Assembly (NCBI GenBank): GCA_963575645.1
Contig: OY754472.1
Coordinates: 32,861,401-32,925,400 of the forward strand
DNA from: Xanthostigma xanthostigma
Taxonomy: Eukaryota > Arthropoda > Insecta > Raphidioptera > Raphidiidae
Reading direction: 5' to 3'
Length of the DNA: 64,000 bases
Shown: piece by piece, positions 1 through 64,000 of the stretch
How the letters are laid out: each line of letters begins with the position of its first letter
Position numbering within the stretch: position 1 is the stretch's first letter
Made by a program: the position numbers and the translations under genes
The notes under the pieces: model-generated
The model's input: the letters and a program-made list of their open reading frames with translations, nothing else
What the model was told of the DNA's origin: nothing
Database searches by the model: none

Positions 1-385
1 GGTAAAACAACTTAGTTGGCTGCACTGACATGATTTACAATCATAATAACACAGCCGCGAGAGAATAGACGAACCGGTCGGCCTTGACTGCAGTGGTAGT
101 GCGAGAAGTCTACTGTGAACATGCTACATCACGTTACATTTTTACAAAAGTATGCCAAAAAAGATATGACATTTAATTTTGTGATAAAACACTGCAATAA
201 AACGTAGCCTATAGCATTTCTGGAATCATAAGAAATAATTAAAAAAAATTGCTTCGAAATTCGTCAAATAGTATTTAGGTTAAATCCGATTAAACATTGT
301 CTGCAATAGTATCAATACATAGATATCTCGGGCGTGACATGGAGAAATGAGAATTAAAAAAGAAAAGGACTAGAAGTCTTGATTC
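1..385. other. Unassigned sequence
   Basis: A+T-rich sequence with no recognisable gene, terminal repeat or match to another part of the window. Confidence 0.5.
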
Positions 386-942
386 AGGCTAAGGTTATAG
401 TGGATGCGTATTCTGCCGAATTACCGTTCTGACGAATACGTCCTAATATGTATTCGTCAAAACGTTGTGGTTATAGTAGTTAGATTATCTGACAAATAGT
501 AGTATTTATTTTCTCTCAGAAAATGGATGTAGCTGAAGATAAAGATTACTATTATTTCTTAGATAGTTTTTTACTAAAAAATTTACTATCTAGAAAGTCT
601 AAAACAGAATTTCAGAGTTTCATTCATTTCCTTGCTAATCTTCTCCCACATCCTTCGAGATATATCCCTGTTATGATATTGTTTGCTTTTCATATCCCAC
701 AAACATCTATTTTCATAGACAAGCGTGATTAGTTTCACACTATTCATTTTTTCACTACTGTCAACGCAACACTTCTGACGAACAAATCAAATTTATTTGA
801 ATGACTGCGTATTCTGACGAACTAGTCGTTAGTATATAACCAAAAGCATTGCATGTCATTTGTTTAATTTATTCGTGCGTGTTCGGACATATTCGTCAGA
901 ACGGTAATTCGGCAGAATACGCATCCACTATAACCTTAGCCT
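386..942. mobile_element. Non-autonomous DNA transposon with 54-bp TIRs
   Basis: The two ends are inverted repeats of about 54 bp. The left starts AGGCTAAGGTTATAGTGG and the right ends with its reverse complement. The subterminal word TTCTGACGAATA recurs inside in both orientations. The 557-bp interior holds one 69-codon frame (523-732, +) starting MDVAEDKDYYYFLDSFLL. An acidic, leucine-rich start of this kind occurs in some PIF/Harbinger transposases, but the match is too weak to name the family. Three-base flanks TCA and TTA are close to, but not, a perfect TWA duplication. The near-identical TIRs suggest recent activity. Confidence 0.85.
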
Positions 943-1404
943 TAACGGGAACGACTTATCGAGACGTTTCTGTATTGTATCTTATTCAATTAAGCAAGAC
1001 CCGTGAAAATTATCGTTGAACGCCACTGTCGTATACGCAGTATAAACGTAAAATATCAAGAGACAAGACCTAGGTCTCAACGGTAAAAAGCATTTTGTTC
1101 CTTGAAGTTTTGTTGTATCTGGCATTAAAACGCCTGTCTGAATATATTTAATTACTAAAATAGCGTTTCGCATTTCAATTTTTATGCGAGCGGAAAGTTT
1201 CATATTATTCAGGTCAAAAAATATTATATCGTTAAATTAAATGATGCTATTCACAGTACGTATATACTTAAATCTTTCTATTTTTACGAGTTTAAACTTA
1301 TCCGCAGCCCTCTTTGGAGGGAACCCCCGGAGATTCGCAAACCATAATTTGAGGATTATTGATCGATTCAGCTAGCGAGGCGTGTTGAAAAAAAAGTGCA
1401 TATC
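943..1404. other. Unassigned sequence
   Basis: No gene or repeat structure seen apart from short A/T runs. Confidence 0.45.
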
Positions 1405-1485
1405 AAGATTCAAAATTCAAATCTTTGATTAACGTCTGATTAGAACTCTTCAATAAATAAAATTGGTCGATAATTTTATTTATTC
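1405..1485 (+). repeat. Family P fragment (foldback family, possibly Penelope-like)
   Basis: The words ATCTTTGATTAACGTCTGAT and AACTCTTCAATAAATAAAATT recur at 56063-56112 and, inverted, at 6250-6300. Here the AATAAATAAAATT arm is followed almost at once by its inverse, leaving a short palindrome, as if the interior had been lost. See 5908-6263 for the longest copy. Confidence 0.6.
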
Positions 1486-2276
1486 AAGATTCAAAAGATT
1501 ATTTTGAATACTTAATTAATATCAATTATGAAATAAAATGAAATTAGGATAGTCATCTTCTGAAAGCACATTTCACATAGATCGCGATGCGTTTACAATA
1601 ATTTCATAAACGGTAACTATAGTAACATCACCATAATATACCATCGCGAAGTTACGTAGGTACTTATTAGGTTTGTTTGGTATATTAGTGTAGTGGTTAA
1701 CACTGTACACATAACACAATTACGATACCCGCAACTATCATCTTTTAGTAACACCAAAAGGGCACAATAACGTTTTTTTTAAATAGTCCTCATAACTTAC
1801 AATAAATTGCCGTCGGAATATAAAAACCTAGCTTCTCTTGCAACCTTTAAAAGTAAAATAAAATAATTTTTAAGAACAAATTTTACACTATACTAGAATT
1901 TTTAAACTTTAGCTTCTTTTTTTTGACATGTCAAATAAATGTACTCATTTCTATTGACAAAATATATTCTATTCTATTAATTCAAAGAAATATACACTGA
2001 AAAGTGTACGTTAGGTATAATCCATGGTTGCACTTTTGTATCACATTAGTGTCAAAAGTACCGAAACTTTTAACACTGGAGCACGATATCAAACACGCCT
2101 AATATTGCAGAAGACGGACATTTATGATATGAAATCCATACATTATCGTCGTTTTGGTTTGCTTAGAGTTCATTTCTGAAGTGAAACTTCAGGCGCGGCT
2201 TGAGAGTAACTCAGATCTTTTTTTCGGACGGAAGTAACATTCAGTAAAGTCTATAGTCTGTTTAGGCAGTGCGCGC
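1486..2276. other. Unassigned sequence
   Basis: No gene seen. An 11-bp stem with one mismatch lies near 2051-2080 (GTGTCAAAAGT with its inverse) and is the only structure noted. Confidence 0.45.
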
Positions 2277-2699
2277 ATTAGTAGAAGCAGGTAGAAGAGT
2301 TTTTGTGGAAGCAGGTTGAGAAGGGTTTCGAACATTCGAGAAAAAGCTACCCCACGCATATAAATAGACCGCGCCTGCAGTTTCACAGGTCAGACACAGT
2401 TAAGACGGTATAGTGTTAACATACAGTATTGTTCGGTCACCTGACATAAATTATTGAGTTCGGATATAAATTTCTAGAGCGCTTAGATAAATATTTATTG
2501 TATACCAATATTTCTGTGTACCTAGTAATTTTCTATTGTTTGTATTACTTAGAAGTTGTCGTTTAGTTTGTTACATTATTTGTATTTCATTTCCATTATA
2601 TAACAAAAGTACTTTTAGTTTGTTTTTTTATTTGTTTTGTTAACATTTTATTGTTGTAAGTAAATATTTACCACCTGATCGAAGAACAGTTTTGTTGCA
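2277..2699 (+). mobile_element. LTR fossil, partial (related to the LTR at 39995-40450)
   Basis: This stretch matches most of the LTR at 39995-40450, including the TATA-type core (ATATAAATAGACCGCGCC) and the following CACAGGTCAGACACAGTT word, through to the terminal TTTTGTTG. The 5' part of the LTR is missing or unrecognisable. No internal retroelement region adjoins it. It is an old, broken copy of an LTR retrotransposon, older than the copy near 40 kb. Confidence 0.75.
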
Positions 2700-3167
2700 A
2701 TATTTTATTACCGTAGTAATATAGATATCTAATAGATGAAAAACTCGCATGTAAAAACTTGCAAAAACCAGACTGTTTAGATTCACGGAAAAGACAGCTG
2801 AAAATATTAGATAATAGCTTTGCAATTTTAATTCCTCGGTGCATCTTGCCCTCATAATTAATGCAAGAATTTTCTAGAGTAAAGTATAAAGTATATATTT
2901 AAATGCAATTCGCAGTTTTGTTGCTCGTTCAATCCTATTATATTTGCATGAACTGTAAGACTATCAGGATTTGAGAAAGGAAGCATACTGAAAATCGCCA
3001 AGGTCTCCGGTGGTCATAAGCAAGATTGTCTACAAAGGCTAGGAACAAAAGGAATACGTGATATAGTTAAGGCAAAGCTCTTACGTCGCTGGAAAACTGA
3101 GAAGCATTACAGAAACCGAATATAATAAACATGTAGCCGCGGTTCAAACTGACTCTAGTTTCGTAAA
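2700..3167. other. Unassigned sequence
   Basis: No gene or repeat recognised. Confidence 0.45.
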
Positions 3168-3676
3168 GGTGGCACTTCACATGGCTATTTAAGTTCGCTA
3201 TTGGGTGTTTGTTGTATTTGGCAAAATATATGACGTTCAAGACAAACATGCAAATAGAGGCAAATACGACCATCCACACATGGCAGTCAAATAACAAACA
3301 CACAAACATTTGGCAGCAGAACGCAAGGTTCAAAATTCCAGGAATTTTAGCACTGTTTCATTGTCCCAATTCATTTTCAATAGTAATTGTTCCAGTTCTC
3401 GCTCACAGCACAGGCAAAAATACTGCACGTCCGTACAGGTTCACAACGCGTGCGCTTCTGAATACGGCCATTGTGTGGACGGTTTATTTGCCTATTTGAC
3501 TCCTTTGATGTGCCTCGAAAAACCGACAAGTGCACGGTAACGAGTATTTGGTATTGGCCTTATTTGTCAAATAGGCAAATAAGGTCAACACTTTGTCAAA
3601 TAGACCCTCCACACTTGGTAATTGTTTGCCAAATATGCCAAATATACAAATACAAATAGCCATGTGAAGTGCCGGC
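3168..3676. mobile_element. MITE, family M1
   Basis: Inverted ends share the core GGCACTTCACATGGCTATTT (left) and its complement (right). Variants of a GGCAAATA/TATTTGCC word repeat inside in both orientations, as expected of transposase-binding subterminal repeats. Open frames across it have no coding character. The same left end appears at 63963-64000, which confirms an interspersed family. No clear target duplication was found. Confidence 0.85.
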
Positions 3677-3880
3677 ATAATAGTAATTTATATATCTTGT
3701 GACGTAATAGGGTTTATAAATGACATTGTGTCGAAATGAACGCCAGCGAGTTTTAAGTCACACAAGTGTTAATATAAACCTACTACACTATTTTCAAAAT
3801 GTTTGTCAGTTCATTTGTGATAGTAAGTAGAAATGTTTAAGCAGTAGGTTTTGTATAGTGTAGCTAATTTTATGTTCAAA

Positions 3881-4615
3881 CTAGCGGTCCCGCCCGGTTT
3901 CACTCGGGTGCAAAAGAACGAATGGGGAAGGAAGGAACATGAGTACGCATATTCATCTTAGTTTACCGAGATGAATGTTGTGTCCAAACTTCATAATGAT
4001 CGGAGTTACCGTTCAAAAGTTTTTGTCGTTAAAAGCAGTGTTTATACTTTTTTTAAGTAATAAATTTCTTTTAATAAAATAAATATTTAATTGAAAACAC
4101 TGATGTAGGAAAATTATTTTTATATAGGTGCCTATAGTGGTAACAGTTTTCAAATGAGCTATTAAACAGATTTATTTAATTTTAATTAGTCGTAAAAAAA
4201 TTAAAGCCTTAGAAGAAAGCAATGTAGAAAATAAAAAAAAGATAATAAAAATATATTCGCCGACGTGGGGCTTGAACCCTAGACCCTGGCATTAAGAGTC
4301 TTACACTCTACCGACTGAGCTATCCGGGTTTGTAACTCGACGCTCTAATATTGCAATATTTAGTTAAGGCATTAAACCTGATAATATTTGTCGGACGGAC
4401 TAATTTTAAGATACATCTTGCAACATTTTTCATTGATGTTTCGCTACAATTGGTCGTACCATAATAGGTATTATAATATAGCCTGTAGTCTCCCTCGATA
4501 AATGAGCTATCCAATAAAAAAAAAACTTTTTTTCAATTCGAACCAGTAGTTTCTGAGATTGGCGCGTTTAACCAAACAAACAAACAAATTCTTCAGCTTT
4601 ATATAATAGTATAGA
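3881..4615 (-). mobile_element. Non-autonomous Helitron H1 carrying a tRNA-Lys segment
   Basis: Read on the minus strand, the element starts TC-TATACTA after an A or T host base. It ends with a hairpin formed by CCCGAGTGAAACCGGG, a short spacer, CTAG, and a host T. Those are the hallmarks of a Helitron: 5' TC, 3' hairpin plus CTRR, insertion between A and T, no duplication. No Rep/helicase is encoded, so it is non-autonomous. A segment of about 360 bp (roughly 4034-4397) containing a tRNA-Lys relic is absent from the relative at 32440-32720. It is bounded on both sides by TTTGTCG, so it is an insertion or capture that then spread, because the copy at 42729 has it too. Confidence 0.85.
4259..4328 (-). 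pseudogene. tRNA-Lys(CUU) relic inside Helitron H1
   Basis: On the minus strand the sequence has a D-arm and A box (TAGCTCAGTCGGTAGAG), an anticodon loop with CTT (GACTCTTAAT), and a B box (GGTTCAAGCC). These match eukaryotic tRNA-Lys. The acceptor ends no longer pair well and the anticodon stem is altered in the same way as in the copy at 42992-43063. The two relics were therefore amplified as part of the Helitron and did not arise from separate tRNA insertions. Internal pol III promoter boxes remain readable. Confidence 0.85.
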
Positions 4616-5708
4616 TTTGATCTTTGAATAAAATTAAAATGAAATAAATAAAATATAACAAAATTTAATTACAACGAATTGAAGATTTATTTAAACTTTT
4701 TTCAATTTTTCAAATGGTTATAATTTCGAAACTAGAAGAAATACAGTTCTCAACTTGTGCTCATTCGGTTCAGCGGACTTTTTTCTATAAGGCCAAGTAA
4801 ATTCAGGCATATCCGAGATACTTTTTTTTTTAGAAAATTTTCGATGTTTTCGCAAATCGGGAACTTTTTGAGACACTAAAATCTAACCGATACGGTTAAT
4901 AATAAGATATGGAAAAAATCACGCTGAATCCAATAAGATCACTCACAACTCTGTATCGCTTTTGGTTTTTATAAATTTTTCTTGAGAAAATTAAAAACGT
5001 TCTAGCTTGAAAACTACAATAGCTAATGTGTGAGTGACTAATTATCGTTATTTTATTATTTATTTATTTTATTAATTATCTTTATTGGTGGCAGATTGCA
5101 CTGCGAATTTTATATTTTATTTTAGTTTATAAAACGATCCTAGTATATGCTATGAATAAAAATTTATTGATACGGAACTTTGTTAATTTTCTTAATAACT
5201 CGTTTTGTAATTTCGGGATTGTTTAATTAATTTTTCATTAAGAAAATATGTAAACTTATTTAATCGGCGAGCAGCTTTAAAAATAAACTCGTATAGCTTT
5301 GTCAGCGAAAGTTCGAAGAAATTCGCTGACTTTATAACAAACTTATCCAAAGAACATTTTTATATTTATATTGTCAGAAAAGTTTATTTAAAACAACAAA
5401 CCGAGTAAAAACTCCCACACTTTTAAATCAATACCCATCCTACCGTGATAAAACTGAGGTGCTCCCCAGCATAACATTCCGAGAGCCAAGTATTTCAAAA
5501 AGCTCGTTGGTAAAAATGAGATGGAGAGATAAAGCTTCAGATTTACGCTGGAGCTTAAAAACACCCAGACGCTTTAACAGGGGCGTCTCGCAATTAGTGC
5601 AATTATTTTACTTCTCAACATTAATAATTCACAAGACAGTCTGTTTTTACTCAACTGCAGAGGGTAATGTGGTCATCAAATTGTTTTGTGCTATTGTGTA
5701 CGCAAATT
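4616..5708. other. Unassigned A+T-rich sequence
   Basis: No gene seen. The frame at 5459-5710 has no recognisable domain and no relatives in the window. Confidence 0.4.
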
Positions 5709-5738
5709 AGAATAGAATAGAAGAGAATAGTTTATTGC
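5709..5738. repeat. Short (GAATA)n tract, possible LINE tail
   Basis: Four to five GAATA/GAAGA units precede TTTATT. On the minus strand this reads as AATAAA followed by a simple-repeat tail, a common LINE 3' end. No coding sequence adjoins it, so the call is tentative. Confidence 0.3.
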
Positions 5739-5907
5739 TGAGGCAATTGGATCAGATTCAATCTTTTAAGGATTGGTCTTCCATCTGTCCTTGTAATTAC
5801 GTATAAAATAACAGAGACACAATTAAAATAAAAAAAATAAATATTGTCCTAAGGAAAGGTTAATAGATTTTGCCGATTTAAGAGCTTCATATTAATAATT
5901 TTAAAAA

Positions 5908-6263
5908 TAAATAAAATTGTCGACCAATTTTTCTCAGACCAATATATTGACAAAAAATTAAAAAAAATTAAAAAATAACAAATCAATATAACATGACGTT
6001 TCGATCCGGATTTGGATCTTCTTCAGAAAAATCTAAAAAATATAAAAATTATTAGTATTAGTTATTTAATATTATGTAATAGAATGCACGATGATTGAAT
6101 ATTTTGGAAAGAATATAATTTTTATATTTTTTAGATTTTTCTGAAGAAGATCTAAATCCGGATCTAAACGTCATGTTATATTGATTTGTTATTTTTTTAT
6201 TTTTTTTTTAATTTTTTGTCAATATATTGGTCTGAGAAAAACTGGTCGACAATTTTATTTATT
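5908..6263. repeat. Family P foldback with head-to-head ribozyme-like motifs
   Basis: Two arms of about 145 bp (5908-6050 and 6117-6263) are inverted copies around a 66-bp centre. Each arm carries CTGAAGAAGATC, a small stem-loop GATCC/GGATC, then GAAAC or TAAAC followed by GTC. Order and spacing resemble the hammerhead-type cores of Penelope-like retroelements (CUGANGA, stem II, GAAA). An extra A before stem II weakens the fit. Penelope-like elements often sit in inverted tandem, which would explain the structure. No reverse transcriptase is present here. Confidence 0.6.
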
Positions 6264-6322
6264 TGAAGAGTTCTATTCAGACGTTAACCAAAGATTTGAT
6301 TTTTAATAATAGTTTTCATTTA

Positions 6323-7010
6323 AAATAATAATAATAATTCTCTTTATTTAAAATTCCCAAGGAGTATAATAGAGTCATAAAACTTACATTAAAAATTTAC
6401 ATTAAAAAAATCATCAATTGTATATAGGCAATTAAGGGTAAGTAATTGTTTTATATTATTTTTAAATTTTGTGTCGGGTAGATTTTTGTATGATTCAGGA
6501 AGGTGGTTAAACAATTTAATTGAAACGTAGTTGAAGTTTGATTGGATGGCAGTTAGTTTGTGAAGCAGAGTACTAATATTATTTTTATTTCTGGTGTTAT
6601 AATTGTGATAGGCTTTGTTTTTTGTAAACTCGTAAATAATTTTTTTGCATAGATTAAACTATGGTAAGTATAAACCGAAAGGTAAGGACATTATTTTGAA
6701 ATCATCAAAAATGGGTCGACAGTGCTCGCGAAACGGAGCATTAACTATGGCTCGTATGGCCGCCTTTTGTAGGACGAAAACACGAGCGGTAAGGGAATCA
6801 GCACCACAAAATAAAATGCTGAATGAAAAAGGCCAAAATAAGCGATACGTGCAGTAGTAATGTTAGCAAATTGATAAAAATTGGGTCTAATTAGATAGAC
6901 AATTTTGGCTAATTTATTGCATAAAGTTATGATGTAATCATCCCACTTTAGAGCAGGGTTTATAATGATACCTAAAAACCTTTGATTTAGATGTGCAATT
7001 AGTAGATGAA
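6323..7010 (-). mobile_element. LINE 3' end (Jockey/CR1 group), with (ATT)n tail
   Basis: Minus-strand translation in more than one frame gives typical post-reverse-transcriptase LINE sequence. First comes LGIIINPALKWDDYI, then a stretch including ITTARIAYFGLFHSAFY. After damage follows NYNTRNKNNIS, then KLFNHLPESYKNLPDTKFKN and a stop just before AATAAA. The 3' end is an (ATT)n tail at 6324-6339. The RT core and everything upstream are missing, so this is a 5'-truncated copy. At least one frameshift lies in the middle. Confidence 0.85.
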
Positions 7011-7418
7011 TCGATTAGTCATAATTTCACGAGTGATACAAAAATCAAAAATCGGCGTAACGAGCAGTGGAGGTATAACATGAAAGCGCTTAACGAAAAA
7101 ATACTTTAAAAAAAAAGCGTGACTCACAGATTCACAGACAAAGCGGGTACATATAGGCGCTTCCAGCTAAAGCTTGGGTCGCGCCTAAAAAGAGATGCTT
7201 CTTACGCATCTTATATTGATGTAGCGGTAGTCAGACTTAAATACCTGCACGGCCAGCACAGCACGAAGCAAAAAGTCTGTTCGTGTATAGGTATTCATAT
7301 ATTATTTAACAGAGCAGCACACATTGGACCAGCATCTGCAACATGAGGCCAGTAACGACCATCAGTTGGTCGCATGCAAATTATGTCTAGCCGTGCTGAC
7401 TCGATCTAGTGTGCCTAG
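7011..7418. other. Unassigned sequence
   Basis: No gene or repeat recognised. A frame at 7119-7346 shows no known motif. Confidence 0.4.
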
Positions 7419-7662
7419 TAATCTGTCCTAAAAAGGCAAAGGGCAGTAAGTGACATTTGTTGACAAAATGAGTTCGTACTGAAGCCAACGACAGCAGTAA
7501 GTGCTGCAGCAATAATCTTATTGTCTTTAAAAAATGTTTCCCCCATGTTTTGGTTTCCATAATCTAAAATTCTGGACGGTCAAGACATTTTTAGTAAATC
7601 TTGATTTACTCAAATTCATAAGCTGGTCACTTACTGCCTTCTGCCTTTTTACGGCAGTAATG
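7419..7662. mobile_element. Short MITE with ~34-bp TIRs
   Basis: Left end TAAAAAGGCAAAGGGCAGTA and right end CTTACTGCCTTCTGCCTTTT are inverted with a few mismatches. The element is about 240 bp and non-coding. Target duplication is unclear. Confidence 0.65.
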
Positions 7663-7791
7663 TGTTGTTTTCATTAATTAATTTGAATTGATAAAACTAC
7701 TTGAAAACTGCATAAATATCTACCGCACATTACAAAACCTACATTAAAATTTGCTGGTTTGTCCAGTGTGCTGGTTTATGCTGGTATGGTA

Positions 7792-8303
7792 CAGTGTAAA
7801 CTCTATACAGCGACTCTCAAGGGACTGTGCACTTTGTGGCGTTATTGAGAGTTGTCGTTCAACGGAGAGAAGAACTAATCCATTAATATTTTTTTACTTC
7901 AATATGTATTTACAACTGACCAACAAACATTCATACTATCACAAATTACAACACTTATTGCGTATAATCCGTTATCTTTGTCTGACGTTTTTCGTTACTG
8001 CAGTATTTTAATTGTATTTTCATATATATTTTATTGATAAGCAGCTGAGCTAAACATATGAAAGATAATCCCAACAAACAAGCGAACAAATTTCTTAGAA
8101 TATTCGGTACGCGTGATGCCGACAACAAAGCAACAAAATAACAAACAAGTGCTGTTTATTGCTTAATGATGACGTATTGTTGTCGTTATTTAGAGTGTAT
8201 CATTATACAAGCAACAAGGTAAACCAACTAGAATTAAATAGTTTCGACGTTTTAAGGAGTTTGTCGTTATATCGAATGACGTTAAAATATGGAGTTTACA
8301 CTG
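7792..8303. mobile_element. Pogo/Tigger-type MITE, copy 1
   Basis: Ends are CAGTGTAAAC and GTTTACACTG, flanked on both sides by TA, the target of Tc1/mariner-pogo elements. The 512-bp body matches the element at 34359-34886 almost throughout. No transposase remains, so it was moved by an autonomous relative. Confidence 0.9.
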
Positions 8304-8571
8304 TAATTTAAAGAATGAATTAAGAATTATCTAAACGTCTTTCAATCATCGTAACTAGATTTTATTAGCGGCTTCGCTCTTGTGACTATCAGGCTTGTCC
8401 CCTTTAGAAGTGCGATGATAAATATGGCCTATCCTATTCCCTGACGTATAACAAAACACTATTATAGCAGGGGTCACTAACTGGCAGACCGCTGCGGCCG
8501 CCCGCATTCAAACCGCAGACGCTGTTTCTACGCACCTCATTTAATAAAATTTTGATTCCATTAACGGGCTT

Positions 8572-8945
8572 CAAAAAAGGAGGTTATCAATTCAACGCAT
8601 ACATTTATACTTTCTTGAAAAAGTAAATAGAATAATAAGCCGTTATAAAAAGTATACCATTATTATATAAAAACACCTCTTCTGCGCATGCGCCGATTTT
8701 CCCCAAAAACAACAGGGTTCTACATATTTGCATACCAAATAACCTCCCAAAATTTGATTTCAATCCGCTCATCCGTTTGATCTATATCGTGCTCAGTGCT
8801 CACAGACTAACAGACGCGCAGAGTTTTTCCAAAAATATGTTTTTTTGGATTCGGAGTACCTCAAAACGGAAAGATGTAAAATTTTTGAAAAGTGATTTTT
8901 GACTTAAACCAGTACCATTCCCCACTTGTGGGATGAAGCGAGCCT
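8572..8945 (-). repeat. Interspersed repeat, family V (minus copy)
   Basis: Inverted relative of 48907-49320 and 41044-41920. Shared words include CATTCCCCACTTGTGGG at one end, CTGCGCATGCGCCGATTTTC in the middle and CCATTATTATATAAAAACAC. No coding capacity. The superfamily is not recognised. Confidence 0.8.
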
Positions 8946-9188
8946 TGAAAACGTGATACAAATAGCGGTTTCAGTTCTTGACATAATTCCAAGAAATTCT
9001 TTATTTTTGTTGCACGAATAAAATTTTTGCACATCCGCCTCTGTCAACATTTTTCTCTGGAGTTTAACTTGCATCGTGAAATATTGATAGGGCGAAATTC
9101 TTCAAAACTGAGAAATAAAAGTATTTTCAACTTTATGTGTGTTATGCAATAGGTATATAATCCGTTATGACAATATACTCTCTCTCTG

Positions 9189-9791
9189 TAGTGATGTGTC
9201 CACATGACTCTATTGGGAGCTGGCTCCGTGCGCTCCGCTCACTAAAAAGAGTCGTTCAAAGGAGCGACACTAGACAGTATGCACTACACAAGAGTGCAGA
9301 CTGTAGAGGTGTGAATACTGTCATCATGCATGCTCAGGAGTCACGAAGCCTTGCACAGCACAATACACACTCTGAGCTCATTTTAATATGATTCTGATCT
9401 TATATTATTCGCATTTCGGATAACTATAAAGTATAATAAAATCTTAGCAATAATAATGTTTATTGTTACAATATTCTATATCTTTGTCAACAACGTCAAT
9501 GTGAATGGTTTAAGTCACTGTTAAGCTTAGTACTATTACATTTACAGTGTGTCATTCAACAATAAATGACTCAGCAAAGATAACTCCGTACGTGCAAAAT
9601 TTACTAGTGCCCCTGTGACCTGTGCTGTCTGCGCTCTGTAAATGTGCAAATGCAACAGTACAGAACAGCTCAGCACAGAGCAATGGCGCTCGGAGTGTGT
9701 CAATGTCATTCACAAAAAAAGAGCGACTCGCTCCGTTCCGAGAGTGGAGTCGTTCATTATGAACGACTCGCTCAGGAGCGACACATCACTA
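9189..9791. mobile_element. hAT-type MITE with 8-bp duplication
   Basis: Ends are TAGTGATGTGTC and GACACATCACTA. The 8 bases TCTCTCTG lie on both sides (9181-9188 and 9792-9799), an exact hAT-sized target duplication. The interior contains repeated GAGCGAC/GTCGCTC words and no transposase. Confidence 0.92.
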
Positions 9792-9897
9792 TCTCTCTGC
9801 ACTCCTGGTCGTTAGGTTGTACCACGTACAGAAAAACCATAGAACGTCTACAGCTGGAATGAGAAACAGTCTATATTCAGCTCTATATCTAAACAAG

Positions 9898-10382
9898 TTT
9901 AGGGATCAAACCATGAGGGGCTCCGAAAATGCACGATTGCACCAACGCACTTCGCGTACTCACTAGACTCCTCCGAGAAACAACTCTAAAATCATTGGCT
10001 TGATTATTATATAAAAGACAATATAAAAATTTGAGAAAAAATATAAATAAACATAAATGGACAATGAAATAGTTGTAAAAAAAATATAAAATAATGACAC
10101 CAATCGGAATCGAACCAGCGAGCGTCTGTGTTGATGTATACACGGTTTTGTGTTATACGGATACCATGTATAGACTATACAGTGAAATTCATTTAAGACG
10201 CAATGTATACATGGCCTTTGTTAAAAATTAAAGCATTACAAAAAATCGTTCCACATAAAATTCAACACAGACCGAGCGCATAAGAGAGGTTCGTATGAAT
10301 TTTATTTGAAACGATTTTTTGAAATGCAAATGATTTTTACAGCTATTATATTATTAGTGGTCTCTCATGGTTTGATTTCTGG
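9898..10382. repeat. Possible TIR element with tRNA-like box
   Basis: ATCAAACCATGAG near 9904 is inverted at 10363-10376. An inner inverted pair (AAAATCGTTCCACATAAAAT and its relative) lies at 10233-10320. A pol III B-box-like GGTTCGATTCC occurs on the minus strand near 10105. The TIRs are short, so the call is weak. Confidence 0.35.
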
Positions 10383-10594
10383 AGTTCTAGAATCTATACC
10401 ATTATTTTACTAACGGAATGACACAGAGTAGATTATTAGATATGGGAACACACTTCCTCGCCAGAAGGCCGTCGTAGTTTCGCTTGCGTTAAGTTTGGTT
10501 TTAACTCTGTTATATATGATCCATATCAAGTAGTGTTGAGTTGTACTTATTCGAGATACTGACAACAAAAAAAAAATTATAAAAAATTAATTTA

Positions 10595-11003
10595 TGCTGG
10601 GTTGCAGAAAGGACTGTCATCAAATACTATTTGACACCTAAGATTGTGATCATATAATTACAGTTTCCATAAATCACGAACAGTCTAAAATGTCGTATTC
10701 AAACTCCCTGCCATCTAGATTCTAGAACATTCGATTGTATTCACACAAAAACAAATGATTGATCTACATAGAAAAAGATCGCTTTTCAAGCTAAATTTTG
10801 ATCAAAATGCGTAAAAAACATTGTTTCAAAAAACGTAGCTAAATACATGAATACACAGTTTATGAAAAATATCGTTTCAATCGCTCGATTAGTTTTCGAG
10901 CAGATTTAAAACTCTACTATGCTTTTTATATCGAGAATATGTATGTTTATAATCTAAGGTCATTGTCGAATCAGATTTTTTGACAATCCTTTGCAACCCA
11001 GCA
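10595..11003. mobile_element. MITE with TTA duplication (PIF/Harbinger-like)
   Basis: Inverted ends TGCTGGGTTGCA and TGCAACCCAGCA are followed inward by AGGACTGTCA-type sequence on both sides. TTA lies on each side (10592-10594 and 11004-11006). A 3-bp TWA duplication is typical of PIF/Harbinger. No transposase is present, so the superfamily is inferred from the duplication only. Confidence 0.8.
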
Positions 11004-11079
11004 TTAGTCTGCCACCTATTTGGAGTCTTTTATTTTCTGCTTTAATCACTAAGTTTTAGTAGTGTTGTCCGCTATACTA

Positions 11080-11159
11080 TTGCGTGGTCAGAGTTTGAAC
11101 TGTCTAGTTGCAAATAGATTCCTATTTGCAACTAGACGGTTCAAGCTCTGACCACGCAA
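11080..11159. repeat. Hairpin, 38-bp arms, 4-base loop
   Basis: TTGCGTGGTCAGAGTTTGAA and the following bases to 11117 pair with 11122-11159, with only a few mismatches. The loop is ATTC. Confidence 0.9.
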
Positions 11160-12507
11160 AAGTAAGTTTTGTAAATTCGGTTACTAATTCATTTTTTATT
11201 TGTTCAACTGAAACATAAAACATTACTCATGATATTTCACAAAATCTGAAAAATAATCTTTTCTCTGTGAAATTGAAACCACTCTTACAAATTAAATTCC
11301 ATTTGTTTTTACGTTGCTGACAGTTATGTCAGGTAATATCAAAGAATTATTATTTTAAAATGCGACGAAGACGAAAAATGTGCTGGTATGTGTTCCCACA
11401 AAAAAAATGAAATTTATGAAACAAGATATTTCACACAATTGTTCAGCAGAGATCAAAGGTCTTAATTAAAATTTTAATTAATAATATTTTATACTATAAA
11501 ATCTCATTATTTATATCTTTGTTTATTTGGTATAGTAAAACTGTATCAGTTCAAGAATATACGATTTATACTTACAGCATGTTTTCAACTTCGGATATCA
11601 TTAGAAAAATAAAGTAGTTAACTGAAAATGCGATGAGAAAATTAATTAAACGGCATTAGTAAAAAATATTTTCCCTGAATACAGTGAAAGAACTAAAGAA
11701 AATGTTGTGAGAAACTAAAATTGAAATTTGTGTTTTTTTGCCAATATATTATTATTTTCAGTTTTTGTTTTATTTCATTTTTCATAAATATCTAAATATA
11801 ATAGGCATGATGACAGTATAAAAGAATCAAAGACTAAAGGGTTTTAGAGAAAAATATATATGTTGAAAGGAAAAATGACCCAGTTTTTAATATAGACATT
11901 GAGATTAAAAAGATTTTTAATAAAATAAAAGTATAAAATACTGCAATCGATCATGACTGAAACACCGAATGACGTCACGCCTTCTTAAATCAAAGAGAAT
12001 ATAAACACCGTGTCGCTTAAATTTTTCGCTTTGATTTGTTTATTCATTTTTTTGTGACATTTTATAACACTTATGTCATAGATTATTTTTGAGACTAGTT
12101 AACTTGCAACTAAAGAAAGCCATACTATTTTTAGGGGAATTATAAAACGGTCGAATAAAAAAAACTTGGTGATTGATGATGAGATACTGTTTTAATAACT
12201 TGAGCGGTATGAAATAGAGTAAGCGAAAAAATAACTAAACTAGCGACAAATATTGGTTAATAATAAAATCCTGAACGGGCTTACAAATATTGGGTTGTGA
12301 ATAATCCATTTGAGATATTAAAATAATAGTTGGGTGACTAAATTACTAAGTGAGCGACTAAATTAGTAAGTGAGCGACTAGAATCCCTTCGGTAATTTTG
12401 AAGCAGATATCTTCTTTTGTTTTTACTTTTTGTTTTTTTTTTCACTTTGAGACTACAACTTAAAACTCACATTTTCATAAAGATTGAAAACCATCGCTTT
12501 TTTTGAT

Positions 12508-12725
12508 AAAGGGGTATGCGAATTGTCTCGCAGTGAAACGCGATGGGGCAAAGGTGGAGTTTTTAAAAAAATAATTCTGGGGTGAACGCTAAACGGGTAT
12601 GCGAACTGTAATTCCGGGGTGAACGATAAAGGGGTATGCGAATTGTCTCGCAGTGAAATGGGAAGGTGCAAATGTGGAGTTTTTAAAACAATTCCGGGGT
12701 GAACGATAACGTGGTATGCGAATTA
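12508..12725. repeat. Degenerate tandem repeat
   Basis: The words GGGGTATGCGAATTGTCTCG, GTGGAGTTTTTAAAA and CCGGGGTGAACGATAA recur in order, giving two to three units of roughly 120-150 bp with an internal partial unit. Confidence 0.85.
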
Positions 12726-12726
12726 A

Positions 12727-12837
12727 ATAGTTAATTGTTTGAATAGAACTGCGTTTTCTAAAAAATGTATATTTAATTGACAGTCAATTAAATATATATT
12801 TTTTAGAAAACGCAGTTGTATTCAAACAATTAACTAT
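12727..12837. repeat. Hairpin, ~54-bp arms, 3-base loop
   Basis: The sequence from 12727 to 12780 (including AACTGCGTTTTCTAAAAAAT) pairs with 12784-12837 with very few mismatches. It abuts the tandem repeat. Confidence 0.92.
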
Positions 12838-13262
12838 CAATAGAATGCCGCTCAGAATAAATAAATCATTTGCCAAATTTTGAAAAAAATGCAGGACGTA
12901 ACGTTGACACTCAAACAAATATTAGGTCGCTCAAATATTATTTGTATTTTAAGTAACTCAAATGGATGTGTGTACCTAAGTTGCTGTTCTGTTGATTTTT
13001 CGTCACGCGCAGTCAGTTACTCACTTAGTAATACAGTAAACCAAATTGATTATTTTTGTCACCCAAAATTGTAATTTACAGTCACTCGTTTAAATACTAC
13101 CCCTATTTTTACTACGAAGTACCTACTTTTAAGAAAATACTTGATATATCATATCATTAAGTAAAACAAATCTTTCCAAGAAATACCTCTGAACCACAGT
13201 TATACCTACACCCATAAATACAACATCTAATGTCAGCTATCACTAAGGCGTGACGTCACAAG

Positions 13263-13977
13263 CGTTTTCGCGATTACTTCAAAATAGAAATATAAAAATG
13301 CAATAATTTGCGTTAAAATTTAATTTATTGCTGAAATAATGTTTTTTTTTCGGAAATAGACGTGTGCCAACATTATAGAACGGGATTTAAAAATCCGGCA
13401 TGCCTATTATTAAGAAAATACTGAATTTATTCCATTTATTTTACTCTTGGGGGCGACACCTTAATTGAATGAACAACAAAAGATAAAGCATGTGTGCCAG
13501 CTCATGAGATATTTCACAGTAGGTACAGTTTATTAAAAATTTCTCTTTGACTTCCAAATATACATTTTATATTCTATAGTCGTGTCGTTCGAATTCTATA
13601 CGTAAGTTTTCTCAAAGTGTAGGCAGAGTATACTAATAATTTTTCTTTGAGCGACTTCACCATTTCTCACAGTATTATATAGAATGACTTCTATATATAC
13701 ATACATCATTCTATACTCCTTGTCCTTCCGATTCAGTATGTACTACGTGAGCAATCCTTTTCTCAATGACTCTGCTCGTATCAGGAGAGCACTTAAAATC
13801 ATAAGAGGTCTCCGGAGTCTCCGCTGCTACAAGACTTTAGTATTGATCGTCATTTATAATGGCAGTTGAATACAGACAATTTACTGCAATTACATTCTGA
13901 CCACTATCTCTTGCTAAAACGCTCGATCCGAACGAAAATTCTATCTACATCAACTAAACTTTAATACTGAATTACCG
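13263..13977. other. Unassigned sequence
   Basis: No gene seen. The word AATAGGCATG near 11810 is inverted near 13398, which may mark an older layer around the previous element. Confidence 0.4.
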
Positions 13978-14087
13978 GATGGTGTGGCGTAGTGGTGAGA
14001 GAACTAGACACGCATTCGGAAAGTACTGGGTTCGAATTAGATGTGGCTGTAGGACATTTTCCTGCTGCCTTTCGCTAAGAACAGGTA
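13978..14087 (+). mobile_element. tRNA-derived SINE, 5' part
   Basis: The head GGTGTGGCGTAGTGGTGAGA with a B box GGTTCGAATT and then AGATGTGGCTG and CTGCTGCCTTTCGCTAAG matches the SINE at 57723-57960. The copy stops abruptly where Helitron sequence begins. Confidence 0.7.
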
Positions 14088-14324
14088 ATTTTAATGAAAT
14101 GTTGGAAATGTGTCTTGCTTAGGATAGTTTTTATTGTACAAAATTACGGTGTTTTGTGAAAATAAACTGTTTTAGTAACATAGAAATTACTCAAAGCTGT
14201 TAGTTCAGAAGCAAATCTGGCAGATTTGCTCAAAGCTAATTAGTTCAGACGCCGGACCGCAAACGAAATGCATTATGCAGAATTATATCTACCGCACCCG
14301 GGTGAAACCGGGACAGACCGCTAG
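14088..14324 (+). mobile_element. Helitron 3' end (truncated copy)
   Basis: Shares TTTTTATTGTACAAAATTA, GTTAGTTCAGAAGCAAATCT and CAGACGCCGGACCGCAAACG with 31968-32315. It ends with a hairpin CCCGGGTGAAACCGGG, then CTAG and T. The 5' part is replaced by a SINE fragment. Confidence 0.8.
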
Positions 14325-14325
14325 T

Positions 14326-15410
14326 TTAATAGATAGATAGATAAGTATATAGTTTATTCATCATAACGTCAAACATAGTTTGTAGGTATATGACAAATCA
14401 ATATACATACAAAATGCAAGATTTAAAACAGAATAGTAAAAACGTACCAATAAAATACAACTTATGAGTTATAAAAATCGTCTAGGGATTAAAAACATTA
14501 CTCAATTAAAAATTGTTTTAAAATACGCTTGAAGCTGTTAAAGTCGTTGATACGTCGGATTGATTCAGGCAATTTATTGGCACTGCCAGCATATATGAGA
14601 CTTTTTTTGTAAAAACTGAGCCGGTAATTGCCTATATAAACGGTATTGTTTTGGCGCGTATTGTAATCATGTACTTCATTATTATGAATGAAGGAAGCAA
14701 TATTCTGTTTCACATATTTAGCCATTTCCAAAATATAGATGTAAGGAAATGTAAGAATTTTGAATTTGATAAAGTAGGGACGACAGGATACCCTATAACC
14801 AAGTTTTAAAATTTGTCTCAGTATACGCTTCTGAAGAATAAAAATTCTTCTCCAAATAACGACATTAAAGCTTATAGAGCTGAATAAACGAAACAGTAGT
14901 ATACATTGAACAGAGCTTTGATATTAAATATTGAGCTAAGAGATTTGATGGAATAAAAGTTAAAACAAAGTTTTTTTGCACACGAAATCAACATGCTCAG
15001 ACACGCTAAGATGTTGATCAATAATAACGTCTAGAAATTTGGTAGACTTGGAAAACGCTAGGTTGCTATTTAAGGAACAATGGTTACTTTTATATCTTAA
15101 AAAATGATGGTTATTTTGTCATTGTTCATGACGAGCCGATTAGCCTCACACCAATTTCGGGAGCTGCAGATAATAGTGGAGTTAATTTTAGTTACTAGTT
15201 CCACTGCGGAAACTGCAGATAAGGCAATGGATGTATCATCAGCAAACATGGTAATGTGATCATGAAGAACATGTTTGGGCAGATCATTTATATGAATTAA
15301 AAATAATAGCGGACCGAGCACAGAACCCTGGGGCACACCTAATTGAATTTTATACAAGTTTTTGAACTGACAGAAATGAAGAGATCCAGTGGGCAGCAAG
15401 TCCTCTTATA
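14326..15410 (-). mobile_element. LINE (Jockey/CR1 group) fragment with RT motif
   Basis: The minus strand encodes RT motifs [20 protein letters not shown] and FADDTS (15097-15399), the palm motifs including the catalytic DD pair. Downstream, in another frame, come FIKFKILTFPYIYILEMAKY and then HDYNTRQNNTVYIGNYRLSF with NKLPESIRRINDFNSFKRIL to a stop at 14498. The 3' end is an ATCT simple-repeat tail beside the Helitron end. The endonuclease and N-terminal RT are absent, and frames are broken between the two pieces. A 5'-truncated, inactive copy. Confidence 0.9.
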
Positions 15411-16220
15411 CCAAGTGAATGAAATTTCGACATTAAAAATGAGATGATATAAACACTAGATTGTGAAAGCGTTTGTCAAAGAAGAATACATACTGTAGAA
15501 ATGAAAAGTTAGGAAAAGTGACCATAAGTTTGTAACAAGCTTTCCTCAGTTTACTTTTCATTTGTGCTGAATGCTATGTATGTAGGTTAAATGGTTGCTG
15601 AATACAAATTAGCACAAACATACATAAATATTTATGTGTTATCTTGTTCATTTTAATTAGTTTGAAAATTCACTTTTTAAGCTCCGATTATTTTAATACG
15701 TGTTTTGCAATGAAAATTTCTGTTTGTGTTTTCGATATAAATTTTTTTGTATTGGATAATTGATGCTGACTTTTCGATAAAAATATATCTTGTATCGATC
15801 AATAATAGGCAAGAAATTTTTCTGTGCTGCTATCCCTTAAATTACTGGACCGATTTCGACGACCGAGGTGTCTTTTGGAAGGGCTCGAAGTACAGATGTG
15901 CAATAGGGTGTCTGAACTGCGTTAAGTGGATTTTAAGGGTCGACAACCGATTGTCAACTTTACAAAATGTATATGATACTTTATGAGCGGGATTTGGAAA
16001 AACAATTTGTATGTCCAAATAATTGCGGTTCACTACTAATTGGTGGGTTCGGCTCTGTATTTAGTTTATAGAAAGGAAGGGTTCAGTTATTGAACCGTGG
16101 TATGTCTATTATTATTTTTTAAAAAATTCCATAAATATATTTGCTCGATTTTAGAGCAACAGAACGGGTAGTAAAATTCAAAATACTCTGCAGATTTTTA
16201 GTTTAAGCATCTTGTTCTTA
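15411..16220. other. Unassigned sequence
   Basis: No gene. CTGGACCGATTTCGACGACC near 15845 is the kind of phrase found in many insect interspersed repeats, but no ends were found. Confidence 0.4.
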
Positions 16221-16515
16221 TTTTTACCCGGCTACGGCGAAGCCAAAAGGAAGGGTGATGAGTTTAGCAGTCTACGTATGTATGTTTGGATTTACGGATG
16301 TTCCACCATAGCGCCTAAACTATTCTTCCGATTTTGATAAATAAGGTGTCAATCGATTCGTTATTATGCTACATTTATTTTGGTCTCAGAGGGGAACAAA
16401 TTGAAATAAAATGAAAAATAAGTTAAAAAAATCATTTAAATAAAAACTAAAACCCAACTATTGAGAAGTATGAAACAAGAAAATATTTTTATCTGAGGAT
16501 AGCCGTGGTCGTATG
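16221..16515 (+). repeat. Interspersed repeat, family R, copy 1
   Basis: Starts TTTTTACCCGGCTACGGCGA, continues with GAGTTTAGCAGTCTACGTAT and CGCCTAAACTATTC, and ends CTGAGGATAGCC. It matches the minus copy at 52872-53160 along its length. A partial inverted copy lies at 17690-17772. No coding capacity, and superfamily unknown. Confidence 0.8.
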
Positions 16516-16618
16516 CCATCATATATATTAATACCCTAAGCCTCTAAGGTTTAAGATGTTTGCCTCCCTTTTTAGAAAAAACCACACAATTTCTCCACAT
16601 AAATTATATATCATTTTA

Positions 16619-17218
16619 CAGGTAGGGGAGGGAGGGGGAATGGCGCTCACTGGGTAATGGCGCTCACCTCTGTAACTCTGTCAAAAAGGAACGTAGCAAC
16701 ACGTCACGTCAAGTGAAGCGCGAGGGGAGGGGGCCCCTAATAGACAGCGATGCAAACGGACAGTCAGCTCGCGTCATGCGACCGTGAAAAGCGTTTCTTT
16801 GTTTGCGGCCGCGCTGATCTAATTTTTAATTAGGTGCTGAACAAGTTAAGTTGCTGGGCTCGCTGTACTATGGACTCAGTGTTGCAGATTTGCGTAAACT
16901 TGTTTATAAATTTGCTGAGCGCAACAATATCAAAAACAATTATGATCAAAGCAGTAAAACAGCCGGATTGGATTGGGGACACTTCTTTATGAGACCCTGA
17001 GCGGCATTACCCAAAGTCAGGGGCAATGCCGCTCAAACATGTTTTTTTAATAATGTTTTCCTACTACTAGTAGGTGAAAGATATATGCTTTTGTTGTTAA
17101 ATTGTTGATTACTCGATAATTAAAGACTTTGTTACTCTTCTTAATTTTGATTTATAATAAATAATTTAAAAAATACACCATGTTTTCCTTAAGTGAACGC
17201 CATTCCCCCGTCCTACCC
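16619..17218. mobile_element. Pogo-like element with TA duplication
   Basis: TA flanks both ends (16617-16618 and 17219-17220). The left end CAGGTAGGGGAGGGAGGGGG and right end CCCCCGTCCTACCC are imperfect inverted repeats, continued by AATGGCGCTCA/TGAACGCCATT. At 600 bp it is non-autonomous but still carries part of a transposase DNA-binding domain. It lies between inverted pieces of family R. Confidence 0.85.
16830..17000 (+). pseudogene. Transposase remnant: CENP-B/Tc5-type helix-turn-helix
   Basis: This frame reads LGAEQVKLLGSLYYGLSVAD, then LRKLVYKFAERNNI, then TAGLDWGHFFMRP and a stop. The order YYGLSVADLRKL, FAERNNIK, and AGLDWGHFFMRP matches the second helix-turn-helix (HTH_Tnp_Tc5/CENP-B type) of pogo, Tigger and jerky-like transposases. 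There the family usually reads GLT-D-R-LA and AGKDW-GFL-R. The invariant GxDW core is kept. The N-terminal psq-type helix and the whole DDE catalytic domain are absent. The surrounding TIRs and TA duplication support the assignment. It cannot catalyse transposition. Confidence 0.85.
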
Positions 17219-17689
17219 TAATTGCTTGCTCTACTGACATCGACAACTAAAAAAATTATTATTGCTATTGTTTATGTAAATTAATTAAACTCTGAACAAC
17301 GTCTGCCATCTGACGGCGTAACGTTAACACTTCGATCTGTCATCTGACCATCATATTGTAAATACTGCATACTGCCATCTGACGGGTAACGCTGAACAAC
17401 GCTTTTGCTACTTGCGCCTCTATATGACAATTTTAGTAAAATATTTCTTTTACAACAAAAAGAAGAACGTTATAAGCAGTGTGCAAAATTAGAAACGAAT
17501 TGAATACCTGCAATCATATTTAAAAAATAATTTTGTAAAGTGATAATTATTATACTTATTTAGTGCGAATAATTCGCATAGGTTACGCTAGTCATATATA
17601 TGAGGCCCCTCCAGATGTATAGCGTGATGCACTTTGCCCTAGAGCTTATGATCGCTTACTACTGTTAAAATTGTTAGTGTAGGTGGAAT
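17219..17689. other. Spacer between pogo-like element and inverted family R
   Basis: The word CTGCCATCTGACGG occurs near 17308 and again near 17370, each near GAACAACG. Otherwise nothing is recognised. Confidence 0.45.
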
Positions 17690-17772
17690 ATGACCACGGC
17701 TATCCTCAGATGAGAATATTTTCTTGTTTCATACTTTTCAGTAGTCGGATTTTAGTTTTTGAACTTATTTTT
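17690..17772 (-). repeat. Family R, partial inverted copy
   Basis: GACCACGGCTATCCTCAGAT and the following TTCTTGTTTCATACTTTTCA are the inverse of 16438-16515. With copy 1 it forms an inverted pair around the pogo-like element. Confidence 0.8.
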
Positions 17773-18543
17773 AAGTCCTTCACCGGTTATCGACTACAAG
17801 CGGTATATTTACAATTATTTTAGAGAAAAAGGCGGTTAAACATTTGTTTGGCAGTTTAACAGGAAACGTTTTAGTGTTGCGGACAGACAGGTGTTTGTTT
17901 TTCGATGTTCGGTTTATTTACACCAACCGAATTGATATAAAACACTTGTTTGTTCGTCGAATTCAGAATTAATTTATTACCGCTTTAATAAATTTACATT
18001 CTAGAACATAGAAACCAGAACTAAAGTATGCGCTTTTGTGTAGGTCTTTTTTTATTTTGCCAACAAAGCATTGGTTTTGGTTTACATATGTACTACAGGA
18101 TGACTTTAAAAATCGTCCCCGCCCCCAAACTGTAAACACCTTTGATATAAGGAGTTTTCATTGACAGCGATTAATGTTGGAATTTAAAAATTTTAAATTA
18201 TTTTTGAGCATACATTTGTTTCCATACCAGAATTCCCTAACTAAGGACTGCATTTTTAAATTCTTAGTCAGTTTAGGAACTAAAAAAAATTATATAGAAA
18301 ATCCGGAATTGTGGGGTTAGATATATACCTACCTATAAGCACTGTAAAGTGTTTTTTTGGAAAACACATTTTAACGGTAATAAAATGAAAAATATCGAAT
18401 ACCTATATTGATTCATTGAACATGAAATTATAATTTAAAAAAATATAAAATTATTTTAAACTTTAAAGAATAGCTTCTGTTGCTACATTGTTGAAACACC
18501 CATTGTTACATGTCTATATTAGAAAAATTTACTTCTCAAACAA

Positions 18544-18616
18544 TGTCACCATCGGGATACGAACCCCGAATCTTTCCACTATCGCGGCGGATTGAGTTAC
18601 ATTACTCCACAGTGAC
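18544..18616 (-). pseudogene. tRNA-like sequence in left foldback arm
   Basis: Mirror of 18745-18817 with minor differences. It has the same acceptor and T-arm pairing and a B-box-like GGTTCGTATCC. Confidence 0.6.
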
Positions 18617-18744
18617 ACAGTAAGGTCAATTCATCATTCTAATATACATATAGCCGTTATCTAAGATAAAAATTAGCTCTCGCATGATGTGAAATATACA
18701 GTTACAAATGGCTATATATTAGAATGATGAATTGACCTTACTGT

Positions 18745-18817
18745 GTCACTGTGGAGTAATGTAACTCAGTCCGCCGCGATAGTGGAAAGATTCGGGGTTC
18801 GTATCCCGATGGTGACA
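18745..18817 (+). pseudogene. tRNA-like sequence in right foldback arm
   Basis: A cloverleaf can be drawn. The acceptor GTCACTG pairs with TGGTGAC (two G-T pairs). The D stem is GAGT/ACTC. The anticodon stem is TCCGC/GTGGA with a 7-base loop, but U33 is replaced by G. The T stem TCGGG/CCCGA closes an 8-base loop, one base too long. It looks tRNA-derived but is not a normal functional tRNA. The amino-acid identity is not assignable. Confidence 0.6.
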
Positions 18818-18902
18818 TTGTTTGAGAAGTAATTTTTTTCTAATATAGACATGTAACAATGGGTGTTTCAACAATGTAGCAACAGAAGCTATTCTTTAAA
18901 GT

Positions 18903-20745
18903 TATTAAATAGTAGTACGCACTATACCGTATTAAAATTCACATTTGTTATAAAATTATTTTTGTAATATGAACATTTTTTTCTGTGAGATGAAATCTCT
19001 AGGCCACCATAAAAATGTTATGAGGAATTTACGCCAAAAATTCCTTGGGGGTTTTTCATGTCCCACCAAGGTCAACAAATTTCCAAAGTTTCATCCCAAT
19101 CGGACATGTCCCCTAATCAAAACTGTAGGTACCAAAAAAAAAAACAAACACAAAAATACAAAATTCGTAAATTGTTAATTCAAAAGACGTACGTAAACAG
19201 AAATTTAAAAAGAAGGGAATGCAAAAATATCGCTACAAGGTCTTTGACCCTAGTAAGGGGGAAAATATTTCAAGTACAATATTGTTACCGTATTAAAAAA
19301 ACGAAATTAAAAAAAAAAAACATAAAAAAACATACCGTAAAGACGACGCTTAGGTATTTGAATCAGCAATGTCTTCAAAAATTCCAACGTTATACGTCAC
19401 AACATAATTGACAAAATTCACAACACAAATAGTAATTTTAGTTACAATAAAAAAGTATATTTGCACTAATTTGAAAAAAATATCACGAAAATATATTTTT
19501 AAACCTTTTATCACAGAATTCAAAACGTGCACTGAACACAGAATCAGGCTGTGTTCTAGCAAAATATCGTTTACAAGAGGTCAAGAACATATTATGCAAC
19601 TCTACAAAATTAAAATTGAATTGATAAAACTGATATACACTATCGCTCAAAAGTATACACGCCAACACAAAATAAAATTGTAATACGATCGCTATAGTGT
19701 ATTTATTTCTTTTTTTTTATTTAGAGAATAGTGCTTCGATAGCTATGGTCATTAGCACATTATAGATACGATTATTTTGTGGTATTTTCGGGTATTTTGT
19801 ATTATAACTGTCAGGGAAACGTGTTTCTAGAATTTTTGTGGGGAACCAGTTTTTTATGTGTACCGGCATGATTAAAAAACGGTAGAACCGATTTTGATGA
19901 AACTTTGTACAATATCAATTGTCAGGGTCGTAACTATGCAAGGGAAACAGGGGCACCTGGCCAAGACCCAGAAATACCGCAGATATATCGAAAAAATTCA
20001 CATTATATTAAAAAAAAACTACGCCTTTCAACAGCTTTTTGGACACTTGTCCGAAAATAGTAGACCACCTCCCCCTTCCCTACGACTGTTCTCACAACAA
20101 AAAAAGAACAAGAAATTTAAAAATTATTCAAAGAAATCAATGGAAACATACCAAGCTAATTTTTTTTAGCGCTTCCAAACTTTTTTTCTGGTTGTACTAC
20201 TGGTTGAAACTATTATTTTGAGGAAATAAGCAGCTTTATTTAATTAATAAAGTTTAATATAGGGGTGGGGGAGATTAGCCGACCTCAAAAATTGATTATT
20301 TTACCTTTGTTAGTGACTTTTTTATTTATTATACCCGAATTTTAAGTGAAATTAGTTTTGTTACATATTATATAGTACCTATGCCAAAAAAAAAACTATT
20401 TCACTTAAAATTTGTAGGCACGTTAAAACTAATACTTGAATCTATACAGTTCTCTAAAAAAGTAAAATCGGACTAAAAATAAAAAAGTTATGAAGCCTAA
20501 TACTTTATCAAAATTTTACGATGCACGTTTTTTTTGCACCTGAGTGTAGTATAATAATTTGCAGAATATTATTTAATCCTGAACTATATTACGTAAGACA
20601 CGACAACTGAAATAATTGTTTTATTTTAATTTTTAAACATTTTTAATAAAGTTCACAATTTGAAAAAAATAATATAATATAATAATAATATAATATTCTA
20701 CTAAAATTACTTTCGGTGCAACAACTATTAACCTCCATAATATGG
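18903..20745. other. Unassigned A+T-rich sequence
   Basis: No gene. Frames of up to 117 codons here are lysine-rich products of A-rich DNA without motifs. GGGGTGGGGGAGATTAGCCG near 20265 resembles the left end of the pogo-like element at 16619 but has no partner. Confidence 0.45.
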
Positions 20746-20802
20746 AATCGTGTTATCAATGTATCGTGTTATATTATAACACTATACTTTGATAACACGA
20801 TT
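20746..20802. repeat. Hairpin, 14-bp arms
   Basis: AATCGTGTTATCAA is inverted as TTGATAACACGATT around a loop that itself repeats ATCGTGTTAT-like words. Confidence 0.7.
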
Positions 20803-20929
20803 AGAGAGTTTTGAATCAAGGCAAGCAGATCTACTAAAAAGACTTATTTACAGAAAAACACATGCATTTTGGCTTTTCATTTTTACACCGAGAGATGACA
20901 TTACTGTACTTATGAACTCGGCGATCTAC

Positions 20930-21760
20930 TCTCTTAACATGAATTAGTGAAATTTTCACTAATTGCGTATGTGAAGCTGTATTTACTTGATAATCAGTGA
21001 TTTTCACAACAAATTAGTGAATTTTCACTAATAAATTAGTTAAAACTGAAATAGTGAAAATGTCACTATTTGAAATAGTGACTTCTGATTCACTTCCGAA
21101 ATAGTGAATTCAAGTAAAATTCAGTGTCAGAATAGTGATACCCCTGATTTTATACGTGTCGCTTGTGGCGCCTCCATACAGTTTAAACTAAACTATAACT
21201 AAAACATAAAAGTTAATTATAGTCGTGAAAGTAACGAATAAATATAGGATGATAGCGCACAGATCGCTATATGTAACATAATTTGCTGACCCCAAAAAAG
21301 AAAAAAGAGGGAAATAAAAAAAAATAAAAAAAAAAATAAATAAAAATAATTAAAAGAATTAAATTTATATTCTCTAAAATTATATCGTTAATATTTTTGT
21401 TTTACTTTTAGTATTTTATTATGTCCGATCAAGTGGTTGAGCTCCCACCCTAGCACTGGCTTGCCAAGTTGGGTGGGAAAATTCTAACGTTTTTTGTAAA
21501 TGGATAAAAATGTAATTATATTTAAAGGAATAAAAAGAATAAATAAAATAAAGATTTTAAGATATCTGTAATCAAACAATTGTTGATGTCAGATGACATT
21601 TAATGCTCACTTATATAATTGGTGAATTTTTATATTTACTTATATGATTAGTGAGTTTTTATATTCACTAATTCTGCGTGGTACGATTCTAGCATTAACA
21701 AATAGTGAATATGCACTTATAATTAGTGAAAAATTACTGATTTATGTTTAGAGTACCGAC
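20930..21760. repeat. Cluster of TTAGTGAA/TTCACTAA palindromic words
   Basis: Short palindromes built on AATTAGTGAAAATTCACTAAT-like units occur densely at 20941-21120 and again at 21605-21745, with A-rich sequence between. TCAAGGCA near 20816 and TGCCTTGA near 21762 are inverted and may be the ends of one element of about 950 bp. Confidence 0.55.
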
Positions 21761-22594
21761 TGCCTTGATAAATGATAATAAGTCAACAGAACCTATTTGA
21801 CAATTGACTTTTCATCGTGGTCAGCCTGTATTCGGATGTAGAATGCAGAGTTGTCGAATTTACGAATAATTTAGTATCTACTTATACAATAAAATCATTG
21901 AGTGCGTGTGATGCACATATATATGGCAACGTTTGTGTGTTTGTATGTGTGTACGAAACAGCAGAACAATACATTCAGTATGCGGCAAGTTGCGGCGAAT
22001 TTTATGTCTGAAATAGAACGACAATGCCGCTCCTGCTCCTGCTGCTCTGCCATTGATTTATTATTATTTTACAACAAAGGCATCAATTTACGAGACTCAA
22101 TTATATTACGTAAGAGCTATTTTATTTTTGTTTTTTTTTTATATGTAAAAATTCGGTGGGGTTATAAAAAAAATAAACCTTAAAAAATCGTGTACGCTAT
22201 TGGCTAAAATTAAATCTGAATTCTGATTAAATTTGTGAATTTCACCTAGCTTGGAGATGGACTGGTAAATAATAGACGTTCAATACTACCTAACTCGGAA
22301 CTGGCGCTAGAACTAGTCAGTTCACGAACAAGAGTGAGGAAGAGATACTAATGTACAAAATTAGTTGGGAAATTTTTTGCGCACTTGCATCATTTGTAAC
22401 TTACTCTGTAATTGGGCTTTTAGCCTGTCGGGTAAAATCAATAAATAAATAAGTCTATGTTCAAATAATTTTCAGCACCAGGAATTCACTTGGAGGGTGG
22501 GTCGAGCTCTGGACCAGAGACAATAAGTAACAACTTTATTTACGTAAAATTATAATATATGCTTATTATAGTATAATTTAACATAAATAAAAAA
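21761..22594. other. Unassigned, possible LINE 3' sequence at its end
   Basis: No gene. TTAGCCTGTCGGGTAAAATC followed by AATAAATAAATA near 22425-22450 resembles a retroelement 3' end, but no coding sequence supports it. Confidence 0.35.
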
Positions 22595-22840
22595 TTTAAT
22601 TAAAAGGCAACCGACGCGGATTGTCACCAGAAATAAAGCGCGGGACAACGATCTCTGGACTGATCTCGACATCACGATGAACGCTCATCAAGGCTACACC
22701 AGTCAGTCGTGACTGTCCCATGCTGTTTCTCAAAAATGTTTTTAGCCTCCTCAACGAGGAAAAAGTACGCTCTGGTGTCGCCGTCGACACAGGTAGCGTC
22801 ACGAGTATTGACTTGACAGTAGCTTGTGAATCATGGGAAA
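22595..22840 (-). pseudogene. hAT transposase C-terminal dimerization fragment
   Basis: The minus strand encodes MTLPVSTATPERTFSSLRRL, then KTFLRNSMGQSRLTGVALMS, then VHRDVEISPE. It continues upstream in frame as VKSIL. This is the C-terminal dimerization domain of hAT transposases close to those annotated as zinc-finger MYM-type 1 or 52-kDa repressor-like, with the conserved PVSTATxERxFSxLRRLKT core. The frame ends at 22596. The catalytic domain is absent in the neighbouring sequence, so it is a broken transposon or a domesticated-gene fragment. The first is more likely in this context. Confidence 0.85.
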
Positions 22841-22924
22841 AATGACTGCGTTACAGCTGTTCAGCGCTTCTAGTGGTGTAGTGGGCCAATGGGCCATTCC
22901 GCAGCAACTATTTTTAACCGACGA

Positions 22925-23310
22925 AAAACAAAAACGGAGGAGGTTCTCAATTCGACGCGTATATTTTTTTTTTTATTTTTTTTTTATTTTTTTTTTTTTT
23001 TTTTATTTATGTATGACCACGCATAACTTTTTACAGAGTTGTCCGATTTTGATAATTATTTTTTTGTTTGAAAGGGTATACCCCGAAGTTGGTCCCATAT
23101 AAATTTGTTAGAAAAATTCCAACCCTAAGGGTAGGAAAACAGGGGATGATTGATTGTTAATGTATGACCACACATAACTTTTTACAGAGTGGTCCAATTT
23201 TGATGATTTTTTTTTATTGGATAGGGTATACTTCGAGGTTCATCTCATATAAATTTGGAAAAAAAATTCCTACCCTAAGGGTGGGAAAATAGGGGTGATT
23301 TATTGTTCAC
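22925..23310 (+). repeat. Repeat family X with tandem ~150-bp dimer
   Basis: GGAGGTTCTCAATTCGACGC and a long T-run lead into two tandem units (23012-23161, 23162-23310). Each contains TGTATGACCAC, CATAACTTTTTACAGAGT and CCCTAAGGGT. A related start is seen at 28830. No coding capacity. Confidence 0.75.
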
Positions 23311-23379
23311 TCACAGATTTTCATGCTGAGTTGTGTATATTACAATTATAAATTATATAGCCACAAAAAATTATTAAAT

Positions 23380-23872
23380 AAAAACTTTTTAACAAAAAAA
23401 TTAAACCGCCGAAAAACTGAAAAGCAAAAAATAATAAATCTTTTTATTTAACTAAGTTCTATCGAAGTAGTTGAACGTATGTGACAGTCTAGTATATCTA
23501 AGTAATTTTGAGTCGGCGTCAAACCATCAATGAACAAAGATCACTAAAAGAAATAACCAAATCAAATTAACAATGATACGTGAAATCTTCAGCGATAAAC
23601 ATTAACATTCTAAACATGCGCTCTCCACACGACCACTCGCAAAGACGTGTGTCCTCAGTGTGCCCGTTAGGGTTGCTCTGTCGCTGATATTAACTTCGTG
23701 AACGCTCAGAGATTTCCGGCGAAGGATTGTTGACGCCGACTCAAAATTACTTAGATATACTAGACTGTCACATACGTTCAACTACTTCGATAGAACTTAG
23801 TTAAATAAAAAGATTTATTATTTTTTGCTTTTCAGTTTTTCGGCGGTTTAATTTTTTTGTTAAAAAGTTTTT
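23380..23872. repeat. Foldback with ~143-bp arms
   Basis: 23380-23522 and 23730-23872 are nearly perfect inverse copies (for example GAGTCGGCGTCAA and TTGACGCCGACTC at the inner edge). The 207-bp loop is unrelated. No target duplication was identified. Confidence 0.93.
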
Positions 23873-24043
23873 TTGACCACTTCGCTCGCCACACCGATAA
23901 CTCTCCTTCAAAACTTGTTTGATTTGACAAGTTTACTAAACACTGTCCTGAATCCGTATTATTTGTAAATGTAATTGTTTGTTACGAAAAAAACTTATTT
24001 AACCTTGTGCTAACTTGCGATCAACGCCAAAGCGGCATAAGAT

Positions 24044-25845
24044 ATGAAATGTAACAATGAAAAATGAGTGAGAGAGATGGAGCATTTCTGTCACTCATTC
24101 TTCATTGTTACATTTCAGATGGATGCCGAAAAACGTGGAATCCACAGATCCGAAAAAAGAGTCAAAAAAATTGGCTGTCTGTAAAGTCGGTTTACGGACG
24201 ATAGTTTTACGTGATAACATATTCCGCTCGAATATCATATTTAATAATACATAACCTAAATTTTAGTAGCTGTCAAACTATATTTTTACCGACTAATAAT
24301 TTGATCAGCCAAAGCAAAATACATATTTTTAAGCAATTATAAAAGACATTTAAAAGAATGTATATATATTATATATTTGTTAACAAACCGTATAATTTAT
24401 CTGCTGTTTTGAAATGCAGATATCTCCCAAGATTTGTTTTGTTGATACAAAATGTAGCTGCGTTTGTGTACAAACTATCAAATTATTGATCAATACATTT
24501 CCATTCGTTGTGAATAATATCATATTTTATCCATAATGACGGCGATCAGTTATTTTTAACAAAATAAAATGACATTTATTAATTATTATTAGCGCCATAT
24601 TGCCATTTCTCTATCGCTTATACTGCGCTCTCGCTTGCACGCACAGGGTCAGGCGGAGCGTGACACTTTTGGAACGTTACACTTTTTCGTGCGTGCAGCT
24701 GGTGTTTCATCGATTTATAAGACGTTATCACGTCAAAATATTTTAGTAGTGTATAAAACGGTGGATTGGCTAAAGCATTTCGGGGGGGAGGGGTGAACCC
24801 CTAAAACACCCCCCTGCCTACGGCTTTGCGTAGCTCGTCTGCCCGATTTGGTTAGGTACTGAGAGAGTACTGATTCTATATTAGGGCAATGTCAATCACT
24901 GTTGATTGAATGCATTGTTGAAGTTGTTAATCGTTTTTATTAAACACTACAATTCAACTTGTCTTAATCAGTGAAATGGCTAAGAAAACGTTGGCCATCA
25001 ATCTGTTCTGCAAACTTTATCCACTGTTCAAAGTGCTCAATTTTTCACGAACCGAATAACAAATAAATAAAACCGAGAGAGCAGAGCGAGGGCCAGGAAA
25101 TATAGTGTTTGAATAAATACGAAACTAAAAATCAATCTTCACTTTGTGTGAAGCGGCGGAGCTCACGAACGGGGGTCATTATGTAACGTATTGCCAATAT
25201 TGCATGTTGGGGCCGTGACGAAATCGGTAAATCAAGTCGTCGTGCCGCCATTCCTCGACAGTCGACACTGCTAAATGCCACGACGGGAAACAAAGTGTAG
25301 GGCGAACGGTACAATTGTCGCTGCTACAGCTGTTGCTTTTGCATTGTCAATATCGAAATCGAATGTTGGTGTCGTGACGGAATTTGTAAATCAGGTTATC
25401 GTATAGACGCTGTTAAATGTCAACGACTGGAAACGAAGACTTTAGGGTAAACGATACATTTGCTGCTGCTGCGATTCTGGAATAAAGTAAGGCTTTGTTG
25501 CTACTCACACGGTAAATCAAGTAGTCATGGAGACTACTAAATTTTGTGTAGAAATTTCCTCAAAACTGCGTGATCGAAATTTCACAGAATCTGATTGGAC
25601 GCTTGAAACTCGACACAGCAGAACAACCAATCAGCACCAAGGCCGTAGGCGGGGGAGTGGGGATTCACCCCCCTCTCCCGAAACACTTTAGCCAATCCAT
25701 CGTTTTATACATACTACTGAAATATTTTCTCACTCATTTTCGGATCTGTGGATTCCACGTTTTTCGGCATCCATCTGAAATGTAACAATGAAGGATGAGT
25801 GACAGAAATGCTCTATCTCTCTCACTCATCTTTCATTTTTGAAAT
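24044..25845. mobile_element. Long-TIR element (~215-bp TIRs), left TIR interrupted by unit U
   Basis: The left TIR is 24044-24165 plus 24735-24835. The right TIR is 25630-25845 and uninterrupted. Shared words include GAAAAACGTGGAATCCACAG, AACGGTGGATTGGCTAAAGC and CCTACGGC. The outermost 75 bp of each TIR is itself a palindrome (TGAAATGTAACAATGAA and inverse). No transposase is recognised in the interior, so it is probably non-autonomous. A copy of unit U sits in the left TIR. Confidence 0.85.
24173..24734 (-). mobile_element. Unit U, diverged copy inside a TIR
   Basis: Ends match unit U (GGCTGTCTGTAAAGTCGG on the left; TTATAAGACGTTATCACGTC on the right), and CACGCACAGGGTCAGGCGGA is shared, but much of the interior differs. 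The uninterrupted right TIR shows the pre-insertion sequence, so U is the later arrival. Confidence 0.8.
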
Positions 25846-26471
25846 CCGTAACCCTTACTTTCCCATGATTGAAATTTAACGTATCATTTGATACTCACAT
25901 AAACTATAATCAAAAGTAGGTAAATCTGGCTGATTTACGAAAATGACAAATGGGTCTGGCGACATCTTGAAAGTCGTAAAAATTACAAAATTGTTGCTCT
26001 TATTTTCCCGGATTTGAAAACTGCTCACATGATAAATAATACTATAATTTCATAGAAAATACACGTCTGGCTGTCATTTAAAAAACCCCGCCAGACTCAG
26101 TCAAAAAGTTAAAAGAGTATAAATTGAACATGTCGAATTTAGCGCGCCTGACGAGCATTGGACGAGTCTGGCAAGGCTTTCAGAGTGTTCCACGTTAGCC
26201 AGACTATATTTGTCAGATGATTTATATTATAAGTAATATAAATCATCTGACAAATTTTTAGGATAGCAAAAATAAGAGCAATGGTTTTGATTATTTTTTT
26301 CCAATTTTTTACCTGCCAGACATATTACCCTTACTCACAGATTAGCCAGACTATTTTTTTTCCTAGCTTCACTATATCTCTCACTAATGGAACTATTTTT
26401 ATCACTGGGAAAAGTGCAGTATATTTGTACTTTCTAACGCATTTTCCGTATCAACCCATCGGATATATGTA
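25846..26471. repeat. Region with repeated GTCTGGC/GCCAGAC words
   Basis: Six or more copies of the word TCTGGC or GCCAGA in both orientations occur between 25925 and 26350. A perfect 22-bp-arm palindrome sits at 26208-26255 (ATTTGTCAGATGATTTATAT and onward). No ends or duplication were found. Confidence 0.5.
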
Positions 26472-26797
26472 CAGTAGAACGCCGATTATCCGAACGCCGA
26501 TTAACCGAATCGCCAGAATCGGTCCTAAGCGTAATATAAAAAATTAAAACCAAGTAATTTTTCAATAAAAACAAGTTTTGTGGGGACGCAAGAATACAAA
26601 AATGCGAGTGACAATTGCCGTGTAGACGCTACAATGGTATCAGCACACGTCGAAGTTGGAACTCGCTGGAGTCCAGATATATTTCAACGGTTATGGTTAA
26701 AAGCTAGAGACAAGACACTACATGTCCGATTATCCGAATTTTCGATTATCCGAATCGACCCTGGTCCCAATTAATTCGGATAATCGGCGTTCTACTG
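26472..26797. mobile_element. Tigger/pogo-type MITE with TA duplication
   Basis: Starts CAGTAGAACGCCGATTATCC and ends GGATAATCGGCGTTCTACTG, with TA on each side (26470-26471 and 26798-26799). Second copies of the CCGATTATCCGAA word lie inside near both ends. The 326-bp interior has an open frame of 64 codons without a recognisable domain. Confidence 0.95.
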
Positions 26798-27610
26798 TAT
26801 ATGAATTTTGCTTAGAATAACAAACCGAATAATTACTTATATCGGTGTTTGCTGACTGGGAAAATAAGTAACGAAAATCTTCACTGCCTCCTGGACTATA
26901 ACCATTTTGAAATGGGAGAAGCCCTTTATTTTCGTACGTATTCTAGAGAGAGAGATTGTAAATTATAGACGCTCAACAGCTGAGGTCATCAGCGTTGTAC
27001 GTATTCTAATTGAGTGATGAGTCAGTGATGATCACTGTATGTATAGAAAACATTATTCACAGATAAAAAATACGGCGTTTTTTCTGTGTCTTGTGCCATA
27101 ATTTACATGAATCGATTTATATTTATTGCACTGAAATCGATGTATATAGTGGGTTCTCGAATCTGTTCGAAAGATCTCTATTTGTATATTACAAAGCTAG
27201 TAGGTCGTTTATCAACTTATCGTAATCTTTATTTCATTTAAATTGATTGAAATAAAATTGAGTTTTTGTTCCAGGCAGTCGGACTGCAAATAAAACAGAA
27301 AAATCCACGGTTTCAACGTATTGTTCGCCTCTATTTTATTTATGTACGGCTCGACCGACCGGAGATTTAAGTACTGTGTTTTTAATGTCTCCCTTTCTAG
27401 AAGTGAGTGTTTTTTTACAAGTTGTATAACTAACTTAACCCACGGACGATCGCAATAAAAAAAAGATCTCTCTCTTTTTTTTTGCACTGTGACTATTGTT
27501 CATTCATTAAGTCTTAGCGTGAAATTTGGGACTGGGTTTCACAGATTTTACAGAAAGTGACGTGGCACTAAAATTTTACAAAAAATGGTACGAAGAAATT
27601 TTAATATATC
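26798..27610. other. Unassigned sequence
   Basis: No gene. A 91-codon minus frame at 27212-27487 shows no known motif. Confidence 0.4.
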
Positions 27611-27831
27611 TACCACGTTTTAACGGACTAAAAAGTATAAAATATTTTTTTTAAATTTGTAGGATTTGAAACTAAAAACGTGGAGCGCATTATTTGTTTT
27701 ATCTGATAAATAGATTTTTCATTGATACCTACTTCTTGTATAACTGTCGCATGCGCCCCCACGTTTTTCGTTTCAAATCCTACAAGTTAAAAAATTATTT
27801 TATACTTTTTAGTTCGTTTTAAAACATGGTA
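27611..27831. mobile_element. MITE, family K, copy 1
   Basis: Ends TACCACGTTTTAACGGACTA and inverse are followed inward by GTAGGATTTGAAAC on both arms. The arms take up most of the 221 bp. It matches 51907-52154. Confidence 0.85.
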
Positions 27832-28829
27832 TATTAATTTTTTTTATTTATTTTATTATTGTTTACGAGTAGGTACTGTGTATAAATAATGCCAGGCCCG
27901 CCGAGTGAACTGCTGAACCGATTTCGACTGAATATAACCTAATTTCGAACTGATGCAGTTTTAATCAAATTTTCGTGGAAATCGCGGTAAATATGTTAAT
28001 CTGTTTTTTTTTAGAAAAAAGTAAATTAAAAATCCGGTCGCATATTTTATCTGTTTGAGAGCGTATGAAAACTAGACGAGTGTTAAAAACGCCAAAGCTA
28101 CGTCCTATTTTCTAGCCCATAACATTTTTATTTTGTGTAGCGTAAGGTCCTCACCGCATTGATTTTTAAAAATATAATTTTTGCATTTATGATAATTCTG
28201 CAGGCAAATAACTATTTTATTACAAAAATCAAAAAAATAATGAGTTTTGATATCTCTATTAATGCTCTATATATTATAGTCTACACTCTATAATTAAAAT
28301 CGAAAACAGAAAAAATAGCTCTCACGGTATTCTATTAAAAGGAAATAAAGCGATATCAATTTTATATAGACAAAAATATGTACGTTTTTTTTGCAGCAAT
28401 AAACAAGAAACAGTAGGTAACATCGGAGAGAAAAATATTGAATACTTTTATAGGACAATAAAAATCCGATGAGTTTTGCATGTCAACCAAGCTTTATTAA
28501 CGATCAAGTTATATCATATGATAACAAACTATGAACTGAAAAGGAATTTTCAAAAATTTTTATTGGATAATAAAAATGTCAGCAGAAAATACGCGCACCA
28601 TTATTGACTGGACATAATAAATTTGTAAGGAATTTATCGTATAAAATATCAGTCATTTTGAAAACATAATATTATAACGGATTGATAAAATGTATTTCTT
28701 TAGAAACATGCTTGGGCTTGAATTCTCAGAACTTTCTTAACTGGTTTCAAGTTTTTTGTTGTTTTATAGTCGGTTTGGCTTACGTGTATTTCGAATAATT
28801 GCTCGCTTGTTTTTGACATATTAAGAGGG
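27832..28829. other. Unassigned A+T-rich sequence
   Basis: No gene or structured repeat seen. Confidence 0.45.
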
Positions 28830-29010
28830 AGGTTCTATATTATATTCGTCGCGTATGTTTTTTTCATGTAGTATGTTCAGTCATAACTTTTCGAAAAATT
28901 AACCGATTTGAAAAATTTCAGCGCCAATTTGTTCACAATGTTTTCGGGTTGGTACAATAGAGTTTTTATAAAAATCGGTTCAATAGTTTTTAACTGGCTT
29001 CAAAAAAAGT
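28830..29010 (+). repeat. Family X-like fragment
   Basis: GGGAGGTTCTATATTATATT, CGTCGCGTATG and CAGTCATAACTTTTCG echo the start of the repeat at 22925. Degenerate. Confidence 0.4.
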
Positions 29011-29168
29011 GATTTTTAAGATATTTATTTGTTAGGGAAAGTTTACAATATATAAATCAATTATATATTTTTGGACTCGCGGTTTTAAAAATATTCATTT
29101 AATACTACCTATCAAAATAATTCTGAAAAAGCACTCCCCTCTTCCACTTTGTAAATTTATAATAGGTA

Positions 29169-29483
29169 CGCGCCACGAATCTAAAAGGCTCGAAAGTTAG
29201 ATGCGAATGTGGACTTGCGCTTGTACGCAGTCTGTTGAAAAACTACAAACTCGCAACTCAACAAAACTAAAATAACAATAATAACTTGACAATAGCGTAC
29301 TCGATTGTACTTTAAAGCAGGAAAGCGACAAGTGACAAAGGCAATGAGCGATCACGGCCAATCACCGACGAGTGCACGTTCCGTGCAGGTAGCTAGGAGA
29401 TGGTGGGAGTCTTAACGGCTCTAAAATGTGCCTTTGCGACGCTGTTTGTGACTAGCTTCCGAACCTTTTAGATCCGTGGCGCG
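29169..29483. mobile_element. MITE with TA duplication
   Basis: Ends CGCGCCACGAATCTAAAAGG and CCTTTTAGATCCGTGGCGCG are inverted with one mismatch, flanked by TA. The 315-bp interior is relatively GC-rich and non-coding. Confidence 0.85.
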
Positions 29484-30264
29484 TATTATACGTCTGAGAT
29501 TGGTCTGCTTACTTGCTACAGCTATGCCAAACTTCAACATGGCAAACAATCTCTGAGAAAAAATGCTGTTACAGATGGACAGATAGATATCAAGTTGATT
29601 TTATTCACTGTTGAAATACGAATTACGGTACAGCAAAAAAAGGTTGGTTAATAATAGGAGAAACTACTTTTAAATTTCGCAAAAGTTTTGATGGTAAAAA
29701 ATGTCGTGATGATTGATGAACAACACAGTATAATGTTAGCGAAACAAGTTACACGACAGAAAATTGACATAGAATAAAAAAAGAGGTAAATAATAGGACA
29801 AATGGAATTTAAATTTCACAAAATGAACTCAATATCAACAAAATTCTTATATTTATTGTGCTGGCAGCAGATGTTCAAATTGGTTACTTGTAGGAATAAT
29901 AAATTTTACACTTTTCCAGATTCGCATAATGAAATATTATAGGGCGGACTGAACTTCCGTTAAAAATATTATAATGGAAGGAGTGAAACATTGTTGACAT
30001 TTGTAAAGTCCATGAATAATTTCGAACGTATACTGTGGACAAAAGGTCATATCAAAAATTTTAATTAAAACGGATGACATGTTTAAAAATTCTCGATAAA
30101 ATGACAGTAGCCGCGGTTGTAAAAATCACATTTTCAAATTATAAAAACATTTCATTATTTTAACATAATTATGTTAAACAACTGAATATTCTCTTTCTGT
30201 TTTTTCCCCTACAAAAACAAAACATTTGCACGTTCACTCTATAAAAATAACACCTATTTTATGA
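29484..30264. other. Unassigned sequence
   Basis: No gene or structured repeat seen. Confidence 0.45.
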
Positions 30265-30567
30265 GGAAAGGCGCCTGGTTTTTCTAGAGCGTTTTTATTT
30301 AAAACGCCTGATTTTTCCTGGGCGTATTAATTTAACACATCATTCTAGACAGTCTTAATTTAAAACACCTGTTTTATAGGGCGTTTTTATTTAAAACATC
30401 TGGTCTTTCTAGGGCATTTTTATTTAAAACGCCTGTTTTTTTCAGGGCGTTTTTATTTAAAACACCTTGTTTTTTCAGGGCGTTTTTATTTAAAACACTA
30501 TTTTTCCAGGGCGTTTTAATTTAACACACCTGGGTTTTCTAGGGCGTTTTAATTTAAAACATCTCTG
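30265..30567 (+). repeat. Minisatellite, ~33-bp unit, about 9 copies
   Basis: Units read AGGGCGTTTTTATTTAAAAC followed by a variable ACCTGTTTTTTC. The last five units are in clear register at 31-34 bp, and the first ones are more diverged. The TTTTTATTTAAAA core is itself nearly palindromic. Confidence 0.92.
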
Positions 30568-31090
30568 GTTATTCTTGTGACAAAAAAAATGTCCAAGTTA
30601 TTAACTTTTCAAAGTAGACATCTGAAAGATAAACCGACACACAAAATATATAGGTAATATACTGGTTTATTTTACATCATGAGTTTAATACTGATTTTGT
30701 TTGCACACAGAATCTCTAAGTTTTTTTTTTTTATTTGGAAAATTACGATTTACATATTTGCACACGAACACATTTACATCCATTCTGAAGTTGTTATTAA
30801 AATAAAATAGTTTGAATATCAAATTTTCTATGCAATGTCTCGTCATATAATCAATTAGGAAAATGTATTTTTCGAGACATGCATTTTCGTTCTAAAATAA
30901 ATTCCAAATGTAATAAGTTTCCAGCGGTACAAATGCAACGAGCGTACTAATGCAAAGAGTACAAGGATGTGGTTATTCGAAATTTTAAGAAATGTAAAAC
31001 GATTCTATTTTTCTGACTGCGGTCATATAAAATCCATCTCAGTGGCGCCGGGTGAATATTTTAAATGGCACCTCTTAACAGGGGTAAGAA
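30568..31090. other. Unassigned sequence
   Basis: No gene or structured repeat seen. Confidence 0.45.
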
Positions 31091-31966
31091 TAACGGGCGG
31101 GTTATCTTTATATACAGAATGAGTCAGACCACCCGTACCGGTCGTTTTTTTCGAAAACGGTTAGTCGTAGAGAGTTGTGTCAAAAATCTGTATTATAAAA
31201 GCCCTAATGAAGAATCGAATGGTGATGTTTTTTTTTCCCGGAAAGGTCGGCTTCCCTATTAGCTTGTTCCAGAATGTTCAGAACTCCGGAATTTTAAATG
31301 GTACGATAGGTCGAAAGTGGTATTGTTGAAAAGATCTTTAAAAAGTAAACAAGTTTTATAGGACATTTTTTTGTTACTTGAAATTATTAAATTAACATGT
31401 CATAATAACAAACTTAATTTTAAAAGTCGGCATTTAAAATCTAGTTACCTAATCAATGTCACAAATGTTTAAACTGTCTTCCATTTACTTTTAAACACCG
31501 CTGAGCTCTTCTGGATATGCTTACCTCTAAGTATTTTCCGACAAAAAAAGAACAATTGCAATTATTGAAAACTTATTGTGACATTGTTTAATTAGACAAC
31601 TAGATTTTAAATGTCAACTTTTAAAATAAAGTTCATTATTGTGACATGTTAATTTAATAATTATAATATTACTTAACTGGGGTGGCAGTAATAAAAAAAA
31701 TGTCCTACTTGCTTACATTTGAAAGATCTTTTCAAAAATACCAGTTTCGACTTATCGTGCCATTTAATATTCCGGAGTTCTGAACATTCAGGAGCAAATT
31801 AATAGGGAAGCCGACCTTTCCGGGGAAAAAAATATCACCATTCGATTCTTCATTAGGGCTCTTATAAAACAGATTTTTAACACAACTCTCTACGACTAAC
31901 CGTTTTCGAAAAAAACGACAGGTACGGGTGATCTGACTCACCTGTATATAAAAATCCCGTGTAACG
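31091..31966. repeat. Foldback with ~375-bp arms
   Basis: 31091-31467 and 31573-31966 are inverse copies. Both arms contain TATATACAG, GAGTCAGA, ACCCGTACC and TTTCGAAAACGGTTAGTCGT. Because the arms are alike, similar peptides (RFFRKRLVVESCVKNL) can be read from each arm, but this does not show that they encode protein. The start TATACAG..TGAGT resembles that of the foldback at 62331. Confidence 0.92.
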
Positions 31967-31967
31967 A

Positions 31968-32315
31968 TGTTCGTCCGCGCTAATCTCCAAAACTACCGAA
32001 TCGATTTTAATGAAATGTGTCTTGATTGGTCTAACTTATGCTATAGAATAGTTTTTATTAAATATTTTGTACAAAATTAGTGTTTTCTCAAAAAAAATTG
32101 TTTTAGTAACAGGTAGCGACATTTCATAGAATTTGCTCAAAGCTATCAGTTCAAAAGCAAACAAATAACTGTTTCAGTATAAAGTAGCGACATCTGATAG
32201 AATTCGCTCGAAGCTATTAGTTCAGAAGCAAATCTGGTAGAATTTCTTCAAAGCTATTAGTTCAGACGCCGGGCCGCAAACGAAATACCTACATTTTGCC
32301 GGAACGGACCGCTAG
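31968..32315 (+). mobile_element. Helitron with 3' CTAG end
   Basis: Begins in the CGCGCTAATCTCC phrase used by H1 Helitrons and ends GGAACGGACCG-CTAG before T (CTAG at 32312-32315). It contains two partial copies of a segment with GCTATTAGTTCAGA. The left boundary abuts the foldback. No Rep/helicase. Confidence 0.75.
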
Positions 32316-32439
32316 TTAAATTATTATAAATCAATCCGTGTTTATGATGTTTTAGTTATTAACTTTTTAAAGCACTACAATATACACTGTAACATGTCAC
32401 TACTGCCATAAACCGTGTATCATGTACATGTATGTACGA

Positions 32440-32720
32440 CGAGCGGTCTTGCCCGGTTTCACCCGGGAGCAAAAGAACGAATGAGGGAGGGACATGAGTA
32501 CGCACGTTCATTTTAGTTTACCGAGATGAATGTTGTGTCCAAATTTTATGATGATCGGAGTTACCGTTCAAAAGTTTTTGTCGGACGGACAAATTTTGAG
32601 TTGTATTTTGCAACATTTTTCATTGATACTCCGCTCCTATTGGCAGTAGTGTGATATTATAGCCTACAGCGTTCCTCGATAAATGGACTAATCAACAAAA
32701 AAACAATTTCCAATTCGAAA
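32440..32720 (-). mobile_element. Helitron H1 without the tRNA segment
   Basis: Shares CCCGGTTTCACCCGGG, GGAGTTACCGTTCAAAAGTT and CGATAAATGGACTAAT with 3881-4615. GTTTTTGTCGGACGGAC runs through without the ~360-bp tRNA-bearing segment, so it shows the empty site. The terminal CTAG is altered to CGAG and the 5' end is missing. Confidence 0.85.
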
Positions 32721-33539
32721 GTGTTGACTGAATGTGATAGATTCAAAATAATAGATATGATTTGTACCAATGTGCTGGCGGTAAATGCAGCTCAAAGTCG
32801 ATCTAAATAACACGCTATAACTTGTGGAATAATAGTTGCGCCGTGTATACCGGATATAAGTGTTGATATATGCAATGTGCTGCTTCAGAACGCAGAACAG
32901 CGCCCGAACGCAAGAAAGTCCGCCAACAAAACACGAGTTTTGTGGTCTGTAAAACTTTAGAGTTGTAACTATAACTAACATTAAATGTTGGTCAAATATG
33001 GAAAATATAATTCATTCTAAAATTATGAAGTATCTAAGTTTTTTGTTCTGCAGCTCTGCAGCGCTCATAGAGGAACCGCCACTGATCCACTTACTATAAA
33101 AAAGAAAATGACTCTGATTTTTAGTATCTACTAGCATACTAGATCAACTGATAAAACCACACAAGAGTTTAACTGAATTGAATCTGAATTTTATATAACT
33201 TTTCAATGCTTCAGAAAAATCACTGCAAGTAATAAAAACCATGAGGCCATTATAAAATATTAACGATTCGTATTTAAGTATGAGCACAATCTGAAAGCAC
33301 AATGAATTTTTTTATGTTTTTGTTTGAAATAGTACCCAACAACATTAAATTAGTAGTTTATGTATATCTAGAATTATTACGTTACGAGTCGTGACATGGA
33401 AAAATGAGTGCTAGTGAGTTTTAACAGTCACGCATTTCTGGCATTTTTTAACGATTCTATTATTTCAGGATTAAGAAATGGTGGAATATGTGGAATATGT
33501 GGAATTTGTTACCTTGGCCCATATACTTTTATTCTATAC
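32721..33539. other. Unassigned sequence
   Basis: No gene or structured repeat seen. Confidence 0.4.
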
Positions 33540-33880
33540 CAAGCATAGGAATAAAATCGCAATCGAACGATTAGGGTGCAAAGATATATTTCTGTTTTTT
33601 TTTAAGCCGTAAGCATTGACGTATCCAGGAAGGCAAAAAAGCACGGGGGACCCGGCTTTATAAATTTCTAATTTGCCCCCTCCTGGGCCAAAAGATGGGT
33701 ACGCCCATGTTAACGTCATAAAAAAAGACAAAGTATGCAAGTACATCAACCAATCCTATCATCGGAGAAATCCGGGAATTACGTCGCAGAAAGAGACGCA
33801 GATATATTTTCGATACACTTTGTTGCATTCACTCACCGCACATTGAGTAGATAGACAATGATTCATATAGTAAATTAATA
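33540..33880. repeat. Family W, copy 1, with a possible nested MITE
   Basis: AGGAATAAAATCGCAATCGA, AGGGTGCAAA and GAGACGCAGATATATTTTCG are shared with 36830-37410. Between them, TGACGTATCCAGG and GGGTACGCCCA resemble the ends of a short nested element. Confidence 0.6.
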
Positions 33881-34358
33881 TGCCTTGGCTAGAAAAAATA
33901 CTAGGTATACACACAGTACGCACTGCGCATGCGTGCAGAGTACGTATGACGCTTTGACAGAGAGAGTTGAAATGATTATCCCACTCTTTTTTTTCACCTG
34001 CCGGTTGAAATCAGAGAAGCGCGTCTAAAAAAGTTTCACTTAAAAAAATAAAATTTTTAATTTTTAAAGACGACTACTTTTGCATCCTTAGATAATAATA
34101 ATAATGCATAGTGTGGAGTATAGAGGGGGAGTTGGGGAAAGAAATTCGGGGAGCAAGTATACGAGAAATATTTGCACACAAACTGCGCGAGACGCGGTGT
34201 GTCTATTATGTAGCTAACCATAAAATGTGTATTCACTAGGAAATATAATACAGTATGTAACATCATTTCTTCCCGCCGAATGCTACACCTGCGCACGGTT
34301 TCGGAAAACCATATGAGCAAGACGTAAACAATTATTTCACACACTCTCCTATAAAATA
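33881..34358. other. Unassigned sequence
   Basis: No gene seen. A 95-codon minus frame here has no recognisable motif. Confidence 0.4.
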
Positions 34359-34886
34359 TAGTGTTAACTCTATATAGCGATACTCAAGGGACTGTGCAGT
34401 TTGTGGCGTTATTGAGAGTTGTCGTTAAACGGAGAAAAGAAATAATCTATTAATATTTTTTACTACAATATGTATTTAATCCAAAACGTCTTCCACAATC
34501 AGTAATCTTTTCTTCCGCCTCTATTGCGCGTATATTAATAAAACTTTTTCGTCAATACATAAAGATTTTCTTTTAGTTGCCATGTTTGCAAGTTTGTGGG
34601 TAACTCAGAATATGATAGCTTATCGATAAGCAGCTGAGCTAAACATATGAAAGATAATTCCAACAAACAAAAGAACGAATTTCTATGAATCTTCGGTACG
34701 CATGATGCCGACAACAAAGCAACAAAATAACAAACAAGTACTATTTATTGCCTAATGATGACGTACTGTTGTTATTTAGAGTATATCATTGCATGAGGAA
34801 CAAAGTAGACCAACTAGAGTTAAGTAATTTCAAAGTTTAAAGGAGTTTGTCGTTATATCGAGTGACGTTAAATGGGGTTTACACTG
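34359..34886. mobile_element. Pogo/Tigger-type MITE, copy 2
   Basis: Matches 7792-8303 (CAAGGGACTGTGCA, GATAAGCAGCTGAGCTAAAC, CGACAACAAAGCAACAAAAT). The right end is TTTACACTG then TA. The first base at the left is T instead of C. Differences from copy 1 are moderate. Confidence 0.88.
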
Positions 34887-35042
34887 TATAGCGATAGTAA
34901 AATGATACATTTAGCACTAGTGCGCAAAGTAAAACAAAAAAAATGTGATCTGACTAATTCAACAGTAATTTCTATAATTGACCCCTCAGTTCATAGTAGG
35001 CGTAATTTTCATAACGAAAACAAAAATACATTCCTCAAAACG

Positions 35043-35107
35043 TCGAGCTCGAATTGGTGGCCCTGCTGTTATGAGTCTAGTGGTCTATCGACTGAGCTAT
35101 AGTTAAG
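35043..35107 (-). pseudogene. Degenerate tRNA-Met-like sequence
   Basis: The minus strand reads TAGCTCAGTCGATAGACCAC (A box/D arm), CTAGACTCATAACAG with CAT in the anticodon position, and a decayed T arm. It resembles elongator tRNA-Met but cannot close an acceptor stem. Confidence 0.5.
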
Positions 35108-35121
35108 CTCGATATTACTAT

Positions 35122-35923
35122 TAGTGATGTGCCGGATCGTTAAAAATATATATCCGCGGATACGGATCTGAATACGGATATTTGGTTTCAAGATCCGCGG
35201 ATACGGATCATAACTTTCTTAGAGTACGCGGCGGTAAATATTGCACATCGACCTTTGGATAGAGACAATCTGTTATGGGAAAAAGTTATTGACCTCTTTA
35301 AGAGTTAAGTCTCATAACAGATTGTCTCTTTCCAAAGATCGATGTGCAATATCTCATTATAAAGATAGTTTTTTAGTACCTTTGAGTTATGTAGTACTAT
35401 TGGTATGGTACTCACTACGATAAATGTTTGCAATATAAAGGTGCCAAATACGATTTTAAAAAATAAATAATGTGTACCTACTCGATTTCCTAAAATTAAC
35501 AGATCTAGAAAATAAAATATAAATAGCAATACTTACCTCAAATAATACATCTACATAATATATAACAATATCATCTCTATGCATATACTTACCGTATACT
35601 CATTATTATTATCTAATTATTTGTACCTTCTTTTTTTGTTTTGTTTTTCTATGTGCTAATGGCCTCGCAGTCGAAGCACACACTTTTGTTATGTTTATTG
35701 TATTTTTGATTTGATTTTTTTTCTATAAAAAAAAAAAAAAAAAATGTGAATGGAATTTAACAGTTTTTCATTATTCCCTAATCACCTATATATATAAAAT
35801 TTCATCTATGAATTGGAAATTAATAAGGTAAAAGATCCGTCAAAAACTAACGGATACGGATCTTTCTTCTCCCTCGGATATCCGCGGATACGGATACGGA
35901 TACGGATATCCGGCACATCACTA
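35122..35923. mobile_element. hAT-type element with 8-bp duplication ATTACTAT
   Basis: TAGTGATGTGCCGGAT at the left and ATCCGGCACATCACTA at the right are inverted. ATTACTAT lies at 35114-35121 and 35924-35931. Subterminal CGGATACGGAT words repeat many times at both ends. No transposase is present. A hairpin lies inside at 35238-35352. Confidence 0.95.
35238..35352. repeat. Hairpin inside the hAT element, ~41-bp arms
   Basis: ATATTGCACATCGACCTTTG and the following bases to 35279 pair with 35312-35352 with only a few mismatches. The 32-base loop includes TTATTGACCTCTTTAAGAGT. Confidence 0.92.
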
Positions 35924-35931
35924 ATTACTAT

Positions 35932-36829
35932 CAACCAGTTTCATGCCCATTCATTAATTTGAAACAAACATTAATTTACTGAATTTGATACCTAATTCCA
36001 AAAAATAATCTTTAAAGTGTAGTGTCGTCGGAATGTGTACAAAATTTCAAACCAATCGAAGAGAAAATAAGGTAAAGCTGGGTAGTGAACGACTCCATTT
36101 TCAAGAGCTTAAAAAAGCGAGACATGAAACGCTCGGTATATTTTGTAATATACATAGTTTCAGTGCATTTAGTTCCAGTACAGCTATTTTAGAAGATTAC
36201 AGTTGTTGTGTTTACACCGTTGTAAAATACATACATTCTTTTGTTTTATTTGAAAAATTTCTTATTTTACGCCAAAAGGAATTTGAGAAATTTACGTACA
36301 TACAGACCGTTTTTATTTTAGAATTTTTTCGAGCTGAAGGTATTTTATTTTCAGTCTATTTGTTGCGACGAAAAATGATCGATGCTTTAAAAATATATTT
36401 TCAAAATTTGTATAATTGAATTTCGAAAAACAGTCCCAGTTGCAAGTCGGGAAAAGAAGCAAATCGAATCGTCTTTAAAAATAAATTCACAAAAATAACG
36501 GGACAGGTAGTTTCCTTTAAACAAATAGTTTCAAAATATCTGTTCCTGGAAAAAAGGTACATAAACGATTTTACGTCATAGCCGCAGATATGTACCAGCA
36601 ATTTTCGCATTCTTGTTGTATAAATATGTGAGAAAATTGTGACACATGTCTTTACGTTCTACATTTCATACTTAGATCTGGTTTATTAAAATGACAACTG
36701 ACACGAAAAATTAGAAGCAAAAACATTCTGCAAGATGTGTCACTATATATACTGTCACTATATATGCTGGATACAGATGTGAGGTTATGTAAACTTATTT
36801 AAAATGAACATATACTTTTATTATTATAT
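35932..36829. other. Unassigned; 128-codon frame without support
   Basis: The longest frame in the window (36033-36419, +) lies here. It shows no domain, signal peptide or repeat similarity, and a nearby phrase (AAAATTTCAAACCAATCGAA) is typical of non-coding insect repeats. I do not call it a gene. Confidence 0.4.
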
Positions 36830-37410
36830 ACCGAGCATCGGAATAAAATCGCACTCGAACCATTAGGGTGCAAACATAGACTTCTGTCTTTTTTAAGTCG
36901 TAAGAGCTTGTTGGTTCTGATTGGCTGACATAAAACTTTTGGTAAAGAAAGATATACTCCATGCCATATATTTAATAACTTCTGTATTGCTAGTGGCCGT
37001 AAGTGGAAGCGTGGCCCACGAAGTGAGACAGCACTGTTTCTATCTCTTTCTTTTTACTTGACCCGTTGTGCGCAAGTGTCACGTCTGTAGTGGAATAGAG
37101 CAAGCCACCTCCCTTTCACAGCTTAATTCCATGTGCAAACTGACGCTGCAACTGACGCGCATCCATTCACGGATATGCGCATGAGACTCAGAGTATAATA
37201 TGTGAGACAGACGTATAAATGTTTGCACCGATCTTTACTAGCAATATAGAGGGTATTAAATATATGCTCCATGCTAATATATAATTATATATTGTCAGAA
37301 TAACCAAGGAATTACTTCGAAAAAAGAGACGCAGATATATTTTCGATACGCTTTGTTGTCTTCGCTCACCGCACATTGAGTAAATAGACAATGCTTCATA
37401 TAGTAATTAT
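36830..37410. repeat. Family W, copy 2
   Basis: Outer parts match 33540-33880. The centre is replaced by the MITE at 36965-37266 and unmatched sequence. Confidence 0.6.
36965..37266. mobile_element. MITE with 8-bp duplication CTCCATGC
   Basis: CATATATTTAATA at the left and TATTAAATATATG at the right are inverted, extended by a TCTNTATTGCTAGT pair. CTCCATGC lies at 36957-36964 and 37267-37274. An exact 8-bp duplication fits hAT or a related superfamily. Confidence 0.9.
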
Positions 37411-37981
37411 TATATAGTATAATATGAAGACGAGCTATTTTGGGTAACCTTATAAATATATTTCACTTTAGATTAGATATCTAATAAAGGTTTTACACAA
37501 AAGATGCCTTAACAAGCGATTTTAATAACGCTCACTTCACGGTTGATTGACTTGATATTTATAAAGCCTGTCTTTTCAATCGATATTAAATATTACTCTT
37601 TTAGAGGACTCGGATACTGACTGTGCATTCTTTCATAACAAAGTAGTTACGAAGCGAACCCCGAACAAATCATGCAATAAATGAAATTTCAAGTCTCAAA
37701 AAAAATGTGATAAAGATAAAGTACCTAATATTTGTTGATGACTTAAAAAAATGTTTCTTTTCAAAATCAATTTCATAGACTCGGTTGAAAAATTAGCAAA
37801 CAAAAAATATTCATTTTTGATCGACATCATTTTATATCCGCAAAATTTGAATACATACTCACGTAAATACAATAATTTTTATAACAATGAACGACAATTA
37901 TTTGACATCCACACGACTTGACAGTTTGCCTGTCTCTGACAGTAAAACAGATTACTGTCGAATGCTGTTCTATTCACTTAA
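37411..37981. other. Unassigned sequence
   Basis: No gene or structured repeat seen. Confidence 0.4.
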
Positions 37982-39217
37982 CCCCTTCGTACCTGAATTT
38001 TATATTTTTGAAACACAAAATATTTTTTAGAGTGTTGTGTTTATTTAGGGCGCAACTAAGGTATATTCAGTTAAAAACTAAATTTAACAGTTAGAGAATT
38101 TTGGAAAATACAATATCCATTGAAATGGACAACAGGTCAATTATTTTTTACGGTAATCACTATAGCATAGGATGTTTAATGACTTTTTAAGGAGGTTGAG
38201 CCGTTTTACGAAGATAATGAAAAAAATCTGAAATAAAGTTTTTTTAATAGATTTTTTTATGACAAAATTTTCTGTAAAAAATCCAAAATCATTAGGAGAT
38301 TTATAAAGTTAAAAATTAAAAAAAAACTTTTACATGTAGTCTTATGGAAAATATGTCAAGCTAGCATGCAAACTGTTCATTTTAATTTTTTGCAAATAAC
38401 CAAATAATGTCAGCAGTTCCAAAAACTATCTATGTAAAGCATCGATGTCTTACGCATATTTTAATATTTTTTCCAATTTAATTAGGAGACTTTTAATCAA
38501 TAAAAAAAATTATTAAACCTTAGCACTTTTCAATTATGGACTTTTATTCTTGACAGATTTAACAATTTTAACTGAATTTTCAACTTTTTAATGATTTAAT
38601 TTTAATTTTTATTACTTCTAATTTCTTTTTTCAATTATTTACTGCAAAAAATATGTGAAATACAGATATTTACATAAATGTATTTTTTTTAACCTAACTT
38701 TGTACAAAAAATACAAAAGTTAGTCCAGTACTGAAATAATTAATTAATATTAAAAAAAATATTTATTTATGCCTTTATGACAATAATTTATTGGTATCAT
38801 CGACTTATAAACTATAAAAGTTCCCATTTAGAATTCGCTTTATTTTTGATTGGGACTGTAACGGATCAACCTCCTTAAGTATAATTAGTGAAGTTAACAT
38901 CATAAAATTAAAATAAATATTCGCACAAGAAAAATAGATTATAATATTATGAAAATACATACGTTATACTAAGTAATAGGTACAGAATGTACACTTTCAC
39001 CAAGTTTGCGTGAATCCATGACTGCGGTCAACACTTGACTCGATTTTTCTACCTGCCTACATAGTATTTCTTTGTTTTTTTTTTTGACCTGCCTACATCT
39101 CAGATAATTCCCAAGCACAATGAAATGTTCATACGTATTTGATATTTAATTACGCTGACTTCAATTACACGCGTTAGAATAGTATGTCTACTGAAATGCC
39201 CGCCAGGATCAAAGGGG
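37982..39217. mobile_element. piggyBac-like element, outer (TTAA duplication)
   Basis: TTAA at 37978-37981 and 39218-39221 flanks CCCCTTCGTACCTGA and GATCAAAGGGG, inverted ends in the CCCnTT style of piggyBac elements. The 1236-bp body contains a second TTAA-bounded element and no recognisable transposase. Confidence 0.8.
38191..38874. mobile_element. Nested TTAA-bounded element
   Basis: TTAA (38187-38190 and 38875-38878) flanks GGAGGTTGAGCCGTTTTACG and AACGGATCAACCTCC. The 684 bp are non-coding. Part of this element (around 38520-38640) recurs inverted at 49450-49565, so it belongs to a dispersed family. Confidence 0.88.
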
Positions 39218-39679
39218 TTAAGTCGGCAATACAGTGGTTCATAGATGACGCTTTAGTACGGTAGACTTAATTAAAATCCATCATAAATTACTATTCTCTT
39301 TGTCGTAATATGCTTTTATTGTTCAAAATTCTTTCAATTTAGCTTTGAAAAACTTTCTCTGTTGATAATACCTGGAACGTTTTAAAAACAAGAGCTACAG
39401 GAATTTATGTTTAATTAAAAGAAAATTTATCGGACAGAAATTATTAAATTAATTAAAAGCAGACTTACAATATTATTTAATAAATAGCAAATGTTAAGCT
39501 AAATAAATCTGCCACCTGTGTTATGCTTTGTTTAATATTAAATTTAATGTTCAGAACAAATATATTTTAAACGGATAATCGGAATAATTAATTATTATTA
39601 TTCCATTATGATTCAAAGATGAAGTAAGGAATGAGAATTATTAAGCGAGATGCACTGCTGATCATAAACATATTTCTTA
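39218..39679. other. Unassigned sequence
   Basis: No gene or structured repeat seen. Confidence 0.4.
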
Positions 39680-39869
39680 CTAGCGGCCCGATCCGGTTTC
39701 GCCTAAATTAGTAGATTGCCACCGTTTTTTCGTCGACTTACGTTGCAAAATTGACGTCCTCGAAAACCGCTTTTATTTCAACGCAATAATATATTATATA
39801 TTCGAAATATTGGTGAAAAAATTTTAGTTTCGGAGATTACCTCCTACGTCTTTATAATATTAGTATAGA
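39680..39869 (-). mobile_element. Short Helitron, family H2
   Basis: On the minus strand it runs from TC-TATACTAATATTATAAAG to a terminal hairpin-like GGCGAAACCGGATC and CTAG before T. The 190 bp match 54374-54598 and 63699-63946 (ACGGTGGCAATCTAC word). Non-autonomous. Confidence 0.8.
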
Positions 39870-39994
39870 TTAGCTTTTAAGATCACGTAATTAATGAACG
39901 CTATGAACTCATTTGTACCTACTGATGTATAACAAATTGTACCACAGTAGATACATTCGACGTTTCTTACACTATATTATAATATAGTAAATAT

Positions 39995-40450
39995 TGTTAC
40001 GAACTCCAGCCGCCACTGGTATTTGTAGACGCAGGTAGAAGAGTTTTTGTTACAAGAAGGTTGAGAAGGGTTTCGAACGTTCGAGAAAAAGCCAGAATAG
40101 GTACCCCACGAATATAAATAGACCGCGCCTGCAGTTCACAGGTCAGACACAGTTAAGACGGTATAGTGTTAACATACAGTGTTTTTCGGTCGCCTGACAT
40201 AAATCATTGAGTTCAGATATAAATTTTATAGAGCGCTTAGATAAATATTTCTTGTACATACATTTATGTACCTAGTATATTGTATTATTTTTATTACTTA
40301 GTCTTTTATTACTTAGTTTTGTTTGTTACATTGTTTTTATTTCATTTATATTATATAAGAGAAGTACTTTTAGTTTGTTTATTTGTTTTGTTAACATTTT
40401 ATTCTTGTAAACAAATATTTCCCACCACAACCAAGAGCAGTTTTGTTACA
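39995..40450 (+). mobile_element. Solo LTR (fossil LTR retrotransposon)
   Basis: Starts TGTTACGAACTCC and ends TTTTGTTACA, in the TG...CA form of an LTR. It has a TATA-type core promoter (ATATAAATAGACCGCGCC) followed by a likely start region (CACAGGTCAGACACAGTT). No primer-binding site or internal gene adjoins either side, so it is a solo LTR left by recombination. Family (Gypsy-like) is a guess from the TGTTACG end. No clear duplication was found. It is younger-looking than the relative at 2277-2699. Confidence 0.75.
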
Positions 40451-41043
40451 GTATATTTGGTAAGAGACATACTTTTGTCTACGATTGTATACCTCGAGTG
40501 TCCTTAAGAGTTATTGCATTTAAATATTCTAGTTTCAAAGGTGCTCTCAGGTATCAAGTTCTTCGTTCGTAGGTTAATGAGACAATAAATATTAATAAAA
40601 TCTGAACGGTAGTGTATGCCCGTTCAAATCGTAAGGGCAAGTCAACTGATAAATGAAGGTAACATTTAATTTTGTACAAACACATTTGTACACAATGAAT
40701 TCACTTTAATACACATTATATATATTATTACGTAAATGTTCGTACGCATGCGCATTCTACGTACTCCGAATTCTGTCCGTGTAATATAACCTGCATGCTT
40801 GATACAGTGACTATACTAAAATATTACGCAGTGTATATGTGTTGAGTATAACCTACTAAATATGTACAGGAATCCCGGAAACCCTGTACTGCTGTAAATG
40901 TTCGTATAGAGCCGGTCTATATATATATTAGTTGTATGTTTATTTCAAGGTGACCCATTTGGTAAATAATGCTGATTTAACAGAACTGACAAATGTTAAT
41001 AAATAAATGTACCTACATTTTTAATTTAATCGATATAAATTAC
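40451..41043. other. Unassigned sequence
   Basis: No gene or structured repeat seen. Confidence 0.4.
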
Positions 41044-41115
41044 CATTCCAACCCACAAGTGGGGAATGGTATTAATTTAGGTCAAAAATCAGTTTTCTAA
41101 ATTTTACAATAGGTA

Positions 41116-41257
41116 AGTTTGTCCAAACAGCCAGCGAACGGTAACGAAATCGTCACCCGAATGCGCAGTAGCTAAAAGTGTTCCAAAATCGCCACAAATA
41201 GCTTCGTTCATGCGGGTGACGCTTTCGTTACCGTTTGCTGGCTGCTTGGAACAAACT
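41116..41257. mobile_element. 142-bp palindromic MITE, TA duplication
   Basis: TA flanks AGTTTGTCCAAACAGCCAGC and GCTGGCTGCTTGGAACAAACT. The arms are about 55 bp and include GAACGGTAACGAAATCGTCAC and its near inverse. The whole is close to a single hairpin. Confidence 0.88.
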
Positions 41258-41539
41258 TATTATTTCGGTTTGAGGTCCTCCGATTCAAAAAAATATATTT
41301 TTAGAAAAACTCTGTGCGTCTGTTTATTTGTTAGTCATGTGAGCACGATACAGGTCAAACTGATAAACGGATCGAAACCAAATTTTGGAAGGATGTATGA
41401 AGAGCCCTATTATTTTTGGGGACAAGCGGCACATGCGTAGAGGAAATATATGTTATATAACGGTGTTTTTTAGATAATAATGGTATATTTTTCATAACGG
41501 CTTATTATTCTATTTATTTTTTCAAAAAAGTTTCGTTAA

Positions 41540-41848
41540 GGTAGTAGGAGCACCAAGGCAATTTTAAATAAAAGGCTTGATTTTTTTTATTAATAATAAC
41601 TATAGTTTTTTTTTTTAATTTCCACCGACTAGTTTTTGAGAAATCAATGAACACATAATATCATCCATCTATACCTACCGTTTTACCATAAAGCCAATGT
41701 TAAATATGCCTACTTTTGAAGTCATTTATTTATTTAAATAATCGGGCAGCCCCCCGCCCTAAAATTTTCAGAATTAGTTTAGACTTAGTCCAACTTCATA
41801 TAAAAAATCAAGCCTTTTATTTAAAATTGCCTTGGTGCTCGTACTACC
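41540..41848. mobile_element. 309-bp MITE, TTAA duplication
   Basis: TTAA at 41536-41539 and 41849-41852. Ends GGTAGTAGGAGCACCAAGGC and GCCTTGGTGCTCGTACTACC, with TIRs of about 48 bp reaching TTGATTTTTT. The matching place in the family V copy near 49258 has a single TTAA, which is the empty site. Confidence 0.93.
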
Positions 41849-42029
41849 TTAAAACATTTTTTTTCTAAACTTTATAGTTTCGAAAATATTTTAAAAATAA
41901 AAAAAGTCAGCTGTTTTTTAGTTTTGCAGATCTGTCAGAAATAAACTAGTTAAGCATGCTTTGATTATTTTTTACATGACGTGAACATATTATGTAGGTT
42001 ACAAATAGCAAATATTATACTGAATACTA

Positions 42030-42728
42030 GCTATGACCCGCGTCACTTCACGCAATATCAGAAATTTTATTTTCTTTATTAAACTTTATCAAATGACAAA
42101 TAATTAAAGGAGTTCCGCTGTTAGAGCGGTCAGAAAATTGTACTGTTTTTCAAGTAGTATTTAAATAGGTTAATTGCGAGAAGTGAGTATAAGCGGTGAG
42201 TGTATTTTCAAGTAGGTCACAGTTCAACAAAGGTGTAATATAGGGTACAATTTACATTCTGCATCGGGGTGAAAACAGAGCGACTGACATACATATAGTA
42301 AGACTTAGAACAATAATTCCCTGAAACTCGCCGGGCCGGGGAAGACCCGAAACACACATACCTACACGTTATATATACTTACTGTAGTATACGTTAGTTA
42401 CATTCATAAGAAGAGAAGTTGAAGCGGAATAAATGTCTCAACTGTACGCTATAATAGATAATATACTTGTCGTATAAATTCACCGCAAAATAACAGAATG
42501 GGATAAAATTTGCGCGTACGAATTTTACGATTTATTTAATAATTTTAGACATACACCGTGTATAACAGATCAGGCACAGCAGTATGCAGAAGCCTATAAA
42601 TTTTTATGGTTCAAGGATATGGTGAGTACCTACTAAAATTATTTACATTTTCCGTGACATTTTTTTTATTATGCGTTGTAATACTTCCGATTGGAAATGT
42701 TGAACTTTAGACAAAGTGTAAAATCAAA
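42030..42728. other. Unassigned; possible Helitron end at its left edge
   Basis: CTAG at 42027-42030 followed by CTATGACCCGCGTCACTTCA has a near match after the V copy at 49318. It may be a Helitron terminus or simply the right end of family V. Confidence 0.35.
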
Positions 42729-42991
42729 TCTATACTAATATATTATAAAGCTGAAGAGTTTGTTTGTTTGGTTGAACGCGCTAATCTCAGAAACTACTGG
42801 TTTGAATTGAAAATAATTTTTTTTTGTTGATTAGCCCATTTATCGAGGAAGGCTATAGGCTATATATCACGCTACGACCAATTGGAGCGCAACATCAACG
42901 AAAAATGTTGCAAGATGTATCTCAAAATTAGTCGGTCCGACAAATATTATCAGGTGAAATGCCTTAACTAAATATGGCGTTACGTTCACAA

Positions 42992-43063
42992 GCCCGGATA
43001 GCTCAGTCGTTAGAGTGTAAGACTCTTAATGCCAGGGTTTTGGGTTCAAGCCCTACGTCTGCG
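42992..43063 (+). pseudogene. tRNA-Lys(CUU) relic, second copy
   Basis: GCCCGGATAGCTCAGTCGTT, GACTCTTAATGCCAG with CTT as anticodon, and GGTTCAAGCC B box. The 5' seven bases match a normal tRNA-Lys but the 3' strand no longer pairs. It shares the altered anticodon stem with 4259-4328. Confidence 0.85.
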
Positions 43064-43095
43064 AATATATTTTTATTTTATTTTTTATTTTCTAC

Positions 43096-43677
43096 TAGCG
43101 ATGCATCCGATATAGGTACCGATATATCGGCGATACTTCGGGTTAGCCGATGTATCAGTATCGACGATATTTATATGACCGATTCAACGATTCTTTTTAA
43201 TTCAAAATTTGTAATTCTCTCAAAGAAGAAGTCGAGAGATACCTAAGGTCTCCCAATATATCGAGAGATGCAGATCTATTCGTTTTCTGGCGCAATGACG
43301 TGTTATACCCAAACTTGAAAAAAATTGCGCAGAAGTTTCCAAATGAGTTCTGTCGCATCTGAGAGACTATTTTCCAGCGCAGGTCTTATTCAAACAGACT
43401 TGCGAAATCGCCTTTCTCCGCAAAACTTAAGATTACTTTGTTTTTTAAACAAAAATCTTATCAATGTTAATTTTAATTACTAAAATTTTTAATTATCTAA
43501 TATTAACCTGTGTCTCTACTTTTTATATTAATAAAAAAAAAATCTGACTTGTGATTTATTATTATACCTTTATTTTTGAATTCACATTAAGCGTATCGGT
43601 ATCGGTATCGCCGATATTTTTATAAGAGTATCGGTATCGGTATTGTATCGGCGAAAAGGCGTATCGATGCATCCCTA
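43096..43677 (+). mobile_element. hAT relic with 8-bp duplication TTTTCTAC
   Basis: Ends TAGCGATGCATC and GATGCATCCCTA (one internal mismatch) are flanked by TTTTCTAC at 43088-43095 and 43678-43685. The copy of the same Helitron at 3881-4615 has a single TTTTCTAC-type site (inverse GTAGAAAA near 4206), proving the insertion. Subterminal GTATCGGTATCG words repeat. Confidence 0.95.
43213..43483 (+). pseudogene. hAT transposase C-terminal remnant
   Basis: The upstream frame reads NSLKEEVERYLRSPNISRDA, then DLFVFWRNDVLYPNLKKIAQ. After a +1 shift near 43340 the reading resumes as SSVASERLFSSAGLIQTDLR, then NRLSPQNLRLLCFLNKN and a stop at 43481. These are the last catalytic helix and the dimerization domain of hAT transposases (E-YL, W, YP-L-A, S-SER-FSSAG, R--L-P-NL--L-FL). 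The DNA-binding zinc finger and most of the RNase-H-like fold are gone. One frameshift is visible. It is inactive. Confidence 0.93.
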
Positions 43678-44289
43678 TTTTCTACATTGCTTTCTTCTAA
43701 GGCTTACATTTCAAATTTTTAAAATTTTTTTTCGACTAATTAAAATTAAATAAATCTAATCTACAACTATAGGTACCTATATAAAAATAATTTTCCTACA
43801 GTGTATTCAATTAAATATTCATTATATTAAAAGTTTGACCGAGAGCCAAATCCCATAAGGTTTGTGCGGGGTTCATTAGACATCTTCCGACCAATTTTGA
43901 ACGGATTTTAATGTTCCATTTTGATGGGTCAAAATAAATAAATTACCGGAAATACGAAGTAACGACAATGATACGCAATTTCTGTCTCTGTTTTCTATTG
44001 ACAAAGTTCGGTAAATAATTTAATTTTGCTTTACGCATTTGTGTAACGTTTAATAAATTATTGTTCATGCACTTGCAAACAGTTATATCGGAAAGCCTAA
44101 ACGGAAACCAAAATGTTGAACCGGAAGTTAAAATACATAATATATTTCATAATAATATACGCTAGGACACATTTAAAACATTTACAAATATTAATTATAA
44201 ACGGTATGTTTAAAATGAGTTAGCTTTCTGTTCATTTTCAGAATATTTGCATAATATTGAAATTTCATTGTAAGAATATTTAATAGCAG

Positions 44290-45045
44290 AATTAAATAGT
44301 TGGAAAAACCAAAAGTGCACAGCCCGCAAATTTTCCACCGTATAATGAAAACTGAAAAAATACGTTAAAAAACAATAAAAATAATTGAAAAAAAAATAAA
44401 TAAAAACATATGAAAAATATACATAATATGTAAATATCAAGTGGAATAAAATGGAATAGGAACAAAACAAAATTCAAAAATTCAATGATGTCGGCAGGAA
44501 TCGAACCCGGGACCTTGTCACTACTAGACTAAGGCCTTATCCACTATTCCATAGGGCTCTTGCAGTGTGTCGATGTTATCGTGGATTAGAAGTATAGGAC
44601 TTATTCTACGGTAATTTACTATTTTAATTATATTGTATTAGCTGTCAAAAATAATGAAAATAAACTGTTTATAAAAATTAAACTACTGATCACATTTCAG
44701 TGAATTTAAATAGGGTTCTGGTCTGATAATAAACAAAGTGAATAAAATATAAAAGCGATTCGGCCAAAATTGCAATCTGTCGAGCTAGGACGTACGCACA
44801 TCCGTACAGACTAGCCGACAACTGCTGTTCGTGATTTTTAATTTCATTTTTAGTAGTAATTGAGAACTCGAATCGATCTAAAAATGGTTCGGTTTTATAG
44901 AACTCAATTCCCTTTTTTCAAAAAGCTACAATTTGAATGGATTTCATATGAAGTTAACTTAGATATAGCTTCTTGTATGAACTAAAGTCAGCTCTGACGC
45001 GCAAAGCGATAATAGAGCTAGTTTAACGGTATGTGCAATATCAGT
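44290..45045 (-). repeat. tRNA-bearing repeat, family T, copy 1
   Basis: Inverse of 58371-59220 along its length. Shared words include CAAAAGTGCACA, ATCAAGTGGAATAAAAT, GTGAATTTAAATAGGGTTCT and AACTGCTGTTCGTGATTTTT. A tRNA-like sequence sits in the middle (44488-44557). At the 45.0-kb end this copy lacks half of the palindrome seen at 58375-58403. Confidence 0.88.
44488..44557 (-). pseudogene. tRNA-like sequence in family T, copy 1
   Basis: The minus strand has GTGGATAAGGCC near the A-box position and a strong B box GGTTCGATTCC within CCGGGTTCGATTCCTG. Acceptor strands do not pair well. Identity unclear. Confidence 0.65.
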
Positions 45046-46866
45046 GTTTTTGGAAACATAACTTCATATTCTTAAATTTTAGTTCAGTAAGGATCCATCC
45101 GCCTCTGTATAATTTGGTGACGCTTTTTTTACGACCAGAACGTAAGTTCTTCTCTGTTAGTAGTCTTAAAAGCTGCATTGTGTTTTAAAAATGGTATACT
45201 GCAATACGGTTATGTCAGTAGGAAAAAACTTCGTCAAGATTCGAACGCAGTACTTTCTGATTAATAAGTATCTCTATTACTATTCTATGCTATTTTGCAA
45301 CGTTAGGTGATGATAAAACGATGGCAATTTACAAATTCGGGCGAAATTGGACCGGACCTCTAGTAACTAATATTTTAGGAATGGTGTCCAGTGATACGTT
45401 CATGCTTAATTTAATATGAAATAGTGGACAATAGATGGAGCTGACATAATTAAATGTTGTAAGTAAGGTTAGAATTAGAACAAATGTTCTTCAGAACAAT
45501 GATATGCATAAAACCACCACAAGCCGTCTTCTATGAATGGTTTGTGGCTATGGATTTAATTAGAGAACTTTCTCAACATTAAATAACAGTGCTTACCGAA
45601 AGTGAATACAGCCTACTATGCGTACTGACTGGGTTTTATGCCAAAAATACAAAAAAAAAATTCCAGCCAATTGAGCGGCGGGACCATTCCAACTACAAAA
45701 ATACTGACATTTGATATATTACAATAAAGAAAAAAAAATCCGTGTGTGTAAAAAATTAATAAATCGATAACGTAAAAGAGATTTCGAAAATGTAAAAAAA
45801 TATGTCGCTATTTGAAAAAAAAATGCATGTACCTACATTGTACACATCCAGTTGAGTGTGAAATACAAAAAAATATACCTCAGCAATTTCCGATAATAAC
45901 TATTTAAACTTTTTTGTATCGCGAATTTACCATTACCACTTTCGGTGAAAGCACTGTGTATATATAATTGTTTTTGTCAATTTAAAAAAATTATCGCAAA
46001 AAAATTAACACACAATATAAATTTCAAATTATGGTGGAGGTACAATGAGCTATGGTGGAAGTGCGGGTATAAATTTTAATGAATAATATTTACAATTTCT
46101 ACGATGAGACAAATTTGTTTTAAATTATGACTTATTAAAGTTACTATAATATTATGAACATAATGTTCATATTACGGCTTAAAACAAAATTAGCCGCACC
46201 GCAGAAATGGTAAATTGATTTATTCCTAAGCGCCCAATTTGTACGTTAGCGAAACAGTTACTCAAGCTTCCTTTGATCAAACTGATTGAAAACAAGACTA
46301 GTCTCTTACGCTATTAAGTATAGTGAAGATGACATTATCACAGAAATAGGTATAGGTTGTTTCGGGTTCAAGTCCCGACAGTGACATTTAAATTTTTCTT
46401 ATATATAAGCCTTGTAAAAATATTATGTCGATAATCGTTTAATATTATGCTTTCACTAATTCAGTGAAAAAATTTGCTGTATACTGGAATTTAATCGTAA
46501 TGATTATTATTAGCCGTAAGGTATAGTTTTATCAGTGAAAATATCCCTAGATCCAGGGGATTTCAGACAGGTTTAGAGAAAATCTGAAATGTTTACTGAT
46601 ATTTGCTAAAATAGTTCTAGCAGTTTCACGTTTGAGTGTTGTATTTCTTAATACTTTAAAATTTTTTAAACATGTATAACAAGGACACAATGATGGATGG
46701 ATTGATGGAACTAGAAGTAGGGTTACTTAATGATAAAAATAAACTTACATTATATATTTTTTTTTCTCTTTCCTATTGTATATACATACATTTTGTAATT
46801 ATACATGTAACTGTTTTTTTGTTATGCTAATGGCTTTTGCCGAAGCATTTTTTTCAAAAAAAAAAT
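45046..46866. other. Mostly unassigned; two weak pol III-like boxes
   Basis: No gene. AGATTCGAACGCAGTACTTT near 45238 and CGGGTTCAAGTCCCGACAGT near 46365 look like tRNA T arms without the rest. 45655-45700 (CCAGCCAATTGAGCGGCGGG) is inverted at 49808-49845, so it belongs to a dispersed repeat. Confidence 0.45.
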
Positions 46867-47270
46867 GGTTGTCTGTAAAGTCGGTTTACGGACGATAGTT
46901 TTACGTGATAACGTATTCCGTAATACATAACCTAAACCTCCCAAAATTTGGTTTCAATCCGCTTATCCTTGGTGTCGGAATGATAAGAAATGTCAAAAGT
47001 GACGTTTGCAACTTACAAAGTATTATGTTCTAATAATAATTAGTTATTCCAATACTTAACTTAGCAGGCTTTGCATTTCACAATATACTAATGTCAAAAA
47101 ATTGAATTAAACATTAGAAATGCAGCTGTTTTCATGTTAAGACAAGACATACGTTTGCTTCTAATTTCCATGTACGGCAAACAAAGACAACCGACCGCGT
47201 CGCGTCATGCATTACACAACATTGCATTTATACAGCTATTTTTCTATATAAATTTGTATAAAATATTTTT

Positions 47271-47965
47271 GACGTGATAACGTCTTATAAATTGATGAAT
47301 CACCAATATTATAAATTGATAAAACACCGGCTGCATGTTCGAAAAAGTGTAACGTAACGTTCCTAACGCGTAACGTTCCTAACGCGTAACGTTCCTAACG
47401 CGTAACGTTCCGCCTGACCCTGTGCGTGCTTTTTGCTAATTTCTCGCTCAATTTAAATCAGATCGGTTTGAAACCAGTCTTAAACGAAAGAGGAGAACAT
47501 TTTACATAGATTTCGTATAACAGAATTTGCCTAAACAGTTTTTTTATACAAATTTATATAGAAAAATATTTTATACAAATTTATATAGAAAAATAGCTGT
47601 ATAAATGCAATGTTGTGTAATGCATGACGCGACGCGGTCGGTTGTCTTTGTTTGCCGTACATGGAAATTAGAAGCAAACGTATGTCTTGTCTTAACATGA
47701 AAACAGCTGCATTTCTAATGTTTAATTCAATTTTTTGACATTAGTATATTGTGAAATGCAAAGCCTGCTAAGTTAAGTATTGGAATAACTAATTATTATT
47801 AGAACATAATACTTTGTAAGTTGCAAACGTCACTTTTGACATTTCTTATCATTCCGACACCAAGGATAAGCGGATTGAAACCAAATTTTGGGAGGTTTAG
47901 GTTATGTATTACGGAATACGTTATCACGTAAAACTATCGTCCGTAAACCGACTTTACAGACAACC
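47271..47965 (+). mobile_element. Unit U (inner, plus), inserted in the outer copy
   Basis: Starts GACGTGATAACGTCTTATAA and ends CGACTTTACAGACAACC. Both ends carry ACGTGATAACGT in inverted orientation but at different distances from the end. It lies between ATATTTTT and ATTTTTTT, a diverged or slipped duplication. It contains a 16-bp tandem repeat (47346-47412) and a doubled 27-bp A/T-rich word near 47540. No coding region. Superfamily not recognised. Confidence 0.88.
47346..47412 (+). repeat. 16-bp tandem repeat in unit U, ~4 copies
   Basis: GTAACGTTCCTAACGC repeats three times and then GTAACGTTCC. The outer copy has about one unit and the 56.5-kb copy a scrambled version, so the array varies between copies. 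Confidence 0.93.
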
Positions 47966-48232
47966 ATTTTTTTCTATATAAATTTGTATAAAAAAACTGT
48001 TTAGGCAAATTCTGTTATACGAAATCTATGTAAAATGTTCTCCTCTTTCGTTTAAGACTGGTTTCAAACCGATCTGATTTAAATTGAGCGAGAAATTAGC
48101 AAAAAGCACGCACAGGGTCATGCGGAACGTTACGCGTTAGGAACGTTACGTTACACTTTTTCGAACATGCAGCCGGTGTTTTATCAATTTATAATATTGG
48201 TGATTCATCAATTTATAAGACGTTATCACGTC

Positions 48233-48906
48233 AAAAAAAAATAATAAACTCTTGATTTATAAAAATTTTCGTTTAGTATGCGGCACTGTTACACATCTTG
48301 TGGAAGGGACTAACAGCCGTCTTGTACACCAGACTTTTGTGATTGGGCTGTCTCAAGGTCAATGAAATTGTTGACTTAAGATCAAAGTGCCGACAGAGAG
48401 TGCAGTTTCTAGATATATGCTATGCTCTTAAAGAGGTTGGGTAGGCACTTTTGCAGGGAAAACTCTATGCTTATACACAAGCCTCCTAATTTTATATATG
48501 GTTGCCATTTACTTATTGAGAATTTATGTAAAACTCACCAAATCGGGATTTTTGTGTTTTATTTAATTTGTTTTCTCATTACTAGTACAGGGAAAAATTC
48601 TAGTTTTTTTCTATTAATTTTGAAAACGCATATTTTAGAGTATAGTTATTTTTTAAATTTTCCTATCAGGACTTATATTTGATTTTATGAATTTTCTGTT
48701 GTTTTATGTCACTATTTCATTGACTGTTACTGGATTGCATGTATTAAAAATATATTTTTGAATTTTATTTTTTCAAAAATGAGACTGTCCATAGTGATCA
48801 AAATTTGAGATATGATGTATATCTCTCTGAAATTTTAAGAAATTTTTATAATTTTCAACTTTTGACCCAATCATTTTAAGCGACACAAACGTGACTCGAG
48901 TTTTAC
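48233..48906. other. Unassigned sequence
   Basis: No gene. An 86-codon frame at 48422 has no known motif. Confidence 0.4.
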
Positions 48907-49320
48907 TATTCCAACCGACAAGTGGAGAATGGTACTTACTAGTTTAGGTCAAAAATCACTTTTCGTTTTGAGGTCCCCCTAATCCAAAAAACATATTTTT
49001 GAAAAAACTCTGTGTGTCTGTTAGTCTGTTTGTCTCTTAGTCTATTAGACTCTGAACACGATACAGGTCAAACGGATGAGCGGATTGAAACCAAATTTTG
49101 GGAGGATGTTTGGTATGCAAATATGAAGTTCCCTATTGTTTTTGGGGAAAATCGGCGCATGCGCAGAAGAGATATATGCTATAACGGTGTTTTTTATATA
49201 ATAATGGTATACTTTTCAGAACGAATTATTATTTAATTTATTTTTCAAGAAAGTTTTGTTAAATTTTTTTTTTCTAAACTTTGTAATTTCAAAAATAGCA
49301 AATATCATATTGAATACTAG
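48907..49320 (+). repeat. Family V, uninterrupted plus copy
   Basis: Starts TTCCAACCGACAAGTGGAGA, with CGGATTGAAACCAAATTTTG and GGAAAATCGGCGCATGCGCA inside. It serves as the empty-site reference for the two MITEs nested in 41044-41920. Confidence 0.85.
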
Positions 49321-49361
49321 CCATTACACGCGTCACCTCACACGATATCAGAATAGTATAT

Positions 49362-49407
49362 TGTGCAACTAGTGCGGCAAGTTGTCGATTGCCGCACTAG
49401 TTGCACA
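49362..49407. repeat. Perfect hairpin, 19-bp arms
   Basis: TGTGCAACTAGTGCGGCAA pairs perfectly with 49389-49407 around an 8-base loop GTTGTCGA. Related GCGTGCGGC/CCGCACGC words follow near 49642-49690. Confidence 0.95.
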
Positions 49408-49449
49408 TAGGTACTATTTTTTATTACGAATTAAATTTAATTATAAATT

Positions 49450-49565
49450 AAAATTTTATTACGAATTAAAAAAAGAAATTAGAAGTAAAAAAAATTAAAT
49501 CATTATAAAGTTGAAAATTCAGTTAAAATTGTCAAGAATAAAAGTCCATAATCGAAAATTTTAAC
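49450..49565 (-). repeat. Fragment of the TTAA element seen at 38191-38874
   Basis: GAAATTAGAAGTAAAAA, CATTATAAAGTTGAAAATTC and GAATAAAAGTCCATAATCGA are the inverse of 38520-38640 with few differences. Confidence 0.75.
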
Positions 49566-50238
49566 CTCAAATCTGCTTCAAATGACAGTTTGTTTCGTTG
49601 AAATTAACACCGTTATTATTTTGTTTTTTTCTCTGAATTTGCGTGCGGCAAACAATAATTTCAGTGCGACAAATAAATTTTCCGCACGCAAATGAAAATA
49701 GCTACTTTTCAACCGTAACAGCATGCGTAAAGATACCACTTTTCCTGCATGAGTAATAAAAATTTTATTTTAATTTATTATATTCAAATGTCAACATTTT
49801 TGAAGTTGGAATGGTCCCGTCGCCCAATTGGCTGGAATTTTTTCTTTATAGCGGTTACATGATAAAAATATTCAACAATATTTAACTTCATCTATTCTAG
49901 TTTACCCATACATAGTTTCACCCCGACATTAATTATGGTAGTATTGTCTATTCCTTGTAAAGTAATGCCTACTACAAGGTAATAAATATAACATAGTTTT
50001 TGTGTTTGTTTACACCGTAATTTGTGTACATACTATATGTAGGAGTCGCAGAAATGTAGAACTCGTACGTAGAACAACTGGAATAAAGGCAGAATGGAAC
50101 ACGTGATATGTCGGAAAGAATATACCGAGTGAATCAAAGCATTGAAAACTGACCCCAAAAAAACAGAGCTTTTTTAGCCCGTTTGGTGGGCCGCAAATTT
50201 TTTATTGATTTGTAGTCGCTTATGAATGATGGACATTA
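49566..50238. other. Unassigned sequence
   Basis: No gene. Contains the GGTCCCGTCGCCCAATTGGC end shared with 45655. Confidence 0.4.
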
Positions 50239-51110
50239 AGGACGTAGTCTGGTGTTCGGGTTTCGGAAAATCGAATTTATTTTTTTTACATTTTTAGTAA
50301 GTATAATATATTGAGAAAATACTGTAAAAATTTTAGACCGAAATATTAAATATTTACAAACCTATAGCATATAGTCGAGAGCAGCAACGGTCTTACGGTA
50401 AGACTCTTACCTGCTCTTACCTCTCAATTGTTATCACGTTACCTTTATACTCTCGCAGAGTAGAGCAAAAAAATTAGCAGAAAACGATGCCTTTGAAGAA
50501 ACGGACTATACACCAGGCATAGCTGATTAGTGCAAATATTCATTTTTATTTTTTTGTGAGAAATCTGAAATCAAAACTTTAAACGCGTTTTTCTCAAAAC
50601 TACGTTTTTGTAAGCGGCGCGGGTAATTGAAACAATTGTATACAGCCGATTGTTTTCAATTTTGCACAGGGTATTCTACACAACAATAGCTCCGTTCTGT
50701 ACTAGAATTACTTAATTATCAAAATTATTTCTTTTTTTTAACCGATTTTCAACGACAAAATCACGAAATTCTCGTTGTTTTTTTTAAACCCGCTATTTTG
50801 TTATTTATCGATAAAAATGTTTATTTCTAGTACGGGATAGAGCCACAAGCCTACGAAACAATAACCAAGTTAATTTTTACAATTCAGATGACTTCAAGTG
50901 ACGTTATCATCCGCGGTACCTACCTACCTCCATTTAAAGTTGTCTACTTTAGGTTAAAAAACAATTATAAAATGGCGTAAAATTAAGCAAAAACATTTTT
51001 TTTCTTAGCTTACGATGTCGGTAAAAACATGTAACAAAACATTAATTTGTTATTAAAAAAAAATTCTGAAATAAGGGTTGAAAACGAGCCTGAACATAGG
51101 ACTACGTCCT
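50239..51110. mobile_element. 872-bp TIR element, TA duplication
   Basis: AGGACGTAGTCTGGTGTTCG at the left and the inverse of AGGACGTAGTCCTATGTTC at the right, with TA on both sides. About 18 terminal bases match. No transposase motif is seen. Confidence 0.75.
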
Positions 51111-51906
51111 TATCGTAAAAAAATTGAATTTGTTTTTGTATAAGGAAATTTTAAACATTAATAAGGAGTAGAACTTCCATCGTGTGTCCACGAATCGACG
51201 CACCTCTTTTTTTATCCACGACGGAACGAAGAGGGTATATGCGTATGTGGTATATTCGAGGTACGGAACTCCTAAAATACTCGCGCTCATCATAATACTT
51301 AGATAAATTTTTTCCCGGGAAGAATATTTTGTGCCGCATTGTGTACGATAACACAGATTCATAATTCGAAATGTATATGTGTGTTTATGTTATACGGCTT
51401 TATGTATATGCCTATACGTTATATGTAATATGTATGTAATAGAAGAGGTCTTTGTCCCACAAATAAAGTGGCACGGTCGTTGGATGAGGCAGATCCGATC
51501 TTGTATCATGACCTCGCCCCACTTACCCTACTATCTGCCGCTTCGCCCTAACCCCTATCAAAACAACATACATTGTTCAATGCACTGCACCGGCTTACAT
51601 CTTTTCGACTAAGATTGATCAAACATTGTGAATATAAACAAACCGACACAACTCCGACTCGATATTGTAGATCAAGGCTATTGGTAGAGCGCCGAATTCG
51701 TAAGAACAGACGATCTACCAATAGCCTTATTTAACGTAATTCAAAGACAGTTTGGCGTTTCATTTTTATACCGAGGCATGGCGTTAATATGCAATCCTAT
51801 AGTACCTATATTATTAATCGATTTGAATGAAATTTACTGAAGCAAAAAAAAACGATCTACGTTATCACTAAAAAAAATTAATAAAACCATTTTTTTTTAA
51901 TATGTA
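51111..51906. repeat. Unassigned with an imperfect hairpin at 51672-51733
   Basis: ATCAAGGCTATTGGTAGA is inverted as TCTACCAATAGCCTTAT. Frames near 51102-51362 have no motif. Nothing else is recognised. Confidence 0.45.
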
Positions 51907-52154
51907 TACCACGTTTTTAAAACGAACTAAGAAGTATAAAATATTTTTTTAACTCGTAGGATTTGAAACAAAAAACGTAGGGCGCATTATTCGTTTTATC
52001 TCATAAATAGATTGTTTCATTGATAGCTACTCTCTACACTTTTTATAATATAACTGTCGCATATACCCCACACACGTCCCCACATTTTTCATTTCAAATT
52101 CTATAAGTTAAAAAAAATATTTTTTACTTTTTAGTTTGTTTTAAAAACGTGGTA
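51907..52154. mobile_element. MITE, family K, copy 2
   Basis: TACCACGTTTTTAAAACGAA and TTTGTTTTAAAAACGTGGTA are inverted, flanked by TA (51905-51906 and 52155-52156). It matches 27611-27831 including the GTAGGATTTGAAAC arms, and it lies right beside the tRNA-Ile. Confidence 0.9.
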
Positions 52155-52232
52155 TATAATATTTTTAAAAATGTATTTTCTTTTTTTTTAGTGTAAAACA
52201 AAAATACATCGTAAAAAAATAAAAATATTATA

Positions 52233-52305
52233 TGGCCCATGGGGGCATCGAACCCGCGACCTTCACGTTATTAGCACGACGCTCTAACCAACTGAGCTAT
52301 AAGCC
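52233..52305 (-). tRNA. tRNA-Ile (anticodon AAU)
   Basis: On the minus strand the 73-nt sequence starts GGCTTATAGCTCAGTTGG and has GTGCTAATAAC in the anticodon arm (AAT) and GGTTCGATGCC as B box. The acceptor GGCTTAT pairs fully with ATGGGCC, using two G-T pairs, and the discriminator is A. The D arm and A box are canonical. The T stem GCGGG/CCCCC has one C-C mismatch. A T-run lies just downstream, fit for pol III termination. It closely resembles eukaryotic tRNA-Ile(AAU). It may be functional or a recent pseudogene. The mismatch, two wobble pairs and repeat-rich surroundings leave doubt. Confidence 0.75.
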
Positions 52306-52871
52306 GCTTGCTGTACGGTGCCTTACAGTGGTAAACAAGTAAGAATAAATTATAATATTATGTATCGATTTTATTATTAATTTGTTTATTTCTTTCAGTA
52401 TTTTCTTCTTCTTTTATAATTTATTCTATTGTCATCTAACTATGAGTTTTGTTAAAAATTTCAAGTCTCTATTTCATTAGGAAAATCAATTACAAAGTGC
52501 AAAAACGACATACAAAAAAAAATTATTTCAAAAAAAGAAAATTAATAATATTAGGCATAATTATTTTACATTTAAAGTATAATGCTTCATTTTTTATCAT
52601 AATTTTTATTGTTTTATATGTTTTTACTGAAAAATAAATTATTACTGCCGGTCTAGCTCTTTAAGATCTAACGATACAATGTCTCGACGGTGAAACTCAT
52701 TTGTCTATTGAGTACCTATAGTTGAACGTATTTGCTGATCAACTGATAACGAAGTTGCGGATTTGAAATATATGCTCAATAAAACGTTTATCAAATAACA
52801 GAGGTCTCAATTACTATTAAATCGAAAACGTAACTATATTTAAAATATTCTCATGTGAGGGTAGCTATTTG
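52306..52871. other. Unassigned sequence
   Basis: No gene or structured repeat seen. Confidence 0.4.
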
Positions 52872-53160
52872 AGGGTGGCTATCCTCAGATGAGAATATTT
52901 TCTTGTTTCATACCTTTCAGTAGTCGGGTTTTAGTTTTTGAACTTATTTTTTATTTGTTTTCAATTAGCTTACCCCTGGGACCAAAATTGAAAAATGTAA
53001 CCTATGTTACCCGGGCCATAATAACGAATCGATTGCCACCTTATTTATCAAAATCGACTGAATAGTTTAGGCGCTACGGTGAAACATCCGTACATACAAA
53101 CATACATACATAGACTGCTAAACTCATAACCTTCTTTTGGCTTCGCCGCAGTCGGGTAAA
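52872..53160 (-). repeat. Family R, minus copy
   Basis: Full-length inverse of 16221-16515: GGCTATCCTCAGATGAGAAT at one end and CTTCGCCGCAGTCGGGTAAA at the other. ATAATAACGAATCGATTGCC is shared. Confidence 0.85.
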
Positions 53161-53573
53161 AATTAAAACACGACTTTAATTTCCTTTGTTTTTTGTTTGC
53201 TTTAAAACTTACATTATAAAAAAAATATTTGGTTTTATGATAGATCAATTATTTTTCTCCTATTAGATTAGGTATATAAAATTTAGTTTTTTGGAAACTT
53301 GAAAATTGTTTTCAAAGATACAGAATAAAAGACTAATTTACTGTTATACTAATTGCCCCAATAGCATTCGCCCAGGTGTAGTTATTTTCGCTCAATTTTC
53401 AACTCATTTTTATCTAAATACGAGTATGGCCTATAGACTTCTAAAAAATAAAAGAAACCAGTTCAGCGGTTCTCGTGTCTATTGCGTGTAGATATGCATT
53501 ACCCCGACATGAGTTACAACTTTAATAAAAAAAAAATATTCACAATATTAATAAAAAAAATATCCATATTTAA
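53161..53573. other. Unassigned sequence
   Basis: No gene or structured repeat seen. Confidence 0.4.
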
Positions 53574-53788
53574 AGAGGTAAAGTTTGTAAGTTTGGATTT
53601 AAGAGGTAGTCTTTGAAACTGCTCATCCGATTTCAAAATTTTTTTCACCAATATTTAGATTGACCCTTCAGGACGGACATAGGCTATATATTAGCGCGTT
53701 AAAATAAATGCGCGTTTCTCGTTGAAATAAATTTTATAATGTAACCTGACGAAAAAACGGTGGCAATCTACAAATTCGGGCGAAGTAT
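53574..53788 (+). mobile_element. Helitron H2, plus copy, 3'-truncated
   Basis: CATAGGCTATATATTAGCGC and AACGGTGGCAATCTACAAAT lead to TTCGGGCGAAG, where the copy stops before the CTAG end. Confidence 0.7.
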
Positions 53789-54373
53789 AATATAATATAA
53801 GTGAGTAAGCAAAAGATTCAATTTTTTTATTATTCAGTTAAAGTAAAAAATCATTTTAAATGCCAAAAAAAGTGCACTGATTTAATTCCGCTAGTTGCGC
53901 ACAAGATTTCACCATATTTACAGATTACCCTGTAGGTACATATAAAATAACGTTGGTTTCGTATGTACAGTACATATGATGCAATCTATACTAGATTATT
54001 GTTCTGTGATATTACCAACCAAATAAAATAATACGATCAAATTCAATTGCAATTTATGTTGGCAATATTGTTATTTGAATATTCAGTTACATACTCTACC
54101 GTTTCACATAGAAATTTAACAAAAATATCGACATATAAATATACATGATAATGTTTTTATGAGAATATAAAGATATAGCTCGATTATACTTTTAATTTCT
54201 CTTTTTAGCTATCATAACGTATTTGAGTTTATTAATTTTTTTAGTAGCACAAGTAAACATTGATTTATTTGATAAAACTATATCAACTATTATCTACACA
54301 CAGTAGAAACAGAGGCGAAACCAGGGGGGGAGGCTGAGGAAACTGCAGATCCCCTCTTCAGTTTTATATAATA
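53789..54373. other. Unassigned sequence
   Basis: No gene or structured repeat seen. Confidence 0.4.
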
Positions 54374-54598
54374 CTAGCGGCCCAATCCGGCTTCGCCCGA
54401 ATTTGTAGATTGCCACCGTTTTTTCGTCGATTTTGCAAAATTGATGTCCATAAAAAGTGCTTCATTATGACCTACGTCCGTCCTAAAGGTTCATTGTAAA
54501 TCTTGCTGATTTTTTTTTCGGATGAGTAGTTTTGAAGATTACCTCCAACATTCAAACTTATAAACTTTATCTCTTTACATTTTACAATATTAGTATAG
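54374..54598 (-). mobile_element. Helitron H2, minus copy
   Basis: CTAG-CGGCCCAATCCGGC at the 3' end (inverse), with hairpin-like TTCGGGCGAAGCCGG, and ATATTAGTATAG at the 5' end. 225 bp, no coding region. Confidence 0.8.
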
Positions 54599-56062
54599 GT
54601 TTTAAGGTGCTTTTGAGGTATTTAAAATAGCCCAAAAAGAAGTTTCCAAGCACTGTAAATTTATTTATTTTTACTGAGGAACGCCCCTTGGTTCCTCCAC
54701 TAAACATTATTATATATTATTATTTATGTAGTCTGTTTAAAGATTAACAGCTTTTTTTAATGAAGACAGAAAAAAATATGTGATTTGCATCAATGGCCAT
54801 TATCACCACAAACGTAAAATATTAAATTACTATTATTGCGACCTACTTACCAAATTTCGCCATCACGAATTCATCTGTAACAAAAATAAAATAATAAATT
54901 AGAGAAAAAGTAATTCAAAATTTGAATCCTCAAACTCGAAAAAATGATCTAATAAAAATATAATTGTGGATCCTAATCGAAAACGAAGTCGCGGGTAAAG
55001 ACTAGTATTGCACATCTGCAGGTATTTAATTCTTGCTCTTCAAATCTAATATTAATGTTTTCTTTAGTTCAAATCATATTTACTTTATAAAAGTTCTAAA
55101 GGAGAACATTTTGTTTTGACATTTAATGACGGAATAATTATTGTACCATGAAATACAGACTTCGACCAAAACACAAAGTTTGTTTTAAATGAAGTTTTAT
55201 CTTTACTTAATTTCACTCTCCTTAATTATATAACGGAAACACGTCGCGACTAATCTTTCCTAACAGTCCGGGGAGCTTGTGGTCAAAAAATCAAGAATTT
55301 TATAACGACTAAAATTTTGACATGAGCTATAGTATTTAAGGTGTATTCAATACATTCACAAGAAAATGAGTGCGTGTAACCTTTACGCGCGGTTGAAGTG
55401 AAACTTCTAATAATCTGTTTTTACCATTCTCATTTTTTGGGAAATATTCGTTCACAACTCAAAATTCAATTACTTTGGCTATGTTTCATCAAGATGGTTT
55501 CTACAGATACATTTTGCTGCCGTCAGAAAACCGATCACAAAATAGATTTGAGTCCGTAGCTATGTTTCACCTTTCGTTCATGCGTTTTTATGCTGCTATC
55601 TGTCAGTCAATGCCTTTAAATAAATCAGAAATTGCGTAAATACGGTTTTCCGGAAAATTTTCCAAGCCACTAAATTAAAAAGGTACTGTAAAATTACATT
55701 CTCGTTTACTAGAGGCTACAAGTAAACAAAACTGAAGTAGCTTCATCAACCCTGGATGTGATGCCCTTTTGAATTTCCCCTTCCAACAAAAAATAATTAT
55801 TATTCCTGAAAGAGAGCAGAATGATTTTCTTTAACGCAATCTAGTGCTGTTTAGATGAGGGGAATTCCCTGTATAACTGCAGAAGCCAGTACAACAGTGG
55901 TGCCATCTTCTGGTCTCTGCCACTACCTCATTACTTTGTTTATGAAATAACAAGAGAAGTGAGTGATTCATTTTCTGAGTACTCTTTTGTTATGAAATAG
56001 GATGAATTGATTTGTTATGAGTTCCAAATAAAACAATACGATAAATCTTAAGTAAAACAGGA
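54599..56062. other. Unassigned A+T-rich sequence
   Basis: No gene or structured repeat seen. Confidence 0.45.
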
Positions 56063-56211
56063 TCAAATCTTTGATTAACGTCTGATTGGAACTCTTCAAT
56101 AAATAAAATTATCGAAGAAGGTCCAAATTAGAACCGAAACGTTAATGTATTAATTATTATTTTTTGTTAATATATTTGTCTGAAAAATTTGTCGATAATT
56201 TTATTTATTAA
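56063..56211 (+). repeat. Family P, copy with ribozyme-like motif
   Basis: ATCTTTGATTAACGTCTGAT and AATAAATAAAATTATCGA are followed by GAAGAAGGTCCAAATTAG and AACCGAAACGTT, then the inverse TCGATAATTTTATTTATT. The small stem has changed on both sides relative to 5908-6263 (GGTCC with GAACC), keeping four of five pairs. Confidence 0.65.
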
Positions 56212-56357
56212 AACAGAATCAAACTTAACTTTATTACAAAGTTAGAATTATAATCATAACCTGTAGTTTTTGTTTAAATGCTACATAAATTAAGTAATAA
56301 AAGAAAATATGGAAAGTTCACATAATATATCGCATAAAAAAATTACTAAAAAATTGA

Positions 56358-56484
56358 CTTTTTGACATTGAAAATTTTCCAGAAAAATATAGTAGAAAAT
56401 TTGCCGAAAAATTTTCCACGAAAAACTTTGCAATATGGAAAATTTTCTACTATATTTTTCCGGAAAATTTTCAATGTCAAAAAG
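56358..56484. repeat. Hairpin, ~47-bp arms, beside unit U
   Basis: CTTTTTGACATTGAAAATTT and the following bases to 56404 pair with 56438-56484 with only a few mismatches. Unit U starts 10 bases further on. Confidence 0.9.
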
Positions 56485-56493
56485 ACAATTTTT

Positions 56494-57148
56494 GACGTGA
56501 TAACGTCTTATAAATTGATGAATCACCAATTTTATAAATTGATAAAACACCGGCTGCATGCACGAAAAAGTGTAACGGTCGTAACGTTCCTAACATTCGT
56601 AACGCGTAACGCGTAACGTTCCGCCTGACCCTGTGCGTGCTTTTTGCTAATTTCTCGCTCAATTTAAATCAGATCGGTTTGAAACCAGTCTTAAACGAAA
56701 GAGGAGAACATTTTACATAGATTTCGTATAACAGAATTTGCCTAAACAGTTTTTTTATACAAATTTATATAGAAAAATAGCTGTATAAAATATAAATGCA
56801 ATGTTGTCTAATGCATGGCGCGACGCGGTCGGTCGTCTTTGTTTGCCGTACATGGAAATTAGAAGCAAACGTATGTCTTGTCTTAACATGAAAACGGCTG
56901 CATTTCTAATGTTTAATTCAATTTTTTGACATTAGTATATTGTGAAATGCAAAGCCTGCTAAGTTAAGTATTGGAATAACTAATTATTATTAGAACATAA
57001 TACTTTGACAGTTGCAAACGTCACTTTTGACATTTCTTATCATTCCGATTAAGCGGATTGAAACCAAATTTTGGGAGGTTTAGGTTATGTATTACGGAAT
57101 ACGTTATCACGTAAAACTATCGTCCGTAAACCGACTTTACAGACAACC
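56494..57148 (+). mobile_element. Unit U, uninterrupted copy
   Basis: The reference copy, 655 bp: GACGTGATAACG at the start, CCTGACCCTGTGCGTGC and CGACGCGGTCGGTCGTCTTT inside, and CGACTTTACAGACAACC at the end. Flanks are CAATTTTT and AATTTTTT, an A/T-rich near-duplication. Non-coding. Confidence 0.88.
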
Positions 57149-57722
57149 AATTTTTTTAATAAAGTATTTTTTTCCCGTGGAAACTACTTTCAAGTCGCGC
57201 CTAAAGAAATTTTACTTAAAAAATTACAAATAGACATAAGCGGTTTTGCTTTCAGTCTACAGATATAATATCTTTGACCACCATGCACTGTTGTTGTACA
57301 GTAAAATCTCATTATTTGTGATCATATTGTGTTTACTTGCTTTGTGCATAGAAGGAAGGTTATGCAACATCAGGAAGGAAAAAGTAATATAAAAAGACCA
57401 GTGTTTGAGTACATAGGGTCCTTCACTTTGAACTGTTTGCACGAAGTTGTTTGTTTAAAAAAGTATATGGAAGGATAGAACATTGCACTGTACAAACGGC
57501 CGCTGCTTGCATGCTTTCTTTGCACACAGACAATGATTTTTCTTCTTTTTTCGTTTCACCCAAATCTACATAGAGATACGTAGTGTAGAGAGATACATAC
57601 GACGAGTTCTTTTCCTATATACGTTGGCACTTTTTAAAGTAAAACTTCTTATGCGGCATCTCGTCGATTTGGATGAATGAAGTGATAAACACTGACACAA
57701 ACGAGTGACGACGACTGTTACC
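57149..57722. other. Unassigned sequence
   Basis: No gene or structured repeat seen. Confidence 0.4.
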
Positions 57723-57960
57723 GAGCGGGGTGGCGTAGTGGTAAGAGCAGGTTCGAATCCCGGCAGGGGCAGATGTGGCTGGGATTTTTACCTGCTGCCT
57801 CTCGCCGAGAAACTGTAATTCCTGTACCGGCCATCTTGTTGAGGTTTTCCATGGTTTCCCTCAATAATTCCAGATAAGTATCGAGATGGTTCCTTATTCA
57901 AAGCCATGGTCAAACTTTTGTGCCTACCTTATCCTAATGTCCTAAAATCCCTTCATTCGC
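57723..57960 (+). mobile_element. tRNA-derived SINE
   Basis: A tRNA-like head (GGGGTGGCGTAGTGGTAAGA as A box, GGTTCGAATCCCGG as B box) has lost much of the anticodon arm. The body follows with GATGTGGCTGGG, CTGCTGCCTCTCGCCGAG and CATGGTTTCCCTCAATAATT. The same head and body start occur at 13978-14087. It would be transcribed by pol III and moved by a LINE. The 3' end is indistinct. Confidence 0.85.
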
Positions 57961-58370
57961 CCGTTGCTATCAATTAAGTGGAAGTTTAAAAATGTAGAAA
58001 ATAACGGGAAGTGTGATTGTTTTGTTGGTGGTGGTTCAGGTTCCTTTTGAGTTAGTAATACACTTGAATTTGATTTAATAATATTTATTTACAACTACCA
58101 ACGTCGACATACGCCAGCTCGCGCTGGCACAGCCACGCGTGTCCACTACATAACTTCTTCCTTCCTTCCAAATATACATATTATTTATATCATTCAAAAT
58201 GCAAACCCTGCGTTAATAACTAGAACGATTATTACTAATCGTTTAAATCAACATACCTACCTTGTAGTTCTACATTTCAAATGATATACGTAACTATAGC
58301 CTACTTAATGTAGCCTACTTATGAGAAACAGACGCTAAACGCATTATTATTATTATTATTATTATTTATT
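57961..58370. other. Unassigned, ends in an (ATT)n tract
   Basis: No gene. A TTATTATTATT tract at 58344-58370 leads into family T. Confidence 0.45.
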
Positions 58371-59220
58371 GCACATACCGCTAAACTAGCGGTATGTGCT
58401 TTATTATCGCTTTGTGCGTCAGAGCTGACTTTCGTTCATATAAGAAGTTATATCTAAGTTAATTTCACACAAAATCCATTCAAATTGAAGCTTTTTGAAA
58501 AGAGGAGATTCTAATCTATAAAACAGAACCATTTTTAAATCAATTCGAGTTCATAAATACTATTAAAATTGTAATTGAAAATCACAAACAGCAGTTGTCG
58601 GTTGGTCTGTACGTATGTACGTACGTACGTATGTACGTACGTCACGACTCTACAGATCGAAATTTTGGTCGGATTGCCTTGGGTTATATTTTATTCACTT
58701 TGTTTACTATCAGACCAGAACCCTATTTAAATTCACTAAAATGTGTTCAGTAGTTAAATTTTTATAAATAGTTTTATTTTATTATTTTTGACAGCTAATA
58801 GTTTAAAAAAACAATATAATAATTGCTGTGTATAGTGTAATCCATAAAACAAGTGCTACACTTCTATACCGTGATAACACCACTACACGTAGTAGGGCGC
58901 CGTGGCGTAATGGTTATGCCGTTGGATCCCCAAGGGCAAGGTCCTGGGTTCGATTCCTTACGAAATCATTGATTTTTTCTTTTTATTTTGTTTTATTTTA
59001 TTCCACTTGATATTAATTATATATTATATTATGTATAGTTCTTAATTTTTTTATTTTTGCAAACTTAAAAAAAATATTTTTTCAATTTTTAATTATTTAT
59101 TTCTTCAAATTTTTAAATCTTTTTAAATTTATTAAAAATATTTTTTAATTGTTATTTTTTTATCATACAGTGGAAAACTTGCGGGATGTGCACTTTTGGT
59201 TTTGCCAACTATTAATATTA
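58371..59220 (+). repeat. tRNA-bearing repeat, family T, copy 2
   Basis: Starts with a perfect 13-bp-arm palindrome around GCACATACCGCTA/TAGCGGTATGTGC and ends near CTTGCGGGATGTGCACTTTT. It matches 44290-45045 inversely. It contains a (GTAC)n tract at 58608-58643 and a tRNA-like sequence at 58895-58968. Ends are not typical of any superfamily I recognise. Confidence 0.85.
58895..58968 (+). pseudogene. tRNA-like sequence in family T, copy 2
   Basis: GCCGTGGCGTAATGGTTATG (A-box region) and GGTTCGATTCC (B box). The spacing between boxes is tRNA-like and the 5' part recalls tRNA-Arg, but acceptor pairing is lost. Confidence 0.7.
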
Positions 59221-59742
59221 TCCACTGTCAAAAATTAATTTTCAACATAATATATACACGATGGTAAATGAATTAAAATGAATCGCAAGCAAATTACCAG
59301 CTGATTGCCAATCTCTCTCTGCGCATGCGTGGTTTTTGACAGGTTGTAAACTGGTTAGAAAATTTGTGGACTGCGAACATTAATAACTGACAGATCAAAC
59401 ATAAGTTATTTTTAAAAACACTAAAAAGTAATAACTGTATAAAAAAACAACAAAAGCTGCTTTCAATCCAAAAATTAGAAAACACAAGTTGGACTAAAAA
59501 ATTATGAAAAAGCAAACTGCACTAATTCCTAATAAAAAATTAGCTCCGAGTCAGCGGATTATTTTGACGGCTAGAAACTAAAGAGTTTACTGTCTGCGAA
59601 GGTCAGATTTTCTGTCGGCGGTTTGCGATTTGTCGCGTGCGAATTTAAACCAATGCGCATGCGTCGGCAGTTTGCTGACGGTTTCTAATCGTTGTATGAT
59701 CAAAGCTATTATATTCATCCAAAAATCATTTCACCTCGGTCG
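59221..59742. other. Unassigned sequence
   Basis: No gene or structured repeat seen. Confidence 0.4.
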
Positions 59743-59973
59743 CTGCAGTGCCGAATTTCTAGGCTTACAAGGCCCCGGCCTAGGGGCCCAACCAGCCTAG
59801 GGCCCCCCGAATGCTTTTGTGTACACCAGCATCAAACTGCTCAGCAGAACGGTAGTTCTCTGCGCTCAAGAGAGTAAAGAATTACTTAAGAGTTAAGATC
59901 TAAAATAGCTTCGAGATGGTGGGGGCCCAAGTGTCAAGTGCCTAGGGGCCCTGGGTCTCTAAGTCCGGGCCTG
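59743..59973. mobile_element. hAT-type MITE with 8-bp duplication CTCGGTCG
   Basis: CAGTGCCGAATTTCTAGG at the left and the inverse CAGGCCCGGACTTAGAGA at the right. CTCGGTCG lies at 59735-59742 and 59974-59981. The left end carries three extra bases (CTG) before CAG. GC-rich GGCCTAGGGGCCC words repeat inside. Confidence 0.85.
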
Positions 59974-60530
59974 CTCGGTCGTGTGTGCTGCAAAATACGC
60001 CTTTTTTAAAAAGTGGGGAAAATATATTTAATAAAAAAACTTGCAATTATAAACATAACGTCACCTGTGACAGACGGATGGATACCAAAGCGATTGCACA
60101 AGTGTTTTGTTTGCAAGGAACACCAAAAACGTTTATCTTTTATACTTTTCTCATATGGATAGAATTACCTCTAAAAATAAAATTTATAATCAATTTAAAG
60201 CATGACCAGTATATTCTATATATTCTATGTATATTGTAATGTCAAGCATTTCCGGCTAAAAGCTTGAAAAGTTAAGCCGCCAATTGTGATTTCAATACAG
60301 TAGATCTGAAACTTATTCCCACAGGACTGTTTATGACCAATATTAATGATCATAACTCATAAACCGGAATAACGATAGAGAAGCATCGATTATAATATGA
60401 CAGCGCTGAAAGTTAATTGCCTAAAAATAATTGTCATCACTATTTTTTCCCAGGAAGAAATCTGTAGCATTGCTAATTCAACTGAGAGACGGTAGTTATA
60501 GCTGACTCATGGAACAACATGAGTCGCATC
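59974..60530. other. Unassigned sequence
   Basis: No gene. An 84-codon frame at 59985 has no motif. Confidence 0.4.
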
Positions 60531-60720
60531 AGCGCCTCTATTGGCCGGTCACGCAACTGAAGAGACACAGACATCAGAGCGTATTTAATTTGAGGTTAGG
60601 TGCCAAGCATAAAATGAATAAACAATTACAGACACAATTTCCAAAAATAATAACGCATTGACGAATGACTACAGACCTGTCTGTGTCTCACCAGTTCTAC
60701 GACCGGCCGACAGAGGCGCT
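60531..60720. mobile_element. 190-bp MITE, ~48-bp TIRs
   Basis: AGCGCCTCTATTGGCCGGTC and GACCGGCCGACAGAGGCGCT are inverted, extended inward to GAGACACAGACA/TGTCTGTGTCTC. No clean target duplication. Confidence 0.8.
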
Positions 60721-60821
60721 CATGCGTGATTCTTCTTGTTGTCGATTAGAATAACATTTCTGTGCAAAAACACTCAAAGGCCTTCGTTGAAGAACTTTTC
60801 GGAATAGTGATAGAACTTTTA

Positions 60822-60930
60822 ACGACACCCTGTCGTCTAATAAACAAACATTTGTTCAGACTAGGTATTGTCAATAATGCACTCTGCAGCAAATGCAGCG
60901 AAGCAGCGGTAGCAAGCTTGGTTTTAAAAT
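60822..60930 (+). pseudogene. LINE C-terminal fragment (zinc-knuckle region)
   Basis: The frame reads ELLTTPCRLINKHLFRLGIV and NNALCSKCSEA. Many R1, I and Jockey-group LINE ORF2 proteins end with LLTGH-xLxxHLxRxG-xxSPxCxxCxxxEE. The CxxC pair is present but the following H and C are not. A short, broken piece. Confidence 0.5.
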
Positions 60931-61876
60931 ACGAACTGAAAATGACAATGACGCGAGCGCGACGCTCATAACAATGTTAAACGTATTATAATTACTAATT
61001 ACTTCTCATCGATTTTGTAAACATGATAATCGTTGCTTTACTGTATACACTAATGGAAATGACAGGAAGGGTGTTTTAATCTGTAACTCAATTAGCATTA
61101 TTAATGTCCTGGGAAATGCAACCGATCATTCGAGCTATCGTTAGTTCTGTGAGAGCTGTGTTAGATTAAGTATATGAAAATATAATACTTATGCTCATAT
61201 TTACCGAACACTATTAAAGATCTTTTTGTTGAATATTTTGACGTTCACCCAAAAATCCGACCGATGGCGTTAGTGTAAACGTCAATAAAAAAGTTTCACA
61301 AAATAATGTTTTATCCTAACCCAATTGCACACAAAACTTCCACTAACTTTAATGTTATACAACCATACACTTCACAAAAGGTTAATAAACTTACAAGAGC
61401 ACTGTAGATATTATACTCCACGTTTATAGGTTAGGTATTATGATCTATGTGGCGGCCATTATTATTTTATCAGAAGTAAGACAGAATAGATTTATGCCTG
61501 TTGTAAAAATAGTTGTGTTTGGTGAATTGAATTAACGCTATTTATTCGGAGGAATAGCTACCTGAAGAACAAATGAACCAAATAAATAACTATTAACGTC
61601 CGGTATATATGGTCAATAGACAATGACCATCAGTCAACTAAAAATAGACTAGCAATTAAGGGGCAGTGGAAAAGTTTTCTGCAGCTTTTAGATTTGTAAG
61701 GGTTTGTTGTGACTCCCCGGCAATTAACTAAGTCCCGAATCGTCGTGGACACTCGATCAATTCGTAATGATAAAACTTGTGGTTCTCATATATTTGATCC
61801 CCAAATATTTGAGTTTGATAGTGCAGTGGATGACTCTTATTGTTCATTGTTGGTTATTCTAAATAAACGCTTTCCT
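60931..61876. other. Unassigned sequence
   Basis: No gene or structured repeat seen. Confidence 0.4.
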
Positions 61877-61970
61877 CAAAATTTTTTTTTCTAGTTAGCA
61901 ACGATTATACCATATTTTTTCATTAAAAAATGTGGTATAATCGTTGCTAACAAGAAAAAAAAATTTTTTT
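61877..61970. repeat. Hairpin, ~43-bp arms
   Basis: GTTAGCAACGATTATACCAT and its flanks pair with the stretch ending GCTAAC and an A/T run, around a loop of a few bases near 61922. TATACCA recalls the ends of family K. Confidence 0.88.
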
Positions 61971-62330
61971 TATTCTAAATTAATACGGTAGATCCCTTTT
62001 ATATACTTTAATACATTTTTCATCAAAATATTGTTTTTTACCATGTCAGATTCAATTTTTAAGCGCCGTGACAGCGTTTCAGCGTATCAGCCAGACAAAT
62101 TTTTTCAAAAATGGTACATTATTTACTACAAATTGTATAAATTTCAAGCAGGTGTTTTGGAAAAAAAATCATGTTTTTTTTTTAATTCAAAAATTCATAA
62201 AAAATAACAATTAACAAATTTTTACTAGTCTGGCGGGCGTAAAATGTTTCTTACATGTTTTTCAGCCATTTTCACTTTATAATTTTGAGGTGTTCGTAGG
62301 GGTAACTTTTTCTGCCCTGGGAGCTTGGAC
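61971..62330. other. Unassigned; GTCTGGC words present
   Basis: GCCAGAC near 62090 and AGTCTGGCGGG near 62228 match the word cluster at 25925-26350. No gene. Confidence 0.4.
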
Positions 62331-62795
62331 TAATATATACGGGGTGAGTTTTAAGTTGATGCTTTTTTTTACAGCGTGTAAAAATCAAATAGACGAGCCA
62401 ATATTTCAAATAGTTTTTTTATCAAAACTCAAAAATAAGAGAGAAACAGCCTTTCGTAGTTTAAATAAATTTTATTAAATTTTCTTTAATTTTAAGGTCG
62501 GTCCTGGGGTTATATTATGTCACTATGGAAATAAGTTGTTATTATCAAGCATGTCTACGGCGCACGCATCTTTGTGTCCAACAAAACGGGGACAACTTCC
62601 ATAGTGACATAATGAAACCCCAGGACCGACCTCAAAATTAAAGAAAATTTAATAAAATTTATTTAAATTTCGAAAGACTGTTTCTCTCTTATTTTTGAGT
62701 TTTGATAAAAAAACTATTTGAAATATTTGCTCGTCTATTTGATTTTTACACGCTGTAAAAAAAAGCATCAACTTATAACTCAGCCTGTATATTAT
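62331..62795. repeat. Foldback with ~200-bp arms
   Basis: 62331-62531 and 62597-62795 are inverse copies (AAGTTGATGCTTTTTTTTAC, GTCGGTCCTGGGGTTATATT and inverses). The outer end TATACGGGGTGAGTT resembles TATACAGAATGAGTC of the 31-kb foldback. Confidence 0.92.
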
Positions 62796-63698
62796 ACATT
62801 GAAAAGGGAATCGACTTATATCTTGATGTTTACGTTTCTTCCGATGTCGTCCGACCTTGGCCGATGTCAGATCTGGGGAAATACGGATCCAATGTAAGTG
62901 CAACCTAATTTCTTATCGACAGACGTCGAGAGAAAAAAATGGTTATACCACTCTTCATAGATTATTCTATTATTTAAGGCAGTGGTATTTTCTGGAAAAG
63001 TTCCAGAAAATAAAGATTTAAAATGGTCCATAGTTTAACGAAAGTTGAAAATCACTGCTTTCGAGATAAAAAAGATTTTTTTTGCACTTGTATTCCTAAA
63101 TCGTATAAAAAGACTATTTCTTTTATTAGTACATAAGATCCTCCCCACTGTTTTCACACAGTTTTATTAGCAAGGCTTAGTTTTCACAAGAGAAATTACG
63201 TACGTTTATTTACTATTTTACGAATGGCTTTCAGTAAATTGCAAGATAATTTATTTTGCAGTTAGAATAATACAAATTCTGGTATACTGCAATAATTAGA
63301 ATATTATATGGCGTCATCGAAGCAACAAAGCAACCTATCGATGACATAAATTAATTATTGATAGAGAAAATTACTATCAGATGGTGTAATAAACAACGAA
63401 AATATCTACGCCCATAAATCAAAATGGCTTACGCCAAGACTATGGTAAACTTTTTTTATATCTATAGAAGTTTTTATGCGAAATATTCCGCAATACATGG
63501 AGTCACTAGATTAAAAAGTTGTCATTTGCGACAAGTTGTGAAATTCGAATTAATATTTAGTCCTTACTTTGATATAAATACAAATAAATAAATACAATTA
63601 AAAATTATATAAATACCATTTTAAATGATTCAAATGGAGTGTCCGTTTTTGTTAATATTACGAAAAGCAATTTCCTTTTTTTCTGTAATATATACTAA
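62796..63698. other. Unassigned sequence
   Basis: No gene or structured repeat seen. Confidence 0.4.
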
Positions 63699-63946
63699 CT
63701 AGCAGCCCGGTACGGCTTTGCCCGAATTTGTAGATTGTCACCGTTTTATTCGTCGACTTACGTTGCAAAATTGGTCTCCACGAAAAGTGCTTTTATTTTA
63801 ACGCGATAATATATAGCCTATGTCCATCCAGAAGGTACATTCTAGATAGCGGTGAAAGAATTTATTCAAATAGGTGCAGTGATTCCGGAGACTACGCTCC
63901 AAATACATACAAACTCACAAAATTCGCACTCTCTCTTTATAATAGA
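63699..63946 (-). mobile_element. Helitron H2, minus copy
   Basis: CTAG-CAGCCCGGTACGGC at the 3' end (inverse), GTCACCGTTTTATTCGTCGA inside, and CTCTTTATAATAGA at the 5' end. Related to 39680-39869 and 54374-54598. Confidence 0.78.
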
Positions 63947-63962
63947 CAATATTTGTGATCTT

Positions 63963-64000
63963 AAGGTGGCACTTCACATGGCTATTTGTGTTCACTATTG
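63963..64000 (+). mobile_element. MITE family M1, left end, cut by the window edge
   Basis: GGTGGCACTTCACATGGCTA is identical to the left end of 3168-3676. The rest lies outside the window. Confidence 0.8.

Follow-up and report, generated by a model that had tools for sequence, protein, structure and literature searches.

The window analyzed here is a stretch of 64,000 nucleotides of the Xanthostigma xanthostigma genome (G000:C9:32861401-32925400), and the genome searched comprised 623 Mb in 28 contigs. When the interval 46867-48232 was aligned to the repeat unit U, whose reference copy stands alone on the plus strand at 56494..57150 (reference match 56494-57148), it was found to be a minus copy of U interrupted by a complete copy of the same unit on the plus strand, as the preliminary description of a repeat lying inside an inverted copy of itself had stated. 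The 3' part of the outer copy occupies 46866..47265 on the minus strand (46867-47263 matching U 260-655). Its terminal A is at 46866, an end that agrees with those of the other family copies, and its own 3' T-tract, which appears as As on the plus strand, lies directly to the left. The complete inner copy is located on the plus strand at 47271..47966 (47271-47965 matching U 1-655), ends as other copies do and was inserted in a T5 tract of the outer copy, at 47266-47270. The 5' part of the outer copy is found at 47974..48232, again on the minus strand (47969-48232 matching U 1-284). The inverted arms of this nest are 100% identical over 404-412 bp.

An inverted word offset from the termini had been noticed near both ends, and a word search gave its exact positions: ACGTGATAACGT / ACGTTATCACGT occurs at 46903, 47272, 47918, 48220, 56495 and 57101. 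In the outer copy, this exact word forms the subterminal repeat near the 5' end (48220..48231, minus strand) and its partner at 46903-46914; in the inner copy, the pair is placed at 47272-47283 and 47918-47929. For U, the exact 12-bp pair lies 1 nt inside the 5' GACG on one side and about 43 nt short of the 3' terminus on the other. This agrees with non-autonomous Helentrons (HINEs), in which repeats of at least 11 bp are separated from the 5' end by a few nt and from the 3' end by about 38-60 bp. U also contains a 23-nt palindrome about 11 nt from its 3' end, within the 8-35 bp from the 3' terminus that characterize HINEs. In the outer copy, the corresponding hairpin (46871..46893, minus strand; 9 bp with one G-T) was read from the sequence and from folding, and its counterparts lie in the inner copy (47939-47961) and in U (57122-57144). 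Folding of the hairpin gave a z value of -3.08 on one strand and of -0.90 on the element's own strand, while the whole 3' region of U (z -0.41) folded no better than chance. The poor folding on the element's own strand and of the whole 3' region counts against the Helentron reading.

Two internal features were located, both with approximate limits. A 16-bp tandem array, which had been said to vary between units, extends over 47355..47411 on the plus strand in the inner copy and over about 48123-48151 in the outer copy, where it is shorter; the alignment gives a difference of ~32 bp. The inner copy carries a doubled 27-bp word (47543..47596, plus strand), as first described. The outer copy had the same doubling, and its two words are now separated, the tract entered by the inner copy being the junction between them. 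Two ORFs of at least 110 aa were found in the window; neither U locus contains an ORF of this length, in line with the lack of coding capacity of HINEs. An imperfect palindrome (82%) was also observed at 56336-56493, directly before the solo copy of U.

The genome-wide search with U that had been proposed yielded both the true ends of the family and a long coding relative. Fifty-three end pairs were collected (L001-L050), two of which are overlapping spans in the L017 array, while L045 and L047 have common flanks. All start with GACGTGATAACGTC, preceded in 53 of 53 cases by at least two Ts, and finish with CAACC or a close variant, followed by AA (50/53) or A (3/53) and then mostly by Ts. The 52-base 3' end of U occurs 24,872 times (12,524 + 12,348) with at most three mismatches in the 623 Mb, and its reversed control gave 0 matches. 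Among 39 main-type copies, which had matched the query best and are hence biased towards similarity, the median pairwise difference was 0.6% (741 pairs, two of them identical). At L024, a U copy was seen between two inverted flanks that resemble the arms of a palindromic repeat. The IMG/VR viral contigs searched contained no U-type end. Text searches of the literature gave 0 papers for the 12-bp terminal word, and 0 papers for HELIANO/HLE2 (a newer naming) together with Helentron.

The subterminal palindromes, the 3' hairpin, the 16-bp array and the insertion in T-tracts allow a class to be assigned to this repeat, which had been left as an unrecognised superfamily: to judge from its sequence, U is a non-autonomous Helentron. 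These are among the marks given for HINEs in passages of PMC4067079, namely palindromic subterminal repeats, a 3' palindrome, tandem repeats and T-rich targets. A canonical Helitron, inserted between A and T and ending in CTRR, was rejected, as U inserts in T-tracts and ends in CAACC followed by A or AA and T. A TIR transposon or MITE was also rejected, as the repeats of U are unequally offset from the ends and are accompanied by no duplication of fixed length. U would represent a new HINE family, likened to the published ones by description.

A coding relic places the family further. Searching the genome with the profile PF14214 gave 89 matches, and in six of the strongest the motif was read and is GLPH, the canonical Helitron type. 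A weaker match, at C5:10939605-10940093 on the minus strand, is enclosed by two U-type ends in the same orientation, which delimit about 7.1 kb (C5:10936.3-10943.5 kb). The 5' end of this element, at C5:10943472, is identical to U at 22 of 22 positions (the BLAST match extends over 41 bp at 97.6%, seven of them being flanking A/T), and its 3' end is identical over 56 of 56 bp, or 57 of the last 60. It thus has the exact subterminal repeats and the identity of at least 80% over the last 60 bp expected of a partner; it is, however, broken. Its Rep domain carries the Helentron motif GSPH (PF14214, 7.8e-25) and is accompanied by a piece of PIF1 helicase (2.5e-16) in a separate frame, so that both Rep and PIF1 are represented. 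The reading frame is interrupted by stops, the helicase is broken and a stretch that resembles an endonuclease remnant to the eye matches no Pfam family at E up to 1; the hallmark domain of Helentrons is thus at best putative in the U family, a further point against the Helentron reading. The 3' part of the relic also contains a HINE of about 250 bp in the opposite direction (L097, about C5:10937.1-10937.3 kb).

With the Rep domain of the relic as query, 31 matches were obtained in the genome; besides the relic itself, the best ones showed 35% identity along most of the length, and one broken place (C1:36932620-36933863) reached 44-45%. A working enzyme source with U-type ends was not found in the genome; the relic, itself broken, is the sole coding element that turned up with such ends. 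The relic places the family and is unlikely to be its present source of enzyme.

Several other Rep elements were considered as partners and rejected. Four Helentron-type families, A (L081, L090), B (L082, L083, L091), C (L086, L087, L092) and D (L084, L085), as well as the Rep element G (L088, L089, L093), have no U-type end of their own in the stretches read; in families A and C, tandem arrays reach the edge of the stretch and the 3' ends lie beyond it. L096 and L101, beside two further matches, are also devoid of U-type ends, and the one end match at L095 (six mismatches) was taken as chance. For the canonical Helitron group (30 loci, L051-L080), the search for U ends extended about 1.5 kb from the Rep domain and gave none. 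Apart from the question of a partner, this group comprises many near-identical Rep matches whose open frames measure about 1,555 aa, and three canonical Rep matches about 24 kb apart were noted on a small contig (C16:25398, 49277, 74286). A separate short U-type copy is present in L088. In Helentron A, a 2,139-aa open frame (L081:3336-9755, minus strand) combines Rep, PIF1, DUF6570 and a ubiquitin-hydrolase domain and is followed by a 273-bp array; 63-bp repeats occur in L082, L084 and L090.

Part of the interior of U resembles another repeat. About 440 bp are 74% identical to part of a high-copy repeat, V (L083:732-1161), which lies beside Helentron B and adjoins repeats of about 124 bp; the 40 copies of V scored, out of 3,318 first-look candidates, were all 99-100% identical. 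U therefore looks like Helentron ends placed around an interior common to another repeat. Short pieces of V were seen in the window at 8741-8769, 41364-41392 and 49079-49105. A second high-copy HINE family, F2 (24171..24734, minus strand), has the ends of U with a different interior, and the 40 matches scored out of 2,055 first-look candidates were 92-100% identical in 40 of 40 cases.

The preliminary description had pointed to an exact 10-base repeat flanking the outer copy, which would suit a MITE that moves by cut and paste, has inverted repeats and duplicates 10 bp of its target site. The exact match does exist, AAAAAAAAAT being present at 46857-46866 and 48233-48242, and inverted ACGTGATAACGT words are indeed found in the element. 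The 10-base repeat, however, seems to be no target-site duplication, since it is an A/T run, composed of an A/T tract with the terminal A of the element on one side and a host A on the other. Among 41 copies, the apparent flanking repeats vary from 1 to 10 bp; those of at least 5 bp (33/41 copies) consist only of A and T in all but one case (L031), and the repeat of the nest is the longest of this kind, a length of 10 being likewise reached among the 41 copies. At nine filled sites, comparison with an unfilled paralogue or with an unfilled tract of the family itself revealed no duplication of fixed length. The excess of Ts was 5 at L004, L011, L099 and the L017 array (where the count is ambiguous, with two openings and one G counted as T), 7 at L030, the window F2 (whose paralogue, at 87% identity, deviates next to the tract) and the window nest, 8 at L098 and 10 or 11 at L022. 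Of 22 spanning matches, those of L008, L024, L031 and L033, the weaker ones of L022 and two inside the L017 array were passed over, being diverged or devoid of a clean tract. Furthermore, the length of the T-run on the left shows no correlation with that on the right (n 51, rho 0.12, p 0.38), the inverted words lie unequally inside the ends, and the coding relic is a Rep-helicase. A MITE is thus highly improbable. Insertion in T-rich sites, with TT or more at 53 of 53 ends and no target-site duplication of fixed length at the nine sites, is what is expected of a HINE. As no fixed duplication was seen at these sites, U probably carries about five Ts at its own 3' end, as reported for HINEs; with an excess ranging from 5 to 11, part of the T-tract could conceivably also be duplicated to a variable extent.

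The X-Y-X'-Y' layout is likewise real, and the question was whether the composite spreads whole as a transposable unit. The exact opposite-direction junction occurs three times in the genome, against 2,524 unfilled doubled-word tracts (0.12%), and the corresponding junction at the other T5 tract occurs eight times. At L098 and L099, the layout is the same as in the window (minus half, plus copy, minus half), so that an exact junction and a layout are common to three loci, as a mobile composite would require. However, two subtypes, P and Q, which differ at 15-16 positions in about 400 (0-2 within a subtype), are combined differently as inner and outer copies (P in P, Q in P and P in Q), and the closing T-runs count 5, 7 and 8. 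These combinations show independent insertions into one favoured tract; the layout thus requires no special mechanism, and the composite is not mobile as a whole. A transposable composite is accordingly given very little credit, even though gene conversion could in principle rearrange nests and mask their common origin. The identity of the arms over 404-412 bp, in a nest known here from the assembly alone, could also betray a false or collapsed palindrome. Against this, the inner copy of L099, at another locus, is just as identical to the outer arm of the window (0 differences of 404), which points to youth of the arms and not to special homogenisation. As two other nests with different subtypes were assembled in the same layout elsewhere, a one-off fault is unlikely, and an artefact of assembly is hardly to be expected. 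Active targeting of its own copies by the element is improbable as well, if less so. At the T7 tract of U, 115 opening and 99 closing junctions in the same direction were counted genome-wide against 6,318 unfilled tracts; the openings amount to 1.8%, about three times the rough expectation. When only complete nests are considered (37 on C1-C9, against ~5,200 tracts scaled by length from the 6,318), the proportion is about 0.7% versus an expected 0.5%, and for the T5 tract, 3 in 2,524 (0.12%) compares with an expected value of about 0.1%. The expected fill rates (0.5% for T-runs of at least 7 and 0.1% for runs of 5-6) are hand estimates from the T-run density of the window, the copy number and five sites not chosen as nests (2/5 in runs of at least 7, 1/5 in runs of 5-6). 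Given these rough figures, the frequency of nests roughly fits ordinary T-tract targeting and self-targeting is not needed, although there may be a modest preference for own copies.

We thus consider, with high confidence, that 46867-48232 represents a young, high-copy HINE inserted in the T5 tract of an oppositely oriented copy of itself. By analogy with what is known of Helentrons, a Rep-helicase(-endonuclease) supplied in trans would nick the 5' end between T and GACGTG, one strand would be displaced by rolling-circle replication, and replication would halt at the 3' hairpin, after which the strand would be pasted into a T-rich site, between Ts. The inverted nest would then be a by-product of T-tract targeting, the many copies of the element themselves supplying many T-tracts.

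Same-direction nests were examined for pairing on C1-C9, where both junction lists are complete, a partner being accepted within 4 kb. There, 37 of 99 opening junctions were paired and 62 unpaired; for closing junctions, the numbers were 36 and 51 of 87. Exact patterns were used, and mutated partners may be missed. Unpaired junctions could result from re-mobilisation, from recombination between direct repeats in place or from such missed partners. When a single founder was considered, T5 at the opening was found in 24 of 37 paired and in 44 of 62 unpaired junctions on C1-C9, without difference (p 0.65), which speaks against a single re-mobilised founder or, at the least, does not favour one. 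At C8:32628000-32632300 (L100, L017), an array was observed that consists of a 5' half, a second 5' half, two full copies and one 3' half, with two openings and one closing. For Fusarium Helitrons, PMC5148889 proposes that the copying of nests leads to units with several 5' ends and one 3' end. It is conceivable, but rather doubtful, that self-nests of U serve as raw material and are relaunched as double-headed or double-tailed units. The enzyme would either begin at the outer 5' end and halt at the inner 3' end, or begin at the inner 5' end and run through to the outer 3' end. If this is true, the surplus of unpaired junctions would be a genome-scale record of rolling-circle start and stop sites.

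With the reading as a self-nested HINE, a repeat whose ends number about 25,000 in a 623-Mb genome can be named, and the false lead of a 10-bp duplication and a special palindrome is dismissed. The near-identical copies provide a natural data set on the start, stop and insertion sites of Helentrons, and the family is a case for the persistence of a passenger swarm with one broken coding element found.

The literature considered on HINEs and nested Helitrons comprised PMC4067079, PMC7492417, PMC5148889 and PMC4344730, and the systems nearest to U in it are the following. HINE-Mo of a mite and HINE-Cq of Culex resemble U in their palindromic subterminal repeats, 3' palindrome and internal tandem repeats, in their T-rich target with at least two flanking Ts, a variable number of Ts and no modification of the target site, and in having a partner Helentron with the same ends (PMC4067079). 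They differ in that the interior of U is common to another repeat family, U not being a simple deletion derivative, and in that U is high-copy with one broken copy as the sole coding element found. DINE-1 / INE-1 of Drosophila shares with U the subterminal inverted repeats, the 3' stem-loop, the TT preference and a very high copy number; unlike U, it has an extra internal repeat, a conserved core and subterminal repeats that are not themselves palindromic (PMC4067079). Cg_HINE of the Pacific oyster is likewise built as a non-autonomous Helentron with tandem repeats at its centre, but it carries satellite-like arrays as well as a microsatellite adjoining an inverted repeat, whereas U has only a short 16-bp array (PMC7492417). 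As with U, FoHeli Helitron2 elements of Fusarium are nested in relatives of their own, and units bearing additional 5' ends are described (PMC5148889). FoHeli1 and 2 insert next to TNAT with an invariant number of Ts, unlike U, and their nests are few, whereas those of U amount to over a hundred junctions at one tract (PMC5148889).
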